Assembly (NCBI RefSeq): GCF_028649655.1
Contig: NZ_JAQSLN010000003.1
Coordinates: 930,001 to 994,000, forward strand
DNA: 64,000 bases
Source of the DNA: Halobacteriovorax sp. GB3
Lineage (GTDB): Bacteria > Bdellovibrionota > Bacteriovoracia > Bacteriovoracales > Bacteriovoracaceae
Direction of reading: 5' to 3'
The notes under the pieces are model-generated. The model worked only from the letters and a program-made list of their open reading frames with translations. It made no database searches and had not been told where the DNA came from. Made by a program: the position numbers and the translations under genes. Below are positions 1-64,000 of this stretch, in pieces. The stretch's first letter is position 1. Each line of letters starts with the position of its first letter.

Positions 1-110
1 TCGATAGGAACAGTCAAACTCGATGTCAGCATAAAGTCCTTTGCCGTCAAGTTCGTCTGTTGATCGATTGAGCTTTGAGTAGGCTCCAGTTTCGGTGTGT
101 AATTAACCAT
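1..110 (-). CDS. Start of an unidentified protein (partial, runs off the window)
   Basis: An ATG at 110 on the minus strand is preceded by a strong AAAGGAGG ribosome binding site with six bases between, and the frame stays open for 36 codons to the window edge. The visible N-terminus is polar, has no signal peptide and no motif I recognise. A competing frame reads more like protein in places but has a stop just upstream and no start codon, so the ribosome binding site decides the frame. Function unknown. Confidence 0.5.
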   Translation of the reverse strand, partial: MVNYTPKLEPTQSSIDQQTNLTAKDFMLTSSLTVPI

Positions 111-199
111 GGTCTTGCCTCCTTTACTGCTATCATAAAGATCGAGTCACTAGAAATTATGGAGAACTATGAGGCCATATTCACGATTGGCTTCAAAAG

Positions 200-406
200 T
201 TAGTCATCGAGGCGAAAGCCCACCTTCATCGTCACTTGATAAAGAGGTTTACCATCTTCAAAATTTCCACGAATTTCTTGAATTTCGAACCAGCGAAGTT
301 TATGAATCGATTGAGACGCCTTTTCATAGGCATTTTGTACAGCGGACTCAATTGACTCATGAGAAGCCCCGACTATTTCCACTTTTTTGTAAGTGTGATC
401 AGGCAT
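200..406 (-). CDS. Dodecin family flavin-binding protein
   Basis: A 68-residue protein matching dodecin over its whole length: it opens with DHTYKKVEIVG, contains the helix with ESIESAVQNAYEKAS, the WFEIQEIRG strand and ends VTMKVGFRLDD. Dodecins form dodecameric shells that store or buffer flavins (FMN, FAD or riboflavin) in the cytoplasm; the Trp of the WFE segment is the residue that stacks on the flavin in characterised members. The ATG has an AAAGGAT ribosome binding site. It stands alone between unrelated genes on the same strand, so no pathway can be read from context. The family call is secure, the exact ligand is not. Confidence 0.93.
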   Translation of the reverse strand: MPDHTYKKVEIVGASHESIESAVQNAYEKASQSIHKLRWFEIQEIRGNFEDGKPLYQVTMKVGFRLDD

Positions 407-544
407 AGGTCATCCTTTGTAAGAGTTCATACTCTTATTTTACTCCTGAATAAGGATTGCCTAAAAATAAATGAAGGATATCAAAAATACTGGGCCATTA
501 GTGGCGGCAAACTCAAGGAGAGATCAAAGTTTACCTAAGAAAAG

Positions 545-1120
545 CTACATGACATTTCCACCCTCAGGGAAGTAGTCCTCATCATCTTCATCGCGCTCTC
601 TAATGTCTTCATTGAGTAAATTAGTGTAGCGCTCCTTAAGAAGCTTCTCTTGCAATTGTAAAATCGCTGCAATTTTCTTCTCATCGACGCCATCAGCGAG
701 AAGGGCCTCTGCAATTTTTGTTTCAGTTTGTCTTTTGTATTTAATAAAATAGAGAACACGGCTTAAGCATTCTTCAATTTCATCAAGATTAAGTGGCTTT
801 TCAAGAACATCAAAAGCACCATAACGAAGAAATTCGTAGAGATAGTCTTTTCCATAACCAGAGATAAAGACAAAGTGACAGCTCTTTCTAAACTCTCTTG
901 AGATTTTTAAGAGACGACGGCCGTCCATATTAGGCATTTTAATATCAGAGATTACGAGATCGGGCTCTACGGCCATGATTAAATTGAGCGCCTCAAGACC
1001 ATCTTTAGCCTCGAAGATTTCCGCACTTGGAAGAACCTCTTCAAGAATAGTTAAATATAAAGATCGTACATCATCTTCATCATCTACAAGTACAATGGTA
1101 ATTTTATCATCTTCAATCAT
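545..1120 (-). CDS. Response regulator with receiver domain and charged C-terminal tail
   Basis: A CheY-like receiver occupies residues 6-125: acidic pocket DDEDD at 13-17, phospho-acceptor Asp59 in VISDIKMPNMDG, the switch Ser87 and the conserved Lys108 before Pro109. After the receiver come about 65 residues of helix rich in Leu, Glu and Lys, ending in a strongly acidic stretch, with no recognisable DNA-binding or enzymatic output domain. The start was set at ATG 1120 because GGAGAGGG lies just ahead; the frame is open further upstream but that part is hydrophobic and unlike a receiver N-terminus. No kinase is adjacent. The tail may be a protein-interaction region, which is inference. Confidence 0.85.
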   Translation of the reverse strand: MIEDDKITIVLVDDEDDVRSLYLTILEEVLPSAEIFEAKDGLEALNLIMAVEPDLVISDIKMPNMDGRRLLKISREFRKSCHFVFISGYGKDYLYEFLRYGAFDVLEKPLNLDEIEECLSRVLYFIKYKRQTETKIAEALLADGVDEKKIAAILQLQEKLLKERYTNLLNEDIRERDEDDEDYFPEGGNVM

Positions 1121-1329
1121 ATAGCGCCCTCTCCAAAGAAATATGATTAATAAAGGATTACCACAAAATGAAAATAGGAATAAAGCCAAAGACAGTAATC
1201 TTTAGAAAAAAACAAGATTAAAAAACAAATATTATAGCCAGAAAATCAACTTTTCATGATATTCATCATCAATTCCTGCCTTTATAAATAACAAGCTACT
1301 GGCCACTCACATTTATAAATAAAATACTT

Positions 1330-2283
1330 CTACGAGCGCTCTCCAAAGAGAATTTCCAATTTGAGGGCAATTCCAAGAACCTTTTTGAATCCATTGTCCT
1401 TTGGATAGTTAATTGAAGGAATGAGATCATAGTAAATCCACTTCTTATAAATCAACTGACGATAATCTAGTTGCAATAAATAATTCTCTATTCGATAACC
1501 AATTTCTGAAGAAAAATTCGCTGATAATGAATAAGAAATCGAACGTCTTTTAGAAAGAGTGTGAAAAAGTTGTGGCCCATGGCTTGAGCGAGTGATGTCT
1601 GTTTTATCTGTCCAAGTTGCCGAATTAGAGAATCGAAATAAATAGTCCTCTGCCAACGGGATATCATAATCGACAATACCATCTAAAGAAAACATATCTT
1701 TAATAGAATAATTGGCAGAAGGGGCAACTCGAATAAAGCCCTTAGGCATAGTGAATTTTTTAGACATTCTATAATAGAGATAGGGATCAGGAGGTAAGCG
1801 AACCTTTATCCCTGCTCCGGCCTTAGACTCCCAACCTCGAAAGATATTTAAAGCATACCCTAGTCCAAGTCTAGGTGTACTTGTTTCACGATCCGAATCC
1901 GTTGGAAGGGTCGACTCGTTAACAGGTGTCAGCGTTTCAGTTTCAGCCTTTGAACGATAGAATTCAATATGCAGCTTTTTAGAGAGCTGAGGCAAACGAA
2001 TTCTAAATCGATAGTTAACTTCTTTATAAAGATCGCTCCCCTCGCTTTTAGAAATAATAGAATAAACTCTTAAGCGTGAGCCATTATCGTGATCAAGTGT
2101 CTTTCTTTCACCGAAGAAATTATCGATGGAGTTTGTCAGGGTAAAAATTTGCCTTGAAGCAAACTCTTGCGTCGAATCAAGAGTATCAATTTTATACTCG
2201 TCAGCTGTAACTACAGTACTCGCAAAGAATAGAAGGATAAGAATCAATGAATACATAGAAATATAGTAAATTAAATTTATCAA
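1330..2283 (-). CDS. Exported protein, probable outer-membrane beta-barrel
   Basis: A 317-residue protein with a hydrophobic signal peptide ending near FASTVVTA. The rest alternates polar and aromatic/hydrophobic residues in short stretches ending in Tyr, Phe or Ser, as in outer-membrane barrels, and includes a Pro-rich loop near KVRLPPDPYLYYR. I recognise no named family. It is the last gene of a three-gene minus-strand operon, six bases after an HExxH metallopeptidase. The start is uncertain: TTG at 2283 lies next to the previous stop, while ATG at 2256 would also leave a good signal peptide; neither has a clear ribosome binding site. Confidence 0.6.
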   Translation of the reverse strand: MINLIYYISMYSLILILLFFASTVVTADEYKIDTLDSTQEFASRQIFTLTNSIDNFFGERKTLDHDNGSRLRVYSIISKSEGSDLYKEVNYRFRIRLPQLSKKLHIEFYRSKAETETLTPVNESTLPTDSDRETSTPRLGLGYALNIFRGWESKAGAGIKVRLPPDPYLYYRMSKKFTMPKGFIRVAPSANYSIKDMFSLDGIVDYDIPLAEDYLFRFSNSATWTDKTDITRSSHGPQLFHTLSKRRSISYSLSANFSSEIGYRIENYLLQLDYRQLIYKKWIYYDLIPSINYPKDNGFKKVLGIALKLEILFGERS

Positions 2284-2288
2284 AGAAG

Positions 2289-3239
2289 CTAGCGTACTCG
2301 AAAATAGAGAGATTGAATTCCAATAAGTCTACCTGAATCGAAAAGCTGGACAGAGACTTTAGAAATCCCCTTTTGAAGACCCTTCACGATCACTTTATCC
2401 CCACTCGTTCTAACTGAGATAATTTCTTTTGGATAATGATACTTTAATCGCAAATTTTCTAATCCATAAAATGGTAATTCAAAATGAAGTTCTTCATTTC
2501 GATTGAGTCGATAACGATTTAATTTCGATTTTTTGATTTGTTCAGGAATAAATTCAAATTCAGTATGACCAAGACAGCTCTTCTTCTTAGATAACTCAAT
2601 TAGATCCATAAATTGCTTTTCACTTTTTATAGAGTTTAAGATGGCCAGAAATGAGAAATTCTTCGCCAAAAGCCCTGAGAGAATCGAGTTCCCTTTTAAG
2701 TGTTCTCCAATAACAAGATCAAAGCAATAATCATTTTGATAAGAGCGCACAAATTTTTTATCCGTATAGAAATGTTCACCAAAATGGGGCGTTCTATCAA
2801 AGAGTGATGTATACCAATCAGCAAGTGCTTCGTGAATGGCCTTCACATTAGCTTTTTTCATTATCTCGCTGGTACAAAGAAATGGATATTCCTGACAGAT
2901 AAAAGCATGAAAGAGTTCATGGCGTATGACATCGAGAGATTGAAGACCAGCAAATATCGTACTTACTTGATCGCAAAATTGGATTGTCTTTTCTTTATAA
3001 GAATAGCCTGTTCTAAAACAATTATTTGTAACCATAATGTGAAGATCATTAAATGGAATATCAAAATAACGCTCCATTTGTTGAACTTCTTTTTTAACAT
3101 TCCGTAGATCAGTTTCTTTAAAAGAAAGTCCTGGCTCAATCTCATAAGTAACCTGAGCGAGACTAACTGAAACAAAAAAGAAAGTGACAAGACCAAATAA
3201 AAGCTTAATAGAGTAAATCCTTAATTGAAATCTCTTCAC
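2289..3239 (-). CDS. Secreted HExxH metallopeptidase-like protein
   Basis: The signal peptide ends around VSVSLA (residue 28). The zinc-binding motif is H107-E108-L-F-H111 in VIRHELFHAFIC, and a third likely ligand is Glu137 in HEALADWYTS, 26 residues later. This HExxH...E spacing is that of gluzincin-type metalloproteases. Six cysteines fall in the exported part, suggesting disulfides. The last ~80 residues look like a beta-sandwich appendage ending in a basic segment. The gene starts 35 bases inside the end of the upstream 563-residue exported protein gene, so the two are translationally linked. Peptidase activity is inferred from the motif; the substrate is unknown. Confidence 0.7.
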   Translation of the reverse strand: MKRFQLRIYSIKLLFGLVTFFFVSVSLAQVTYEIEPGLSFKETDLRNVKKEVQQMERYFDIPFNDLHIMVTNNCFRTGYSYKEKTIQFCDQVSTIFAGLQSLDVIRHELFHAFICQEYPFLCTSEIMKKANVKAIHEALADWYTSLFDRTPHFGEHFYTDKKFVRSYQNDYCFDLVIGEHLKGNSILSGLLAKNFSFLAILNSIKSEKQFMDLIELSKKKSCLGHTEFEFIPEQIKKSKLNRYRLNRNEELHFELPFYGLENLRLKYHYPKEIISVRTSGDKVIVKGLQKGISKVSVQLFDSGRLIGIQSLYFRVR

Positions 3240-4896
3240 GTTCTACATGAGAAATAGGAGCTGATTCTAATTCATAAGCTCCGTAATTCATTCTAAGTGA
3301 ATAATCTCTATCAATTCTCATTCTAAGTCCCTCTTGAGCTTGATACCAATGAATCTTTTCAGATGAATCACCACAAGCAGAGAGTGAACTCGAATCATTG
3401 AGACCCCATCGCAATTCTACACAATGGTAGGGATCAAATGAAAGATCGTAAATTCCGTCAATTAATTTATCAAGGTTAAATTGATAGGGCCGACTCGTTG
3501 TCCCTACAACTTTGATCTGGCAAGCAGACGATCGCTCTCGGTAAACTCGCTCTAAATCCTTTTTTAAATTCTCACCATGATAGATAATTGATTCATCACC
3601 ATTTGCATGGCCTTCCAAAATCTTGGAGATAAGATTGCGCCCCTCTCTAATCGAAGACTTCAATCGAGCATCTCTTGAAGGTGTTGAATAGGTCTCCCAC
3701 TCACCTTCAGTACCATAAATATTTCTCGGAAGAGTTGCTGGGTGAGACTTTAAATGAATATTTGCACTAATGGCCTTCTCTACAGCAAGAGCGCGTTCTT
3801 TAAAGTCATAACAAATCTCGTCGAGAAGCTCTGTTAATTCAATTTCAGGGTAATACTTTAGGTTTCCAATAGAAAGCTTATGTCTTACATACTCGTAGAA
3901 CGATAGATCTTTTTGCTCATATGTATAAACAGAGCTTTTTTGAAATTGCTCCAATGAGTAATCACCAAGTTCGCTATTGTCTTTAAAGTCCACGTTCCCA
4001 TTCTCATAAGAAAAAGGACGCCAATTAGAAAATCCACCACCAATTTCAACAGGAGTTCTTTTAAATTTCTCACCATATGTAATCGCAGTTAAGCTATTAT
4101 CTGGATGGGCATCAATCAAATGAATCTTCCCAGACTCAGTCACTTCATAAACAACAGCAATATGCCCATTCGGGTCGTACAGAACGGTTCCAGGGACAAT
4201 CGCGTCTCTAGAAACTTCAACGGGATAAGTATCTCTAAAAAGACCTTCTCTTTGTGATTGACTTGCATTTGTTCTAAAAGAAGCAGTTGAAATATGGTTG
4301 ACAATTGTTCTTAGAACTTCATTGATATTATCACCATTTTCGATAAGTCTTTTAGATGTAACAACGTTACCTAAATGATTATATCTAAGATCAGGAGTTT
4401 TGCTTCTTCCATCATTAAGCTTCTTTCTAAGTTTTTTAATTTGGTACTTAAGCTTTTTCTTTTTAAAGAAACCTGCACTGTACATCTCTATTTGCAGTTC
4501 TTTAATTTCATTTCTTATAAGTTCTTTTTCAGGCGTGTACCAAGTCGCAGGATGTAGAGCTGTTGGAAAAGCAAATGGAAGATCGTTCATCCATGCAAAG
4601 TAAGCTCGAAGAACATAAGGTAAATCGGCACAATCAGAAAAGATCGAAGAAAGGCCCACGGGATTTAACTGATAATACTTAGGATTTGCTTTAGAGCTTT
4701 TTAAGCACTGATCAGTAGTATGACAGTGTCCTTCTTTTTTAGCTTTACCTAGCTTAGCAATGAACTCTGAAAATGATCTCTCATCACTTTGAGTCCAAGT
4801 ACTTTTTTTAATTTGCCATTGAATTGATTTCTTGTTGCCGGCCAAAGCAGAAGCGTTAAGGCCAAGCACTATCGTTACAACTAAGTATTTAATCAT
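3205..4896 (-). CDS. Exported protein with papain-like (NlpC/CHAP-type) signature
   Basis: A 563-residue protein with signal peptide cleaved near ALAG (residue 20). It contains a Cys89 at the start of a helix (FSDCADLPYVLRAYF), a His245 in a beta-strand motif DPNGHIAVVYEV and an acidic residue shortly after in HLIDAHPDN. The Cys-helix, G-H-[IV]-A strand and following Asp is the layout of papain-like peptidoglycan amidases and transglutaminase-like enzymes, although the Cys-His distance of about 155 residues is long. The C-terminal half is unassigned and rich in Arg and Glu. First gene of the exported three-gene operon; ATG preceded by GGGGGAT. The enzymatic role is inference. Confidence 0.65.
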   Translation of the reverse strand: MIKYLVVTIVLGLNASALAGNKKSIQWQIKKSTWTQSDERSFSEFIAKLGKAKKEGHCHTTDQCLKSSKANPKYYQLNPVGLSSIFSDCADLPYVLRAYFAWMNDLPFAFPTALHPATWYTPEKELIRNEIKELQIEMYSAGFFKKKKLKYQIKKLRKKLNDGRSKTPDLRYNHLGNVVTSKRLIENGDNINEVLRTIVNHISTASFRTNASQSQREGLFRDTYPVEVSRDAIVPGTVLYDPNGHIAVVYEVTESGKIHLIDAHPDNSLTAITYGEKFKRTPVEIGGGFSNWRPFSYENGNVDFKDNSELGDYSLEQFQKSSVYTYEQKDLSFYEYVRHKLSIGNLKYYPEIELTELLDEICYDFKERALAVEKAISANIHLKSHPATLPRNIYGTEGEWETYSTPSRDARLKSSIREGRNLISKILEGHANGDESIIYHGENLKKDLERVYRERSSACQIKVVGTTSRPYQFNLDKLIDGIYDLSFDPYHCVELRWGLNDSSSLSACGDSSEKIHWYQAQEGLRMRIDRDYSLRMNYGAYELESAPISHVEREEISIKDLLY

Positions 4897-5087
4897 TCAT
4901 CCCCCATTTAGAAGAAATATGCTTTAGATGGGAGTACGACGACAAGTAGACCTGTAAATTATATCTATTTTAAAGAGTCGATATTAAATCGTAAAAACAG
5001 ATAAGAGATTGAAATCATGTTCAAAACAAAGACTATAAATTTTTCTTTTTTATGATCAATATCGAAAAGAAGGCTAAGATACCTGCT

Positions 5088-6278
5088 ATGAAAAAAGCTG
5101 TTCTCATTTTTTTATTTCTCTTCCTTTCTTGCCAAAAAGAAGAACAAATGACGTTAGAAAATCAATTTATTTCTGGTGACCATGTTTTTGGAGCGCTTCA
5201 ACAGAGAGATCAATTTATTCAACGTCCTAAGACTTCAGCCTGTCATAGAAATGATTACTACGAAAATTCATTTTTCTCTATCATCTTCAAAGAGCATATC
5301 AACAAGACAAAGCACAAGCTCCATATTCAATTAGCTCAGAAAATACTCGATCACATCTTAAAAGAGAATTCTGCTTATTTAGATAATTCGCCGTATCTTG
5401 AATCGAATAAAGGCCTCTGTGTAATCATCTACGATATTGATGAAATTAATGGTTTCGGTGTTCCAGGAACTATGGACGATGGAATCATCTATTTGACAAA
5501 GAAAACCATTGATCAAGCAAAGTCCATCGACGAGATAGCCTCAACTCTTGCTCATGAGATGGCCCATCTTACGATGAATCATCATCCAGAGAGACTTCCC
5601 TATCAACTTTTTAGTAATCATAGTTTCTATCTCTTTTATGAGCGCTACTTTGAGTTGGCCATGGAAATAAATACATTAACTAAAGAGCAACAGAAACTTC
5701 TATTTAAAGTCATGAATAAAAGTCGCAATGAAGTTTTGATCGATAAGATTGAATCCCTCATTCTTAATGACAAGAGGGCCTTTACATTGCCTTTGAATCG
5801 ACTTTTTTCAAATATAGATATCTCTCTTTTAAAGAATGAATTTAGTGATTTTTACGAAGCATACAATCTTCTTGCTAAAGAAAATAATTCTCTCACTTTA
5901 AAAAAGCGTGTTCTTGAACATAAAATGAAAAAGTTAGCAAAGAAAGAGAAGCAATCAGAAATGCTTGTTGCCTGGAGAGAGCTTGAGGCCGATGAAGTTG
6001 GACTAGAATTCTATCTAAGAAGTGGGTTTGATCCTAACGAATATAGTAATAGAGATAAGGTCTTGGCCAAAGAACAGGCCGATGCCGGCATCCATTGTCA
6101 TGGAAATGAGATGCCCGTTCTGGCAGGAACCCATCCGGCAAGCTGTTATCGCGTTTCAAATAACGATCGTGAAATGAAAATTCACCATAATGAATATCAA
6201 AAATTTATGAAGAGACAATTTCCTCATCTAGAAAATCTTTTCAAACAGATCAAAGATCAAAGTCTTAAAGGGAAATAG
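5088..6278 (+). CDS. M48-family metallopeptidase lipoprotein
   Basis: A short signal sequence ends in FLSC (Cys15), a lipobox-like site implying a lipoprotein. The M48 signature is complete: LAHEMAHLTMNHH gives the HExxH zinc site (His156, Glu157, His160), followed about 140 residues later by the third ligand segment WRELEADEVGLEF, then the THPASCYR motif typical of M48 proteins (HP followed by Arg). M48 proteases of this type (BepA/LoiP-like) act on outer-membrane proteins in the periplasm. The ATG at 5088 is chosen because it directly precedes the signal peptide; an in-frame ATG exists at 5052. The gene overlaps the converging N-acetyltransferase gene by 14 bases. Confidence 0.85.
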   Translation: MKKAVLIFLFLFLSCQKEEQMTLENQFISGDHVFGALQQRDQFIQRPKTSACHRNDYYENSFFSIIFKEHINKTKHKLHIQLAQKILDHILKENSAYLDNSPYLESNKGLCVIIYDIDEINGFGVPGTMDDGIIYLTKKTIDQAKSIDEIASTLAHEMAHLTMNHHPERLPYQLFSNHSFYLFYERYFELAMEINTLTKEQQKLLFKVMNKSRNEVLIDKIESLILNDKRAFTLPLNRLFSNIDISLLKNEFSDFYEAYNLLAKENNSLTLKKRVLEHKMKKLAKKEKQSEMLVAWRELEADEVGLEFYLRSGFDPNEYSNRDKVLAKEQADAGIHCHGNEMPVLAGTHPASCYRVSNNDREMKIHHNEYQKFMKRQFPHLENLFKQIKDQSLKGK

Positions 6279-7086
6279 AGTTTTCAATATGACGATAAAG
6301 CTTCTTTAACTCTTCGTCGCTCAGGTTTAATCCAAAAAAAGACGTCACACAATCTTTGAACTCATCAAAAGTTGATAGCGTTGAGTTTTCCTCTTCTCCA
6401 TCAACATAGCGACGGAGCCCAAAATTTACTAAAGAATAACGTTTTTCATCTGCAATTTTAGTCAGGACAAAATTGCGAACAAAGACAGCTTCTGGATAGT
6501 GATGTGAAAAGAAATGACCGACTAAACAATCGGCTTCGCTATAGCGTTCCAAATTAAAACTATAAAGGACATAACCATTTGGATAGTTTCTATCACTATA
6601 AGAAAAAGAAAACTCTCCATATTGATTTAAGTCAATATGAGCTTTCCTCGATCCAATTTCGAGGCTAAAACCATTTTCAATCAATAAGGGTTTGGTAAGA
6701 CAATTCATGCCAAAACCAACATCAACAAGATAATCTCGCCCTTCAAAATGAACGATCGTTACACGGTGAGTTCTCGGAGCATCCATTTCAATTTTATTAT
6801 TAAGAACTCTAGCTATTGAAATTTTTGCATTGAAGCCAAGTTCTATAAGCAATTCGCAAAAGAGCTTATTATGTTCAAAGCAATAGCCGCCGATTCTCTT
6901 CGTTACAATTTTCTTATAAAGAGAATCTCGATCAAGGGGTAAGAGTTCTCCTGACTTCAAAAGAACTTCAGCATTTGAAAAGCAAAAAAGTTCGAGATGT
7001 TTCTTTTGTAAGGCCTCTAAAAAAGCAAGAGATGGTCTCTCTTGCGATAATTCAATCTTCTTTAAATAGTCTTGGGCATTAAACAT
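6265..7086 (-). CDS. nat: Arylamine N-acetyltransferase
   Basis: A 273-residue protein of normal length for the family. The catalytic triad is complete and correctly spaced: Cys69 in RIGGYCFEHN, His107 in PRTHRVTIV and Asp122 in YLVDVGFG. These enzymes move an acetyl group from acetyl-CoA to arylamines, hydrazines or aromatic antibiotics precursors in the cytoplasm by a Cys ping-pong mechanism. The gene starts at an ATG with GGAGAA upstream and converges with the M48 gene, overlapping it by 14 bases. No biosynthetic cluster surrounds it, so a detoxification role is as likely as any. Confidence 0.93.
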   Translation of the reverse strand: MFNAQDYLKKIELSQERPSLAFLEALQKKHLELFCFSNAEVLLKSGELLPLDRDSLYKKIVTKRIGGYCFEHNKLFCELLIELGFNAKISIARVLNNKIEMDAPRTHRVTIVHFEGRDYLVDVGFGMNCLTKPLLIENGFSLEIGSRKAHIDLNQYGEFSFSYSDRNYPNGYVLYSFNLERYSEADCLVGHFFSHHYPEAVFVRNFVLTKIADEKRYSLVNFGLRRYVDGEEENSTLSTFDEFKDCVTSFFGLNLSDEELKKLYRHIENSISL

Positions 7087-7143
7087 AATTTTCTCCTATT
7101 CCATTAAAATAGGACAAAAATAGAATCTTGCCCTTAACATATG

Positions 7144-8277
7144 TTAAGAATTTTTCTCAAATTCTAAAAAGGCCATTAATAAGTGATAAGCTGTTGTCGA
7201 AGGATGAACATCCGTTTGATCTTCTAGCTCACGTGAAAGGTGCTCTTTCCAAGATCCATTTTCATTGAGTCGGTTTTTCAAGAGAAAATCTAAATCCCTT
7301 TGGGCCATTTCTTTATAGGATATATTGCCAGTATTTTTATACATTGAAACATGGGCCTTAATGGCCTCTGTTTCAGGCCAAATTCTCTTTTTCTCGTTAC
7401 TCACTTCGCCTAAACGATTTACTTCATTAAAATAACCACCAAACGCTTGGTCATAACCAAAGCGAACTCCAAACTCATAGGCCTTCTTAGCAGCTTGAAT
7501 AACATCTGATCGATTTGATAATCTTGAAAACTCCATTAATAACCAGGCCCACTCAAAGCAGTGACCTGGTTCAATTTTATCGCCAAGTTTTTCATCGTAA
7601 GTAGACCAATCAGAGCTAAAGAACTCAACAACTCCACCTAATTTAGGCTCTTGCATGTATGTACAAAATAGAGTTACAAGCTCACTGGCCTTATCAAGAT
7701 AAGTTTGGTCTCCTACAAATTCGTAGAGGGCCAAGTAACCTTCAAGCAGATGCATGTGAGGATTCTGTTCGCGAGGATTTGTTAAAGCAAGATTATTAGC
7801 ATCTAAATACTCGTAGTAGCCTCTGTCACATTTAAACTTTTCATCAATATACGTTGATACTTTATTAATCCAAGAGAGAATCTCTAAATGTTCTTCCCCT
7901 TCTTCATTTTTAAAAACATCGTAAATATGGGCCATTGCAAAAAGAGCGAAGGCATGATCGTAGAGATTTCGGTTTGAAATAAGAGGTTTTAAATGAATAT
8001 CAAGAGCGTGTAAGAAACCACCTTTATCACTATCCCAATAAGATTCAAAAGCAAATTGAAGTCCTCTTCTAGCAGCATCAGCATAAGAAGAGTCATTCGT
8101 TAATTGATAGGCCCTAGCAAAAACAAAGGACTGCCTAAATTGAACGAGCACTCTTTTTTTATTCTCTTCTCTGTAGGGAGTGAGATCTAATTTTAGACGT
8201 TCTTGGAATCCTCCAAGCTCATCTACGCCATGCTTTAGCCAAAACGGAAAAAAGGTATCTTTTAAAAATGTTTTCAT
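7144..8277 (-). CDS. AGE-family epimerase/isomerase (N-acylglucosamine 2-epimerase or mannose isomerase-like)
   Basis: About 377 residues with the alpha/alpha-barrel family marks: FRQSFVFARAY near the N-terminus, NPHMHLLEGYLALYE in the middle, EPGHCFEWAWLLMEFS, and HPSTTAYHLLMAFLE at the C-terminus. The histidines in these motifs correspond to the catalytic histidines of GlcNAc 2-epimerase and mannose/glucose isomerases of this family. The sequence does not tell which sugar is used. The ATG at 8277 is preferred over an upstream GTG at 8295. It is a single gene on the minus strand between nat and the trypsin-LRR gene. Confidence 0.85.
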   Translation of the reverse strand: MKTFLKDTFFPFWLKHGVDELGGFQERLKLDLTPYREENKKRVLVQFRQSFVFARAYQLTNDSSYADAARRGLQFAFESYWDSDKGGFLHALDIHLKPLISNRNLYDHAFALFAMAHIYDVFKNEEGEEHLEILSWINKVSTYIDEKFKCDRGYYEYLDANNLALTNPREQNPHMHLLEGYLALYEFVGDQTYLDKASELVTLFCTYMQEPKLGGVVEFFSSDWSTYDEKLGDKIEPGHCFEWAWLLMEFSRLSNRSDVIQAAKKAYEFGVRFGYDQAFGGYFNEVNRLGEVSNEKKRIWPETEAIKAHVSMYKNTGNISYKEMAQRDLDFLLKNRLNENGSWKEHLSRELEDQTDVHPSTTAYHLLMAFLEFEKNS

Positions 8278-8327
8278 AGATCCATTATATTTCACTTGCT
8301 CATATTAACAAGTTCTATGAAAAAAGA

Positions 8328-9848
8328 TCACTTATATAAGTGAATAAGTTGCTGTTGCAGTCTGTCTAAAGAATCATTATTAACGACATCTGTCTCATAG
8401 AGATCAAGATCTGTTAAAGAGCTCATCTCCAGCAGCGGTCTAAGATCAATGCGAATCGATTGCTCAGCAAGATAAAGCTTTTTAAGATGAGAAAGACCTA
8501 TCAATTCGCTCAAATCTTCTAATTGATTTCCACTTAGATCTAATTCTTGAAGTACATGATTTTTATTTTGTATATCTATACTCTCAATTTGATTGCCACT
8601 TAAATCCATGGCCGTAAGTGACTTTGAGCGAAAGAGGTTTTTTAGGGTGTCATTACCATGAAGGTTATTTTTAGAAAGAACAAGCCTTTCAAGAGAAGGC
8701 ATTTTAGCCAGAGGACTTAAATCAATTCCTGAGAGATCTCTTTTAGTGATTCTCACATAATTAAAATCAACATCTTCAAGCGGCGCTAATGAACCCAATT
8801 TATAATAGCGAGTGAGATTGAAACTTTTTAATTGATTAAGAACTTCTAGAGTATATGAACAGCTTTGCAAGACCTTTTTTCGATCAAACGCAATGTCCTG
8901 ATTATCGAGTACATATTCAATTAAACTTTTAACCGTTACCCATTCTGATTGATAGCTCTGAACATTTTCACACCACGCTTTGAAACCAACATGCTTCTCA
9001 TTCACTTGATTTACATCTTTTTCGCTTGTTCCAAAATTTAGACCAGTTGATTTGGTTAGCCAGTTTTTTAAGTATCCAACATGGGTGTAGAGCGATTGGT
9101 TAAACTTACAATCAACTTTATAAGGAGCTTGCTCTAAAAAAGTTCTTCTCATACTTTTCGGTGTAAGAGAAACGTCAAAGCCGTTTGTTAGTCCAAGAAG
9201 ATACCATTTCCCACGCACTTGAATATAGGCAGGACCACCTGAATCACCATGGCATGCTCCCTTTCCATCTTGTCCATCAAAGAGAATAAGGTGATGGTAA
9301 ATATTAGTATTCAAAAAATAATCAAATGTTGTTTCTGCGGCACCTAGTACACCTGTACGGCTAGACCACTTATCAAGTGAAGACTCTCCAAATCCAGCTA
9401 AGTGAATCAAATCACTCTTTGAGAGTTGATAATCGGAATTGAAAAGAGTGATTGCCTTCTTTGCCTTGGGAGCTTTCCCCTTAAAGCGAACCCAAGCAGC
9501 ATCAAAATTTGGAAATGAAATTTTACCATCATCACGTTGTCCATAGAATCCAACTTCAGTGAGAGGACGAAGAAGTGATTCGTTCAGATGATTTGTGTTT
9601 TCACCAAAGTAAACGTAGAGCTTTTTGATTTCTCTTTTAGAAAGACAGTGCTTGGCCGTTAATACAATTTGAGATGAGATGAGTGTTCCACTACAAAAGA
9701 CAGTTTTAGTTTCATCCAAAAGTGCGACACTACTATAACTTGCAGGATGATCACTCGAAATTTCAATACTTCCTTCTTCATTAACAATAGCAAAGGAAGG
9801 ATTAGAGAAAAGAAGGAAATTGAAAACTAGAATGAATAGGTATCGCAT
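8328..9848 (-). CDS. Secreted trypsin-like serine protease fused to leucine-rich repeats
   Basis: The 506-residue product has a signal peptide (to about residue 20), an S1 protease domain (about 21-265) with His67 in LTAKHC, Asp116 in FPNFDAAWV and Ser203 in CHGDSGGPAY, and cysteines flanking the active His and Ser as in trypsin folds. A linker region (about 270-360) with two cysteines follows, then at least four leucine-rich repeats with the LxxLDLSGNQ consensus (about 365-500). The start is ATG 9848 rather than the TTG one codon upstream. The pairing suggests a protease with a built-in recognition domain, which would suit attack on other cells, but that role is inference. Confidence 0.88.
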   Translation of the reverse strand: MRYLFILVFNFLLFSNPSFAIVNEEGSIEISSDHPASYSSVALLDETKTVFCSGTLISSQIVLTAKHCLSKREIKKLYVYFGENTNHLNESLLRPLTEVGFYGQRDDGKISFPNFDAAWVRFKGKAPKAKKAITLFNSDYQLSKSDLIHLAGFGESSLDKWSSRTGVLGAAETTFDYFLNTNIYHHLILFDGQDGKGACHGDSGGPAYIQVRGKWYLLGLTNGFDVSLTPKSMRRTFLEQAPYKVDCKFNQSLYTHVGYLKNWLTKSTGLNFGTSEKDVNQVNEKHVGFKAWCENVQSYQSEWVTVKSLIEYVLDNQDIAFDRKKVLQSCSYTLEVLNQLKSFNLTRYYKLGSLAPLEDVDFNYVRITKRDLSGIDLSPLAKMPSLERLVLSKNNLHGNDTLKNLFRSKSLTAMDLSGNQIESIDIQNKNHVLQELDLSGNQLEDLSELIGLSHLKKLYLAEQSIRIDLRPLLEMSSLTDLDLYETDVVNNDSLDRLQQQLIHLYK

Positions 9849-9897
9849 CAACTAATTCTATGAAATCTTTCACTTTAGGTCTTCGCCTGTGGATTTT

Positions 9898-10371
9898 TTA
9901 CAGGTGACTGTCTATTTCTTTAACTTCGAAGCTTGAACCTGGACTCGAGAGAGTTTCACAAAGAATTCGAACCACACCACGCGGCCCTTCAATAGAGATT
10001 TCATAATGACTATAGTAATAATCAATATTCCCACCCATGATCTTCTGCCTTCCTCTTGGAATAAATTGGTGAAAATGGTCACATTCTTCTTTGTAATAGC
10101 CCAATTGCCAGAAAAAAGATTCGATTTCATCGGCATAATGCTGCATTGGAAGATCTCTATCTTTATTGCCTGAAGTAATCTCTAAAGACTCCCTTTTTAG
10201 ACTTCTTGCCTTGTGTGTAAAAAACAAAAGTGAAAATCCTAAAGTAAAAACAGTAGAAATAACGAGCGCCGTCTTGAGTGAATACGTAAGAAGGAAAATA
10301 AGAAGGCCATTAATAAGCCAAATAAAGAGCAGAGAAATGATAAGCTTTCTATTAAAAGTCAAAACAACCAC
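9898..10371 (-). CDS. Small two-helix membrane protein, unknown function
   Basis: About 157 residues. Two adjacent hydrophobic segments span roughly residues 9-52, followed by a charged cytoplasmic or periplasmic domain containing a His/Tyr-rich stretch (GGNIDYYYSHYEISIEG). I recognise no family. The start is a guess: no ATG precedes the membrane segments, and the likely initiators are GTG at 10371 or TTG at 10374. The neighbouring genes are unrelated. Confidence 0.6.
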   Translation of the reverse strand: MVVLTFNRKLIISLLFIWLINGLLIFLLTYSLKTALVISTVFTLGFSLLFFTHKARSLKRESLEITSGNKDRDLPMQHYADEIESFFWQLGYYKEECDHFHQFIPRGRQKIMGGNIDYYYSHYEISIEGPRGVVRILCETLSSPGSSFEVKEIDSHL

Positions 10372-10543
10372 CAAACAAATACTATTTAAAATATTTAAAC
10401 ATTACTTCTGTCTCTAGTTTAATCCCTCGTAAAACGTGGGGCATCTCAAAAAATATTAAACTTTGTTACATAAAACATTGAGAAAATTCCCAAAGGCCTA
10501 TATACCTTTAATGTCGTTTACTAATAAAAGGATAGGAATTTTC

Positions 10544-12040
10544 ATGTTTGATCTTATTTCGAAATCGAAAGAAACGCTCAAAAATGACCTACTTTCAGGA
10601 CTAACAGTTGCCCTAGCACTTGTTCCTGAAGCGGTTGCGTTTTCATTTGTGGCCGGTGTTGACCCGCTAATTGGTCTATACTCTGCCTTTATCATTGGTC
10701 TCGTCACAGCGCTGTGCGGTGGAAGACCTGGAATGATTTCTGGGGCAACAGGTGCCCTTGCTGTCGTTGTTGTTAGTCTTGTTGCCAATCACGGAGTTGA
10801 ATATCTATTTAGTGCAGTAGTGCTTATGGGATTAATCCAAATTCTTGCAGGAGTCTTACGTCTTGGAAAATTTGTTCGCCTCATTCCCCACTCTGTTATG
10901 CTTGGTTTCGTAAATGGTCTGGCCATCATTATTTTTCTTGCGCAACTTTCACAATTTCAATTTAAAAATGCTGCGGGAAAAATGGAATGGTTAAACAGTT
11001 CAGACATGGGAATCATGCTTGCTCTTGTTGCTTTAACAATGGCCATTATTCACTTCCTTCCAAAGCTTACAAAAGCAATTCCATCTTCTTTAGCTGCGAT
11101 TCTTGTTGTTACAGGTCTTGTCCATATCTTTGGACTTAACACTAGAACAGTTATAGACATGGCAAGTGTTGGAGGAGGACTTCCTCAATTTCATCTTCCA
11201 AGTGTTCCTTTTAATCTTGAAACACTAAAAATCATTCTTCCTTACTCTGTGATTCTAGCGGCCGTAGGACTTATTGAATCACTCATGACCCTACAACTTG
11301 TTGATGAAATTACAGAAACGAGAGGTAGAGCGAATAGAGAGTGTGTTGGTCAAGGTGTTGCCAATGTTATCACTGGTTTTTTCAGTGGTATGGGTGGTTG
11401 TGCAATGATTGGTCAAAGTATGATCAATGTAAAATCTGGTGGACGTGGAAGAGCTTCTGGTGCTAGTGCCGCTCTTTTTCTACTGTTCTTTATCGTTCTT
11501 GGCTCTGGCCTTATTGAAATGATCCCACTTGCAGCTCTTGTTGGTGTTATGTTCATGGTCGTTCTTGGAACTTTTGAATGGTCTAGTGTGCGCATTCTAG
11601 GGAAGATTCCAAAGTCTGATGCTTTTGTTATCGTTCTAGTATCTACAGTTACAATTTTCACGGATCTTGCCATCGCAGTATTCTGTGGAATCATTGTTTC
11701 AGCACTTGTTTTTGCTTGGAAAAAATCAGAAGTGATCAATTCAACGAACTATGTAGATGAACAAGGAAATAAGCACTATATTTTAAAAGGACCACTCTTT
11801 TTTGGTTCTGTTCAAAGTTTTACAGAACTCTTTAATCCAAAAGAGGACCCAAAAACAATCTACATCGATTTTTCAGATTCTAAAGTTTGTGACTATTCAA
11901 GTATCGAGGTCATTAATAAGATCGCAGAAAAATATCGCGCAAATGGTAAGGAAGTTTACATTAAAAATCTTCAGCCAGATTGCCAAAGCGTTATCGATAA
12001 GGCCGGAAAAGTCTTCAACGCAAAACACGCAACTTCATAA
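10544..12040 (+). CDS. SulP-family anion transporter with STAS domain
   Basis: A 498-residue protein of SulP/SLC26 type. The N-terminal LSGLTVALALVPEAVAFS is the family's first transmembrane signature, followed by about ten more hydrophobic segments and a GMGGCAMIGQSMINVKSGG motif. The last ~110 residues form a soluble STAS domain (FFGSVQSF...IYIDFSDSKVCDYSS). SulP proteins carry sulfate, bicarbonate or dicarboxylates across the inner membrane; the substrate cannot be told here. The chosen ATG at 10544 has AGGATAGGAA upstream; the frame is open back to 10463 without a good site. A perfect hairpin terminator follows six bases after the stop. Confidence 0.93.
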   Translation: MFDLISKSKETLKNDLLSGLTVALALVPEAVAFSFVAGVDPLIGLYSAFIIGLVTALCGGRPGMISGATGALAVVVVSLVANHGVEYLFSAVVLMGLIQILAGVLRLGKFVRLIPHSVMLGFVNGLAIIIFLAQLSQFQFKNAAGKMEWLNSSDMGIMLALVALTMAIIHFLPKLTKAIPSSLAAILVVTGLVHIFGLNTRTVIDMASVGGGLPQFHLPSVPFNLETLKIILPYSVILAAVGLIESLMTLQLVDEITETRGRANRECVGQGVANVITGFFSGMGGCAMIGQSMINVKSGGRGRASGASAALFLLFFIVLGSGLIEMIPLAALVGVMFMVVLGTFEWSSVRILGKIPKSDAFVIVLVSTVTIFTDLAIAVFCGIIVSALVFAWKKSEVINSTNYVDEQGNKHYILKGPLFFGSVQSFTELFNPKEDPKTIYIDFSDSKVCDYSSIEVINKIAEKYRANGKEVYIKNLQPDCQSVIDKAGKVFNAKHATS

Positions 12041-12045
12041 AAATA

Positions 12046-12069
12046 AAGGCCCTAAAAAGGGCCTTTTTT
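12046..12069. terminator. Bidirectional hairpin terminator
   Basis: An eight-pair perfect stem AAGGCCCT/AGGGCCTT with an AAAA loop and a T run after it on the plus strand and A run before it. It ends the SulP gene and, read on the other strand, the convergent small exported protein gene whose stop codon lies in the T run. Confidence 0.9.
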
Positions 12070-12526
12070 ATATCTCGTATTGATATGTACAAGAAACCGT
12101 AATCTCAGGCATCAACTTATTATCTGTGCGAGGATCAACTCCGGTCAGTTTAGCCTTAAGTGATCCAGATTCTCCGTACTCACTGCTTTTAACTTTAATC
12201 GTTGAAGGTATGGCAGAAAAAGTAAAAAGCTTCTCACCTTTTTTACTCGTGACAAGAAAGTGGTAATTCTTCTCATTTAAGCTACCAAGAACATAAACTG
12301 AAGAGTTCTCTTCCATTTGATAAGTCGTTTGATTAACTAAACTATAATACTTAACTGCTTTTCCATCAATCATTAGATCAACTTCATGTTCTTCAAAATC
12401 TCCAGGAACAGAGGCAGATAGCTTCGTTCTACCAGAATCTGAGACGCAATTAAAAACGGCAGCAGAAGCTCCCGCAAATGAATTAATACTCAAACTTAAA
12501 AGTGTAAATAGAAATGTCGTTTTCAT
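12068..12526 (-). CDS. Exported protein of unknown function
   Basis: A 152-residue product with a clear signal peptide (MKTTFLFTLLSLSINSFAGA) and a mature domain of about 130 residues that reads as mostly beta-strand, with a cysteine near each end (AVFNCVSD and VSCTYQYEI) that could form one disulfide. No family recognised. The stop codon lies in the T run of the shared terminator with the SulP gene. Confidence 0.75.
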   Translation of the reverse strand: MKTTFLFTLLSLSINSFAGASAAVFNCVSDSGRTKLSASVPGDFEEHEVDLMIDGKAVKYYSLVNQTTYQMEENSSVYVLGSLNEKNYHFLVTSKKGEKLFTFSAIPSTIKVKSSEYGESGSLKAKLTGVDPRTDNKLMPEITVSCTYQYEI

Positions 12527-12616
12527 TTTTGTGACCTCGATTTTTGATATTTTTTGAGGTCATCTCATAACAACAAATTGAATGTCTATATATCCTGTAG
12601 AATAAACAGAGGTAAT

Positions 12617-13312
12617 TTATCTAAATGTTGCGTCCATCTCTTTCATACGATCCTTAAAGTCATTAATTAGACTTCGACTGATCTTTAAAGGCCCATCGAC
12701 ATTCTCGAGAAAAACTTCATACTTTCGATCCCCAATGCGATTCACCTGAATAACTTCACTCAAATTAATTATCTCCCCTCTGTTGATTTTCATAAAGGAT
12801 CTTTCAGACAATGAAGCACTCAGATTAGAAATCGTCTCATGCACTAAGCCTATGTCATTACGTAAAAAAACGAGAGTATAAGGCCCTTCCGCTCTAAACA
12901 TAATAACCTCTGACAAATTCAATAATCGAGTCGTTTTGCCAAATTGAACTTCTAAACGACCTTCTTTTTCTAGTCCCATTTTTGAAATGGTCTGTAATAA
13001 ACGGGAACTCTCAATAGGCTTCACAAGATAGTCCAGAACATTCGTATCAAAGGCTTCAAGTGCATAGTGATCAAACGCGGTGACAAAAATAATTTTTTGT
13101 TGTCCAAGTCCAATAGACTTTGCAACCTCTAGTCCACTCAGACCTGGCATTTGAATATCTAAAAAGATGAAATCGGGGTTGTGTTGAGATATTTTTAAAA
13201 GGGCCTCTTTTCCATTAGAAGCTTCATCAACAATTTCTAATGGATATTCACTAAGAAGTCTTCTTAATCGATTTCTTGCATGCCTTTCATCATCGACAAT
13301 TAAAACACGCAT
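12617..13312 (-). CDS. LytTR-family response regulator
   Basis: Residues 1-115 are a receiver domain: DDE at 7-9, phospho-acceptor Asp52 in FLDIQMPGLSG, Thr79 and Lys98 before Pro99. Residues about 125-230 are a LytTR DNA-binding domain (FRAEGPYTLVFL, then SFMKINRGEIINLSEV, a standard LytTR run). The ATG at 13312 overlaps the upstream kinase stop as TGATG, so the pair is co-translated; the TTG one codon earlier is less likely. The product is cytoplasmic and should bind direct repeats; a pair of such repeats lies upstream of the kinase gene. Confidence 0.93.
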   Translation of the reverse strand: MRVLIVDDERHARNRLRRLLSEYPLEIVDEASNGKEALLKISQHNPDFIFLDIQMPGLSGLEVAKSIGLGQQKIIFVTAFDHYALEAFDTNVLDYLVKPIESSRLLQTISKMGLEKEGRLEVQFGKTTRLLNLSEVIMFRAEGPYTLVFLRNDIGLVHETISNLSASLSERSFMKINRGEIINLSEVIQVNRIGDRKYEVFLENVDGPLKISRSLINDFKDRMKEMDATFR

Positions 13313-14382
13313 CAAATGGCCTCCTCAATTTGAATTCGGCTTGTTACTAGAGTTCCAATCTCTCTCATCTCAAAATCAAATGTAGACTTCTCATTTAAAA
13401 GTAAAAGTCTCTTCTCACAGTTTTGCAGACTATTTTTATGCCCATCTTTTTGCTCAGTGCTTTTTACTTTAATACCTTGGCCGTCATCTTCAACTTCTAT
13501 AATCAATGAAGAACCTTTCTTAAATATTCTAAGCCAAATTGTGCCCCCTTCGATTTTGTCACTTAAACCATGTTTTAGCGCGTTCTCAACGAGAGTTTGG
13601 ATATAGAGGACAGGAATTTGGTAATGATTTAGATCAAGAGTATGATCTATTTCAAATCTTAAATTGAGCCTATGTTCAAATCGCATTTTTTCAATTTCTA
13701 AATAATCTCTACACAGAGATAATTCATCTTTCAAAGAATGCGTGTCCTTTTCAGTTGACTTCAAACTCGCACGATAGAGTTTTGAAAGTTTAATGATCAT
13801 TTCTTCAGCAATTTCAGGTCTATCTAAAACGACTGAAGCTATTGAATTAAGAGCATTAAAGAGAAAGTGAGGATTCATTTGTGTCGTAAGAATCTTGAGC
13901 TTTGCTTTTAGATTTTCAATTTCAAGCGCCTGTAACTTTAGTTTTGTTTCTTTTTTAACTGCTTTTATCTCACTAACAAGATTAAAAACAAAAGTCGTTA
14001 AGAGGATCAGAGAAGTATAGAAAATCCCCCCATAAAACTGCTCTATTTGACCACTATAAGTGAAATCATCCAAGAAAATATCGATGAGACGATAACTGAT
14101 ATCAAGTCCTGGAACGACGAGAAGTATTCGAAAAAGAACGAGAAGGTAGTTCTTTTTTTCAATTTCTTTAAGTGAGAATTTCTGTCTTAAGAATGAGTGA
14201 GAAGTTAAAAGAATTTCACCCCCACATAGACATATTGTCGATGTTAAAAAGGCCACGGCAAGGGAGACGAGATAATTTCTATTAAAAATATCAGTTTCAC
14301 CCAAAGCAAATTGAATCCAAAGGCAGACAATGGGACTTAAAACAAAAACAGTTAAGAGATAATCTTTTATAAAACGCTTCAT
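13312..14382 (-). CDS. LytS/YehU-type membrane sensor histidine kinase
   Basis: A 356-residue protein with about four transmembrane segments in residues 7-138 and no large sensor domain, then a short coiled coil, then a His_kinase/GHKL module: His172 in MNPHFLFNALNS, N-box Asn267 in LVENALKHG, and G-box EDDGQGIK. This is the standard partner of LytTR regulators, and it overlaps that gene by one base. The signal sensed must come through the membrane helices. It is divergently transcribed from an Omp85-like barrel gene. Confidence 0.92.
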   Translation of the reverse strand: MKRFIKDYLLTVFVLSPIVCLWIQFALGETDIFNRNYLVSLAVAFLTSTICLCGGEILLTSHSFLRQKFSLKEIEKKNYLLVLFRILLVVPGLDISYRLIDIFLDDFTYSGQIEQFYGGIFYTSLILLTTFVFNLVSEIKAVKKETKLKLQALEIENLKAKLKILTTQMNPHFLFNALNSIASVVLDRPEIAEEMIIKLSKLYRASLKSTEKDTHSLKDELSLCRDYLEIEKMRFEHRLNLRFEIDHTLDLNHYQIPVLYIQTLVENALKHGLSDKIEGGTIWLRIFKKGSSLIIEVEDDGQGIKVKSTEQKDGHKNSLQNCEKRLLLLNEKSTFDFEMREIGTLVTSRIQIEEAI

Positions 14383-14423
14383 CTAATCTAGTTTAGCGAA
14401 GTTTTTCATAGCCGTCCCCTCTT

Positions 14424-14456
14424 AATCGACCATTCATCTTATAAAATCGGCCATTC
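14424..14456. promoter_or_regulatory. Paired 12-bp direct repeats, candidate LytTR regulator site
   Basis: AATCGACCATTC (14424-14435) and AATCGGCCATTC (14445-14456) match at 11 of 12 bases and start exactly 21 bases apart, two turns of the helix. They lie between the divergent kinase gene and the Omp85-like gene. LytTR regulators bind pairs of direct repeats about 21-22 bases apart, so this is a plausible target of the adjacent regulator. Confidence 0.5.
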
Positions 14457-14505
14457 GTAAATTACCGTCTAGATTGTGTTTAAATAAAGAGTCACATTGT
14501 CTTTT

Positions 14506-15798
14506 ATGAAAATAATAAGAACGAAAAAAATGACAATTATTTCTTATCTTTTGCTTGCCTTGATTCTCATTTTCTCTCACAAGGCCCATGCTCTTAGGCG
14601 CGGTGAAGTCTTTGACTACACGCCAAGCTATTTCCTCTATCCCATCCCCGGAAAAATCCCAGGTCTTGGTAGCGCCTTCGGTATTGGAGCAACTTATAAT
14701 AATATTGCTGGCTCTGATGTTGATGTGACAGGAGCACACCTCAGTGGAGACTTTGATGTCACAATTCTAACGATGCTCAATCTACACTTATTGGAAGAAA
14801 GCCTCCTATTAGATGCAGGGATATTTAATTATGATGTTGCAAGTGTCACCTATGACAGAGGGTCAGGCACAACAAAGAATGATTACATTCTCCCTCATGT
14901 CGAGGGCAAGGGTTTTTATTCCCAATTAACTTTTCTTTCGATCGAAAGAATATTTGAACTCTACTATCGTATCAAAAAACAAGACTACAAAGTTCACTCT
15001 GTAAGAGACAAAGATGGGAATGCTTTTTCAAATATTGATAATTCAAAGAAGTCCTCTACTAACCATCAAGTCGGAGCTGTTCTCGATATTACAGATCATC
15101 GCTATGACCCAAGATTTGGTTTAAAACTTGAGTACCTTTTTACTAAACCAGAAAATAACGATTCAACACAGAGCTCATTCTATATTGAAGATATTAGTTT
15201 AAAGTTCTATCTTCCCATGGGAAAAAATAGTACTTGGGCATTTAACTACTTCCAATCCGATGCACATATCACGAATAAGGCCAGTGTGGATGAGAATCAG
15301 CTTAGAAGTGATATCGGGCTCAATTGCGAGAGTATTCCAGATTCTCTCTCTAGTGAAAAATCAACTTGCCTTGAAATAGAGAATCAAAGGATTCAAGAAA
15401 GGATTGCTTTTAATACATACGGAAGGGCCACTGCAATGGGCGGAAGCCAGCGTCTAAGATCATATGACAATGGACGATTTAGCGCTGGTCACACTCGTTT
15501 TCTAGGAAGTGAGTTTCGTTGGAATTTTAATACAGAAAAAAAACCCTTTGATATTCTTATTATGAAAGGTATTCGAACAGGGCTTCAATTAGCTTTCTTT
15601 GGAGGACTCGGAGCTTTTGCTGATAAAAAAGAAGATCTAAATTATAAGTATCACTCTCTTGGCGCGGGAGCGAGAATGGTCTTTCAAGGCGGAACTGTTT
15701 TTCGAGCAGACTTCGCAACAGGAACAGAGGGATCGCGAACAACTCTCTTTATCGATTACCCATGGAGTCTAAGTCCAATTGACAATAGCGGGCAGTAA
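14506..15798 (+). CDS. Omp85/BamA-like outer-membrane protein without POTRA domains
   Basis: About 430 residues with a signal peptide (cleavage near HKAHA). The mature part reads as a beta-barrel throughout, and the segment LRSYDNGRFSAGHTRFLGSEFRW closely follows the conserved RGY...G...EFR motif of Omp85-superfamily barrels (strands and loop 6). There is no room for the usual periplasmic POTRA repeats, so the protein is barrel-only, as in patatin-associated or short Omp85 proteins. The start is taken as ATG 14506; another at 14530 is possible. It faces the LytS/LytTR genes across the direct repeats, so it may be their target. Confidence 0.7.
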   Translation: MKIIRTKKMTIISYLLLALILIFSHKAHALRRGEVFDYTPSYFLYPIPGKIPGLGSAFGIGATYNNIAGSDVDVTGAHLSGDFDVTILTMLNLHLLEESLLLDAGIFNYDVASVTYDRGSGTTKNDYILPHVEGKGFYSQLTFLSIERIFELYYRIKKQDYKVHSVRDKDGNAFSNIDNSKKSSTNHQVGAVLDITDHRYDPRFGLKLEYLFTKPENNDSTQSSFYIEDISLKFYLPMGKNSTWAFNYFQSDAHITNKASVDENQLRSDIGLNCESIPDSLSSEKSTCLEIENQRIQERIAFNTYGRATAMGGSQRLRSYDNGRFSAGHTRFLGSEFRWNFNTEKKPFDILIMKGIRTGLQLAFFGGLGAFADKKEDLNYKYHSLGAGARMVFQGGTVFRADFATGTEGSRTTLFIDYPWSLSPIDNSGQ

Positions 15799-15939
15799 TT
15801 TTGCCCGCCCTCAACTACTTGTATTTAATTTCAAGCACTTACCCCTATATTTCTTTCTCACCTTCTTTTTAACCTTTTCCCATTTCTTTAATATTTCTCA
15901 AAAATTAATGTTAAAATCTAAAGAAACGAAAAGATATAT

Positions 15940-16455
15940 ATGACACGAATGACTCTTCTTCTTTTTACACTTATTTCCTACAACTCTTTTGCCAAGGGTA
16001 ATATCACGCTTAATTATGGGAACAAGAAGTCCGAAAAGAATAAAATTGATCGCATTCTAATTAAAGATGAAGGAATTGAAGTCACATCTAAAAAAGGGCC
16101 AGAATGTTTTATCCCTTATAAAAAAGTGATTGAAACACCTCGAGTTCAAATTCCAAATTGTGAAACTTGCCAAAGAACAGACGAGCAAGTGAAACAAGAA
16201 TTCATTGAGATGTTTCAAAATGCTAAAGAACCAGATATTTCCTGTGATGTAAAAGACAATGAAGTAGCAGGTTATGAATTTACTGGTCTCACGATGATCA
16301 ATAATGAGTCCGCATTCGTTCGCAGAGGTGTTGTCTTTGACATGGCCTATTATGATAAAAATATTAAGACCAATTCAGAAAAAGAAGATGATAGTGCTCT
16401 AGGTGATGCACTCAATAGCATTGGAAAGACACTTTTTAACTTTCTCATTTACTAA
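15940..16455 (+). CDS. Exported protein of unknown function
   Basis: A 171-residue protein with a signal peptide (to about SFA, residue 18). The mature part is very Lys/Glu-rich, with a central CETCQR pair plus two other cysteines. No family recognised. The ATG lacks a clear ribosome binding site. It lies upstream of, and on the same strand as, a solute-binding protein gene, 21 bases before it, so they may share a transcript. Confidence 0.7.
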   Translation: MTRMTLLLFTLISYNSFAKGNITLNYGNKKSEKNKIDRILIKDEGIEVTSKKGPECFIPYKKVIETPRVQIPNCETCQRTDEQVKQEFIEMFQNAKEPDISCDVKDNEVAGYEFTGLTMINNESAFVRRGVVFDMAYYDKNIKTNSEKEDDSALGDALNSIGKTLFNFLIY

Positions 16456-16476
16456 TTTTCGTTCATAATAATCCAT

Positions 16477-17268
16477 ATGAAATATTTATGGATAATCTTT
16501 ATTTTCTCGCTTAACATTTCTTATGCAAATGAAAATCGCGTTCGCCTTTGTCTTGAGAATCTTCAACTCTACCCTTACTCAACAGGAAAAGAGCAAACAA
16601 ATAAAAAAGAAGCTGGCGCCCTCGTTGATATAATTATTGAGGCCCACAAGAAGAAGGGAATCGAATTAGAGATAATTAGGAGACCGTGGAAGCGTTGTCT
16701 CATGGATACAAGAAGCGGGAAAGTCGATGCAACTGCAGCCGTTCTTTGGTCAGAAGAAAGAGATAAAATTTACGCTTTCCCAAAGAAGGCCAATAAACCT
16801 CACCCTGAGAATTATCTCTGGTCACCTGAATATGTCGTTATTACCAATAAAGCATCAAATGTCCGTTATAAAGATGGAAATCTTCTTAATCATAAATATG
16901 GTTTAAGTGCGCCAGAAGGTTATCTCATTACATCTAAGCTCATTTCTAAAGGAATTTCTCGCGGACATGAATTTGGACCTTCACGAGGGGTTTCACTCGT
17001 TGCAATCAATCGAATAGATGGCTATGTGATTGAAAGACAAATTGGTCGCTACTTCATTGCTAAAGAAAAATTAGAGGATAAACTCCTTATCAATAAAGAC
17101 CCTTTCCACGTTGATAAATTCTACTTTGTCTTTTCTAAGTCTTTTCAACAAGAACACTCAGAGCTGGCCGAAGAGATCTGGGATAATATCGCTATGATCA
17201 GAAACGAGAAAGGTAAGAACTTGATTGATTATTATTTCAAAAAAGATGTATTAAGTAAGTATCTATAA
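16477..17268 (+). CDS. Periplasmic solute-binding protein, SBP_bac_3 type
   Basis: A 263-residue exported protein (signal peptide to about residue 17). The fold is suggested by LVDIIIEAHKKKGIELEII, then RRPWKRCLMDTRSGKVDATAAVLWSEER (the family's GKVD segment), the ALSAPEGY-type hinge and a C-terminal lobe. Such proteins bind amino acids or similar small molecules in the periplasm. No permease or ATPase gene is adjacent, so it is either an orphan subunit or a sensor-like protein. The same pattern appears in the gene at 22355-23143. Confidence 0.8.
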   Translation: MKYLWIIFIFSLNISYANENRVRLCLENLQLYPYSTGKEQTNKKEAGALVDIIIEAHKKKGIELEIIRRPWKRCLMDTRSGKVDATAAVLWSEERDKIYAFPKKANKPHPENYLWSPEYVVITNKASNVRYKDGNLLNHKYGLSAPEGYLITSKLISKGISRGHEFGPSRGVSLVAINRIDGYVIERQIGRYFIAKEKLEDKLLINKDPFHVDKFYFVFSKSFQQEHSELAEEIWDNIAMIRNEKGKNLIDYYFKKDVLSKYL

Positions 17269-17364
17269 CATTTTTTTATAGTAAATATTACGACATTATT
17301 CTTTCGCTCCCCTAGCTCCTTTGATAGATTTTGATTCAATCAATCACAAGGAAGCAAAAATTCT

Positions 17365-17994
17365 ATGAAGTTAATATTTCTACTTTTTCTATTCACCATT
17401 AATAGCTACTCTCAAATATTTCATCTAAATCACGATCTTCATGATAACTCTCATATGCCATTTATTACGCACACAGGTCCCGATAATTCATTTCAAAACG
17501 CTCTGGCCTTTAACATAGAATATGATCAGATAAAGCAACTTAGAAAAGAAATTGAAAAGCATATAGGAACGAAGCTCAATTTCCTAACAAGTTGGAACAA
17601 AGAAGGTGAAGCACACGTAACAACGATTACACCGCCAGAATATAGGAATATTCTATCTCCCTATTTATCAATGGCAAGAATCAATGAATTGGCACAGAAC
17701 TTAGAGATTCAACGTTCGGATTTAAAAATCCTAGGTCTTGGTATGGGAGAAAAAGAGATAAATGGAAAAGTAGAGAAAACATTTTTTATCATTGTAGACT
17801 CAATGAACTTAAGAAAAATACGACACCAAATTTATCAAGAGTATCTCCTTCGTGGAGGTCCTGCTGAGCGCTTTGATCCAACATGGTTTTTTCCACACAT
17901 TACAATTGGATACACTAAACGTGATCTCCATGAAAAAGACGGCATTATTAAAAACCTAAAACATAGCTTTTATTCTCAATTGATTCACAATTAA
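17365..17994 (+). CDS. Exported 2H phosphoesterase-like protein
   Basis: A 209-residue product with a signal peptide (to about SYSQ, residue 17). Two HxT motifs, His84-Val-Thr86 (EAHVTTITP) and His178-Ile-Thr180 (FFPHITIGYT), about 94 residues apart, are the paired catalytic histidines of the 2H phosphoesterase superfamily, which cleaves or ligates cyclic phosphodiesters in RNA and nucleotides. An exported member is unusual. The ATG has AAGGAAG upstream. Activity is inferred from the motifs; no partner gene is visible. Confidence 0.7.
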   Translation: MKLIFLLFLFTINSYSQIFHLNHDLHDNSHMPFITHTGPDNSFQNALAFNIEYDQIKQLRKEIEKHIGTKLNFLTSWNKEGEAHVTTITPPEYRNILSPYLSMARINELAQNLEIQRSDLKILGLGMGEKEINGKVEKTFFIIVDSMNLRKIRHQIYQEYLLRGGPAERFDPTWFFPHITIGYTKRDLHEKDGIIKNLKHSFYSQLIHN

Positions 17995-18018
17995 AAAAGG
18001 CCTTCATAGAGAAGGCCT
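17992..18018 (-). terminator. Hairpin terminator for superoxide dismutase gene
   Basis: Stem AGGCCTTC/GAAGGCCT with a five-base loop; on the minus strand it is followed by six T's, so it terminates the leftward sodB transcript. On the plus strand it could also serve the 2H phosphoesterase gene but lacks a long T run. Confidence 0.85.
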
Positions 18019-18025
18019 CTTGAAC

Positions 18026-18598
18026 TTAAAGATTAGAATTAACAAAATCCCAATTTAAAAGCTCCCAAAAAGCATCGAGATACTTAGGACGGGCATTTCT
18101 ATAATCAACGTAATAGGCATGTTCCCATACATCTACAGTTAAGAGCGGTCTCAGTCCATCTGTCATAGGATTTTTAGCATCATCAGTATTAACAATCTCT
18201 AAGTTACCATTGTTAAGGACAAGCCATGTCCATCCAGAACCAAAATTTGTTGCAGCAGCGTTAGTAAACTCTTCTTTAAAACTTGAAAAAGATCCCCATT
18301 TTGCATTAATTAAATCTAGAACCTCTCCCTTAGCTTCTCCTCCACCATTTGGAGATAGACAATTCCAATAGAAAGTATGATTCCAAACTTGAGCGGCATT
18401 ATTAAAAAGGCCACCACTTGATTTCATAATAATTTCTTCCAAACTCATACTTTCAAACTCACTACCTTCAATAGCGGCATTTAATTTTGTGACATAAGCT
18501 TGGTGGTGTTTACCATAGTGATACTCGAGCGTTTCTTTTGAGATATGAGGAGCAAGAGCATCCATTTCATATGGCAGTTTTGGTAATTCATGTTTCAT
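18026..18598 (-). CDS. sodB: Superoxide dismutase, iron type
   Basis: A 190-residue cytoplasmic enzyme of normal length that dismutes superoxide to O2 and H2O2. All four metal ligands are present: His27 (LEYHYGKHH), His74 (NHTFYW), Asp156 and His160 ([13 protein letters not shown]). Gln70 in the NNAAQVWNH motif and the FGSGWTW segment are typical of the iron-dependent branch rather than manganese. There is no signal peptide. It is transcribed alone, with a start preceded by AAGGAG and a strong hairpin at its end. Confidence 0.96.
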
Positions 18599-18676
18599 TT
18601 TTTACTCCTTGTCGTTTTCACAGGAGCGATCTTAAAACCTCAAGTTAGGTTGAGGTCAAGAAAGAAACAAATGAAC

Positions 18677-19078
18677 TCATTCAGGAAATTTATCAAATGA
18701 CTCTATTTGATGTAATTGATCGTCCCAATTGGCCTTACTAGAAATAAATAAGTGAGCATTAGGCCTTATTTCAACAGGGCCATCTAAGCTTCCAGCAGGA
18801 ACAACGAGCAACTGCTCTTCTTCTTGTATTGTAGCAACAGCACTTCCACAATTTTGACAAAAGCTTTTGGCGTGTCTTGAAGATGGGACTTGATATTTTC
18901 TTACACTTTCTTCACCTGATAACCATTTCAAGGCGGTATGCTTAGTAAAGAGATTTGCAGCGTGGGCCGAACCTGTATCCTTTTGACAGTACTTACAATG
19001 GCAAAGATAGAAACTAAGAAATTTTTCAGTCACTTCAAATTTAATATCACCACAAAGACATGATCCAAAATAGCTCAT
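18677..19078 (-). CDS. GFA-family (CENP-V-like) zinc protein
   Basis: A 133-residue protein with the GFA cysteine pattern: SCLCG (Cys7, Cys9), LCHCKYCQK (Cys26, Cys28, Cys31) and FCQNCGS (Cys74, Cys77), which bind two zinc ions. The family is named after a glutathione-dependent formaldehyde-activating enzyme, but most members have no proven activity. The start has GAGGAGG upstream. It sits between sodB and the kinase-like gene without sharing an obvious function. Confidence 0.9.
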   Translation of the reverse strand: MSYFGSCLCGDIKFEVTEKFLSFYLCHCKYCQKDTGSAHAANLFTKHTALKWLSGEESVRKYQVPSSRHAKSFCQNCGSAVATIQEEEQLLVVPAGSLDGPVEIRPNAHLFISSKANWDDQLHQIESFDKFPE

Positions 19079-19139
19079 TATAGGCCCTCCTCTAGTGAGA
19101 CTATTTTAACAAATTCTAGGAAAAAAACTATTTTATTTA

Positions 19140-20510
19140 CTAAAAGAAAGAGTCTTTCATAATGAAAAAACAACTTTTGGCCCCTTTAAAAAAAACATTA
19201 GCTTTGCGGGCAATCTTTCTTTTAAATGCACTTTTTAAGAACTCCATTTTTAACAACTCTCTGGCCGTTGCCTTAGGAACATAGGGAGTATCGAGAAGAA
19301 AATCTAAGTGAATGGCAATCGCTTTATTGATTCTATTTTGATAAATATTATCGTAGGTCTCAATATTCTCAATGAGAAGAAGTGAGAGAAGTTCACTTAA
19401 TGAACTTGTCTTCTTAATCGCTTTAACAATCAATTTTGTATGATCGTACTCAAAGTGAAATCCTAATTTATTTTTGATATAGATATAATTGGCAATACTA
19501 AAGCCTAGACTAAAATACTTTCTCACATGCTCATCAATGAAGTTTTCTCTTAATGCATGTGAATACGGATACATCTGTATCCCTTTTGACGCCTCATCAT
19601 AGATTAAGCGGTAATCTTCAAGTGAACTTGCTAAACGCAATTTATCCAATATTTTCTCTAAGCTCTTTTGATTCTCGTCTAAAATTTGAAGACGTCTTTT
19701 CTTTGTTACCTCACGCAACTTTCTATAGAGGCGTTTTTCTCTTTCTGTAATTTTTCTTCGAACCATGGTCTTTCCAAGCATGGTCTTATCGTAAACAGGA
19801 TGCCCAAGACTATCGTAACGAATAGCAATATCAATGAAACTATCGGGAGATAGAAGAATAATTGCATTTTCATTTTCGGCCAGATAATGACCAGAAGACC
19901 AATCGAGCAAAATCCATTTATTTCTCTTTGAACTATAAATAAGCTGTTCAAAGTGAAAATCTCCAATTTTTGTATATTGGGCACTTCTTTTTGCAAATTC
20001 AATAAGAGCTTCTTCGGCGCGAGGAAAGAGATTCTTATCAAGAGACTCTGGACGAGTTAGGAAAGTTTTTAAATCAAAGTCCACATCGACTAATTCAACA
20101 AGAGCGTAACTGGCTTCTTGATGAAAGTAAATTTCCACTAGAGGGATTCCATTTTCAACAAGTGGAGCATAGCCCTCAAGTGTGGCGTTTAAATATCTCT
20201 TAGCGGATTTAAAGGTGACCTGCTGACTTGGGGCAGGAAGTCTCATGGCCATTCTCTTATTTGTTTTTTGTTCAATAACTTCTAAAACAACTGTTGTCTT
20301 TCCTCGTCCAAGAACTTTTTCAAAAAGAAAGACTCTCCCTGCATCAGCAATGAGTCTATCTCCAGTGAGAAGTTCTTCTTTTTCAATGAGAGATAAATAT
20401 GAAGAATCGAGATCGCCACTATTTTTAAAAAGATTATATTCAGCGGCAAAGCTTCCAATAGAGGCTAGAAAAAGTGTGAAAAATAACAATCGTTTATAAA
20501 GCTTGGCCAT
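19140..20510 (-). CDS. Exported protein with degenerate protein-kinase-like fold
   Basis: A 456-residue protein beginning with a signal peptide (LLFFTLFLASIGSFAA, cleavage near residue 23). What follows resembles the kinase/aminoglycoside-phosphotransferase fold: a glycine-loop-like LGRGKTTVV (68-76), a beta-strand ending in AMRLP where the ATP-contacting Lys would be Arg90, a catalytic-loop-like IGDFHFEQL (Asp184; Gln where Asn is expected) and a DFG-like DWSSG (Asp203). The C-terminal ~200 residues are helical and unassigned. A kinase fold on an exported protein is odd because the periplasm has no ATP, so it may be a pseudokinase. The fold is inference from motifs. Confidence 0.6.
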   Translation of the reverse strand: MAKLYKRLLFFTLFLASIGSFAAEYNLFKNSGDLDSSYLSLIEKEELLTGDRLIADAGRVFLFEKVLGRGKTTVVLEVIEQKTNKRMAMRLPAPSQQVTFKSAKRYLNATLEGYAPLVENGIPLVEIYFHQEASYALVELVDVDFDLKTFLTRPESLDKNLFPRAEEALIEFAKRSAQYTKIGDFHFEQLIYSSKRNKWILLDWSSGHYLAENENAIILLSPDSFIDIAIRYDSLGHPVYDKTMLGKTMVRRKITEREKRLYRKLREVTKKRRLQILDENQKSLEKILDKLRLASSLEDYRLIYDEASKGIQMYPYSHALRENFIDEHVRKYFSLGFSIANYIYIKNKLGFHFEYDHTKLIVKAIKKTSSLSELLSLLLIENIETYDNIYQNRINKAIAIHLDFLLDTPYVPKATARELLKMEFLKSAFKRKIARKANVFFKGAKSCFFIMKDSFF

Positions 20511-20614
20511 ACTCTATCTAAAGCAAAATCGATGCCTAGCTAAGAACCTGATTTCTTAGCCTTAAAAGCTTTAATTTTCTTAAGAAATGACATCTGTCTA
20601 AAACCTACTCAAAA

Positions 20615-21082
20615 TTAAATAAATAATTCGAAAAGTAGGCCCTCACTTTCATTATTACTATCTGAATTTTCTGACATACCAAGTTTCTTAAGGACATTGA
20701 TAGAAGCATGATTTGTGCGATCTGTTTTTGCAATAACTCTTTTGAAGCTTGATTCTCTAGCAAAAGATAAAAGAGCCCGACAGGCCTCACTGGCAATTCC
20801 CATCCCCCAGTAAGACTGAGCAAGCATATAGCCTAATTCAGGATCGTCACATGTTGTTTTTTTAAGCATGATCCAGCCTACAACTTTAAATTCTACACAA
20901 TATTCGATGGCCCAGACCTCGGGATCGTGGCACCAAGATTCGAGACGAATTTTAGTCGTATTTAGATCAAGAGGACTTCTAAGTCCTGTCGACTTAACAA
21001 CTTGCTCGTTAGAAGTCATTTCAAAAAGGTCTTGAAGGTCTAAGAGATGAAAGCGACGAATAGAAAGTCTTTCGGTTTTCAT
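20615..21082 (-). CDS. GNAT-family N-acetyltransferase, RimJ/RimL-like
   Basis: About 155 residues with the GNAT pattern: KTERLSIRRF start, the ELGYMLAQSYWGMGIASEAC segment holding the acetyl-CoA pyrophosphate loop, and NHASINVLKKLGM near the C-terminus as in RimJ/RimL enzymes. The target of acetylation is not evident. ATG 21082 lies four bases after the TetR-family stop (TGATAAAATG), indicating coupling; an in-frame ATG at 21097 would overlap that gene. It should therefore be in the regulator's operon. Confidence 0.88.
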   Translation of the reverse strand: MKTERLSIRRFHLLDLQDLFEMTSNEQVVKSTGLRSPLDLNTTKIRLESWCHDPEVWAIEYCVEFKVVGWIMLKKTTCDDPELGYMLAQSYWGMGIASEACRALLSFARESSFKRVIAKTDRTNHASINVLKKLGMSENSDSNNESEGLLFELFI

Positions 21083-21086
21083 TTTA

Positions 21087-21659
21087 TCAAGAATCATTAG
21101 AAAAAAACTCTTTATGAATCATATCAAAGAAAATTCTCGTTGAACTGCGATAAATCGTGAAGTCATCAACGAGAAGACTATGCATAACCAGACCACAAAT
21201 GTGCATATCAATGAGACGACTCGCCTGCTCAAGTCTCTTTTTAGATATTTTAAGATTAAACTTAGTACGATAGATCTCTATCCAATTAGCAATCGATTGA
21301 TTTGACCATTCTTTAAGAAGGACTTCGTATTTTTCATCAGATACAATATGGCCATAGTAAAAAAGAACGGCACTATAGAGCTTCTTTTGCTCTTCAAAAT
21401 CATCAAAAAGAAAATCGATTAGAACTCGGTGTAAGTGTTCGACACTTTTAAATTCAAGCTCACTAAATCCATTCGTCAACTCGTCAGTAATATGTCTTAA
21501 AATTTCGAAATAAATATCTTCTATTCCATGAAAATGGTGATAGATTCCACCTTTTGAGATTCCTGAAACTTCGACAAGTCGTGAGGTTGTTAGTGCCTTG
21601 GCCCCCTCTTCGGACAAAATCCCAAGAGCTGATTTAATGATGATTTCTTTTGTATCCAT
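21087..21659 (-). CDS. TetR/AcrR-family transcriptional regulator
   Basis: A 190-residue regulator. The N-terminal helix-turn-helix is typical: IIIKSALGILSEEGAKALT, then SRLVEVSGISKGGIYHHFHGIEDIY. The C-terminal ligand domain is not diagnostic. The start is set at ATG 21659; a longer frame to 21695 would begin with TTG inside the operator palindrome. It is followed by a coupled GNAT gene and is likely self-regulated through the 21677-21692 palindrome. Confidence 0.92.
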   Translation of the reverse strand: MDTKEIIIKSALGILSEEGAKALTTSRLVEVSGISKGGIYHHFHGIEDIYFEILRHITDELTNGFSELEFKSVEHLHRVLIDFLFDDFEEQKKLYSAVLFYYGHIVSDEKYEVLLKEWSNQSIANWIEIYRTKFNLKISKKRLEQASRLIDMHICGLVMHSLLVDDFTIYRSSTRIFFDMIHKEFFSNDS

Positions 21660-21676
21660 AGAATGGATGATACTAT

Positions 21677-21692
21677 CCGACCATTCAGTCGG
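21677..21692. promoter_or_regulatory. Palindrome, probable TetR-family operator
   Basis: CCGAC-CATTCA-GTCGG, perfect five-base arms with a six-base centre, 18 bases upstream of the TetR-family start codon and directly after the upstream methyltransferase gene. The sequence and position are those of autoregulatory TetR/AcrR operators. Confidence 0.65.
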
Positions 21693-21698
21693 CAACCC

Positions 21699-22349
21699 TT
21701 ATTTTAAAAGTTCTAAATACTTCTTTTGAATAGATTTCATCGTCGGATCACTCATAGATTTATTGCCATAGTGCTTAACTAGAGAATCAAGATAAGTGCG
21801 CTTCTTATTATCAAGGACAGAAAAGAGATTTTTTCCAACTGGATCGATGGCATTTCCATTTGTTCTTGAAACTAAAAGAACTTCATAATTCCACTTTCCT
21901 TCAAAGGTAAATGCCTCTCTTACTGAAAAGAATTTATTCTCAATCAGAAATGCTCTTAAATCAAAGATGTGATATTGAGCGCAGATTAAAAAGTCACAAG
22001 GAAGGGTATTTTTGTCAATGATCTCTTTTATAATCTGAATCCCGACATCACCACCAACACCACATATACATATGAGCTCCCCTTTCTCTTTAAGTTCAAT
22101 ATCTTGTGCTCTTTTGGCCTGAAAGGTTGCTCTACTTTGATCGAGGGCCGGTATCATTTCGGCCTTCCTTTTAAGTTTAGCGATAATCGATGGAACCTGA
22201 TCAACGAAATGAACAGTATGTGCCTTGTTAGATTCTAAAAATGCGAGCCCCAATTTTCCATGATCACAACAAGTGTCCCAAATGGCACTATATTGCTTCT
22301 CAACAAGATTGAAGATATCAAGTAGCCTCTTATCTAGTTTAATTTTCAT
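21699..22349 (-). CDS. SAM-dependent methyltransferase, TrmK (tRNA m1A22) type
   Basis: A 216-residue protein. The SAM-binding motif reads IWDTCCDHGKLGLAFLE, followed by VHFVDQVPSII and an ICICGVGGDVGIQII segment; the CDHGKLG and the GxGG pattern are those of the TrmK family, which methylates adenine 22 of tRNA in Gram-positive bacteria, and of related proteins in other phyla. Whether tRNA is the substrate here is not shown. The start is ATG with no strong site, five bases after the upstream solute-binding protein stop, so the two form an operon. Confidence 0.8.
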   Translation of the reverse strand: MKIKLDKRLLDIFNLVEKQYSAIWDTCCDHGKLGLAFLESNKAHTVHFVDQVPSIIAKLKRKAEMIPALDQSRATFQAKRAQDIELKEKGELICICGVGGDVGIQIIKEIIDKNTLPCDFLICAQYHIFDLRAFLIENKFFSVREAFTFEGKWNYEVLLVSRTNGNAIDPVGKNLFSVLDNKKRTYLDSLVKHYGNKSMSDPTMKSIQKKYLELLK

Positions 22350-22354
22350 ATCGC

Positions 22355-23143
22355 TTATAGACCTAAACCATCAACAAATTGAATAGCATTGATTTGCTTT
22401 TCAAAAACACCTGAATTATTGAGTCTTTGATACTCTTTTTCAAAGTTTTTTTGAAATTCTTTAAGATCTCTCTTTTTAGAAAAGCCAAAGTAACCTGCAT
22501 TTTCTATGAGTGGTGGCAAAAGTTTTTTATACTTTTCTTGCACTTCGCTGGCTTCATAGAATCTGGATACGGCGCGTGGGTGTGCTATGACAAGATCGAC
22601 TCTTTTAAGTTCTAACATGGTAAAGAGCTGTGAGATTGTTCCGACGTAGTTAATATTTAAATTATCTTTTTTAGAATCAAATCGATCGCCAAGGCTCCAA
22701 CCTCTAATGGCACCAATTCTAAGGTGTTCAATTGATTTAACTTTTCCATTCCATTTTAACTTTGACTTCTTCAATGCATAAAACGAAACGGGATCTTTAT
22801 AGAAAGAAAAGCTTGAATAATCTAAGAACTCAGAACGCTCAAGAGACTTATACGGGCCAATAATGACATCAGCATCACCATTTCTCATCATTTGCATGGC
22901 CCTTTTGGCCGGATAGAGAGAGATTTTGATATCAACTCCAAGCTTCTTTGCTACTTGATAAGCAATATCAGCGCCAAACCCATGAAATTGACCTTTCTTA
23001 TTTTCTTCAAGAATCAAGGGAAAGCTAGAGCCGACAAAATGATAGGTTTTTGCCACACTAGAAAAACTAAGCCCCAAGAATGTAACGAAGAAAATAATGA
23101 GATTCAATGACGCCCCATTTCCTTTATGATTAAACGAACTCAT
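22355..23143 (-). CDS. Periplasmic solute-binding protein, SBP_bac_3 type
   Basis: A 262-residue exported protein with a late signal peptide (to about residue 31). The lobes are recognisable: GFGADIAYQVAKKLGVDIKISLYPAKRAMQMMRNGDADVIIGP, the RSEFLDYS motif and the second lobe with RVDLVIAHP. As with the gene at 16477, there is no adjacent permease. It may bind an amino acid-like ligand; its role is unknown. It is followed after five bases by the TrmK-like gene. Confidence 0.82.
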   Translation of the reverse strand: MSSFNHKGNGASLNLIIFFVTFLGLSFSSVAKTYHFVGSSFPLILEENKKGQFHGFGADIAYQVAKKLGVDIKISLYPAKRAMQMMRNGDADVIIGPYKSLERSEFLDYSSFSFYKDPVSFYALKKSKLKWNGKVKSIEHLRIGAIRGWSLGDRFDSKKDNLNINYVGTISQLFTMLELKRVDLVIAHPRAVSRFYEASEVQEKYKKLLPPLIENAGYFGFSKKRDLKEFQKNFEKEYQRLNNSGVFEKQINAIQFVDGLGL

Positions 23144-23217
23144 TGATTATAACGAAAAGAAAAACATTGTAAAAACAAAGTTCATTGATGCGCACGATGA
23201 TGTAAATATTTAATACC

Positions 23218-23718
23218 TTACCAATTCTGCTTATTGAGTTCCATCATGATTTCAACAAGGCCCTCATCAACTTCTTTTCCAACTTCTACGAAGCCTAGTC
23301 TTTTATAGACTTTTAAAGCTCGAGGATTAATTTCATAAACACCCAAGGTGATCTTCTCTAAGTTAAGTTTTAAAAAAGCATAGTCAATTGCAAGACGAAG
23401 AGCAGTAGAGCCGAAACCTAAGTCAAAAAATATCGGCAAAATAGCAATTCTAATATTGCCCATTCCACTTTTAATTTGATTTAAAACAACTTCGCCAACA
23501 AATTCACCTGTGGTCTCTTTTACAATGGCAAAGTCTTTTCTATTTTCTTTGTCTTTTAATGAACAAAGCCAAGTTAAAATTTCAGCTTTTGAAAACACTC
23601 TTGGTGTTGATCCTGGCTCAGTAGTCGAAGCAACGACAGGATCATTCACTAGTAATAAGTAATCTTCAATAAAAGATTCATTTAAATCTGTTAATCGTAT
23701 TGTTTCTTGTTTATTCAT
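23218..23718 (-). CDS. GNAT-family N-acetyltransferase
   Basis: About 166 residues. The N-terminal TIRLTDLNESF, the IAILPIFFDLGFGSTALRLAIDYAF segment (acetyl-CoA loop region) and the NPRALKVYKRLGFVEVG ending are those of RimJ/RimL-type GNATs. ATG 23718 is preferred over an upstream alternative at 23745. Substrate unknown; it stands alone. Confidence 0.87.
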   Translation of the reverse strand: MNKQETIRLTDLNESFIEDYLLLVNDPVVASTTEPGSTPRVFSKAEILTWLCSLKDKENRKDFAIVKETTGEFVGEVVLNQIKSGMGNIRIAILPIFFDLGFGSTALRLAIDYAFLKLNLEKITLGVYEINPRALKVYKRLGFVEVGKEVDEGLVEIMMELNKQNW

Positions 23719-23838
23719 TAACCAAGCATATTTCCCTTTTCCCAATGACTCAAGAGAAGTGCCTATTTTTTTGACACCTGCTTGAATAATTTACTAGATG
23801 GCCCACCATTTTTTTGAATCTAGGCTAAAAATAGATTT

Positions 23839-24372
23839 ATGAAAAAAATAATTATAGCACCTCTATTAATTGCGGGCCTAATGCCTATTTATTCATCTCT
23901 TGCTAAAGAAGCAACTATTTTAAGAGTGTCTAAAACTCTTAATTCTAAAAATGTTCTTCACTACAAAGTTAATTACGATGAGAAAACTTGTGAAATCAAT
24001 GGCAATGTTTATGCTGATTGGAAAATGGATGAAGAAGACGGTCGTTGGAAGTCACTAAAAAAATCTGCGGGCTTCATTGAAAAACCACTTCGCCCTCACA
24101 GTACAATTGTTTCAGGTAGCGAGCTAATCTTTGAAACAGAGTCAATGGAAGAGCTTGCTCAAAAGAGAATCATTGATCAAGAGCAAATTCTTGTTAAAAC
24201 CACTCTCGATGAAAACGGAACATGCCGAATTTCAAATGAAATCTCGATTAAGGGCAAGACCTATCACGTTACAAGACTTCATTCAAAAGTAACATTTTTT
24301 GGAAGTGTTAAATGGGTTGAAATTAGTGGTGTTGATGAGTCTGGAAAACAAGTTAAAATGAGATTTAAATAA
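23839..24372 (+). CDS. Exported protein, possibly DUF4833-like
   Basis: A 177-residue exported protein (signal peptide to about SSLAK, residue 23). The mature part starts with LRVSKTLNSKNVLHYKVNYDE and contains VYADWKMDEEDGRW, which resembles the DUF4833 pattern of a conserved N-V-x-Y and vyW segment. No activity is known for that family. Its terminator lies inside the convergent GNAT gene, with which it overlaps by eight bases. Confidence 0.65.
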   Translation: MKKIIIAPLLIAGLMPIYSSLAKEATILRVSKTLNSKNVLHYKVNYDEKTCEINGNVYADWKMDEEDGRWKSLKKSAGFIEKPLRPHSTIVSGSELIFETESMEELAQKRIIDQEQILVKTTLDENGTCRISNEISIKGKTYHVTRLHSKVTFFGSVKWVEISGVDESGKQVKMRFK

Positions 24373-24859
24373 TCTTAATCATTCTCTGAGAGAATGTTTT
24401 TCTATTAAGGCCATTGTATGGCCTTTTTTCTTCTATTTTTGAATATCCTAATTTAGACCAAAACCCTTCCACAGGATTTGATTCTAAGTAAGCGAGCATG
24501 ATGTTATTCAGCTCTAGCTCATCTCGAATAAATAACTCGAGCTTTTCATAGCTCAAGCGACCTAGACCAAGCCCGTGCATATCTTCGGCAATTAATAAAA
24601 GACCAATAAATGCTGTCTCAGGATCTGGATAACCGTTGATGACATCAATTGCGCCAACAGGACTATCATCATTTAAAACAAGGAATACATATTTATCTTC
24701 ATAGGAAATCCCTGGTGGAATTTCAATGAGAACAGTCTTCGCACTTTCTTTTGGCACATAATCAAGTCCATCGGCATAGAAGCTATACTTTAATGCTCGC
24801 TCTAAGACCGACTGTAAAATCGCCGTATCATCAAGTGTTAATCTTTTAAATGTTATCAT
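24365..24859 (-). CDS. GNAT-family N-acetyltransferase
   Basis: A 164-residue protein. It has the GNAT fold marks: FLVLNDDSPVGAIDVI, then LLLIAEDMHGLGLGRLSYEKLE (acetyl-CoA binding loop HGLGLGR) and NPVEGFWSKLGYSK near the C-terminus. It starts within the end of the upstream glycerophosphodiesterase gene, overlapping by 14 bases, so the two are co-translated. Substrate unknown. Confidence 0.9.
   Translation of the reverse strand: MITFKRLTLDDTAILQSVLERALKYSFYADGLDYVPKESAKTVLIEIPPGISYEDKYVFLVLNDDSPVGAIDVINGYPDPETAFIGLLLIAEDMHGLGLGRLSYEKLELFIRDELELNNIMLAYLESNPVEGFWSKLGYSKIEEKRPYNGLNRKTFSQRMIKII
24407..24430 (+). terminator. Hairpin terminator inside a convergent coding region
   Basis: A perfect eight-pair stem AAGGCCAT/ATGGCCTT with a three-base loop and a T-rich tail on the plus strand. 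It follows the exported DUF4833-like gene but lies within the last third of the GNAT coding sequence on the opposite strand. Confidence 0.75.
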
Positions 24860-25790
24860 GTCGATCTAAATAGAGTGTAGGAAGATCAGTGATGATCCCA
24901 TCAAAGTCATAATTTTCATACTCATCCCATTGCTCATTTTCATTAAGAGTCCAAGGATAAATTTCAAAAGGTCTAAGCTTCTCACTTTGAAAAATCTTTT
25001 TAAACTTTTTATTATAAAGAGGATGAGTGAGCTGTGGCCAATTTGGTAAGAAAACATCAATTTCATTTTTTACAAGCCACTTATAAGTACTTTTCCAATT
25101 AGGCCACCAACAAGAATCTGAACATTCTCGTCCATAGAGTTTAACAAGAGGATAAAGAAGGATGTTGTACTCACCTTTAAAAAGAAGACCGTATCTAAAA
25201 TCTTCATTCTTATTTTTAAGACCCTTCAGCTTCATTAAGAGATCACGGCTAAAGGTCGTTAAAAGTATATTAGATGTTATTCCATGTTTTCTAAGGTAGT
25301 GAACGATTAACTTGGCCATTTCCCCTTCTTCTAAATGAAAAGAAGAATGATTCATGCCTTTATACCTTTTGGATGTTTCAATTAATTTATCTAAAACTTT
25401 AATCTCAACATTGAGTTCAATATCATTTCTACCTGATAATTGATAAGCGCTTAAAATAGCATCAAGAGTTGGTATCGTGTAATTTTTTTTAACTTTTTGA
25501 TTATAACAAACGACATTTTGAACTTCATTCAACGTCATTTGGGAGATAATAAGCTTCCTTCCCTTTTTTTGAAAACAGTTCTTATCATCTAGAACAGGAT
25601 CATGTGATAAAACGGCAACTCTATCTCTTGTAAAATGAACATCAAATTCAATGGCATCAACATCAAGCTGTAAGGAATATAAAAATCCTTCAAGCGTATT
25701 TTCAGGATATTCTAATCCAGCAGTTTTATGACTTGTTACCTTCGCTAATGCGCTAAAGGTCAAGAGATAGATAATTAAGACAGTTTTCAT
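24846..25790 (-). CDS. Exported glycerophosphodiester phosphodiesterase
   Basis: A 314-residue product with a signal peptide (to about SALA, residue 16). The GDPD catalytic set is recognisable: His21 in TSHKTAG, Glu48 and Asp50 in AIEFDVHFT, His63 in LSHDPVLD, and a C-terminal W-T-L-N-E motif followed by GIITDLP. These enzymes hydrolyse glycerophosphodiesters to glycerol-3-phosphate and an alcohol. The usual HR pair is HK here (Lys22), a conservative change. The start is placed at ATG 25790, where the signal peptide begins. Confidence 0.88.
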   Translation of the reverse strand: MKTVLIIYLLTFSALAKVTSHKTAGLEYPENTLEGFLYSLQLDVDAIEFDVHFTRDRVAVLSHDPVLDDKNCFQKKGRKLIISQMTLNEVQNVVCYNQKVKKNYTIPTLDAILSAYQLSGRNDIELNVEIKVLDKLIETSKRYKGMNHSSFHLEEGEMAKLIVHYLRKHGITSNILLTTFSRDLLMKLKGLKNKNEDFRYGLLFKGEYNILLYPLVKLYGRECSDSCWWPNWKSTYKWLVKNEIDVFLPNWPQLTHPLYNKKFKKIFQSEKLRPFEIYPWTLNENEQWDEYENYDFDGIITDLPTLYLDRHDNI

Positions 25791-25876
25791 GAAGTGAAAT
25801 CTAGCACATTCCCCTAGAGGGAGTTGAACAATACTCATTTAATGTAAAGATTTCACTTGAGAGGTCTTGTTAATAG

Positions 25877-26908
25877 TTAGTATCTCAATCGATTTGAAAT
25901 CTTCACTAAGCTCAGCATAATGGGTACTTCAATTAAGACACCTACAACTGTCACCAACGCCGCACCAGAGTTTAATCCAAAAAGCGCAATGGCCACAGCA
26001 ACAGCAAGCTCAAAGAAATTACTAGCACCTATCATAGAACCTGGACTTAAAATGCAGTGTGGAAGATTCAACTTTTTTCCAATACCCCAAGTTATTAAGA
26101 AAATAATGTAGGTCTGGATCGTTAAAGGGATAGCGATCAAGAAAATATGAAAAGGATTTTCAGTTATTTTTTCTCCCTGAAAGGCAAAGAGAAGAATCAA
26201 TGTTGTCAGCAAGGCGATGATTGAAACTGGCTTTAGCTTGGCCATAAATACTTCTTTAAACCAAATCTCCCCTTTTATGTGAATGAGAGTTTTATTGGCA
26301 AAAAGGCCCGCTAAAAGAGGGATGACAACAAAGATAACGACGGAAGAAATCAATGTATCAAAAGGGATCGTCACATTTGTTACACCAAGAAGAAATTTAA
26401 CGATGGGAATGAAGGCAATTAAGAGAACAAGGTCGTTAATGGCAACTTGTACTAGTGTATATTCGGGATCACCCTCAGTGAGATAAGACCATACAAAAAC
26501 CATGGCAGTACATGGAGCTGCTCCAAGAAGAATCGCACCAGCAATATATTCACCAGCAAGCTCTGGGTTTAAATAGGCCCCATAGAGTTTAGAAAAAAAG
26601 AGCCACGCAAAAAAGGCCATAGTAAAAGGCTTTATTAACCAGTTGATAACTAAAGTTAGGATGAGTCCTTTAGGGTTTTTACCGACTCCTTTAACTGAGC
26701 TAAAATCAATTTGGACCATCATTGGAAAGATCATAAGCCATACAAGAATTGCAACCGGAATATTTACCGTTGCAATATTCATCTCACTTAAAAACTCAAT
26801 TGATTGACCAAGAACTTTACCAAGTACGATACCGACAACAATACATAAAGCGACCCATAGACTTAAATAGCGTTCAAAAAAGCCCATTTTCTTTTCTTCA
26901 CTACTCAT
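25877..26908 (-). CDS. acr3: Arsenite efflux transporter, ACR3 type
   Basis: A 343-residue inner-membrane protein with about ten transmembrane segments. The ACR3 signature LGAAPCTAMVFVWSYLTEGDP is complete, with the essential Cys133, and the C-terminal SPGSMIGASNFFELAVAVAIALFG motif is also typical. It pumps As(III), and in some members Sb(III), out of the cell. The ATG at 26908 has GGATGATAATC upstream and overlaps the arsC stop by eight bases, so it is the last gene of the merR-arsC-acr3 operon. Confidence 0.95.
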   Translation of the reverse strand: MSSEEKKMGFFERYLSLWVALCIVVGIVLGKVLGQSIEFLSEMNIATVNIPVAILVWLMIFPMMVQIDFSSVKGVGKNPKGLILTLVINWLIKPFTMAFFAWLFFSKLYGAYLNPELAGEYIAGAILLGAAPCTAMVFVWSYLTEGDPEYTLVQVAINDLVLLIAFIPIVKFLLGVTNVTIPFDTLISSVVIFVVIPLLAGLFANKTLIHIKGEIWFKEVFMAKLKPVSIIALLTTLILLFAFQGEKITENPFHIFLIAIPLTIQTYIIFLITWGIGKKLNLPHCILSPGSMIGASNFFELAVAVAIALFGLNSGAALVTVVGVLIEVPIMLSLVKISNRLRY

Positions 26909-27335
26909 GATTATCATCCATATACTTTTCAATATTAGTAACAAATTCTTTAATTTCATCTCGAACTCTGCGATAGATCGTCAAGATTTCTTCTTCATTA
27001 TCAATTGATTGACTAAGCTGAGGAGGATCATCAAAGCCTACGTGAATAATTTTTCCTCCAGGAAAATAAGGGCAATTCTCATGAGCATCGGAACAAACAG
27101 TAAATACATAGTCCATTTGAACTTCTGGCAATTCCTCTGTCGTATTTGAACAATGATGACTAATATCGACTCCGGCCTCATTCATAACCTCAATAGCACG
27201 CTTATTGAGATCATGTTTTTTTGTTCCTGCCGAAAAGAAATTATATTCACGACCTTTTAATGACTTTGCCCAACCTTCGGCCATTTGCGATCGACAAGAA
27301 TTCCCTGTACAAAGAAAGAGAATATTTTTCTTCAT
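26901..27335 (-). CDS. arsC: Arsenate reductase, thioredoxin-linked (LMW-phosphatase fold)
   Basis: A 144-residue enzyme reducing arsenate to arsenite. The three redox cysteines are Cys9 in CTGNSCRS (P-loop), Cys81 in FTVCSDAHENC and Cys88, at the same spacing as in the pI258 ArsC. The P-loop Arg15 and DDPP near the C-terminus complete the phosphatase-like site. The ATG at 27335 has AGGAG at the right distance. It overlaps the merR end by ten or fewer bases and feeds arsenite to the downstream ACR3 pump. Confidence 0.95.
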   Translation of the reverse strand: MKKNILFLCTGNSCRSQMAEGWAKSLKGREYNFFSAGTKKHDLNKRAIEVMNEAGVDISHHCSNTTEELPEVQMDYVFTVCSDAHENCPYFPGGKIIHVGFDDPPQLSQSIDNEEEILTIYRRVRDEIKEFVTNIEKYMDDNHE

Positions 27336-27343
27336 AACTTCTC

Positions 27344-27754
27344 CTAACATTTAGAATCAAAACAATCACTCACCCTACAACAAGCCTTAATATCAGGGCC
27401 AGCGTCACAGGCGTGAATAATTTTTTCTAGTGATTTTTTCATTTTCTTCAATGACTCGATCTTTTCTTTGACCTCTAAAAGCTTTTTATTCGCCTTTTTA
27501 GATACATGAGCACAAGTTGCACTGGTATTTTGATCTAAAAGAAGAAGATCTTTGATTTCAGCTAGAGTGAAGCCAAGTTCTTGGGCCTTCTTAATGAAGC
27601 TGATTTTTGAAATATATTGATTTGGATAAACACGAAAGGCCCCAGCTTTTGTGGTCGGTCGTTTTAAAAGACCTTTTCTCTCGTAGAAACGAATGGTTTC
27701 GACATTTACATTTGAGGCATCGGCAAGCTTGCCAATTGTAAGTGGTTGAGTCAT
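27344..27754 (-). CDS. MerR-family metal(loid) regulator with MerR-type cysteine triad
   Basis: About 136 residues: an N-terminal winged helix (LTIGKLADASNVNVETIRFYERKGLL), a long dimerisation helix and a metal site. Counting from ATG 27754, Cys81, Cys116 and Cys125 fall exactly one position before the Hg(II) ligands Cys82, Cys117 and Cys126 of mercury MerR, and three more cysteines follow (126, 131, 136). It lies first in an arsenic operon behind a mer-like operator. It could sense mercury or, since As(III) also takes three thiolates, arsenite. The start at 27754 coincides with the predicted transcription start, suggesting a leaderless message; an in-frame ATG at 27760 exists. Confidence 0.88.
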   Translation of the reverse strand: MTQPLTIGKLADASNVNVETIRFYERKGLLKRPTTKAGAFRVYPNQYISKISFIKKAQELGFTLAEIKDLLLLDQNTSATCAHVSKKANKKLLEVKEKIESLKKMKKSLEKIIHACDAGPDIKACCRVSDCFDSKC

Positions 27755-27760
27755 GCTCAT

Positions 27761-27792
27761 AATATACACTCCGTACTATGGTACGGAGTCAA
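27761..27792 (-). promoter_or_regulatory. MerR-type promoter and operator of the arsenic operon
   Basis: On the minus strand: -35 TTGACT (27792-27787), a 20-base spacer and -10 TATATT (27766-27761). Inside the spacer is a palindrome with nine-base arms ACTCCGTAC-N4-GTACGGAGT (27768-27789), very like the mer operator core CCGTAC-N4-GTACGG. Long spacers with a centred palindrome are the hallmark of MerR-activated promoters. The start codon ATG 27754 lies seven bases past the -10 box. Confidence 0.9.
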
Positions 27793-27819
27793 TATACTAA
27801 AAAACCCTAATAAAGAATA

Positions 27820-28119
27820 CTATCTTTCGTACTCAGAAATAATTGTCGTGGCTTCAACCGAAGACTCAAAAAACTTTGATTTCACAACGAGATAATCAGG
27901 ATGTGAGAAAAAGTTGTTCATATTTTCTCGATCAGCAAAATAGATTGCAAAAACTCTATTAATAGGACGGGATTCTTCATTTTTCAATGTCTCTGAGACT
28001 TTAAAGTCGTAACGAAATCCACCACCATGATTTTCTAGAATAGGGGCCATTTCATTTCTATACTGTGCATAGACATCATCATTTTTAACTTGAAGTCCTA
28101 CGATCATTTCATAACTCAT
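27820..28119 (-). CDS. DUF1330-family small protein
   Basis: A 99-residue cytoplasmic protein with a ferredoxin-like alpha/beta barrel pattern: IVGLQVKNDDVYAQYRNEMAPIL, then RVFAIYFADRENMNNFFSHPDYLVVKSKFFESS. This fits DUF1330 (dimeric alpha-beta barrel). The function is unknown. It starts with a Shine-Dalgarno AAGGAAAAA site and overlaps the DJ-1 family gene end by 11 bases, so they are co-translated. Confidence 0.75.
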   Translation of the reverse strand: MSYEMIVGLQVKNDDVYAQYRNEMAPILENHGGGFRYDFKVSETLKNEESRPINRVFAIYFADRENMNNFFSHPDYLVVKSKFFESSVEATTIISEYER

Positions 28120-28867
28120 TACTTTTTTCCTTTAAAATTTCACAGTATTTTGTAGCAAACGTATGAACATCCCCTGGCCATCGAGATGAGATGAAATGTT
28201 CATCGACAACACAAAAACCGCACAGAGACTCTTGAGTATCTCGAGTGATCGCCATAGGCCCTAATTCAAATTGACCCTTTGACTTGAGGCTCCTCTTAAC
28301 TTCATCCTGCACATACTCTGGATATGTTCGATAATAATTGCCAAGCCAAAGCCCTGTCATGGCCCAGGCGATGAATTCTTGGTCTTTTCTTAGACTTGTT
28401 ACTCGCTTATTAAAAAGAATACTTCTGCCATCCTCACGTTTTGATCTCGAAGCTAAGACAACCCCATGGCAAATAGCTCCAATGGGCTTTTTTTGAACAT
28501 CAAACTCTGCTGTTAACGTTTGTAACTTATTAGACTCAAGATATTCAACCATGCCTTGAGCATGACCACCACCAAGAATGATTCCATCGAAATCACAGGA
28601 TACAATATCATCCCATTTTTTAGGATTTAAAAACTCAGATGAACTCTCCATTTCAAGGTAGGCATTAATCCCATTTTCATCGGCCATAAGTATTTTCTTC
28701 CAAATACCTAAACCTTCACCTGTAAGCATACGCTTGTCTGCCATTGCTCTCTTTCCACTAGGTGTAGCAAATGTAACGTCATGGCCTTGAGTTTTAAGGA
28801 TTTTCCATGAGACTGCAACTTCTGTTGGATCAAAGTCATTATGAGGAATTGGAATTAGAATTTTCAT
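28109..28867 (-). CDS. DJ-1/PfpI-family protein
   Basis: A 252-residue protein with class I amidotransferase-like fold. The nucleophile elbow is GAICHGVVLASR with the Cys following Ile-C-H-G, and the upstream GIILGGGHAQGMVEYL carries the glutamate/glycine loop of this family. Members include glyoxalase III-type, protease-like and chaperone-like proteins (Hsp31); the exact role is not clear. It precedes a DUF1330 gene, overlapping by 11 bases. Confidence 0.85.
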   Translation of the reverse strand: MKILIPIPHNDFDPTEVAVSWKILKTQGHDVTFATPSGKRAMADKRMLTGEGLGIWKKILMADENGINAYLEMESSSEFLNPKKWDDIVSCDFDGIILGGGHAQGMVEYLESNKLQTLTAEFDVQKKPIGAICHGVVLASRSKREDGRSILFNKRVTSLRKDQEFIAWAMTGLWLGNYYRTYPEYVQDEVKRSLKSKGQFELGPMAITRDTQESLCGFCVVDEHFISSRWPGDVHTFATKYCEILKEKSNEL

Positions 28868-28895
28868 GATGATATTGTAAGGGAATCTATAAGAT

Positions 28896-28925
28896 AAAAA
28901 AAGACCTACATGGTCTGTAGGTCTT
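28896..28925 (-). terminator. Hairpin terminator
   Basis: Nine-pair stem AAGACCTAC/GTAGGTCTT with a seven-base loop, followed on the minus strand by a run of T's. It ends the small exported protein gene at 28940-29287 before the DJ-1 gene. Confidence 0.85.
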
Positions 28926-28939
28926 ATTATTACGAAATA

Positions 28940-29287
28940 CTAATTTTGAGCTTGAAGAGTGCTTTTAACAATGTGCTTTAGAACTTCATGGCCGTAAACT
29001 TCTCCGCCGTAGCAAAGATCATTTGCTCTTTCCACATCTGCTACAATCTTTGCAATTTCTTCTAAATTTTCACTAGAATCAATATCCGATGCAAATTGCT
29101 TTAGTTTTTCAGTTCCATTTCCAAACCTAACTTCGACCAGAAGATCTTTTGCCTTGGTATCTGTGATTCTATCTAAGCATGTATTTACAAAATAACGATC
29201 ACCATTACTTTTTTGTACGACTTCATATCCAGTTGCAAAAGAGGATACTGACGAAATAAGGGCCAATGCTACAACGATTTTCTTCAT
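28940..29287 (-). CDS. Small exported protein, unknown
   Basis: A 115-residue protein with a signal peptide (MKKIVVALALISSVSSFATG). The mature part is helical and acidic with two cysteines (TCLDR and LCYGG). No family recognised. The ATG has AGGAGAAAAT upstream. Its signal peptide closely resembles those at 37610 and 39353, which suggests a group of small secreted proteins. Confidence 0.7.
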   Translation of the reverse strand: MKKIVVALALISSVSSFATGYEVVQKSNGDRYFVNTCLDRITDTKAKDLLVEVRFGNGTEKLKQFASDIDSSENLEEIAKIVADVERANDLCYGGEVYGHEVLKHIVKSTLQAQN

Positions 29288-29502
29288 AATTTTCTCCTGA
29301 ATTTAAAACATTCTTTAAATAATTTATGATGACATTATGACAGGAGAAGGAAATCAAGCGGGCCACTTTGAAAGAAATACTAAACACTGTCCAGTAACCT
29401 AACATTCCCAATAAAGACAACTCCTTAGATATGCTAAATGAATCACAGACATAGAGAGAATTAAGGTAATTTGCCTCTTTCAAAGTTACTTAACAAAAAA
29501 GA

Positions 29503-29955
29503 TCATCTTAATATCAGTCTCGAGGCTAAATAAAGTCCTAACCCATAAGAAACGTGAGCATTAAATGATTTTAACCAAATAATGAACTTCGCGGGCATTT
29601 TACTCGCCCCAATCCCCATTCCAAAAGCAGGCTGCATTATAAAAAGTGGAGCAATAAGAGTGATAACTCCAATAGCGAGACAGTGAATAAGAGAAGGGTT
29701 TTGCTGCCAAAGAAGTAGCACCTTGGCAAAGATGATTCCTATGGCGTAATGAGTGAAAGTACCTAGAAATTGCTCATGCTTATAAGCTGAACTTTGAAAA
29801 ATGCTTTCATGAAAGTATTTTAGATTTTTAAAGTGATAAACCCAACGACCTACAAATCGGTAATCTAGTCCAGAAATAGAGAAAATCTTTTTTAAAGTCA
29901 GTGCCCATAGGTCCATGAATAAAGTTGCCAAAATACCAATAAAAATGAATGCCAT
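29503..29955 (-). CDS. DUF2938-family membrane protein
   Basis: A 150-residue protein with about four transmembrane helices. The FIGILATLFMDLWA start, the THYAIGIIFA segment and the PAFGMGIGASKMP stretch are those of DUF2938. The function is unknown. It is divergent from a MerR regulator and sits under a MerR-type promoter, so it is likely the regulator's target, possibly a stress-linked membrane protein. Confidence 0.85.
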   Translation of the reverse strand: MAFIFIGILATLFMDLWALTLKKIFSISGLDYRFVGRWVYHFKNLKYFHESIFQSSAYKHEQFLGTFTHYAIGIIFAKVLLLWQQNPSLIHCLAIGVITLIAPLFIMQPAFGMGIGASKMPAKFIIWLKSFNAHVSYGLGLYLASRLILR

Positions 29956-29992
29956 ATTATTCTCCTTAAGAAATTGAAGCCTTACCTAAACG

Positions 29993-30023
29993 ATGATACA
30001 ACTTGAAGTTAACTTCAAGTCAA
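29993..30023 (-). promoter_or_regulatory. MerR-type promoter with perfect 20-bp palindrome
   Basis: Minus strand -35 TTGACT (30023-30018), 19-base spacer, -10 TATCAT (29998-29993). The perfect palindrome at 30001-30020 (ACTTGAAGTT and its mirror) occupies the spacer and part of the -35 box. A spacer of 19 bases with a centred palindrome marks a MerR-activated promoter and places the DUF2938 gene under control of the divergent MerR-family gene. Confidence 0.85.
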
Positions 30024-30039
30024 GTTAAAGAGGTCTCCT

Positions 30040-30411
30040 ATGGATATAACAGAGCTTTCAAATCAAACTGGACTCGCATCTTCCAAAATACGTTATTACG
30101 AAAAGATGGGACTCATCAAATCAGCGGGAAGAAAAGGCCTAAAAAGAACCTTCAAAGAAGATGTCATCTATACTCTCGCTTTCATCCGTCTCTCTCAATC
30201 TTGCGGCCTAAGTCTAGAAGAGATCAACAAGGTACTAAAAAGAAATCAAAAGATTAACTTAGATAAAGAGACGATTGATAATAAGGTTAAAGAAATTGAT
30301 TCTCAAATAAGTGAACTAAAGAGAATGAAAAAGACATTAAATCATTTAAAGAGTTGTCCCAAAAAGTATCACTTTGACTGTGATCAATTTAGGACGTTAT
30401 TGATGAAGTAA
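30040..30411 (+). CDS. MerR-family transcriptional regulator
   Basis: A 123-residue regulator with the MerR winged helix (DITELSNQTGLASSKIRYYEKMGLI) and a long coiled dimerisation helix ending in a short tail with two cysteines (SCPKKYHFDCD), which could hold a metal or redox ligand. The ATG has AGAGG upstream. It is divergent from the DUF2938 gene with their shared operator between them. Confidence 0.93.
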   Translation: MDITELSNQTGLASSKIRYYEKMGLIKSAGRKGLKRTFKEDVIYTLAFIRLSQSCGLSLEEINKVLKRNQKINLDKETIDNKVKEIDSQISELKRMKKTLNHLKSCPKKYHFDCDQFRTLLMK

Positions 30412-30425
30412 TCAGTTTCTTTTGA

Positions 30426-30980
30426 CTAGGATTTTTGCTTACTTTTTCTCAAATACCCAAATTCAAAAAGGCCCATCCACCCGACTTCAGGATCAGTACA
30501 TTGTCCTTGCTTTAGTTGTTCAAAGAAATCATCTACTGACTTTAAAACAACTTCAATATACTCAGTCTCATCCAAATTCAAGTCACTGGTTTTTTCGCAT
30601 TCTGTAGCGAGAAAAGCATAGCGACGTATTGTCGAGTAAGCACACTCCAGAGGGGTTCCAAGCTCAATCCAATGATCACTTTCGTATCCCGTTTCTTCAA
30701 GTAGCTCTCTTTTCATGGCCTCAAGAGGTGTTTCTTCTTCATGTACACCTCCCCCAGGAAGTTCATCCAATATAGCATCAGGTCCGGGCCGAAATTGCTT
30801 TGTAAGGATAACTTTGTTGTTTTTATCTAAGGCCAAGACAGCAACAACGGTGCCCTCTTTTTTTAAAGAAAAAACACACTCTTTCCCAGAAGGCATTACA
30901 TATGTAACATCCTCAATTGCTCTATATGGTGAATGCCTATAGAGCGATCGACTCTTTACTTTCCATTTTTCTATCATCAT
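30426..30980 (-). CDS. Nudix hydrolase, ADP-ribose pyrophosphatase-like
   Basis: A 184-residue enzyme with a canonical Nudix box from GGGVHEEETPLEAMKRELLEE through the following T-G (Gx5Ex7REUxEExGU), preceded by LTKQFRPGPD. The QFR..P motif before the box is typical of ADP-ribose and similar nucleoside diphosphate pyrophosphatases. It probably cleans nucleotide derivatives in the cytoplasm; the substrate is unproven. It starts five bases after the upstream beta-lactamase-fold gene. Confidence 0.92.
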   Translation of the reverse strand: MMIEKWKVKSRSLYRHSPYRAIEDVTYVMPSGKECVFSLKKEGTVVAVLALDKNNKVILTKQFRPGPDAILDELPGGGVHEEETPLEAMKRELLEETGYESDHWIELGTPLECAYSTIRRYAFLATECEKTSDLNLDETEYIEVVLKSVDDFFEQLKQGQCTDPEVGWMGLFEFGYLRKSKQKS

Positions 30981-30985
30981 TGTTT

Positions 30986-32905
30986 CTACTTTTTAAAATA
31001 GTATTTCTTTTGGCCACCATCTAACATGAATTCTTTTTTATCATAGATTAACTCTAAGCTACCGATCCATGGAGGGCTCATCATGACAAAGACTTTTTTC
31101 TTTCCTGAGCTTCTCTTTTGAGCGAGAACAGTTTTAAATTCACCAAAATCAGCAATCATCTCACCTGATTTTGTATAGATATTCATCTCACCTAGGTTTT
31201 CACTTTTGTATTTTCCAAGAAATTTTTCTTTATTAGCAACTGTAGGACTTAGAGTTTCCTTTAACTTTTTAATTCCTTTTAAAGATTGTTTCTTAGAATA
31301 AGAAATTACTTCATCAACCTTATTATCCATTCCAAAGAACATCTCTAGCAATTTAAGCTTCACAGATGATCTAAATACATCTGCATCCCCTTGATTGATA
31401 AGTGTAACGACACCAATCCCTTTAGATGGAATAAAGAACATATCAGACGTAAATCCAAGAGTATTTCCTCCATGATGGATAATTTCAATTCCCTTATTAT
31501 TTTCAACAAAAAGACCTAGTCCGTAAGAGAGATTTTCTGTTATTTTGACTCCTTTATGTCTTCTTAACATCAGAGCATCTTTAGAAATATAGTCAGGATA
31601 CTGATCTCCGTTACTAAGTTCATATTGAAGGTACTTGATCATATCATCCACATTTGACCAAACAGAACCAGCAGGAGCAACTGAGTTAACAAATTCTTCA
31701 AGTTTCAATGAAACGAACTCTGATTTTAGATCTAAGTTCAATGAATGAGGAGATGCTGAGTTTTTTCTATAAGGCCTATTATTTAATACAACTGAACGCT
31801 TCATTTGAAGGGGATTAAAAACAAGACTTTTCATCGCCTGATTAAAGCCTTCTTTAAGACCTAATTTTTTATCATAGGCCTTTGCTGCGGCAAAGCCTCC
31901 AGCTGCCACTAAGTAGTTTGAGTACTGAAATGTTTCTCCAGGTTTAGTAGTAGGCGCCATACCTTGCATCTGCCTCATTCTTTGTTCAGCTGATACTCCT
32001 TCTATCTCGAAAATAAAATCAAAGTCTCTTCTAGGCATCCCCGTACAGGCACAGGCCGTATGTTTCATGAGCATCATTTCAGAATCTTCTTTATTCTTTA
32101 GACGCCAATCTGTCAGATGAAGAGAAACTCGATCTTCCCACGACATCTTCCCATCGGTAATCAACTTTGACATAAGCAGCGTTGATAGAGATTTTGTCGT
32201 TGAACCAATCATAAATAAAGTATCAGAATCTACTTTTGACCCATCCCTTACTTTTGTATATCCAAACCCCTTCTTGTAAACGATCTTACCGTCTTGAATG
32301 ATTCCAATTGCAAATCCGGGTATATTTAAATCATTTTTAGTCTTAGTTAAAAAATCATCTAATTGAGCTTCTAGCTTATTATCAAACATTGTAGCTTTCT
32401 TATTAGAATAGTCATCATTTGGTAATGAGTTAGGCTTCCATGAATCAATAACAGTAAATAATTGGGGGCCTCTTTTACTAATAGTCGCCATACTGCTTTC
32501 AATTAAATTTAAATAAGCGATTCCATTCTTTTCTCTTAATAGAGAAATGATTATTTTGGATTGCTCTGCGGGTGTATCATAGACAATTTGAGTTACTTTA
32601 TCCCAACCTTTTGAATTAGGAGGAGAAGACTCTGCTTTAATTTCATATGAAAAGTTAGGATCAATCGTTTTCCAAAGGGAAGATGATTCTTTAACAAAGT
32701 CAAAGTTAGAATTCAGTTTCTTTTTGTAAAAATAAACTTTTAAATCCCCTTCAGGAGATACGACCTTCGATGTGGTTTTTGTCCATCCTTTAGGAATTTC
32801 CAATTTCGTCGTTAAATTTTTACCATCTTTTACTAGCTGAGTTCCGCATGAACTCGTTATTAACGTAACGACAAGAATGACCAACATTTTCAAAATACTA
32901 TCCAT
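30986..32905 (-). CDS. Lipoprotein with class C beta-lactamase/esterase-type domain
   Basis: A 639-residue protein. Lipobox ITSSC gives Cys20. Residues about 25-160 form an extra N-terminal domain of unknown type. The serine hydrolase domain starts near 175: S235-TTK238 (SxxK nucleophile), Y328-S-N (YxN) and H478-G-G (HxG), the beta-lactamase/penicillin-binding-fold triad. The last ~120 residues are another beta-rich domain. It probably hydrolyses an ester, amide or peptide in the periplasm, not necessarily a beta-lactam. A winged-helix regulator is immediately upstream. Confidence 0.88.
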   Translation of the reverse strand: MDSILKMLVILVVTLITSSCGTQLVKDGKNLTTKLEIPKGWTKTTSKVVSPEGDLKVYFYKKKLNSNFDFVKESSSLWKTIDPNFSYEIKAESSPPNSKGWDKVTQIVYDTPAEQSKIIISLLREKNGIAYLNLIESSMATISKRGPQLFTVIDSWKPNSLPNDDYSNKKATMFDNKLEAQLDDFLTKTKNDLNIPGFAIGIIQDGKIVYKKGFGYTKVRDGSKVDSDTLFMIGSTTKSLSTLLMSKLITDGKMSWEDRVSLHLTDWRLKNKEDSEMMLMKHTACACTGMPRRDFDFIFEIEGVSAEQRMRQMQGMAPTTKPGETFQYSNYLVAAGGFAAAKAYDKKLGLKEGFNQAMKSLVFNPLQMKRSVVLNNRPYRKNSASPHSLNLDLKSEFVSLKLEEFVNSVAPAGSVWSNVDDMIKYLQYELSNGDQYPDYISKDALMLRRHKGVKITENLSYGLGLFVENNKGIEIIHHGGNTLGFTSDMFFIPSKGIGVVTLINQGDADVFRSSVKLKLLEMFFGMDNKVDEVISYSKKQSLKGIKKLKETLSPTVANKEKFLGKYKSENLGEMNIYTKSGEMIADFGEFKTVLAQKRSSGKKKVFVMMSPPWIGSLELIYDKKEFMLDGGQKKYYFKK

Positions 32906-32914
32906 CTCAATCCC

Positions 32915-33436
32915 CTACCTCTTGCCAAAACAGGCAACAAAGCTCGATCTAATTTCACCCGAGCCGTTATTTTCATTTAAAAAACTTATTAAATCTTGGA
33001 GTTTATCCTGAGCAATCTTATGATTTTTATCGCTTAGCTGAACCTTATTGATGACTGCCGAAGTTTTATTGTCTCTCTCTAAGATTTCAAAAACTTCTTT
33101 TCCAAGCTCTTTAGCAATAAATTTATTTCTTATGATATTCTCTTCATCCTTTAACTCAGCAAATGAAAAGAACTTAGCTGATCTTAAATACTTTTTTTCT
33201 TCAATTCCATTAATGATTCTTGTCTCGCACACCTGAAGATAGCCAGCATTAAAAAGCTTTTTAATATGATTATGAACACTTCCTGGATTTAATTCGAGAT
33301 GGTCTGATAATTCTTTAATTGACTTCGGCTCTACGCTACAAAGATCAATAATTTCTTGTCGAGTATCATTAAACATGAGCTTCATATCGGCCCAGTTTTT
33401 TACGATTAATTTTTCTTTTAACTTATATTTCTTCAC
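32915..33436 (-). CDS. ArsR-like winged-helix transcriptional regulator
   Basis: A 173-residue protein with an N-terminal winged helix-turn-helix (RQEIIDLCSVEPKSIKELSDHLELNPGSVHNHIKKLFNAGYLQV). The C-terminal part is a helical domain. The gene is 9 bases upstream of the beta-lactamase-fold lipoprotein gene, so it most likely controls that operon; an inverted repeat upstream (33438-33468) may be its operator. Confidence 0.85.
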   Translation of the reverse strand: MKKYKLKEKLIVKNWADMKLMFNDTRQEIIDLCSVEPKSIKELSDHLELNPGSVHNHIKKLFNAGYLQVCETRIINGIEEKKYLRSAKFFSFAELKDEENIIRNKFIAKELGKEVFEILERDNKTSAVINKVQLSDKNHKIAQDKLQDLISFLNENNGSGEIRSSFVACFGKR

Positions 33437-33437
33437 A

Positions 33438-33468
33438 ACGTTTAAATATAATTCAACATTTTAAACGT
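33438..33468. promoter_or_regulatory. Inverted repeat, probable operator of the winged-helix regulator
   Basis: Perfect nine-base arms ACGTTTAAA and TTTAAACGT with a 13-base spacer, just upstream of the regulator's start codon. The geometry fits a dimeric winged-helix protein acting on its own promoter. Confidence 0.55.
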
Positions 33469-33484
33469 CAAGACAAACATCAAT

Positions 33485-33513
33485 AAAAAAGGCCCACTAT
33501 TTAAGTGGGCCTT
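33485..33513 (-). terminator. Hairpin terminator
   Basis: A perfect ten-pair stem AAGGCCCACT/AGTGGGCCTT with a five-base loop and T run on the minus strand. It ends the small exported protein gene at 33549-33962. Confidence 0.85.
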
Positions 33514-33548
33514 ACAAATTATAACGTAATATTTATAACTAGTTTAAA

Positions 33549-33962
33549 TTAGTTACACTTCAAAACTGATGCCGATGAATACTTTGAACAAAGCTCAATC
33601 ATTTTATCTAATGTCTTTCCATTATATTTCATTTTCAACAACAAAGCTGTAGCAATAGTATGTTCACGAGTATCAAGATCTAATCTACGTAGGTATGTTG
33701 AAACGAGATCAATTTGGTATTGTTTATCGCCTTTCACACGATCACATGGTTCAACTTTATCAGCGTAACAACTATAAATTTCTGATACAAGAGTCCCTAG
33801 TGTTTCAGTATCCATATCTTGAGGTCTATCAACTTCGAACTTTGCTTTTGAAACATGCTCTTCAAATGCTCTTGTAAGAGGTCCATCCTCAGAAGCATTT
33901 GCACTTCCCATTGAAATAAAAGAAGTCGTCATTAGTAGAAAAATTACTGCATACTTTTTCAT
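33549..33962 (-). CDS. Small exported protein, unknown
   Basis: A 137-residue protein with signal peptide to about NASED (residue 24). The mature part is helical and charged, with three or four cysteines, including IYSCYADKVEPCDR and KCN at the C-terminus. No family recognised. Minus strand, with a hairpin terminator after its stop. Confidence 0.7.
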   Translation of the reverse strand: MKKYAVIFLLMTTSFISMGSANASEDGPLTRAFEEHVSKAKFEVDRPQDMDTETLGTLVSEIYSCYADKVEPCDRVKGDKQYQIDLVSTYLRRLDLDTREHTIATALLLKMKYNGKTLDKMIELCSKYSSASVLKCN

Positions 33963-34121
33963 TCAATACCTGCTCCTGTGTGAGTTTTTAAAAGTTATTA
34001 AATTAAGTACTCACTAAGAATAACTTCAATAATAACTATTTCGTTATTCGATGCAGACTTTACATAGGGGTGTTAGGGTTCTAACACTCACCTATATTTT
34101 CAACTACTTGCCATTAAAAAC

Positions 34122-34493
34122 CTAGTATTTCGCATTCTGAAGCTTTAAAACATTTCCATCTAAATCTTCAAAAATAAGCATATGACCCCAAGACTCATCG
34201 ACTTCTCCAAGTATTTTTGCGCCCGCATTTTCAAGGATCTTACGATCTGCAGAAACATCATCACTTGATAAAGTAAGTGTTCCGCCACAGTGGGCGCCAT
34301 GAGAGTCTCTTGGAAATTGTGGAATAGATTCACCTTCTGTCCAATGCAGTCCAATCATCACACCTTTACAATCCATGCTCGTCCAATGTGATGACTCGTA
34401 TGAGATATCCATGTTTAGAACCTCAGAATAAAACTTAACGGCCCTCTTCATATCTGTGACGTTATAATATATGTCATGAACACCTTGAATCAT
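34122..34493 (-). CDS. VOC-superfamily (glyoxalase/bleomycin resistance) protein
   Basis: A 123-residue protein with two beta-alpha-beta-beta-beta modules: IQGVHDIYYNVTDMKRAVKFYSEVLNMDI in the first half, and GTLTLSSDDVSADRKILENAGA then LIFEDLDGNVLKLQNA in the second. The Glu/Asp and His positions match metal-binding VOC proteins. The substrate is unknown. The ATG at 34493 has AGGAGAGCT upstream, so it is preferred over an upstream in-frame start at 34508. Confidence 0.88.
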   Translation of the reverse strand: MIQGVHDIYYNVTDMKRAVKFYSEVLNMDISYESSHWTSMDCKGVMIGLHWTEGESIPQFPRDSHGAHCGGTLTLSSDDVSADRKILENAGAKILGEVDESWGHMLIFEDLDGNVLKLQNAKY

Positions 34494-34553
34494 ATTAGCT
34501 CTCCTCATTAAAGATGATAATGGAGTTAAATTTTAAAGGAAATTAAGAGAATA

Positions 34554-34607
34554 AAAAAGCCAGAACTACGTCTGGCTTTTTAAAGATAGACCTTGCAAGG
34601 AGGTCTA
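34554..34607 (-). terminator. Two adjacent hairpins after an outer-membrane protein gene
   Basis: Hairpin AAAAAGCCAGA/TCTGGCTTTTT (34554-34581) and a second stem TAGACCT/AGGTCTA (34587-34607). The first is a clear terminator for the minus strand barrel gene at 34632-35582. Confidence 0.8.
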
Positions 34608-34631
34608 TTTATTATCTTTATTTGCAAAAAT

Positions 34632-35582
34632 TTAGAACTGAAGATTCCAGCGAGCATTAACGATTGAAGCATCTGCCTCTTCTTCAAAGTTCATTGAATC
34701 TTGGCTGATGTCTCTTTCAACACTTATAAAACTATAATCAATACCAAAAGCAGAATCTTTTGAAATAATATATCCAAGTCCAAAGGCAAAAACTAAAGAG
34801 GAATCATAATCATACTTTGTTTTTGTACCGTCATTAAGCGATTCATATTCACCAATGTTAACGATCCCTACTCCAGCATTTAAAAATAAGTTCTCAGTTG
34901 GCATCAACTGAGCCGTGACACCTAAGACTAGAGTGTTGTATGAATCCACTTTTGTGGTGGATTCATCAGATAATAATTTAGACTCAGATTCACCATTATG
35001 CTCGAAACTAACATTCCCAACTAATGAAAAATCCTTAAACTTCTTTCCAACTTCAAGCCCAATTCCAAAGTCAGTTCCACCTCTATAAGCATTTCCATCT
35101 TTAGTTGTTGAACCTTTTTCAGAGTCACCTGTTTTAGGAGAGACATTAAGACTGATATCAAGATTCACCTTATCTGTAGACTGCTCTTTTAGCCTGTACT
35201 TTAATTTCAAGTTAATATCCTGAAGGCCTTGATTTTCGATTATTTCCTTTTGTCCATTTTGAGTAGATGCCGGCCCATACTCAGTTTCACTCTCTTCTTT
35301 CAATGTATAGGGAACTTCAATCGCCCATGCAAATCGATCATTTATAGATGAACCAATTTGGAGTTCTGTTTCTAACATCTTTTTACTTTCAGAGGTTAAA
35401 TTCTGATTTACATACTCAATATCTGAATCAGAATGAGTACTCGTGAAGGTGATTTCAGTAAACACTGTCCCAGACTCTGGTAAATACATTAAGTCATGAA
35501 TCTCTCTCGTATTATTTGGAGTCATGTCTAGCGCATATGTAACTGATGAGATGAGTAAAATAAACCACGATAACAACTTCAT
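34632..35582 (-). CDS. Exported outer-membrane beta-barrel protein
   Basis: A 316-residue product with signal peptide (to about TYALD, residue 18). Strand-like segments with alternating hydrophobics run through the mature sequence, and it ends with a C-terminal aromatic (WNLQF), the usual outer-membrane signal. The charged, Ser/Thr/Glu-rich loops fit a porin-like or transporter barrel. No specific family recognised. Downstream, two hairpins end its transcript. Confidence 0.75.
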   Translation of the reverse strand: MKLLSWFILLISSVTYALDMTPNNTREIHDLMYLPESGTVFTEITFTSTHSDSDIEYVNQNLTSESKKMLETELQIGSSINDRFAWAIEVPYTLKEESETEYGPASTQNGQKEIIENQGLQDINLKLKYRLKEQSTDKVNLDISLNVSPKTGDSEKGSTTKDGNAYRGGTDFGIGLEVGKKFKDFSLVGNVSFEHNGESESKLLSDESTTKVDSYNTLVLGVTAQLMPTENLFLNAGVGIVNIGEYESLNDGTKTKYDYDSSLVFAFGLGYIISKDSAFGIDYSFISVERDISQDSMNFEEEADASIVNARWNLQF

Positions 35583-35643
35583 TGATCTCCCTTAGCTATA
35601 TAGTTAGCTCTTCTATATATGTGAGGAACTTTAGATTGGACAG

Positions 35644-35829
35644 TCAAGATTTCTTAACGGCTTTTTTTGTTGCGAGATATCTCAAATAGATGACTTTATC
35701 AGCAATCTCCTCGGGATGTTTATTCTTAAGAGCTAATTCAAGTGGAGAGAGCTTCGGTAAAATTGCAATATGCCACGCCATACTTACTCTAATTTGAGTG
35801 CCCCGACGTCGGCGATTATCGAACTTCAT
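35644..35829 (-). CDS. Small basic protein, doubtful
   Basis: A 61-codon frame whose start is two bases after the stop of the upstream membrane protein gene. The N-terminus is Arg-rich (DNRRRRGTQIR), the rest helical with Lys at the end. Part of its N-terminal coding sequence looks like a tRNA 3' end (GTGCCCCGACGTCGG...), so the start may be an accident and the true frame may begin at an internal ATG. No family recognised. Confidence 0.35.
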   Translation of the reverse strand: MKFDNRRRRGTQIRVSMAWHIAILPKLSPLELALKNKHPEEIADKVIYLRYLATKKAVKKS

Positions 35830-35831
35830 TG

Positions 35832-36098
35832 CTACAATATATGAGGTAGTCCAATTAAAAATGAGGTAACTAAGCCGAAACCACCTAAAACGAGATTGAA
35901 CATCTGAGTTCCTCTTAAAATAGCATTTTTAGGCATAATGCTACGACTTTTAATGAGAGTCACACCACAGAGAAGTCCTAGGCCTAGCCAGTATGACATA
36001 ATGTAAACTTCTTCCAACTGAAGCTTCGTTATAAGAAACTGACTTAGTGGTAAGCTCAGTAAAGCAATAAAAGTTAAAAGTTGATTACGTTTATTCAT
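35832..36098 (-). CDS. Small membrane protein, unknown
   Basis: An 88-residue protein with three hydrophobic segments (LTFIALLSLPLSQFLI, EEVYIMSYWLGLGLLCGV, MFNLVLGGFGLVTSFLIGL). The ATG 36098 has a strong AAGGAGAATAGG site. No family recognised. Confidence 0.6.
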   Translation of the reverse strand: MNKRNQLLTFIALLSLPLSQFLITKLQLEEVYIMSYWLGLGLLCGVTLIKSRSIMPKNAILRGTQMFNLVLGGFGLVTSFLIGLPHIL

Positions 36099-36170
36099 CC
36101 TATTCTCCTTCATCATTTAGTTATTTTAACATGAGTTGGGTTTGGTTAGGTAATAGGAAAAAAGAGATAT

Positions 36171-36198
36171 AAAAACCCTTGCAAAAACAAGGGTTTTT
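36171..36198. terminator. Bidirectional hairpin with A/T tracts
   Basis: AAAAACCCTTG/CAAGGGTTTTT with a six-base loop, followed closely on the plus strand by tRNA-like sequence TGGTACCCGACGTGGG. The same order, terminator then TGGTGCCCC, is seen at the intact tRNA-Phe gene (41779-41893), so this was probably a tRNA terminator. Confidence 0.7.
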
Positions 36199-36314
36199 AA
36201 GTGGTACCCGACGTGGGTGAATATCGATCAACGGTAGCTAATCTTCGTGTTTAAGTCCTATTCTCTTTCTCTTTTTTGTATTAGTCATGAGCTGCACCCG
36301 TCTTTGCTTCCACT

Positions 36315-37155
36315 CTATTGTATACGCTCTAGGACTTCCGCCTTCTCATAACTCGGCAATATTGCCAAGGGAACAGGAACCCTATACCCCAAAGAACTGT
36401 GTGGTCTAAAGTGGTTGTTCCTTTCGCCAGTTCTCTGTTAAAACTTGAGCTTCTTTCAACGAGTAAAAAATCTCTCCATTTAAAAACTCATCTCTCATTC
36501 TTCCATTGAAGGATTCACAATCCCCATTCTCCTATGGTGAACCTGGTTCAATGTACAAAGTCTTAACTTCAAGACTAGAAAGCCATTCTCTTAATTTCTT
36601 CGCTATGAACTCAGGACCGTTATCCGACCTTATAAAAGCAGGTTGTCCTCGCTTTAAAAATTCTTTTGCTAAAAACTCTAAAACATCAAAGGAGTTGATT
36701 CTTCTTTGAACGAGGCAGCCAATACATTCTCTCGTAATTTCATCTACTACGTTTAAAATCCTAAAGGCCCTACCGTCTTCAGTTCTGCACATGACGAAGT
36801 CGTAAGACCAAACATGATTTTTATAAAGGGGCCTATGTCTGATACAGGAGCCGTCGTTTAGCCATAAGCGACCTCGTTTTGGCTGTTTCTGAGGCACTTT
36901 TAGTCCTTCCTCCCGCCAGATTCGGTAAACCCTTTTATGATTTACATGATAGCCCTCTCGATTCACTAGAGCAGTGATTCTGCGGTAACCATACCGTCCA
37001 TACTCACTGGCCAGCTCAATAACTCTAGCTCTCAATACTTCATTGAATTTACTTTCGTTTTTCTTATAGCGCTGAGTTGTTCTGTATTGGTCAAAAATCC
37101 TGCAAGCTCTTCTCTCTGAAAGCTCGTACTTTTTCATAGCATTTTTAATAACCAA
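36315..37155 (-). pseudogene. IS3-family transposase orfB, broken
   Basis: The N-terminal 207 codons include MKKYELSERRACRIFDQY (helix-turn-helix domain) and the integrase core start VWSYDFVMCRTEDGR and RSDNGPEF, ending at a TAG where a Trp codon is expected (SPW-ENG). Translation resumes as ENGDCESFNGRMRDEFLNGE (with the last catalytic Glu). A frameshift then occurs near 36420, after which NNHFRPHSSLGYRVP is readable, ending at the TAG at 36315. The catalytic D-D-E residues are present but split, so the transposase is not functional. The orfA/orfB overlap holds a GGGAAAA slippery region near 37185 for -1 frameshifting. Confidence 0.85.
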
Positions 37156-37172
37156 TCTTTTTCGCTCAGCGC

Positions 37173-37451
37173 TTACAATTTTCCCTTAGCAAAATCCTTT
37201 AGGACACTGAGATCAATCGCTTGCTCAGCGACGATCCTTTTCAAACGAGCGTTTTCTTTCTCAAGGTCTTTAAGCTTTTTCGCTTCTGACTTAGTCATGT
37301 TTCCGTATTTTTTACGCCATCGTCCAAAAGTTATTGGAGAGATTTCAAGGGCCTTGCAGACCTCTCCTTTGAATTTCCCCTCAGAAAAGAGAAGTTCTGC
37401 TTTCCTTAACTTTGCAATGATTTGCTCTTCGTTGTAGCGAATGTTTCTCAT
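37173..37451 (-). CDS. IS3-family transposase orfA (helix-turn-helix protein)
   Basis: A 92-residue intact orfA with the usual N-terminal helix-turn-helix (IAKLRKAELLFSEGKFKGEVCKALEISPITFGRWRKKYG) and leucine-rich coiled coil (EAKKLKDLEKENARLKRIV). It binds the element's ends in complete elements. The start ATG has GGAGGTAAATC upstream. Since orfB is broken, transposition cannot be driven by this copy alone. Confidence 0.92.
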   Translation of the reverse strand: MRNIRYNEEQIIAKLRKAELLFSEGKFKGEVCKALEISPITFGRWRKKYGNMTKSEAKKLKDLEKENARLKRIVAEQAIDLSVLKDFAKGKL

Positions 37452-37517
37452 GATTTACCTCCATATTTGACAATTTTATCGTCATTATTTCTGGAAGCAA
37501 AATTGGGGGGCAGGTCA
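37326..37517. repeat. 192-bp repeat, right end of the IS3-like element (copy 1)
   Basis: This stretch is repeated, apparently without change, at 38788-38979. It covers the start of orfA and the terminal inverted repeat. Confidence 0.95.
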
Positions 37518-37609
37518 TCATCATCCTACTCATTAAAACTAGTAGTATATAGACATATTAAATTTAAAAATCATTATTAAAATGTGTACTAAACGACAGG
37601 AGAATATTT

Positions 37610-37915
37610 TTGAAATCAATTATTACAGGACTTTTACTTATAGGATCAATCTCATCTTTTGCTAATATTCATCAGTCTTATAGCGAAATTTTATTCGATC
37701 TTAAGAAGAGCCCTGGTACAATTGTTACCTTAGTGAATGTTAAAAATGAAGGAAAAACAGCTGAAGAAATGTGCGATGAGGTTGATAGTGTTATATCAAA
37801 AATAAGAACTCATAAAGAAAGATCAAATACAAGCGTAATTCCTAACTTTGAAATTATATATAAAGAGTGTGCTCAAGATATGTCAACATTCGAGCTAAAA
37901 ATTATCAACTACTAA
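37610..37915 (+). CDS. Small exported protein, unknown
   Basis: A 101-residue protein beginning at TTG with an AGGAG site seven bases upstream, so the TTG start is credible. Signal peptide GLLLIGSISSFANI. The mature part is helical with two cysteines (MCDEV and ECAQD). No family recognised. It is placed between two insertion sequences; a hairpin terminator follows. It resembles the signal peptide group at 28940 and 39353. Confidence 0.65.
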   Translation: MKSIITGLLLIGSISSFANIHQSYSEILFDLKKSPGTIVTLVNVKNEGKTAEEMCDEVDSVISKIRTHKERSNTSVIPNFEIIYKECAQDMSTFELKIINY

Positions 37916-37955
37916 GTTACTGAATAAAAGCGGTACATATCTACATTGAAATTAT

Positions 37956-37981
37956 GAGCACCAACTAGGTGCTCTTTTTTT
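37956..37981 (+). terminator. Hairpin terminator
   Basis: GAGCACC/GGTGCTC stem with AACTA loop and a run of T's, following the exported protein gene at 37610-37915. Confidence 0.9.
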
Positions 37982-38053
37982 ATGTTAATTTTTGATTGAA
38001 GATTAGTAATAAGTGGTGGACCGTAGCGTATTAAAGTATATGTTTTTTTCTTA

Positions 38054-38527
38054 TTAATCCAACAAACTTTGTCTCACAAGTGATCCATAGTATTTTCCAT
38101 AAATGTCAGAAGCATCATTGTATGAATAGTAGAACTCCATCTTTCCATTTACTAGCTTTCCATTTATAGATAAAAGTTTAATGTTTTCATTTTCAGAATC
38201 TTTTATCGTTAATGAAATAAAATCATTATTGTAAATTCCTACTTCCTGATATGAATCTTCATCCATTTGTAATAACAATATACCATCATCTAAAGTTAAC
38301 TCTAGCCCTTCCGTTGAAGAACTTCCAGTTGGACATTTTCCAAAAGTACCCAAAATAAGCTTATCCTTTTTTTCGTCTACTTCAAAAGTAATATGTCCAC
38401 TTTCACATTCCGTATTTAAATATTTAAATTTTGTTTTGATATGTCCTCTTCCGTACCATGATCCATTTAGGTTCTGTGAAAATGCATTTAGAGAAAAAAA
38501 CATAAATAGAATTGCTATCTTTTTCAT
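38054..38527 (-). CDS. Exported protein of unknown function
   Basis: A 157-residue protein with signal peptide to about AFSQ (residue 18). The mature sequence opens NLNGSWYGRGHIKTKFKY and is mostly beta-strand, with a cysteine pair (NTECESG and GKCPTG). The GSWYG start is seen in lipocalin-like proteins, but the match is weak. It lies inside the accessory region between mobile elements. Confidence 0.65.
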   Translation of the reverse strand: MKKIAILFMFFSLNAFSQNLNGSWYGRGHIKTKFKYLNTECESGHITFEVDEKKDKLILGTFGKCPTGSSSTEGLELTLDDGILLLQMDEDSYQEVGIYNNDFISLTIKDSENENIKLLSINGKLVNGKMEFYYSYNDASDIYGKYYGSLVRQSLLD

Positions 38528-38726
38528 TCAACGTCCTTTTAATTAGATTATTAATATATAATGATAAAACAAAACCATAGGTGGATGGAAGATGGAATTA
38601 AAAAAAATAATGTTGGACCTTACTTTCCACATATCGAACTTTTATATTGTAATTTTAACAACTTAAGAAGACTCCAACTCTACTCAGTTTTAAATACTTC
38701 ACTTATAAGTTCTTTGTTAGTAGTCT

Positions 38727-38979
38727 TGACCTGCTCCCCAAATCTTGTACCACCTCGATGTATACACATCACCAAAAATATACTTATAAAAGTTATTGGA
38801 GAGATTTCAAGGGCCTTGCAGACCTCTCCTTTGAATTTCCCCTCAGAAAAGAGAAGTTCTGCTTTCCTTAACTTTGCAATGATTTGCTCTTCGTTGTAGC
38901 GAATGTTTCTCATGATTTACCTCCATATTTGACAATTTTATCGTCATTATTTCTGGAAGCAAAATTGGGGGGCAGGTCA
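38727..38979 (-). mobile_element. 253-bp internally deleted IS3-type derivative
   Basis: The left end TGACCTGCTCCCCAAATCTTG and the inverted right end TGACCTGCCCCCCAATTTTG form good terminal repeats. The right 192 bp (38788-38979) are the same as the right end of the 36288-37517 element and carry the start of orfA, cut off after the first 42 or so codons. The middle part does not match that element, so this is either a rearranged derivative or a small MITE-like relic. No target duplication is evident. Confidence 0.75.
38788..38979. repeat. 192-bp repeat, right end of the IS3-like element (copy 2)
   Basis: Copy of 37326-37517, starting in orfA at the codons for SPITF and ending at the terminal TCA. 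The two are offset by exactly 1462 bases. Confidence 0.95.
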
Positions 38980-38986
38980 CGAAGCT

Positions 38987-39170
38987 CTTTATACTTGAGA
39001 ATAATTTATACCTGGATATTTATCAGACATACTTCTCTTTTATCGTGCGAGTGTTACGGGATCAACTTTGTATTTAGCACCAATCTCGATCATTGAACAT
39101 TTGTTGTGAAAGAATTCATCTAAAATGAGGGCCATTGAGCTTTGCTGAAAGTTCTTCTTACTCTTTTCAT
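38987..39170 (-). pseudogene. Relic of another IS3-type orfA
   Basis: Starting at ATG 39170 (AAAGGATAAG upstream) the frame reads MKRVRRTFSKAQ, then a frameshift leads to MALILDEFFHNKCSMIEIG and AKYKVDPVTLAR, where a stop replaces the Trp expected before KRS. This is the usual orfA helix-turn-helix pattern (IxEIxxKYxVxPxTLxRW). Upstream, TGTAACCCCCATTTTAAGTAGACA (39217 back) looks like the element's terminal repeat. The remainder has been lost where the 253-bp derivative abuts at 38980. Confidence 0.7.
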
Positions 39171-39255
39171 ACACTTATCCTTTGTTGGAAAAGTGTCTAC
39201 TTAAAATGGGGGTTACAAACATTTTCTTGATAATGGAATTTAAAGCTCAATGCAA

Positions 39256-39286
39256 AAACGCCCCGTCTGTCGACGGGGATTTTTTA
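39256..39286. terminator. Hairpin terminator
   Basis: CCCCGTC/GACGGGG with a four-base loop, flanked by A's and T's on both sides. It is placed to end the exported protein gene at 39353-39682 on the minus strand. Confidence 0.85.
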
Positions 39287-39352
39287 TGGAATCAGGAACG
39301 CCATTTTTATCGAGAATATTATTTTTTCTTTTTATAGCTATTTCATGTGCAA

Positions 39353-39682
39353 TCACTCTGGACACGAAACTTCTAGCTTACGTAGTTGCTCTATATTTTT
39401 ATTATATTCTTTTAACTTTTCTTGAACATTGTCATTTCCAAGAGTATTGGCCATCTCTTGAAGAACGTCTTTCTTTAAGCCAACTCTAGTATGACAAAAA
39501 GCACGTCCCCAAGGTAGAGCACTATCTAGTTCTTTCATATGGCAGTCTAGTACTTTTCCAACCTCAACACGTGAAACAAAACCGTTCGCATGAGCATTTT
39601 CAAAAACTTCATCAAGACTTCCACATTCTGCAAAAGATGATACTGAGGTTAATAGTGCAACTCCTAATAAAACTTTCTTCAT
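39353..39682 (-). CDS. Small exported protein, unknown
   Basis: A 109-residue protein with signal peptide (MKKVLLGVALLTSVSSFAECG). The mature part is helical and carries four cysteines (ECGS, LDCHM, FCHTR, VSCPE), likely two disulfides. No family recognised. The ATG 39682 has AGAGAGAA upstream; a longer frame to 39745 adds an unlikely hydrophobic extension. Confidence 0.7.
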   Translation of the reverse strand: MKKVLLGVALLTSVSSFAECGSLDEVFENAHANGFVSRVEVGKVLDCHMKELDSALPWGRAFCHTRVGLKKDVLQEMANTLGNDNVQEKLKEYNKNIEQLRKLEVSCPE

Positions 39683-39963
39683 AAATTCTCTCTTAGTAAA
39701 AAAGGTTAATAATATATGCTTTATTAAGAGCAATATTAGTGCCAACCAAGCCCCTCTTAGAAATTATGTAATTACAAACACTTAAGAGGTTTGATCTATG
39801 TTGTAGGATATCTTAAATCTGTATAAACAATAAACATGTATATTTTTTTGACAAATTTTTTATACGGAATAATCGTTCTAGCTGCTTTTAAATTGATTGT
39901 GCGCAGGGTGAATTTTCTGTGATCGTCTTCGAAGTTGTTCAGCGTCAAATGCCTTCGTGGCGA
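39683..39963. other. About 280 bases without a recognisable gene
   Basis: AT-rich stretch between the exported protein gene and the first ISL3 fragment. One minus-strand frame (39796-40020) reads plausibly in part (a basic region with RRHLTLNNF) but overlaps the ISL3 remnant and has no supporting start or site. Nothing further seen. Confidence 0.4.
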
Positions 39964-40137
39964 TACCGAAACTAGAACTTTTGAAATTTCACAATAAAGC
40001 TCATCAAAATTCAGTTTCATTTTACTGTCAGATTAAATCTACAAGTGATTTTTGTCCTCACTGTGGTCTTGAGACCTCAAAAATTCATGATACACGAGAA
40101 GTTCAAATTCTTGATGCTCCTCATATGGGAAGAACAA
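39964..40137 (+). repeat. 5' fragment of an ISL3-type transposase (copy 1)
   Basis: A 174-bp stretch aligned without gaps to 40455-40628. It encodes PKLELLKFHNKAHQNS then VSFYCQIKSTSDFCPHCG, including the zinc-finger CPHCG of ISL3-family transposases, and retains the Cys codon that became a stop in the longer copy. It breaks off at 40137. Confidence 0.8.
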
Positions 40138-40176
40138 TAGTTCAAAATTTTTTAAACGCGAACAGGAGAAGAAAAA

Positions 40177-40317
40177 ATGGAAAAAGTAGCAGCAATCTTT
40201 ACGCCCCCCTATGTCGAATACTCTTTGTCGAAACGAGGATAGGAGGTTGCCGAAAGGGTTATTTACCAAACAGATTGGATAGAAGAGAATTTGTTACAGA
40301 TTATCGAGTCTCATAGT
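40177..40317 (+). pseudogene. Decayed short reading frame, unknown
   Basis: ATG 40177 with CAGGAGAAG upstream opens MEKVAAIFTPPYVEYSLSKRG, then an in-frame TAG, then EVAERVIYQTDWIEENLLQ to a stop at 40317. Read across the stop it makes a 46-residue helical protein that could be a remnant gene. It is wedged between the two ISL3 fragments and has no recognised family. Confidence 0.35.
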
Positions 40318-40420
40318 TAGGAAATAATCTCCTTTAGAGATAGTTTATACCACTCCACTCGAATTAGTCGTCAACGATTGATTGAGTTGCGACACTTAAT
40401 TTTAAACAGAAGGAAGTCAC

Positions 40421-41600
40421 ATGCCCGATAAAAAGCTTACTAACTTTTTACTGTTACCGAAACTAGAACTTTTAAAATTTCACAATAAAGCTCATCAAAA
40501 CTCGGTTTCATTTTACTGACAGACTAAGTCTAAGAGTGATTTTTGCCCTCACTGTGGTCTTGAAACGTCAAAAGTTCACGATACGCGAGAGGTTACAATT
40601 CTTGATGCTCCTCACATGGGAAGAACAAAAATTCTTCGTATTAAGAAAAAGAGATTTCGATGTGTCGGCCTAGGCTGTAAAAAAGTTTTCACTGAAAAAG
40701 TTGATGGCATAGAGAAAAGAGCACGAGTTACTCAAAGAATGAATCGTGAAGTTCTCTACACCGCGAATCGTTTTACAATTTAAAAGGTGTTCAAAGGCAT
40801 ACAAAACTTGGAAATAAAACAATCTATGAAAAGCACTATCGCCAACTTGAACTTGAGTGGAGAAAAAGAAAAAACGATGTTTGGCCCACAACTGTAGGAC
40901 TCGATGAACACTCATGGTTGCGAAATAAAAAAGGTGGTTACAGAGAGTTTGCAACGATTGTTGTTGATTATAATAATAAGCGTGTCAGGGAGCTTGTTCC
41001 TGGAAGAATCGTTGGACAACTTTGTGAATCTCTTGCTTATATACCAGGTCGTGACGTGTAAAAAATGTTGTTCAAGACCTATCAAAACCATACAAAAGTT
41101 TTGCTAAAGACTTCTTTCCAAACGCTAAATTAATAGCAGATAAGTTTCATGTCGTTCGTTTACTAAACCCTGCAATTAACAAATACAGAAAACAAATAAC
41201 TGGTGATAAAAGAAAGAACCCAATAAGAAAACTACTTTTGAAAAGTTCAATTAAGCTTGATTATGACACGCGAAGAGTAATTGAGAAGTGGCTTATCGAT
41301 CACCCTGAATTAGAAGCTGTTTACTATGCAAAAGAAGCCCTGATGAAATTGTATCGCTGTAAGGGCCGTAAAAAAGCAAAGAGAAGCTTAATTAAATTAT
41401 TAGATATCTTGGCCTATACGAAGGTAAAAGAGCTTAAAAGCCTCAGAAAAACGCTGATGAGTTGGAAAGATGAGATCTTGAATTATTTTGAGAATCGTAT
41501 TACAAATGCGAGAACTGAAGGATATAACAATGTTTGTAACTGAAGCCGAAGGGTTCAGAGCAGAAGCGGGCTTACGGACATAGGAACTTTAATAAATGAA
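40421..41600 (+). pseudogene. ISL3-family transposase, degraded
   Basis: Starts at ATG 40421 with AAGGAAGTCAC upstream. It reads through the zinc finger (FCPHCGLETSK), has a TGA at about 40515 (a Cys codon in the other copy), KKRFRCVGLGCKKVFTEK, a frameshift near 40775, VGLDEHSWLRNKKGGYREFATIVVD (DDE core start), another frameshift near 41055, ADKFHVVRLLNPAINKYRK and NARTEGYNNVC, then a last shift giving AYGHRNF. These are the conserved segments of ISL3 transposases, but with at least four lesions it is inactive. Confidence 0.85.
40455..40628 (+). repeat. 5' fragment of an ISL3-type transposase (copy 2)
   Basis: The start of the longer ISL3 pseudogene, aligned without gaps to 39964-40137 with scattered base changes. 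The offset is 491 bases. Confidence 0.85.
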
Positions 41601-41614
41601 CTCACTGAGTTCAT
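41596..41614. repeat. 19-bp perfect palindrome
   Basis: ATGAACTCA-C-TGAGTTCAT at the very end of the ISL3-type pseudogene. It might be part of a regulatory or IS end sequence; the function is not known. The 180 bases that follow up to the tRNA-Phe terminator hold nothing I can identify. Confidence 0.5.
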
Positions 41615-41778
41615 GATTGAAAGTGTTGAATGTCTGTTGTTGAAGTCTTGAGCGCGGTGCGTTCCACCGTTAAGGGAGTAGAACCGTAGAACCCCATATT
41701 TTATTGGTGAGGTTGCTCTAACGAGCAAAGGCCTGCAATCCTTTTAGTTTTGTGGCTTTCAATGTTTGGAGTTTTGAC

Positions 41779-41812
41779 AAAAAAAAAGCCAGATCTAGGA
41801 TCTGGCTTTTTT
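41779..41812 (-). terminator. Terminator of tRNA-Phe
   Basis: Stem GCCAGATC/GATCTGGC with a three-base loop and long A and T tracts, five bases after the tRNA 3' end on the minus strand. Confidence 0.9.
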
Positions 41813-41817
41813 AAAGA

Positions 41818-41893
41818 TGGTGCCCCGAGGCGGATTCGAACCACCGACACAAGGATTTTCAGTCCTTTGCTCTACCGACTGAGCTATCAGGGC
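41818..41893 (-). tRNA. tRNA-Phe (anticodon GAA), CCA encoded
   Basis: The minus strand folds as a 76-base cloverleaf: acceptor GCCCTGA/TCGGGGC (one G-T pair), D arm AGCTCAGTCGGTAGAGC, anticodon stem AAGGA/TCCTT around loop CTGAAAA with anticodon GAA, T arm GGTGG-TTCGAAT-CCGCC, and discriminator A followed by encoded CCA. It is the intact tRNA next to the accessory region. Confidence 0.97.
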
Positions 41894-41918
41894 ATATATT
41901 CGTGATTGGGTGAATATG

Positions 41919-41947
41919 AAAATAAAGGAGGGCGGGCGATTCGTCAA
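41919..41947 (-). promoter_or_regulatory. Promoter of tRNA-Phe
   Basis: Minus strand -35 TTGACG (41947-41942) and -10 TATTTT (41924-41919) with a 17-base GC-rich spacer, about 25 bases before the tRNA 5' end. Confidence 0.55.
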
Positions 41948-41992
41948 ACTATTTCTTCGCCTTTTTTTAACTTTTTTAGTAAGTTATGCGTT

Positions 41993-42799
41993 ATGACTGT
42001 AAAACTTATCAAGACACAATTAAATTACTTTGACCAAAAGATTAATGCCCTCGCCTTCCTGCCTGATCCAAGTGTGGAAATCAAAAAAGGAATGGCCGTG
42101 TTCACTCATGGTTACACGTCGCACAAGGCAAGTATTCTCAACTGGCCTACTCGCCTCGTCGAAGAAGGGATGCCGGCGCTAATCTTTGATCTTCCTGGAC
42201 ACTATCTTGGTGGATTCAGTGAAGTTGATAGTTTTGATACTTTTAAAACAGAAACACCAAAACTATTTCTTCAAGGCCTTGAGGTTTTAAAGCAGCTCTT
42301 TATTGAAAACTTCCCTCTCAATGAACATTTTCTTGATGACCCTGAGATGAGCTATATTTTTGGCGGGCACTCTCTTGGTGCCATGATGAGTTTATATGCC
42401 ATTGACCTTGAGCAGGCCAAGGCCATAAAAGCCAGCTCAATTTGTGTAGGACTTGGACTTCCTCCAGAAGGAGTCACTCATATTTTTGATACGCCATTCT
42501 ACAAATCAACGCTCGTTATTCGCGGTCAACTTGTAAGCCCAAATCTCGATCCTAAGAAGGTCTTTCCTTGGATTAAGGAAGCAAAAGAGAAGATGACAAT
42601 CTCTGGTCACAAGGTTCACTTTATTACAGGAAAAGACGATCTCGTTGTTGGAGAAGATGGAACGGAGAGAATGGCAAAAATTCTTTCAGATCATGGCAAT
42701 GAAGTTAGCGTGGAAAAACCAACAAAGCTACCTCATCACCAACCGGAATTAGCGGCCGGACAAGTGAAAAAATATTTAAAGAAACAAGGTATTCTATAA
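41993..42799 (+). CDS. Alpha/beta hydrolase
   Basis: A 268-residue cytoplasmic protein of the alpha/beta-hydrolase fold: oxyanion region FTHGYTSHK, nucleophile Ser in the GGHSLGAM elbow, acid in TGKDDLVVG and the His of LPHHQPE. The lid is small, as in serine esterases. Substrate unknown. ATG 41993 begins the conserved part; the frame extends to 41906 through tRNA promoter sequence, which makes an earlier start unlikely. Confidence 0.85.
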   Translation: MTVKLIKTQLNYFDQKINALAFLPDPSVEIKKGMAVFTHGYTSHKASILNWPTRLVEEGMPALIFDLPGHYLGGFSEVDSFDTFKTETPKLFLQGLEVLKQLFIENFPLNEHFLDDPEMSYIFGGHSLGAMMSLYAIDLEQAKAIKASSICVGLGLPPEGVTHIFDTPFYKSTLVIRGQLVSPNLDPKKVFPWIKEAKEKMTISGHKVHFITGKDDLVVGEDGTERMAKILSDHGNEVSVEKPTKLPHHQPELAAGQVKKYLKKQGIL

Positions 42800-42805
42800 G
42801 ACAAT

Positions 42806-42836
42806 AAAAGGGGCCTAGTCCCCTTTTTCTTTTTTC
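42806..42836. terminator. Shared hairpin terminator of the hydrolase gene and queG
   Basis: AAAAGGGG/CCCCTTTT with a six-base loop and T-rich tail on the plus strand. It follows the alpha/beta hydrolase stop by seven bases and overlaps the last codons of the convergent queG. Confidence 0.85.
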
Positions 42837-43855
42837 CAAAAGCGCAGGTTTTTAAGCATCCCAACCCTTCCCGTTCGATCGATGGGAGTCCCTCTTAGAG
42901 ATTTTTGATACTGGCGGTTTGAACTCTCTTCTAAAGAACTCATGAGAGTGTCTAATTTAGGTTTTAAAAAGCGCTCAATCAAACTTTGGTTCATCTCACT
43001 ATGAAATTCTTTTTTTACTTTCTCACTGACCGTATGAAGCTTTCTAAAGTAGCGCTTATTCCATGGGCAAACATCTTGGCAGATATCACAGCCATAAATT
43101 TCACCGCTGGCCTTCTCCATTCCAATAGGTGCAGGGCCCGTGTCTTTGAATAATTCAATTGTATAAGTTGAAATACATTTTTCTGTAATAAGGGAGCGGC
43201 TTGCTAGTTCGATGGCATCGGTTGGGCAAGCATCAATACAACGAGTGCACTGGCCACAGTGATCAGTTTCAAGAGGACGAGTTTCAAAGTGCTCAGTAAT
43301 ATCCTTATTAATTAAAAGAGAGCCGATCATCACAAAGCTTCCCTCTTTTTTATTAATCATCATGGAGTTTTTTCCAAACCATCCAAGTCCCGATCTCAAA
43401 GCGAGGTCTCTCTCTAGAACTGGTTGAATATCAAGTGAGAGCTCCACTTCTAAAGAAGCGTCGAGGGCCAAAAGTTCGTCTTTGATTTTTAGCAAGCGAT
43501 CTTTGACTTCATAGTGATAGTCATAGCCGCCAAACCCATGCACATAGCCCGCAATTTTTAGACCGTTGCTCTCTTCACTTTTATAAAAATCATTGAGAAG
43601 CTTCTTCGCCTCGGCGTAAGAAAAAAGAAAGACCACGGCCGATTTAAATTTTGGGAAATAGTGGCGAAGGTCTTGTCTTTTTTGCTGTCTATCGCCTTCA
43701 AGATAGCCAAGTGGGCCATGCTTTCCAGCACGAACCCACTCGTTATAATAGTCTAATGTTTTTGGAATTGGATCGCTCGTTACACCAAAGTCGGCAATCC
43801 CATACTCTTTGAGATGATCGATATTGAGGATGGATGTAAGAGCATTTTTATTCAT
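42815..43855 (-). CDS. queG: Epoxyqueuosine reductase
   Basis: A 346-residue enzyme that reduces epoxyqueuosine to queuosine in tRNA, the last step of the pathway; it needs cobalamin and two [4Fe-4S] clusters. QPVLERDLALRSGLGWFGKNSMMIN is the QueG signature for the cobalamin-binding part, and two ferredoxin motifs follow: CGQCTRCIDACPTDAI and CISTY...YGCDICQDVCPWN. queC is also in this window (59196), but not adjacent. The start ATG begins the conserved protein. Confidence 0.96.
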   Translation of the reverse strand: MNKNALTSILNIDHLKEYGIADFGVTSDPIPKTLDYYNEWVRAGKHGPLGYLEGDRQQKRQDLRHYFPKFKSAVVFLFSYAEAKKLLNDFYKSEESNGLKIAGYVHGFGGYDYHYEVKDRLLKIKDELLALDASLEVELSLDIQPVLERDLALRSGLGWFGKNSMMINKKEGSFVMIGSLLINKDITEHFETRPLETDHCGQCTRCIDACPTDAIELASRSLITEKCISTYTIELFKDTGPAPIGMEKASGEIYGCDICQDVCPWNKRYFRKLHTVSEKVKKEFHSEMNQSLIERFLKPKLDTLMSSLEESSNRQYQKSLRGTPIDRTGRVGMLKNLRFWKKEKGD

Positions 43856-43864
43856 GCAAGAGTC

Positions 43865-45544
43865 TTACTCGAATTTTGGAATGATTTCAATGGCCCCTGT
43901 AGGACAGACGCGAATACATTCCATATCCATCGTACATTTCGATACATTCTCTTTAACAAGCTTTACTTCTTTTGTTTTCTCATCAGCTTCCCAAATGTCG
44001 TGTGGACAGATTGAGACGCAATTTTGGCAAATGGCGCAGACATCGAGATCGTGAAGAATTCTCTTTTTCTCATCACTACCTTCCTCAAGTCCTTCAGATG
44101 ATCCAGGAACTTTATCCCCATCTTTAATCACTTCAACTTGAACAGAGTTTGAAAGTCCATTTCTAAAATACTTTCCATCCCCTCTTGTAATGACAACTTT
44201 ATCTCCATTAAAGAGCTTGATTCGCCCTTTAATATATTTAAGGACATCAAGTTGCTTCTCATCATCTTCCATGGCATCGTCTTCAATAATAAGTGGGTAA
44301 ACTCCCCAATAAAGACAGAGACGACGTCCCGTTTTATAAGAGTTTGTCACACCAGCAACTGGTGTGAATGGTCTGTGCATAGAAATTTTCAGACAAGAAT
44401 TACCACCTTCAGTGAGAGCGATAATTCTCTTTGCTTCTACTTTTTCAGCAATCATCGAAGCGGCAACCATCAGAGATGAGTTCACACTTTTAAGATTTAA
44501 GTGACGAAGAAAAGGTCTCTCTTTTGGAGTTTTCTCCGCTTCAATAATAATGTCGGCCATCATTTTTACCGTCTCTACAGGATAGAGTCCTGAAGCTGTT
44601 TCACCAGAGAGCATAACGGCATCGGTTCCATCCCAAATAGCGTTAGCAACATCAGAGGCCTCTGCACGAGTTGGTGTTGGCGAGTCTGTCATACTCTCAA
44701 GCATTTGAGTGGCCGTAATAACAGGAATCTTTGCTTCGTTACACTTCGTGATAATTAATTTTTGTAACGATGGAACTAAATGGTTTCCGACTTCAACACC
44801 CATATCTCCACGAGCCACCATAATGGCATCTGTTACCTTAATGATTTCATCGAGATTATCAATGGCCTGTGGCTTTTCGATTTTTGAAATAATTGGAATA
44901 TTTACTTTTAACGAATGAAGAAGTGTTTTTACTTGCTGAACATCTTCTTGTCTTCTAACAAAAGAAAGGGCAACAAAGTCGATGTCGTGCTTAAGAGCAA
45001 ACATGAGATCTTCTCTATCTTTTTCTGTGAATGCAGGCGCTGAAACATCACAATCAGGAAGGTTAATTCCTTTATTTGATTTTAACTCCCCACCTACGAG
45101 TACTTCGATTTTATATACATCGCGATCACGTTCAATGGCCTTAGCAACGAGCTTTCCATCGTCAAAAAGAATTCTTGCACCATCGTGACAATCGTCAACG
45201 AGCTTGTCATAAATTGTTGGGATGTAGCAATCTTTATACTCTGGATAATCTTCTTTGTGCTTTGTCTGACCAATAACCCATATCTGACCGTTTTCGAGCT
45301 TTAAGTTCTCAGGTAATTTATCTGTTCTAATCTTTGGACCTTGAAGGTCTGCAAGAATAGCAACTTCTCTATTGATTTCTCTTGAGGCCTTTCGAATATT
45401 GGCAATGAGCTCAGCATGATTTTCATGTGTTCCGTGTGACATATTAACACGACAAACATTTAAACCTGATAAGATAAGCTCTTTGATTTTTTCGACAGTA
45501 TTAGATGACGGCCCAAGGGTCGCAACGATTTTTGCTTTACGCAT
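43865..45544 (-). CDS. pyk: Pyruvate kinase with C-terminal two-cluster ferredoxin domain
   Basis: A 559-residue protein. Residues 1-470 are a complete pyruvate kinase: start KAKIVATLGPSS, the SKIEKPQAI active-site Lys, MVARGDMGVE, TATQMLESM, LSGETASGLYPVE and KVVITRGDG. The added C-terminus (about 501-559) is a ferredoxin: first cluster C503-x2-C506-x2-C509-x3-C513-P, second C537-x2-D540-x2-C543-x3-C547-P. The Asp in place of the second Cys is known in some ferredoxins and can give a convertible 3Fe/4Fe cluster. Such a fusion is unusual and may link glycolytic flux to redox state. ATG 45544 has GGAGGATATTT upstream. Confidence 0.94.
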   Translation of the reverse strand: MRKAKIVATLGPSSNTVEKIKELILSGLNVCRVNMSHGTHENHAELIANIRKASREINREVAILADLQGPKIRTDKLPENLKLENGQIWVIGQTKHKEDYPEYKDCYIPTIYDKLVDDCHDGARILFDDGKLVAKAIERDRDVYKIEVLVGGELKSNKGINLPDCDVSAPAFTEKDREDLMFALKHDIDFVALSFVRRQEDVQQVKTLLHSLKVNIPIISKIEKPQAIDNLDEIIKVTDAIMVARGDMGVEVGNHLVPSLQKLIITKCNEAKIPVITATQMLESMTDSPTPTRAEASDVANAIWDGTDAVMLSGETASGLYPVETVKMMADIIIEAEKTPKERPFLRHLNLKSVNSSLMVAASMIAEKVEAKRIIALTEGGNSCLKISMHRPFTPVAGVTNSYKTGRRLCLYWGVYPLIIEDDAMEDDEKQLDVLKYIKGRIKLFNGDKVVITRGDGKYFRNGLSNSVQVEVIKDGDKVPGSSEGLEEGSDEKKRILHDLDVCAICQNCVSICPHDIWEADEKTKEVKLVKENVSKCTMDMECIRVCPTGAIEIIPKFE

Positions 45545-45609
45545 AAATATCCTCCATAGATTCAACTAAAAGGATATCATTAAACGATCAAGCTTTGTAG
45601 CGAGAAAGC

Positions 45610-47559
45610 CTAGGCCTTTTGAAAATTTGACTTATATTCGTTATTTCTTTCATCAAGAACTTGAGCATGAGCTTCTTTAAGCTCATCGATTCTCGATTCG
45701 AATTGACTTTTCATCGTCGCCTTTTCAATTTCATTCAATTGATAAAGCTTGTCATAATTTGCTTGAGACTCTTTGAGCTTCATGTCCATTTTGGATTTCA
45801 TCTCATCTCTTTCACGATTGAGAAGTGTCTCATATTTTTCAACAAGTTGTGTAACTTGCTTCTCAGCATAATCTTTTGCATCACTTAGTCTTTTTTCATA
45901 GAGATGCTTCATTTCAATCTTCTCTTTTTCAAATTCACGAACTTTAGAATCAAGAGCATTTCTTCCGTCCATTCTCTCTTGTTCTCTTTGTTGCTCTGCA
46001 AGAGTTTTAAGACGATCAATTTCTTCATGTGCTTTCTTACGAAGAACAGTGAGCTTCTTTTCATATTGCTCTACGATCTGTGAATTCTTATTTTGTAATT
46101 GCTCATTTCTTTCCATGAGGCTTTCTTCTTTGAGTGAAAGTTCTCTCTTTCCCTCTTCTCGAAGCTGACTCATTTCAAGAGCATGATTTCTCTTTGTCGT
46201 TTCGATAAATTCAGAAGACTCTTTTGAATGCTGTGCTTGTAGCTTATTGAAAGCTTCACTATTTTTTTCATTAATTTCATTAACGACGTTTCCAAAATAC
46301 TCTCTTTCACGTCCAAGAGTTTTTTTGAATTGATTACGAGAGCGAATGGTTTGTTCCTCGTTTTCAGCACGCGTTTTCAAAATCTCTTTCTTATAATCGT
46401 TGATGGCCTTTTCACTTTTCTCATTGGCCTCACTTAAAGTTGTCACTTTAAACTCACCAAATTCTTTTTTAAGATCCGCAACTTGCTTTCCATGCTTTTC
46501 AGATTGAGCACGGCTCGACTCTTGAAAGGCCTCGGCCATTCTTTCTTTATCAACTTGAGTTTTAAAGCTATTCTCATCCATCGTATCGTAGATATTTTTA
46601 ATACGATCTTCATAGCCATCACGCATGTTATTGATTTGGTGGTTAAAATGATCTTCTTTTCCACCACCACTAACTTTTGCCGTCATCTCTTTTCTTTGTT
46701 GATTGAGCTGCTTAGCATGCGCCTTTTCAAGACGCTCAAAATTAGCGGCATTCTCTCTTACTTCAGAGCGACGTAATTTTTTATTTCTCTCTCCGACATT
46801 TTCAGTTAATCGCTGAAAATTCTTTTGAAGAGCTTGGTTTTCGTTATTTTTTAATCTTCTAATATTATCTGTTTGTCTCGATTGGTACTCTTTTAATTGT
46901 GCCATTTCGCTTTCTTGAGACTCTCGAAGATTTTGAATATCTTTTTGATGCTGATTATTAACCTTTGTTTGTCTCACAGAACCATCTTTAACGAGTTCTC
47001 TAATCTCTGAATTAGCATTACTAATGAGCCTTCTCTTTTCAGCGGCCTGCTCACCTTGAAACTGAGAAAATTTACGATCTGTTTCGCGATCGAGAGTTTT
47101 AAAGCTATCGTTATATCCAGACTCAAGACGATTAAGACGGTCGTCATAATTTTCTCTCGCTGAATCCATTTTAACGTTATAGAACTTCTCTTTTTCCTTA
47201 CTCGTCTTAGAGTAATTATCTCTAAGCTCGCTAAGCCTTGAATCAAAGTTTTCTTTAATTGTTTGACGATCTTTCTCAAAATCATCTCTTTGAGTCATCA
47301 GACCTTCTCTAAAGGCCTTCGCTCTTTGATTAATCGCCTCTTTTGTTTGCTTAGAATAAAGACGGTTATTTTCCTCGTTTTGCTCTTCTAAACGAGTTTT
47401 CGATTCTTCGTAATTATTTAATTGTTTCTTTCTTTGAGTCTCGTGAGTTTTCTCGAGATCTTTTAGATCTTTTTTATAGGAATCACGCAGTTTTTCTGCT
47501 GTTTCAGCATAGTTCTTCTTTGTTTGCGCTAATCTTTGAGAGTAATCTGATATATCCAT
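45610..47559 (-). CDS. Long coiled-coil protein, unknown function
   Basis: A 649-residue protein made almost wholly of Lys/Glu/Arg/Gln-rich heptads, with few prolines and no signal peptide or membrane segment. Cytoplasmic, probably an elongated dimer or scaffold. No domain recognised. It lies 65 bases upstream of the pyruvate kinase gene on the same strand. The ATG at 47559 has GAGGAC upstream and is preferred over a start four codons earlier. Confidence 0.85.
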   Translation of the reverse strand: MDISDYSQRLAQTKKNYAETAEKLRDSYKKDLKDLEKTHETQRKKQLNNYEESKTRLEEQNEENNRLYSKQTKEAINQRAKAFREGLMTQRDDFEKDRQTIKENFDSRLSELRDNYSKTSKEKEKFYNVKMDSARENYDDRLNRLESGYNDSFKTLDRETDRKFSQFQGEQAAEKRRLISNANSEIRELVKDGSVRQTKVNNQHQKDIQNLRESQESEMAQLKEYQSRQTDNIRRLKNNENQALQKNFQRLTENVGERNKKLRRSEVRENAANFERLEKAHAKQLNQQRKEMTAKVSGGGKEDHFNHQINNMRDGYEDRIKNIYDTMDENSFKTQVDKERMAEAFQESSRAQSEKHGKQVADLKKEFGEFKVTTLSEANEKSEKAINDYKKEILKTRAENEEQTIRSRNQFKKTLGREREYFGNVVNEINEKNSEAFNKLQAQHSKESSEFIETTKRNHALEMSQLREEGKRELSLKEESLMERNEQLQNKNSQIVEQYEKKLTVLRKKAHEEIDRLKTLAEQQREQERMDGRNALDSKVREFEKEKIEMKHLYEKRLSDAKDYAEKQVTQLVEKYETLLNRERDEMKSKMDMKLKESQANYDKLYQLNEIEKATMKSQFESRIDELKEAHAQVLDERNNEYKSNFQKA

Positions 47560-47616
47560 AATAGTCCTCATTCCTTCCTAGAATGACTTATATATTCTAC
47601 CATGTTACCAGAAACT

Positions 47617-47645
47617 AAAAAGGCCTGGAAGTAATTTTCCAGGCC
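47617..47645 (-). terminator. Hairpin terminator after the DsbA-like gene
   Basis: Nine-pair stem GGCCTGGAA/TTCCAGGCC with six-base loop and T run on the minus strand, between the DsbA-like stop and the coiled-coil start. Confidence 0.85.
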
Positions 47646-47669
47646 CTTTCATATAAAAAGAAAATTCAA

Positions 47670-48722
47670 TTACATAGAAAGTTCTTGATCAATTTCCTCG
47701 GAAAAAACTTCCAGTGGTTGAGCACCACTAATCATCTTTCCATTGATAAAGAATGTAGGAGTTGATTGAACACCGGCCTTTTGCCCTTCGGCCTTATCGG
47801 CCTCTACTTTTGATAGAAATTTATTACTTGATAAACAAGCTTCGAATTTTTTCATATCAAGACCAAGAGTCTTTGCTTTAGCAACGAGTCCTTCATTTGT
47901 GAGGTTTTGTTGATCAGCAAACATCATATCGTGAAGCTTCCAAAATTTTTCTGGTGATTGCTCATTTGCACAAAGACCAGCAACAGCGGCCGTCTTGGCA
48001 TTCTTATGAAAAGGAAGTGGAAAGTTTTTAAAAGCAATTTTTACTTTATTCCCATATTTCTTTTTAATCTCATCCATTACCTTTGCACCCTTTTGACAGA
48101 ATGGGCACTGGAAATCAGAGAATTCAACAATCGTAACTTTAGCATCGGCCTTTCCAACAAATGGAGCGTCTCCAACTTTCACATCAAATACTGGTCTCGT
48201 TGGCTTATTAAGATAAATTTCAACAGGCATATTGGCCGTCTTCTTATTGAACCAATCTTCAATGGCCGTTTTCTCTTTTTCGGCCATAAGAAATTTTGTG
48301 ATTCTTCCCGTCATTTCCGGATTGATATATTGATCAGGAATTTGTCTTTGCTTAATGAAGGCCTTAATTTCTTCTTCACTAACTTTAACAGTTCCAGCAA
48401 TGTGCTTTTTTAGGTATTCATCGTTTGTCATACCTTTTTTATTAGGGTCTTTTTGCATCATTTGATCAATGAGCCATCCCTTAAGCTTAGCCATTTTAAG
48501 GTCGTAAACTTTCTTTTCTGCTTCATAGATTTCGTTTTCAGCACCTTTAAGTACTTCTTCCATCGTAATATTTTTTCCATCAAATTTAGCAACAACACCT
48601 TTTGATGGAGCAGGTTTAAAAATAAAGTTTGGCCCTGACTTAACTTCCTTAGTGCAAGAAAGAAAAACAAGTCCAGCAAGAGCTGTTAAACCAAATAGAC
48701 TCGTCATTTTTGACTTTTTCAT
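47670..48722 (-). CDS. DsbA/thioredoxin-fold lipoprotein with extra N-terminal domain
   Basis: A 350-residue product with lipobox LVFLSC (Cys23). Residues about 40-165 form a helical domain resembling the N-terminus of SurA-like or PPIase-type proteins (ITMEEVLKGAENEIYEAEKK). Residues about 185-350 are a DsbA-type thioredoxin domain with active site C206-PF-C209 (EFSDFQCPFCQKG) and cis-Pro region QSTPTFFING. It likely oxidises or isomerises disulfides in the periplasm, anchored at a membrane. A hairpin terminator follows. Confidence 0.9.
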   Translation of the reverse strand: MKKSKMTSLFGLTALAGLVFLSCTKEVKSGPNFIFKPAPSKGVVAKFDGKNITMEEVLKGAENEIYEAEKKVYDLKMAKLKGWLIDQMMQKDPNKKGMTNDEYLKKHIAGTVKVSEEEIKAFIKQRQIPDQYINPEMTGRITKFLMAEKEKTAIEDWFNKKTANMPVEIYLNKPTRPVFDVKVGDAPFVGKADAKVTIVEFSDFQCPFCQKGAKVMDEIKKKYGNKVKIAFKNFPLPFHKNAKTAAVAGLCANEQSPEKFWKLHDMMFADQQNLTNEGLVAKAKTLGLDMKKFEACLSSNKFLSKVEADKAEGQKAGVQSTPTFFINGKMISGAQPLEVFSEEIDQELSM

Positions 48723-48777
48723 TGAAAAGTTCTCCTTTAGATAAATTCTAGGTCTTCAAAATGATAACTCAAAAAAA

Positions 48778-50559
48778 TTAATAATGCGATAATTCTGATA
48801 TAAACTGCCTATAAACATCATTCGATTGATTGAGTTCTTGATGAGTTCCCTCTGCTATCAATAGACCTTGATCCATAACAAGAATTCTATTGGATTCAAT
48901 AATCGTCTCAATTCTATGAGCAACAATGAAAGTTAAAGAGTTCTCTTGAATGAGAAGGACAACTTTTCTAAGAGCAAGTTCTAGATCACCATCGAGTCCT
49001 GAAGAAACCTCATCGAAAAGAACAATTGGTTTTTTTAAGTAACATGAACGAATTGCAGCGATTAGTTGCTTTTGACCCATTGAAAGATCTTTTGGTCTTA
49101 TGACAGTTTCTGGTCCAATTCCCCAGTGAGAAATGTAGGGAATCGATTCTTTGATCCAATCCCAAAACTTAGTAAATTCCTCACTCGGACTGCCTTCTCT
49201 CATAGAGATATTGAAGAAAACGCTCTCTGTAAAAATATGAGAGTCTTGAGAGACGATTCCAACCTGTTCTCTATATCGAGTAACATCGTCTATCGAATCG
49301 CCAGGAAATTTGATTTCAACTCCCGACTGGCAACTCAACAGAAGGTTGGCCTGTCCAGGAATGATATTGGCAGCAAGAATATTTAAAAGCGTTGATTTAC
49401 CAGAACCAGAGAGACCTACGATTCCAATCAACTCTCCACGAGAGGCCTTAAAGTGAATATCCTTTAGGGCAAATGGCGTTGAATCTTTTGAGCGAAGTGG
49501 ATATTGATAGCGATCGATATCGACACTGAAAGAACAAAGATTAGCTTTCTCTCCATTAGATTCGAGTGGAGATGAGTGGCCATCATCTAGGTCATTTAAA
49601 AATTCACTCATTCGCATCATTCCTGAGGCCGCTCTCTGAACATTGGCAATCTTTGAAGCAATATCTTTAACAGGCCCAATGGAGCGTTGAATGAGATCGA
49701 CAATAGCAAAGACAATTGCCGCTTCCGCTATCTTTGAGTAAGGAAAAATGAAAACAACTAAGGCCAAAAGCATTGGATAGAGAGACTCTGCTACAGAGTA
49801 GTAAGAAGCATCCCAAATATTTGCTTTTAACTGCTTAAAAAGAAAGTCATCAAAAACTCTCTCCCCTTTTTTACTGGCATAGTTTTCGTGGCGAGTGAAA
49901 TAAGACTCTTGTAAACCACCAACAAGGTTGGCCACTGTTTTAGATAGATTCCCGCGAGCTTGTCTAACACTAAGAAAAACTGATCGCATGTACTTACTTC
50001 CATAGATTAAAATCACAGAGGCAACGACTTCGGAAATAGCAAGGAAACTTCCACTATAGAGGTTTAAACTAATAAAACTAACAAGACATGAAAGAACAAA
50101 GAATAAATCAATGAAGATTCCAAACGTTCCCGATGTGATGAGTTCACGCAGAGATTCTGTATCGTTCATAATTCTTGCAAGCACTTCCCCTTGAGGATAA
50201 CGTTCGGCCTGCGTTTTATCTTCAGTTTGAATATCGTAATTTAAAAGCCACTTCTGGTAACACTTAGTACGCGTTTCCTGAACAAGCTCTCTAACATACT
50301 TATTAACAAATAATTGATAAAGAGATCGGTTCAAGTACACACCGATAAAAAGAAATAAAAGAAGTTCAATCGAATTATAATATTCGCTTGTATCTCCATA
50401 GGTACGTGAAAGCTCGGCCATGAGTCTTGGCACCAAGGCCCCAAGGGCCGACGAACCTAACAGACAAACGAGAATGACACTAAAGTATTTCTTTCCTCCT
50501 TCGAAGAAGAAAAACTCAGACCATCTGATTTTCGAAATATTCAAGGACTTTTCCTGCAT
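48778..50559 (-). CDS. ABC exporter half-transporter with catalytic Glu (consensus subunit)
   Basis: A 593-residue protein with six predicted membrane helices in residues 22-300 and a nucleotide-binding domain from about 350: Walker A GLSGSGKST (382-390), Walker B ending D516-E517 in VLFDEVSSG, and signature LSMGQ (492-496), which departs from LSGGQ. It overlaps the next gene by 44 bases. Together they form a heterodimeric exporter in which the site using this protein's Walker B and its partner's LSGGQ is catalytic. Confidence 0.9.
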   Translation of the reverse strand: MQEKSLNISKIRWSEFFFFEGGKKYFSVILVCLLGSSALGALVPRLMAELSRTYGDTSEYYNSIELLLFLFIGVYLNRSLYQLFVNKYVRELVQETRTKCYQKWLLNYDIQTEDKTQAERYPQGEVLARIMNDTESLRELITSGTFGIFIDLFFVLSCLVSFISLNLYSGSFLAISEVVASVILIYGSKYMRSVFLSVRQARGNLSKTVANLVGGLQESYFTRHENYASKKGERVFDDFLFKQLKANIWDASYYSVAESLYPMLLALVVFIFPYSKIAEAAIVFAIVDLIQRSIGPVKDIASKIANVQRAASGMMRMSEFLNDLDDGHSSPLESNGEKANLCSFSVDIDRYQYPLRSKDSTPFALKDIHFKASRGELIGIVGLSGSGKSTLLNILAANIIPGQANLLLSCQSGVEIKFPGDSIDDVTRYREQVGIVSQDSHIFTESVFFNISMREGSPSEEFTKFWDWIKESIPYISHWGIGPETVIRPKDLSMGQKQLIAAIRSCYLKKPIVLFDEVSSGLDGDLELALRKVVLLIQENSLTFIVAHRIETIIESNRILVMDQGLLIAEGTHQELNQSNDVYRQFISELSHY

Positions 50560-52162
50560 AATTTTTTTCCGTTAATTGATTAACATTTACTCTTTCAATA
50601 ATTCCTTCATCTTTCTCTAAGTAGACAACTTCATCGCTCATGCGAACAGTTGAAAGACGATGGCTTGAAAGAAGAATCGTTTTATCTTTCATAAACTCCA
50701 TTTGACGAAGTTTAGTGACAATTTGTTTTTCTAAGATGAGATCAACTGATGAAAATGGATCATCCCATAGAATCGTCTCGGCACCACTCATAAGAGAGCG
50801 AATAAGACAGAGTCTCTTCTGTTGCCCACCGGAAAGTCTCTTTCCATTTTCTCCAACTTCCATTGAAAGAAGTGAGTCGCGATCATTAGCAAGATAGTCT
50901 AGACCAAAGAGTTTTAATAACTCATAAGCTTCATCAATTTTATCAACCGTTGGTTCTTGACCTAAAAAGATATTGGCCAAAAGAGAGTCATTATAAAGAT
51001 AGGGAGCTTGAGCAACATAGCTCATATTCTCTTTTCTCTTAGCAAGAACAGTTGCAACGCGATTCATGAGTTCACTTTTTCCACAACCGGTCTTTCCAAT
51101 AAGAACACTCCACTGACCTTTCTTAAGATCCATTTCAATTTCTTTTTCCCAAAAAGGAATGAGAAAATTTGGACGGCTCTCATTTAAAGTAACAAGTGTA
51201 TTCTCCATCTGTGCTTCAGTATCAATTGTCTTAACAAGCTCTCTAATTCTTGCCCATGCACCATGACTTCTCGTAAAGACAACGCCAATCCACGAGAGAA
51301 ACATCAGAGGCTCTAGAAAGAGAAAAACAAAACCTGAAAAGAGAACAAGAGATGAAGCACCAAGGTCTTGCACTTTAATGATATGAGCTCCCCATAAAAG
51401 AGAGATCCCGACCCCAAGAGGAACAAAAGGCATGGCAAAAGAAATTCTCGCTCCGGCCTTATAGAAATTGATTAACTCTCTAAAAGAGTGGGCCTTAAAT
51501 AATTCAATAAAGGCCTTTTCTGCGTGATAGTTTTTAATGGTCTTCTTACCAACATAAGATTCCATAATAAAGTTTTGTACTTCACCTTGAAGATCTTGCG
51601 TCTTTCTATAGTAGTGACGGTTTTTAGAAACGATATAAGTAAAAAGTAAAAAGGCCAAAAGTAGTGGCAATAGCGCAATGACAAGGTTCTCATTAAAGCT
51701 CATGACCTTTGGAATGAGAACGGACATGGCAACAACAATATTTCCAACCTGTAAAAGAGCAAATCCAATCATCGCGCGAATTTCTTCCATATCACTTCCA
51801 AGAACTTGAAAGAGTTGACCAGAAGAATACTCTCGGTACCTAGCAGGAAGGGCTCTTTCTAGACGTGAAAGTAATTCAACACGTAAATTCTTTTGCATAA
51901 CGCGAGCCGGATAGAAAAACAGAAGTCTAGATGATGTTCTAAAAACTATAATTCCTAAGGCCAAGAAAAAGAATTTCTTCGTATCAATTGAGTCAGCTCC
52001 CGTTTGAACAATGTCGGCCAATTCCTTAGCGTAAAATGGAAGCTTTGATTGAATATAGTGAGTGAAGAATAAGCAAATAATGGCACCAAAGTAATAGTGG
52101 CCAAATTCTACAAACTGACGCCCTAAAAGGCGCATAAGTGATGAGTCTAATCGTTTTTTCAT
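50516..52162 (-). CDS. ABC exporter half-transporter, degenerate-site subunit
   Basis: A 548-residue partner of the downstream half-transporter. Membrane helices fill residues 20-300; the nucleotide-binding domain carries Walker A GKTGCGKS (356-363), signature LSGGQ (443-447) and Walker B LWDD (D467, D468). The catalytic Glu is Asp468, so its Walker side is inactive or slow. Together with the LSMGQ of the partner this gives one degenerate ATP site, as in TM287/288-type heterodimers. The exported substrate is unknown. Confidence 0.9.
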   Translation of the reverse strand: MKKRLDSSLMRLLGRQFVEFGHYYFGAIICLFFTHYIQSKLPFYAKELADIVQTGADSIDTKKFFFLALGIIVFRTSSRLLFFYPARVMQKNLRVELLSRLERALPARYREYSSGQLFQVLGSDMEEIRAMIGFALLQVGNIVVAMSVLIPKVMSFNENLVIALLPLLLAFLLFTYIVSKNRHYYRKTQDLQGEVQNFIMESYVGKKTIKNYHAEKAFIELFKAHSFRELINFYKAGARISFAMPFVPLGVGISLLWGAHIIKVQDLGASSLVLFSGFVFLFLEPLMFLSWIGVVFTRSHGAWARIRELVKTIDTEAQMENTLVTLNESRPNFLIPFWEKEIEMDLKKGQWSVLIGKTGCGKSELMNRVATVLAKRKENMSYVAQAPYLYNDSLLANIFLGQEPTVDKIDEAYELLKLFGLDYLANDRDSLLSMEVGENGKRLSGGQQKRLCLIRSLMSGAETILWDDPFSSVDLILEKQIVTKLRQMEFMKDKTILLSSHRLSTVRMSDEVVYLEKDEGIIERVNVNQLTEKNYAGKVLEYFENQMV

Positions 52163-52249
52163 AGAGAAGATTCTACTCTTCTTAGGAGCTTAAGGCCACG
52201 AAGGGATATCATTTAGGCCCAGCGAGTTATAGAAAGGGAAAAAATGCAG

Positions 52250-52279
52250 TTGACGAGAGATTAAGATATCTATTATATT
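52250..52279 (+). promoter_or_regulatory. Promoter of tRNA-Val
   Basis: -35 TTGACG (52250-52255) and -10 TATATT (52274-52279) with an 18-base spacer, about 20 bases before the tRNA 5' end. Confidence 0.65.
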
Positions 52280-52297
52280 TACTTTCACCTATTTAGT

Positions 52298-52372
52298 GGA
52301 CGCATAGCTCAGTGGGAGAGCACTGTCCTGACTCGACAGGGGTCGCAAGTTCAATCCTTGCTGCGTCCACCA
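52298..52372 (+). tRNA. tRNA-Val (anticodon GAC), CCA encoded
   Basis: A 75-base cloverleaf with acceptor GGACGCA/TGCGTCC, D arm AGCTCAGTGGGAGAGC, anticodon stem CTGTC/GACAG around loop CTGACTC with anticodon GAC, T arm GCAAG-TTCAATC-CTTGC and encoded CCA. It reads valine codons GUC/GUU. Confidence 0.96.
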
Positions 52373-52393
52373 TTATCTAACTAAATAACTTCC

Positions 52394-53539
52394 TTATAAA
52401 TCAATACCAAAACCTAAAAGAATTTCGTTGGCTCCTTCGTCACTCGACACTGAATTATAATTAAAAATCAAACGGTCTACATATCCAAGAAGCGGTTTGG
52501 TAAAATAATATCCGGCGCCAAGCGAGAAAACGGATGGCGAAGCAGAAATTGTACTCGACCACTTTTGCATACCATAACCTGCTTCTAAGTAGAGATGATC
52601 TAAGCGGAAAATGAAAAAGGCCGACATATCTATAACATTGAATCTTTCTTTTTCCGTCGCGCTTAACTCAATTTCAAATTGATGAAGACCGAAACGCCCT
52701 CGAAGTCCAATTTGTTCACTAAACCAGTAAAAAGGTGTCCAAGCTCCATCCATTGAAGAAAGACTTGTAACGCCATCATAAATTTGAATATAAGAAGCAG
52801 TGAAGTTTAGAAAATCAAAGTTCGATTTTTCGTTCTTACTCTCTTTTTCTTTTGAAGCTTTTTTTACTTGTTCCGCCTCTTTAAAAATATCTTTCGCTGG
52901 TTCTTCCTGCGATCCCATAAGAGAATTTAGATCAACTTGAACTTCATCTTCCGAGATTGTCTCTTCTTTTTTTACAAAGTTTTCTTCAGCAAATTTTTCT
53001 AGAGAAGTCGTCTTTTCCTTTCCATCATCAAGATAGAAAACATTTTCTTTTCTCTTTTCTTTCTCGCTTTCTTCGACAACTATTTTTTGAACGCGAAGTT
53101 CCTGTGGACCAAAAGTCCCCTTCTGTTCATCCTTTGTTTTAGAAAAGTCGATGCGCTCTAAATTGCCAAGAAATGTAGAACTCTTATTGGCAGAAACCAG
53201 AGTTTTAACTTTTGAACTTCCCACCGGTAGGGACATCATTTTGGCCAAAAGTCTTCTCATATCAAAACTCTTAGCATTCTTACTCATAGGATATTCACAT
53301 ATAAAATCGGCCGCACATTTAAGAAGCTCTTTTGTCACTTTTCGACATTCCCATGTCCTTTTGATCTGAGCATATTGAGCATCTGGACATACTTTTTTGG
53401 AGCGCAGGAGCTTTATTTCATTTCGCACTTGGAAATATTCGACCTCATCTTTCTTTGCTTCAAATGCAAGGCTAAACTCTCTAGCATAAGAAGAACACGT
53501 AAAAAGGCACAATATTAATGTTAATTTAATTTTATTCAT
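52394..53539 (-). CDS. Exported protein with charged linker and C-terminal beta-rich (barrel-like) domain
   Basis: A 381-residue product with signal peptide to about SSYA (residue 18). Residues 20-110 include several cysteines (VCPDAQY, WECRK, KCAADFICEYP) in a helical domain; a Lys/Glu-rich linker spans about 130-240; the last ~140 residues alternate hydrophobic and polar with aromatic ends, as in a small outer-membrane barrel, ending FGIDL. No family recognised. ATG has AAGGAGAATTT upstream. Confidence 0.7.
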   Translation of the reverse strand: MNKIKLTLILCLFTCSSYAREFSLAFEAKKDEVEYFQVRNEIKLLRSKKVCPDAQYAQIKRTWECRKVTKELLKCAADFICEYPMSKNAKSFDMRRLLAKMMSLPVGSSKVKTLVSANKSSTFLGNLERIDFSKTKDEQKGTFGPQELRVQKIVVEESEKEKRKENVFYLDDGKEKTTSLEKFAEENFVKKEETISEDEVQVDLNSLMGSQEEPAKDIFKEAEQVKKASKEKESKNEKSNFDFLNFTASYIQIYDGVTSLSSMDGAWTPFYWFSEQIGLRGRFGLHQFEIELSATEKERFNVIDMSAFFIFRLDHLYLEAGYGMQKWSSTISASPSVFSLGAGYYFTKPLLGYVDRLIFNYNSVSSDEGANEILLGFGIDL

Positions 53540-53623
53540 AAATTCTCCTTCTAATAGAATAAAGGAGAAGCTTAATCTTTTAAAGAAAGGTAAAAGACGA
53601 CACCTACAACCAAGGAATATGGA

Positions 53624-53917
53624 ATGAAAAGAAATCTCTCAATTATTGCTCTTATGGCCCTACTCGCCTCTTGCGCTCTACCAATGGATGAACTGACAAG
53701 TAACGGTGAAGAAGTAAAGGTTGTCATGACTAAGCCTAAAGACTGTAAACCCGTTGGAAAATTTGAAGGAAGAAATGAAGAAGGAAGTATGGAACTTGCA
53801 ACAGTTCACGCTAGAAATCTTGCAGGGGAAAGAGATGCTGATACGATGTATATCAACGATAATCTCTCTCAAGGCTCGCTTCGTAGAGTGCTAGCTACCG
53901 GATACATCTGTAATTAA
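53624..53917 (+). CDS. DUF4156-type lipoprotein
   Basis: A 97-residue protein with lipobox LASC (Cys17). The mature part shows the DUF4156 pattern: VVMTKPKDCKPVGKFEG, then HARNLAGERDADTMYIN and a final Cys in GYICN. The fold is RcsF-like with paired cysteines. It is likely an outer-membrane stress-sensing or structural lipoprotein; the precise role is unknown. Confidence 0.8.
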   Translation: MKRNLSIIALMALLASCALPMDELTSNGEEVKVVMTKPKDCKPVGKFEGRNEEGSMELATVHARNLAGERDADTMYINDNLSQGSLRRVLATGYICN

Positions 53918-54011
53918 ATCAGATAGTTACATCATCTTGTAAATAATTCAATAAATATACTCTAATTTAGAGTTCATGTTACAAATTGCCCTTCTAATGA
54001 GGGAGGGCATT

Positions 54012-54926
54012 TTGAAAATTAATCACATCATTCTCTTAGCAACACTTTCTATCAGTGGCGTTGCTCATGCAGATCTTTTGAGCACTCTTGTCCAAAGATA
54101 TATGACAAAAGTCTTTAGTAACGGTCACGCCAAGGGACTGCCGGCCGATATAGAACAAAGGCCCGAGGCCATTGCCTACCGTGAAGCTTTCATCAAAGAA
54201 ATGGGAATTCAAGAAGTCGTCGATGAACTAGGCCTTACTCAATTTGAAGGAAGTAATATCGGACTCGCTCTCGTTAAAAAGGGAAACGAAAACGAAGGGG
54301 CCTTTCGAACAATTCTAGCAAAGAAAAATTATGCTCTTAAAAAGAGCTGGAAAAATGGAAAGTACTTCATTAAGGCACTCGAAGAGTACACAAGTGCTAA
54401 GGGCTGTATTCCAAAAATAACTTCAGTTTCACACGGATGGCGCTCAGGCGGCAGAAAAGGTGAAGGCCATGGACTTTCAGGACAAAAAGGATTTAACGGT
54501 ATCTATGTTAATCAATCAGTCGCTCCTGAGAAGATTGCAAAAATTGGAACAAGAACACTTGAAAAGGATATGAAAGAGGCCATGAGAAAAGGGACGATCC
54601 GCTTTTGTGATCTCTGCATCGCTCAGTTTTATGCCTGCAATGTTTCAACTTTCTTTGCCAAATCTTTTGCAAAAATCACAGGCTGCCAAACAGTTGTGGC
54701 CACCGGTCAAAACTCTCCCTACTTTCAAAGCTCACAAACCCAAGAAGAGATCGATTTAATCGACAAAGGGGCACATTATTGGAAGAGTGAATCAGGGGCC
54801 TGGGAAGAGAGACAGACAGATGTGATGAAAGAGAAAGGTCAGCTCAAAGGAACATGGTATAGGGCCACTCCACTGGAAGATAGCATGGTTGAAGAGAACC
54901 TTGGTAAGACATATCTTTCAATCTAA
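54012..54926 (+). CDS. Exported protein with possible clan-CD (CHAT/caspase-like) active site
   Basis: About 304 residues. The TTG start at 54012 is chosen because GGGAGG lies six bases before it and a good signal peptide (NHIILLATLSISGVAHA) follows; an ATG at 53976 or 53997 is possible. The mature part holds His141 in ITSVSHGWRSGG and Cys209 in FCDLCIAQFYACNVS. The hydrophobic strand ending in H-G and a later strand ending in A-C-N are the features of clan CD peptidases and DUF4347-type domains. This is a motif-level suggestion; no family was identified. Confidence 0.55.
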   Translation: MKINHIILLATLSISGVAHADLLSTLVQRYMTKVFSNGHAKGLPADIEQRPEAIAYREAFIKEMGIQEVVDELGLTQFEGSNIGLALVKKGNENEGAFRTILAKKNYALKKSWKNGKYFIKALEEYTSAKGCIPKITSVSHGWRSGGRKGEGHGLSGQKGFNGIYVNQSVAPEKIAKIGTRTLEKDMKEAMRKGTIRFCDLCIAQFYACNVSTFFAKSFAKITGCQTVVATGQNSPYFQSSQTQEEIDLIDKGAHYWKSESGAWEERQTDVMKEKGQLKGTWYRATPLEDSMVEENLGKTYLSI

Positions 54927-55012
54927 TTTTTATATAGCGAAAATAACATCAATCTATTTTAATTCTTTTAATCTCCCTGTTATAAACACTAAAAAATGAC
55001 AGGGAGATCACA

Positions 55013-55384
55013 ATGAAAATCTTAATCACACTTTTAGCTCTAGCACCACTCGCCTCTATGGCAAACACATGCCTTAACGAACTTGAATATAAATCACTCT
55101 ATCAAATCGAAGAAAGCAAAGAATTTGTTATCGAAACAGAGGGCTGGGTAACAGATCTAACTGATGAGATTTTTGCTCCATTTGAAGAGGAAGGTTTTGA
55201 AAGAAGTGACTGCCAGAAGGCCATTTATATGAGTGAGTTTAGAGGACCGAGCCAAACAGATTATAGGGCCTACTACACTTATGAGGATTCATGTGATGGT
55301 GGAAACTCTCATGGTTATGTCTTAGACGTGAAAACAAATAAGATTATAGCCGATATTGGTGATTCTGAAATTATCTGCAAATAA
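55013..55384 (+). CDS. Exported protein, unknown
   Basis: A 123-residue protein with a signal peptide (to about SMANTC, residue 18). The mature part is acidic, with four cysteines (TCLNE, DCQKA, SCDGG, IICK) and a Tyr-rich stretch YRAYYTYED. No family recognised. The ATG has GGGAG upstream and a strong terminator follows the stop. Confidence 0.7.
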   Translation: MKILITLLALAPLASMANTCLNELEYKSLYQIEESKEFVIETEGWVTDLTDEIFAPFEEEGFERSDCQKAIYMSEFRGPSQTDYRAYYTYEDSCDGGNSHGYVLDVKTNKIIADIGDSEIICK

Positions 55385-55385
55385 A

Positions 55386-55417
55386 AAAGGGCCCAATTAA
55401 GGGCCCTTTCTTTTTTC
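55386..55417 (+). terminator. Hairpin terminator
   Basis: AAAGGGCCC/GGGCCCTTT with a six-base loop and T-rich tail on the plus strand, two bases after the 55013-55384 gene. Confidence 0.9.
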
Positions 55418-55421
55418 TTTT

Positions 55422-56753
55422 TTAGTGAGTTGCTGCACCTAGAGTTGGTAAAATCTCTAGGAAGAACATGGCAACAAGAGTTGGACCAATCGCTCCTGCA
55501 AGAAGATAAAGTGGGTTAATCCCATCTTCACCAAATGAGTCTTTTAGGATACCAAAACCTGCAGGGTTTGGCGCGTTAGCAATAACAGTTAGACCACCAC
55601 CGGCAACAGCACCAGCAACAAGACTGTATTTCGCTGTATCAGTCAGCTCAACAAGTGAACCAAGATATGTAAGAGCAGCGTTATCAGTGATAGCTGTAAG
55701 AGCTGTAGCTCCAAAGAATAGTGGAAGGTCTGGAAGTTTTCCAAGAATTGGTTGTAGCCACCAAGCTTGTTGAGCTCCAAGAGTTACAAGACCACCAAGG
55801 AAGAAACCAACAAGAAGTGATTCTTTTAGTTTTAACTCATCTTGGTATTCTGTTGTAATGGCCGCAAAACCTAGGAAGAATAGGAAAAGACCTAGGAAGA
55901 AAACCATGTGGTGAGCTGTAATAACAACCATAAGCATGAAAAGACAGTGAACAGCAATCATCCACCAAGTTGGCTCAAGCCAGTTCTCGTGCTTTTGCTT
56001 AATCTCAAGCTTACCAGTCAGTTCACTTTTAAACATAAAAGCAACAGTAAGAGTTGAAACGAGAATTGCAATTACAGACTTATATCCAAATGCTGTAAAC
56101 ATGTGAGTCATATCCCAGTGCCACTTCGAAGCAACCATAAGAACTGGAGGTGCTGCAAAGTGAGTAAGCGTTCCACCAATAGAAACGTTTACAAAGAGAA
56201 GCCCGATTGTGATGTACTTAAATTTCTTCGACATCTCTCCAGAGAAGAAATAGTCGAGAAGAATCATTGCTGTAACCGTCATTGCTGCTGGCTCAGTAAT
56301 GAATGATCCAAGAATTGGACCTATAACTAATGAAGTAATATAGAAGGCCATCTTCCCTGGAAGGGGAACAACCTTAGCGATAATAGTAATAATTTTCTCA
56401 GCAAAAACGATAACTGGTCTCGTTCCCGCAATACACATAATAACAAAAACGAACGCTGGCTCAGTGTAGTTAAGTGACTCGAGGTACTTAACAGCACCAC
56501 CAATCACCTTATGTGTTGATTCATCAACAACCATAAGACCTTGTGTTGCCCCTAGGTAACAAATGAAAAGACCTGCCCATATACCAAAGACAGCTTCAAC
56601 TTCACCTAGAAAGTGGAAAAGATTTTCTTTAATAGACCCTACTGGATACTTGTGGGCCAAATGTTGAAATTTTGATACTAGAAACGTGTGGATGATAGCG
56701 ATTGCAAAAAGAATCGTTCCCACAAGCTGAGTATCCGTCGGATTAAAGCTCAT
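55422..56753 (-). CDS. Putative Na+/H+ antiporter (Na_H_antiport_3 family)
   Basis: A 443-residue inner-membrane protein with about eleven transmembrane segments. Family marks include IAGTRPVIVFAEKII, FITEPAAMTVTAMILL, TLTHFAAPPVLMVAS and AITDNAALTYLGSL. These belong to PF07399, related to NhaD/ArsB. It probably exchanges sodium for protons, but the coupling ion is unproven. Minus strand, single gene. Confidence 0.87.
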   Translation of the reverse strand: MSFNPTDTQLVGTILFAIAIIHTFLVSKFQHLAHKYPVGSIKENLFHFLGEVEAVFGIWAGLFICYLGATQGLMVVDESTHKVIGGAVKYLESLNYTEPAFVFVIMCIAGTRPVIVFAEKIITIIAKVVPLPGKMAFYITSLVIGPILGSFITEPAAMTVTAMILLDYFFSGEMSKKFKYITIGLLFVNVSIGGTLTHFAAPPVLMVASKWHWDMTHMFTAFGYKSVIAILVSTLTVAFMFKSELTGKLEIKQKHENWLEPTWWMIAVHCLFMLMVVITAHHMVFFLGLFLFFLGFAAITTEYQDELKLKESLLVGFFLGGLVTLGAQQAWWLQPILGKLPDLPLFFGATALTAITDNAALTYLGSLVELTDTAKYSLVAGAVAGGGLTVIANAPNPAGFGILKDSFGEDGINPLYLLAGAIGPTLVAMFFLEILPTLGAATH

Positions 56754-56876
56754 GCTTACCTCTTTTGACTGATTAAGTTAATAAAATATATGACACTAAT
56801 CGTAATAATTTTAATTAATTTTAACCTATTGAGGGCCCATAACCAACTGAAATATTTGCCTAAAGGAAACTTCAAG

Positions 56877-56903
56877 AAAAAAAAAGGCCTCGAGAAGAGG
56901 CCT
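56877..56903 (-). terminator. Hairpin terminator of the ferredoxin gene
   Basis: AGGCCTC/GAGGCCT with five-base loop, followed by a long T run on the minus strand. Confidence 0.88.
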
Positions 56904-56929
56904 AGAAATCAAAACTTTGATCAGTAAGA

Positions 56930-57178
56930 CTAGCCGTCGTTACCAATTGAAGCAACTGGACAAGCATCCATCTGCTCTTCACACAGCTCTTTTTCTTCAT
57001 CTGTTTCTGGTTGCTTTAAAACGTAAGCGTTACCATCTTCATCTTCAGCAAAGAAATCTGGTGCACCTGTATAACAAACGTTACAGGCAATACATCCCTC
57101 TCCATTATCGTCATCAGGGTCAGTACAGTACCAAGCTCCAGCAACGTTTTTTGGGTGTTTCATGTCCTTATTGGCCAT
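56930..57178 (-). CDS. Ferredoxin, single [4Fe-4S] type
   Basis: An 82-residue protein with one Cys-x2-Cys-x2-Cys motif (GCIACNVCYTGAP) and the fourth Cys in MDACPVASI near the C-terminus; a further Cys (WYCTDPDDD) lies before. The sequence between is very acidic, as in electron-transfer ferredoxins. Its partner is unknown. ATG 57178 has AAAAGGAGAATTTTT upstream, which excludes the longer frame to 57262. Confidence 0.92.
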   Translation of the reverse strand: MANKDMKHPKNVAGAWYCTDPDDDNGEGCIACNVCYTGAPDFFAEDEDGNAYVLKQPETDEEKELCEEQMDACPVASIGNDG

Positions 57179-57415
57179 AAAAATTCTCCTTTTAAACTTC
57201 TCTTTATCAGTAAATTTCTTTTCGTCTTTTTCGCAATATCTATTTATACCATGAGATACCATTTGTTAATTGATGACCATCATATTTTCAACGTTATTTC
57301 GAAGTATTACTCAACGAGTCAATTATATTCACTTCATTAGACAAAATGCGGCCCATTTGCGACAATCGACCGTCTAATTTTAAGCCAAAAAACCTTAAGA
57401 AAAAGGAACGAAGTG

Positions 57416-59185
57416 ATGGATCAGCAAATTCTATCAAGTGCCAAGGCATGGGCCTCTAATTCATATTTTGACGAAGAGTCGAGAAATGAAATTCAAACAC
57501 TCATTGATAATAACGATGAAAAAGAACTCACAGAGAGATTTTATAAAAACTTAGAGTTTGGTACCGGTGGTATGCGATCGATTCGCGGAGCTGGGCTTAA
57601 TCGCATCAATCACTACACTGTTAGAAAAGCTTCCCAAGCTCTTTGTAACGAAGTGATCCGTGTTGGAAAAGAAAAGAATAAAGATGTTCTTAAAATCGCC
57701 ATCTCTTACGACTCGAGAATCTGGTCAAGAGAATTAGCAGAAGAAGCAGCTTGCGTTTTTGCTGGTAACGGCGTTCACGCTTATATTTATGAAAGACTCA
57801 ATCCAGTTGCCCTTCTCTCTTTTAGTGTTCGTCACCACGATGCCGACGCTGGAGTTATGGTAACAGCTTCTCACAACCCACCTGAGTATAACGGATTTAA
57901 AGTTTATTGGTCTGATGGAGCTCAAGTAACTCCACCTAACGATAAAAATATTATCAATAACTACAACTCTATTGAGGATTTCTCGACAATCAAGTTCCTT
58001 CCATTAGAGGAAGCTCAAAAAGCTGGACTGATCCACTGGGTTGGAACAGATGTTGAAGATAAGTACTACGAAGCAATTCTCTCTAAAGTTGTGAACCCAC
58101 AGCTTTGTAAAGAAAAAGGTAACGATCTTAAAATCGTCTACACACCAATTCATGGAACAGGACTGATTCCTTGTACGCGCGCTCTTAAAGATATGGGAAT
58201 GGAAAACGTTCTCGTAGTAGAAGAACAAGCACAACCAGATGGAACTTTCCCTACTGTAAGCTCGCCAAATCCAGAAAACCCAAGTGCACTAAAAATGGCC
58301 GTTGATCTTATGAATCAAGAAAACGGTGATATTGTTATGGGTTCAGATCCTGATACTGATAGACTTGGAGTTGCTCTTAAACACAATGGCGAAGTGGTCT
58401 ACATCAATGGAAACCAAATTGGTATTCTCATGCTCCACTATGTGATCAGTACTTTAAAAGCAAATGGTCAACTTCCGACAAATCCATATTTTGTTAAAAC
58501 AATTGTTACTACTCCACTTCAAGAAAAGATTGCATCTCACTTTGGAGTCGAAACAGAAAATACACTTACAGGTTTTAAATGGATCTGTGGACTAATGAAT
58601 AAGATTGAAACTGAGCAACCAGAGAGAAACTTTATCTTTGGAACTGAGGAATCATTTGGATACCTTCCTAACGAATTTGTGAGAGATAAAGACGGAGTTC
58701 ACTCAGTAACTCTTATGGCCGAAATCGCTCTTCACTACAAAACTCAAGGACTCAATCTTGTCGAGGCCCTCGATAAAATCTATGAAGAATTCGGATTCTC
58801 TAATGAGACTCTCCTTAATCTTGTTTACCAAGGTAAAGAAGGAGCCGAGAAGATTGGTCGCATCATGGAGCTATTTCGCTCAATGAATACAGGGACTTTT
58901 GCTGGACTTGAAGTTGATTATCTCGAAGACTATCAAGCACAAAAAGCAGTAAGTTTTACAAGCGACAAGACATGGAAGCTTGACCTCCCTCAGAGTAATG
59001 TTTTAGGCTTCAACTTTGAGAATGGTGATAAAATCTACCTAAGACCTTCAGGAACAGAACCTAAAATCAAATTTTATATTATGATCCAAGAAAATGAAGG
59101 TTCTCTAGAAGAGAAGAAGAAAAAGGCCATGGCCAAGACTGATGAAATCTTGAATTTCATCAAAGAACAAGCCGACAAAGCCTAA
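57416..59185 (+). CDS. pgm: Phosphoglucomutase/phosphomannomutase (alpha-D-phosphohexomutase)
   Basis: A 589-residue cytoplasmic enzyme with four domains: phosphoserine loop TASHNPPEYNG (Ser152), metal loop GSDPDTDRLG, sugar-binding loop GTEESFGYLP and phosphate-binding RPSGTEPKIK. It interconverts hexose 1- and 6-phosphates. The length and EESFGYL loop fit the PGM2-like subgroup. The start ATG 57416 has AAAAAGGAA upstream; a GTG directly before is less likely. queC follows 10 bases later on the same strand. Confidence 0.95.
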   Translation: MDQQILSSAKAWASNSYFDEESRNEIQTLIDNNDEKELTERFYKNLEFGTGGMRSIRGAGLNRINHYTVRKASQALCNEVIRVGKEKNKDVLKIAISYDSRIWSRELAEEAACVFAGNGVHAYIYERLNPVALLSFSVRHHDADAGVMVTASHNPPEYNGFKVYWSDGAQVTPPNDKNIINNYNSIEDFSTIKFLPLEEAQKAGLIHWVGTDVEDKYYEAILSKVVNPQLCKEKGNDLKIVYTPIHGTGLIPCTRALKDMGMENVLVVEEQAQPDGTFPTVSSPNPENPSALKMAVDLMNQENGDIVMGSDPDTDRLGVALKHNGEVVYINGNQIGILMLHYVISTLKANGQLPTNPYFVKTIVTTPLQEKIASHFGVETENTLTGFKWICGLMNKIETEQPERNFIFGTEESFGYLPNEFVRDKDGVHSVTLMAEIALHYKTQGLNLVEALDKIYEEFGFSNETLLNLVYQGKEGAEKIGRIMELFRSMNTGTFAGLEVDYLEDYQAQKAVSFTSDKTWKLDLPQSNVLGFNFENGDKIYLRPSGTEPKIKFYIMIQENEGSLEEKKKKAMAKTDEILNFIKEQADKA

Positions 59186-59195
59186 AGGAATTATA

Positions 59196-59900
59196 GTGAC
59201 AGAAAAATCAAAAGATCTCGCAGTCGTTCTTGTCAGTGGAGGGATGGACTCTCTAGTGACTGCTGCCATTGCTAATGAAAAACATGAAAAGCTAGCTTTT
59301 CTCCATTTGAACTATGGTCAAAAAACAGAAGAACGGGAACTTCAGTGCTTCAATGAAATCGCTGAATTTTACAATGTTCCAGTTTCTAGACGTAAAGTTA
59401 TTGATGTTAGTTTTTTAAGTCAAATTGGTGGTTCTTCCCTAACGGACTCTTCAATTGAAGTTAAAGAATACCAAGGTGATAGCAATGAAATCCCTGATAG
59501 CTACGTCCCTTTTAGAAATACCCATATCATCGCCATGGCCGTGAGTTGGTCAGAGGTCGTTGGTGCTAAGAAAATCTATATTGGTGCCGTTGAAGAAGAT
59601 TCTTCAGGTTATCCAGACTGTCGTAAAGAATATTATGCGGCCTACAACAATCTCATTGCCGTTGGAACAAAAGATGGCGACATTTCCATTTCAACTCCTG
59701 TCATTGATATGAAAAAGCATGAGATCGTTCTCAAGGCTAAAGAACTTGGAGCACCACTTGTCTCTTCATTTTCTTGCTACGCCCGTGGCGATAAGGCCTG
59801 TGGAGTATGCGATTCATGTGCTCTTAGACTTCGCGGCTTCCAAAAGGCCGGATTCGAAGATCCAATTGAGTATGTTGTTCGCCCAAATTACAGTTCATAA
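59196..59900 (+). CDS. queC: 7-cyano-7-deazaguanine synthase
   Basis: A 234-residue ATP-dependent enzyme that turns 7-carboxy-7-deazaguanine into preQ0 for queuosine synthesis. The PP-loop VSGGMDSLVTA and the zinc motif SCYARGDKACGVCDSCALRLRGF are complete. The GTG start has AAAGGAA upstream. It follows pgm by 10 bases; queG, the last step, is 15 kb away. A hairpin terminator follows directly. Confidence 0.96.
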   Translation: MTEKSKDLAVVLVSGGMDSLVTAAIANEKHEKLAFLHLNYGQKTEERELQCFNEIAEFYNVPVSRRKVIDVSFLSQIGGSSLTDSSIEVKEYQGDSNEIPDSYVPFRNTHIIAMAVSWSEVVGAKKIYIGAVEEDSSGYPDCRKEYYAAYNNLIAVGTKDGDISISTPVIDMKKHEIVLKAKELGAPLVSSFSCYARGDKACGVCDSCALRLRGFQKAGFEDPIEYVVRPNYSS

Positions 59901-59905
59901 AAAAC

Positions 59906-59932
59906 AAGGCCCCTTAAATAAAGGGGCCTTTC
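59906..59932 (+). terminator. Hairpin terminator of the pgm-queC operon
   Basis: AAGGCCCCTT/AAGGGGCCTT with five-base loop and T's following. Confidence 0.9.
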
Positions 59933-60030
59933 TAAATATTTTTTACTTCTCAAATATTCCTATTTACATTTCTTCATAACTATCTGATTATATTATAAAT
60001 CTTCATTTTTTATTCAAAAGGAATATTTCT

Positions 60031-60717
60031 TTGAAAACGACCCTTCTCTACGTAGACGACGACGATCTCAAGATTGACGACTTTCTAAGTTTTCTTTCTA
60101 ATGACTTCGACATCACAACACAAACCAACCCTCTAGAGGCCCTTGCTCTGATCAACCAGGGAAATGTCTACGATGCTATTATCTTGGATATCATGATGCC
60201 AGAGATGACAGGCCTAGAGCTCGCGAAGAAAATAGAAGAAAATATCCACTACAACTCTTGCCCTATTATTTTCCGATCGGGCTACAATGATCCCGATATC
60301 GCAAAAGAGGCCTTAACCAGTTCTTCAAGAGAATTTTTAAGCTCGGGAATCCCTCTTCATGAATACTCTCTAAGAATAAAGAACAAAATTGAAGACAATT
60401 TAAAACTCATTCCACTCATTGAAAAGGGTGATTTACTTCTCAATCAAAATCAACAGAGACTTCGCATTAAAGGTGACGATGTCTCAATTAGCCAAACTGA
60501 ATTTAAAATACTAAGATTTTTAATAGAAAAATCTGGAGAGATTATTCCTAGAGACGACGTCATCAAACAAGTTTGGGGAGATGATTTCTATGTCACTAGT
60601 AATAACTTTAATACTCATGTCTCCAACCTTAGAAAGAAGCTCGACCCTTCGACTTATACGATCTTAACCTATAAGGGCAAGGGAATTTGCTTCTGTAAAA
60701 AAGGAATGGAAAGGTAA
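60031..60717 (+). CDS. OmpR/PhoB-type response regulator lacking the conserved receiver lysine
   Basis: A 228-residue regulator: receiver domain with DDDD acidic pocket and phospho-acceptor in ILDIMMPEMTG, and a C-terminal winged helix (SQTEFKILRFLIEKSGEIIPRDDVIKQVWG...TNVSNLRKKL-type). Where most receivers have Lys-Pro this one reads SSREFLSSGIPL, with no Lys, so phosphorylation may not switch it in the usual way. The start is TTG 60031 with AAAGGA upstream. No kinase is adjacent; a subtilase gene follows eight bases later. Confidence 0.88.
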   Translation: MKTTLLYVDDDDLKIDDFLSFLSNDFDITTQTNPLEALALINQGNVYDAIILDIMMPEMTGLELAKKIEENIHYNSCPIIFRSGYNDPDIAKEALTSSSREFLSSGIPLHEYSLRIKNKIEDNLKLIPLIEKGDLLLNQNQQRLRIKGDDVSISQTEFKILRFLIEKSGEIIPRDDVIKQVWGDDFYVTSNNFNTHVSNLRKKLDPSTYTILTYKGKGICFCKKGMER

Positions 60718-60725
60718 TACATTTT

Positions 60726-61970
60726 ATGAAATTGATTCTTTTAAGCACTTTGGTACTCTTTCTCAATCACACTCACGCTAAAGACTACATCATCAAAGTA
60801 AACGACAAAGAATCTCTTGCTCATCAAAATGAACTATCGATCAAAAAACATCTTGGAAGAGATTATTATCTCGTTGAAACTAACGAACAATCACTAGAGT
60901 CTTTAAGAGCAAGAAAGTCTTCTTGGCTCCTCTCCTATGAAGAAGATCAAGAGACTGAACTCTACACTACCGATCCCCTCTACTCCCTTCAATGGGGTCA
61001 TCAGAACCTAGGAAATAATGAGCCACGAAGAAATGGAGGAACAATACCCATTCAAGGTGTTGCTGGTGCTGATTCAAATAGTGAAAAAGCATGGAAGATC
61101 ACAAAGGGAAGTAAAAAAATAATCGTTGCTGTTATAGATACAGGTGTTGATTATAAGCACGAAGATCTCAAAGATAATATCTGGGTAAACACGCAAGAGC
61201 TTAATGGAAAAAAAGGTGTCGATGACGATAATAATGGATATGTCGACGATATTTACGGATACAATTTTTCCAAAAATACTTCCGATCCTATGGATGACAA
61301 TAAACACGGCACACACGTTGCAGGAATCATCGGAGCTTCTCACAATAATGTAGGAATTAAAGGAGTCATGGCCGATGTTCAAATCATGTCGGTAAAGTAC
61401 ATGGATAAAAAAGGAAGAGGAACATTATCTAAGGCCATTGAGGCGATACTCTATGCCATTGATAACGGAGCAAAGGTTCTCAATAATTCATGGGGAGCAA
61501 GAAAGCACTCTCAAGCACTTGAAGAAATCATTCAAAGCTCACTTAATGATGGCGTGCTTTTTGTCGCCGCTGCCGGAAATAGCTATTCAAATAATGATGA
61601 GTATCCTAAATGGCCAGCAAATTACAAAAGCCCAAATCTGATTAGCGTAGCCGCTTATAACCCAGAAGATCGCCTAGCTGGATTTTCTTGCTATGGTAGT
61701 GAATCGGTTCATCTTGCAGCTCCTGGAAGAAATATCTACTCAACAGCTCCTAAAGATAAATACATTGTTCTCTCGGGAACAAGTATGGCCGCTCCCTTTG
61801 TAAGTGGAGCACTAGGGTTGGCACTTAGTTTAGAGAAAAATCTGACTGCAACTGAAATACAGGAACTTATCATCTCTAGCTCAGTAAAAGTTGATCATTT
61901 GAAAGAAAGAGTCAAATCTGGTGGGCGCTTGGACATTTACGAATTTTTAAAGAGTATTACAATTTTTTAA
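60726..61970 (+). CDS. Secreted subtilisin-like serine protease (S8)
   Basis: A 414-residue product with signal peptide to about THAK (residue 19), a short propeptide-like region, and an S8 catalytic domain: Asp138 in AVIDTGVD, His194 in NKHGTHVAG, Asn285 in AAAGNS and Ser353 in SGTSMAAP. A DDDNNG stretch (166-171) may bind calcium. It begins eight bases after the OmpR-type regulator gene, so they are one operon, an unusual pairing. Confidence 0.94.
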   Translation: MKLILLSTLVLFLNHTHAKDYIIKVNDKESLAHQNELSIKKHLGRDYYLVETNEQSLESLRARKSSWLLSYEEDQETELYTTDPLYSLQWGHQNLGNNEPRRNGGTIPIQGVAGADSNSEKAWKITKGSKKIIVAVIDTGVDYKHEDLKDNIWVNTQELNGKKGVDDDNNGYVDDIYGYNFSKNTSDPMDDNKHGTHVAGIIGASHNNVGIKGVMADVQIMSVKYMDKKGRGTLSKAIEAILYAIDNGAKVLNNSWGARKHSQALEEIIQSSLNDGVLFVAAAGNSYSNNDEYPKWPANYKSPNLISVAAYNPEDRLAGFSCYGSESVHLAAPGRNIYSTAPKDKYIVLSGTSMAAPFVSGALGLALSLEKNLTATEIQELIISSSVKVDHLKERVKSGGRLDIYEFLKSITIF

Positions 61971-62114
61971 AGGTTAAGATAAACAAATATTTCACCACTT
62001 ACGCCTTAATCATCAGTTATTTAAAGGCCTCGTTTTTTATACTCCTTTGATCCTCATCAAAGTTCGATAAAATATTAATCATAGCAATGACTAATAATAA
62101 TCAAAGGAGGAATG

Positions 62115-62312
62115 ATGGCACGTTTTGAGAAACCTCTTACAATCTGCGCCTGGAGCAAGAAAGTTAAGATTGATGACAATTGGCTTAGTCTCGAAGAATT
62201 TCTTTATGAAGTTTTACACATCGACTTCTCACACGGCATAAGTCCAGAGATGGCAGAGAAAGTTCAAAGAGAAACTAAGGAAGCCTTGAAAGCTTCTGCT
62301 GATTCACCTTAA
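62115..62312 (+). CDS. Small protein of unknown function
   Basis: A 65-residue acidic/basic protein (ARFEKPLTICAWSKKVK then WLSLEEFLYEVLHIDFSHGISPEM). It begins at ATG 62115 with a very strong AAAGGAGG site; an ATG one codon before is too close. It overlaps the 3' end of the convergent TPR gene by 38 bases. The strong ribosome binding site supports a real gene; no family recognised. Confidence 0.65.
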   Translation: MARFEKPLTICAWSKKVKIDDNWLSLEEFLYEVLHIDFSHGISPEMAEKVQRETKEALKASADSP

Positions 62313-62847
62313 GGGCCTGACGTGTACTTTCAATTAAGTCCATATCTCCAAGTAGAATGCGAAGATCGAGTGACCTTAGAAAGTACTTCTCTGCCTCGTT
62401 ATGAAGATGCTGATCAAATTTACATTTACCAAGGTGTTGGTAAGCAAAACTTAGATAATAACGAACACCTTCATCAGTGCTCTTTGAGCAGATATCTAAC
62501 GCCTTTGTAAAAAGTTTTTCCGCTTTACCAAATTTTCCCATCCAATGATATACACTTCCAAGACGAAGAGTTGAAACCACAAGAGAGAGAAGAACTCTAT
62601 TATCTTTAAAGATTTGATAAGCTTCTTTTAAGCTCTTTTCCGACTCTTCTAACTGCCAAGTAATTCGCTGATAAGTTCCGGCCAAAGACAGAAGAGACGC
62701 GCGATCGATTTGATGACTTTGCTCTTTCGCCTTTTCTAAAATAAAGAGAATCCCCTTATTCATCTCCCCTATATCATCCGCTTCTTCTCTGAGGTTTTCG
62801 AGCATACTATAATTCATATTGTAGGGAATATCAGATATCTTCATCAT
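62275..62847 (-). CDS. TPR-repeat protein
   Basis: A 190-residue helical protein with about four tetratricopeptide-type repeats, for example LLSLAGTYQRITWQLEESEKS, STLRLGSVYHWMGKFGKAEKL and LSFAYQHLGKCKFDQHLHNEA. It binds other proteins, but its partners are unknown. The start overlaps the pyrD stop as ATGA, so they are co-translated. Confidence 0.88.
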   Translation of the reverse strand: MMKISDIPYNMNYSMLENLREEADDIGEMNKGILFILEKAKEQSHQIDRASLLSLAGTYQRITWQLEESEKSLKEAYQIFKDNRVLLSLVVSTLRLGSVYHWMGKFGKAEKLFTKALDICSKSTDEGVRYYLSFAYQHLGKCKFDQHLHNEAEKYFLRSLDLRILLGDMDLIESTRQALKVNQQKLSRLP

Positions 62848-63899
62848 GGTGATTGAATCTCTTTCAATAAATCTTCAAAATTAGAAACACCATAGTAGGA
62901 CATTTTAATTTCAAGCTCTCGCGCGATCTCTTTTAAAAGAGAAGGTCCTTGAAAAATAAAGGCCGAATAAATTTGAAGTGCACGCCCCCCGTTTTTCCAG
63001 TACTCCCACATTTGATCAAAATGAGAAAAGCCACCTATACCAATGAACTCGACTTCTGGTGTTTCTTTTAAATGATCCAAGCATAGGGAACGAACGTGAT
63101 GGGCCTTTTCATAAAGTAGCTTTCCTGAGACGCCACCAATTCCCCTCTCAGGCATAATCGTTGTATTTGTGGCCATCAGTCCTTCGAGTTTATATTTCTT
63201 TACAACTTCAATAATAGAAGGAAGATCTTCAGTATTAATATCTGGAGCAATTTTTAAATATAAGGGACAGTCTTGTTCTTTTCTTAGATCTTCTAATGCC
63301 TTAAAAATTTCTTCAAGTTCACTGGCCTTTTGTAAATCGCGAAGTCCTGGAGTGTTGGGCGAAGAAACATTGACGACTAAATAATCAGCAAGCCCAGCAA
63401 ATTTTCGATAAAGCTTTTGATAATCTCGTGGTGCTTCTTTGTCTGGAGTTAGCTTATTCTTGCCAAGATTAATTCCTAATGGTCTTTTATTACGATTTGC
63501 TCCCATCACATTATCAAATAGGACATCGGCCCCTTCATTATTAAAGCCCATACAATTTCGAAGAGACTCCTCTTCAATATAGCGAAAAAGCCTTGGCCTT
63601 TCATTTCCAGCTTGAGCAAGTGGTGTTACCGTCCCAACTTCAACTGCACCGAAAAATATACGAGAGAAAAAATCAATGGCCTCTCCATTTTTATCTAGGC
63701 CCGCAGCAAGACCCACAGGAAATTTCCAGCGATTGCGACCGACTTGAAGTTCAAACTTAGAAACCTCACTATCTAGTTCGCCCTGAACAAAAGAAAGCAA
63801 ATGAGGATAATGGGCCAAGAGATTAAGAGAGAGAGTATGCGCCTTTTCTGCATCCATAGAAAAGGCCATTTTTTTGAAAAGTTGGTAGGCAAAGTTCAT
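62844..63899 (-). CDS. pyrD: Dihydroorotate dehydrogenase (quinone)
   Basis: A 351-residue class 2 enzyme that oxidises dihydroorotate to orotate with FMN and quinone at the inner membrane. Marks: VGLAAGLDKNGEAIDFF, EVGTVTPLAQAGN, MGFNNEGADV, the active-site Ser in NVSSPNTPGLRDLQ, and TTIMPERGIGGVSG with GIGGFS for FMN phosphate. The N-terminal MNFAYQLFKKMAF helix is the membrane-binding part of class 2. ATG has AAGGATATC upstream, eight bases after the end of the previous gene. Confidence 0.96.
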   Translation of the reverse strand: MNFAYQLFKKMAFSMDAEKAHTLSLNLLAHYPHLLSFVQGELDSEVSKFELQVGRNRWKFPVGLAAGLDKNGEAIDFFSRIFFGAVEVGTVTPLAQAGNERPRLFRYIEEESLRNCMGFNNEGADVLFDNVMGANRNKRPLGINLGKNKLTPDKEAPRDYQKLYRKFAGLADYLVVNVSSPNTPGLRDLQKASELEEIFKALEDLRKEQDCPLYLKIAPDINTEDLPSIIEVVKKYKLEGLMATNTTIMPERGIGGVSGKLLYEKAHHVRSLCLDHLKETPEVEFIGIGGFSHFDQMWEYWKNGGRALQIYSAFIFQGPSLLKEIARELEIKMSYYGVSNFEDLLKEIQSP

Positions 63900-63907
63900 A
63901 GATATCC

Positions 63908-64000
63908 TTAATAGAGCTGAACGAAGTCTCCTTCATGAACAGATCCTCCCGAGTGTAAAATGGCCACAGAACCATCTTTTCCAACATAATCGATAATTTC
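63908..64000 (-). CDS. C-terminus of an unidentified protein (partial)
   Basis: The last 30 codons of a minus-strand gene running off the window: visible residues include VGKDGSVAILHSGGSVHEGD and the end FVQLY. Eight bases separate its stop from the pyrD start, so they share an operon. The fragment is too short to identify a family. Confidence 0.55.
   Translation of the reverse strand, partial: EIIDYVGKDGSVAILHSGGSVHEGDFVQLY

Follow-up and report, generated by a model that had tools for sequence, protein, structure and literature searches.

A MerR-family regulator proposed to control arsenic resistance genes in Halobacteriovorax and other Bdellovibrionota

Arsenic sensing in bacteria has been described almost entirely via ArsR repressors. 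ArsR only represses and dissociates, whereas MerR proteins stay bound and activate. The promoters of the MerR family typically have spacers of 19-20 bp (PMC9909328, a review with no mention of 'arsen'). In the MerR of Tn501, Hg is bound via Cys82', 117 and 126, and the proline of a CP motif matters for activation (PMC5027573). We found no published MerR-type arsenic regulator in a search of open-access papers (weak evidence of absence), and by occurrence count 'MerR' is absent from an ars-gene survey.

Here we describe a regulator gene from Halobacteriovorax sp. GB3 that lies in a stretch of 64,000 nucleotides, called the window below. With ArsR/SmtB proteins it shares its place as the first gene of an arsC-acr3 operon and a proposed sensing of trivalent arsenic by cysteines, but the protein family and mechanism of ArsR/SmtB are unrelated to MerR. 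With the Hg(II)-responsive MerR of the Tn501/Tn21 type it shares the fold, three cysteine columns and a CCGTAC dyad in an over-long spacer; it differs in standing ahead of arsC-acr3, in its sequence (41-48% identity, below the equivalog cut-off), in having CR rather than CP, in the extra Cys131 and Cys136, and in falling outside the Tn501 clade. Based on sequence comparison, we predict that the protein is the autoregulated, As(III)/Sb(III)-responsive MerR switch of a merR-arsC-acr3 operon, with a probability of roughly 80%.

The merR-arsC-acr3 operon and its promoter

The operon and its control region consist of the following features.

27761..27792, minus strand: over-long promoter, with -35 box TTGACT (27792-27787), a 20-bp spacer and -10 box TATATT (27766-27761)
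27768..27789, no strand assigned: operator, a perfect 9+9 bp dyad ACTCCGTAC-N4-GTACGGAGT (exact; N4 is CATA)
27344..27760, minus strand: MerR-family regulator, 138 aa from ATG 27760 or 136 aa from ATG 27754
26901..27335, minus strand: arsC, thioredoxin-linked arsenate reductase (TIGR02691, 135 bits, E 1.5e-39)
25877..26908, minus strand: acr3, arsenite efflux permease (TIGR00832, 397 bits, passing the cut-off of 282.8)

The three genes run merR, arsC, acr3 on one strand with a single promoter ahead, and place an arsenite efflux pump and an arsenate reductase under local control, as in other ars operons. The arsC product scores below the curated TIGR02691 cut-off (174.3 bits), yet it is clearly of that family and contains a CTGNSCRS loop and a C-x6-C pair. 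The family models and the shared strand bear out the earlier note, which had placed arsC and acr3 downstream of the MerR gene. No ArsR-like ORF (ArsR/SmtB, HTH_5) was found among the scanned neighbours of the operon, and the one of two HTH_5 matches in the genome with a listed position is about 178 kb away. In this operon the MerR protein stands where most ars operons have ArsR. Just upstream of the operon, on the same strand but outside the operator, are genes for a DUF1330 protein and a PfpI/DJ-1-like protein (27820-28867).

The operator dyad fills the 20-bp spacer, the arrangement that characterizes the MerR superfamily (a dyad operator in a spacer of 19-20 bp), and its core CCGTAC-N4-GTACGG is matched exactly at 27771-27786. 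CCGTAC half-sites are also found in real mer promoters of Pseudomonadota plasmids, and the operator can therefore be called mer-like, as the earlier note had proposed. The pattern CTCCGTAC-N4-GTACGGAG has a single site in the 3.6 Mb genome when up to three mismatches are allowed, whereas a control pattern has five on each strand. The ATG at 27754 is about 7 bases past the -10 box (27754-27766), and the same is seen in many relatives; because this ATG lies about where transcription is expected to start, the regulator mRNA is probably leaderless.

The window contains a second MerR-family gene (30040-30411, plus strand) opposite a gene for a DUF2938 membrane protein (29503-29955, minus strand). 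Between the two, the minus strand has TTGACT-19 bp-TATCAT and, at 30002-30023, the palindrome CTTGAAGTTAACTTCAAG; the DUF2938 gene is therefore probably under the control of this second MerR.

The regulator has a winged helix-turn-helix at the N-terminus, a long dimerisation helix and a short effector end, as is usual for the MerR superfamily, and the Pfam models MerR_1 and MerR-DNA-bind both match above cut-off. Its top NCBIfam match is TIGR02051 (MerR, 131 bits), but it misses the cut-off of this equivalog for Hg(II)-responsive MerR (150.85). The AlphaFold2 model (pLDDT 88) has a MerR-type layout. Its dimerisation helix spans residues 83-119 of the 138-aa form and lies between Cys83 and Cys118, which are Cys81 and Cys116 in the 136-aa numbering used below. 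Cys131 sits in a short final helix, and the terminal ~18 residues are less certain (blocks of 65-68).

Relatives and their gene neighbourhoods across the phylum

We searched 192 genomes of the phylum, 82 of which have a relative of the regulator at an E value of 1e-15 or better, and analysed 98 regulators by clustering the ORFs around them and assigning names to the clusters with family models. Of the 98, 55 have arsC, acr3, arsI or arsH directly behind them on their own strand; three more, at arsD-arsA, at an aquaporin gene with arsC and at arsI-arsC-acr3, were relabelled by hand, bringing the ars-linked total to about 58. These loci comprise more than 12 different gene sets (including arsH alone, arsD-arsA and two acr3 subtypes of ~80% and ~35% identity) whose sole common theme is arsenic. 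Given this wide variation, what stays constant is the link to arsenic, not a single gene block that moves as a unit.

The same pattern is seen from the side of the pump gene: a MerR of this subfamily lies within 4 kb of acr3 at 44 of 75 acr3 loci in the 192 genomes. A listed ArsR is present at at least 13 of the 75, with both regulators at only one listed locus, and among the listed ArsR genes the two types are thus almost mutually exclusive at acr3. The comparison of MerR-arsC-acr3 neighbourhoods that the earlier note called for finds a linkage that recurs phylum-wide, and this conservation supports its claim that a MerR-type regulator with a mer-like operator drives ars genes.

The dyad also precedes nearly all ars-linked relatives, and the promoter spacing is 20 bp in 43 of 57. 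Allowing at most one mismatch, the 22-base operator matches 51 distinct sites across the 192 genomes, compared with one for a reversed control, and 47 of the 51 abut a MerR gene (MerC-linked in one case). The remaining four are ahead of arsI-arsC-acr3 (locus L208), ahead of a second arsC (L046), ahead of a VOC gene that is weakly ArsI-like (L207; 28 bits, cut-off 116), and among cation and copper genes (L206). At L208 (G107:C5) the operator occurs twice, ahead of merR and again directly ahead of arsI-arsC-acr3, and a 193-aa gene without an NCBIfam match has been inserted behind merR. This second site at L208, the site at the second arsC of L046, and the conserved operator-promoter that precedes the entire operon at about 50 loci make it highly improbable that merR is a hitch-hiker from a mer island with no control of the ars genes, even though genomes often have mer and ars modules close together.

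Our tree was built on 144 columns and leaves many forks open. It groups the window protein with two ars-linked proteins (support 100/100) inside an ars clade of 18 rows (95/88). One member of this clade is from Nitrospirota (L129); its gene has the same operator and lies next to arsI. Classical plasmid Hg MerRs fall outside. The phylogeny proposed as a check in the earlier note puts the window protein within the ars-linked set. In the tree, the ars-linked proteins fall into three supported sets, and a MerC-linked clade lies among these sets; a single ars clade was not rejected (AU p 0.61). Given this nesting, specificity may, as judged from the sequences, have shifted repeatedly, or in a less clear-cut way than we describe. 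A genome-contig scan with alignment of the C-terminal halves, used to find relatives beyond the phylum, places the labelled relatives from other phyla mostly at mer genes.

After the ars-linked proteins, the closest relatives are the MerC/MerT-linked MerRs of the Bdellovibrionota. They have the same promoter architecture, but adjoin merC, merT or merA, mostly lack Cys131 and mostly have CCGTAGT or CTATA half-sites. At several mer-linked loci (L060:973-1671, L111, L054 and others) the gene after the regulator encodes a DF-family domain fused to a MerC domain, often accompanied by a small thioredoxin-like protein, apparently an uncharacterised mercury module.

Cysteine patterns and candidate inducers

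The six cysteines of the regulator (81, 116, 125, 126, 131 and 136) were confirmed on the ORF translation as the earlier note gave them. That note had matched Cys81, Cys116 and Cys125 to the mercury ligands of MerR. The spacing is a literal match to Cys82, Cys117 and Cys126 of Tn501, but the aligned third residue is Cys126. We rejected Cys125 as the third Hg-like ligand, since the Tn501 Cys126 column contains Cys126 of the window protein when about 100 relatives are aligned. Reading this spacing as specific to mercury went too far, as ZntR, PbrR and the Hg-type references have the same columns. The further suggestion that extra cysteines tune specificity gains support for Cys131 but none for Cys125, a residue that few members of the family have.

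We counted cysteines by column in 58 ars-linked, 28 mer-linked and nine reference proteins. Among the ars-linked proteins, a cysteine is present at column 81 in 54, at 116 in 57, at 126 in 37 and at 131 in 54. Cys131, within a [DE]CF motif, occurs in 54 of 58 ars-linked proteins (four lack it), 5 of 28 mer-linked proteins and none of the nine references; these counts cover related sequences, and a Fisher p-value gives no independent support. The following Phe132 is invariant (58/58). Across columns 81, 116, 126 and 131, the ars-linked patterns are CCCC (29), CC-C (20), -CCC (4), CCC- (4) and C--C (1), and all but one protein keep at least three thiols.

One alternative is that the regulator has remained a mercury sensor, with Hg(II) inducing arsenic resistance by cross-regulation. 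Among characterised proteins, Hg(II) MerRs are the nearest (~41-48% identity), all three Tn501-type ligand columns are filled in the window protein (Cys81, 116 and 126), and the half-sites are those of real Pseudomonadota mer promoters. In Pseudomonas pseudoalcaligenes, ars proteins increase upon exposure to Hg, and arsR is a predicted target of a MerR (PMC10433974). Against this, the genome encodes neither MerT nor MerC, and no MerA above cut-off, the regulator is followed by arsC and acr3 in place of the mer genes controlled by Hg(II)-responsive MerR, and the clade is linked exclusively to arsenic genes across the phylum. One classical Hg ligand is absent from 24 of the 58 ars-linked relatives, which keep three thiols, and Cys126 of the window protein is followed by arginine (CR), not by the proline found in Tn501 (CP). 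Ten genomes hold separate ars-linked and mer-linked paralogues. Where both promoters of a pair are readable, the ars-linked copy has TTGACT-CCGTAC and most mer-linked copies have TTTACT with CCGTAGT or CTATA half-sites; the exception, G039, has CCGTAC at both, and several mer-linked copies in the ten genomes have no convincing promoter. We tried TIGR02051 scores as a clean separator of Hg and As regulators and rejected them: ars-linked proteins score 122-137 bits and plasmid Hg MerRs 169-179, but some mer-linked proteins (130-156) are also under the cut-off. Taken together, a mercury sensor appears unlikely. The earlier note had left a choice between recruitment with a change to As(III) and induction of the ars operon by mercury. 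The sequence data strongly favour recruitment, because the partners are arsenic genes only, the genome has no mer genes, paralogues coexist with mostly different operators, and the Hg ligands have been lost in many relatives.

Another alternative, equally unlikely, is a sensor of several thiophilic ions (Cd, Pb, Zn, As and Sb) with the ars operon as one general outlet. The cysteine set is compatible with ZntR- and PbrR-like sites, the top PDB matches of the model are CadR, PbrR and Tn501 MerR, and ArsI/CadI proteins are partners in some relatives. ZntR, CadR and PbrR have cysteines in the same columns (Cys79/82, Cys114/117 and Cys124/126) and the same overall structure. They are, however, less similar to the window regulator (102-107 bits with their NCBIfam models, compared with 131 for MerR), have other targets and fall at the outgroup side of the tree. 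The recurring direct partners of the ars-linked proteins are arsenic genes only, and the operator is unique in the genome, with no copy at its metal pumps in a whole-genome scan allowing up to three mismatches.

A proposed arsenic switch

Under the arsenic reading, a dimer of the regulator would sit on the dyad in the 20-bp spacer and hold the promoter off when no inducer is present. As(III), and probably Sb(III) too, would bind a three-thiol site across the subunits, made up of Cys81 of one subunit and Cys116 together with Cys126 and/or Cys131 of the other. Binding would under-twist the DNA and so make the -35 and -10 boxes usable for RNA polymerase, which would lead to production of the arsenate reductase and the arsenite pump. 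We infer trivalent arsenic as the ligand from sequence, as well as the cysteines that bind it; Cys131 is a plausible ligand. The predicted activation step follows the known MerR mechanism by analogy. The window protein could still bind Hg(II), because Cys81, Cys116 and Cys126 are all kept.

We also lean, with less confidence, towards a wider claim. It holds that this phylum-wide MerR branch is a true arsenic sensor with a relocated tris-thiolate As(III) site (Cys81', Cys116 and Cys131, with Cys126 optional), that it activates by DNA distortion, and that it has taken over from ArsR in many Bdellovibrionota and in one or more lineages of Nitrospirota.

An arsenic-responsive MerR, if true, would be an activator-type arsenic switch. 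It would also be a natural case of a metal sensor that changed its element without changing its fold or operator, and would offer a convenient base for building low-background arsenic biosensors. The natural series of cysteine patterns makes the discrimination of Hg, Zn, Cd, Cu and As by MerR proteins directly testable.
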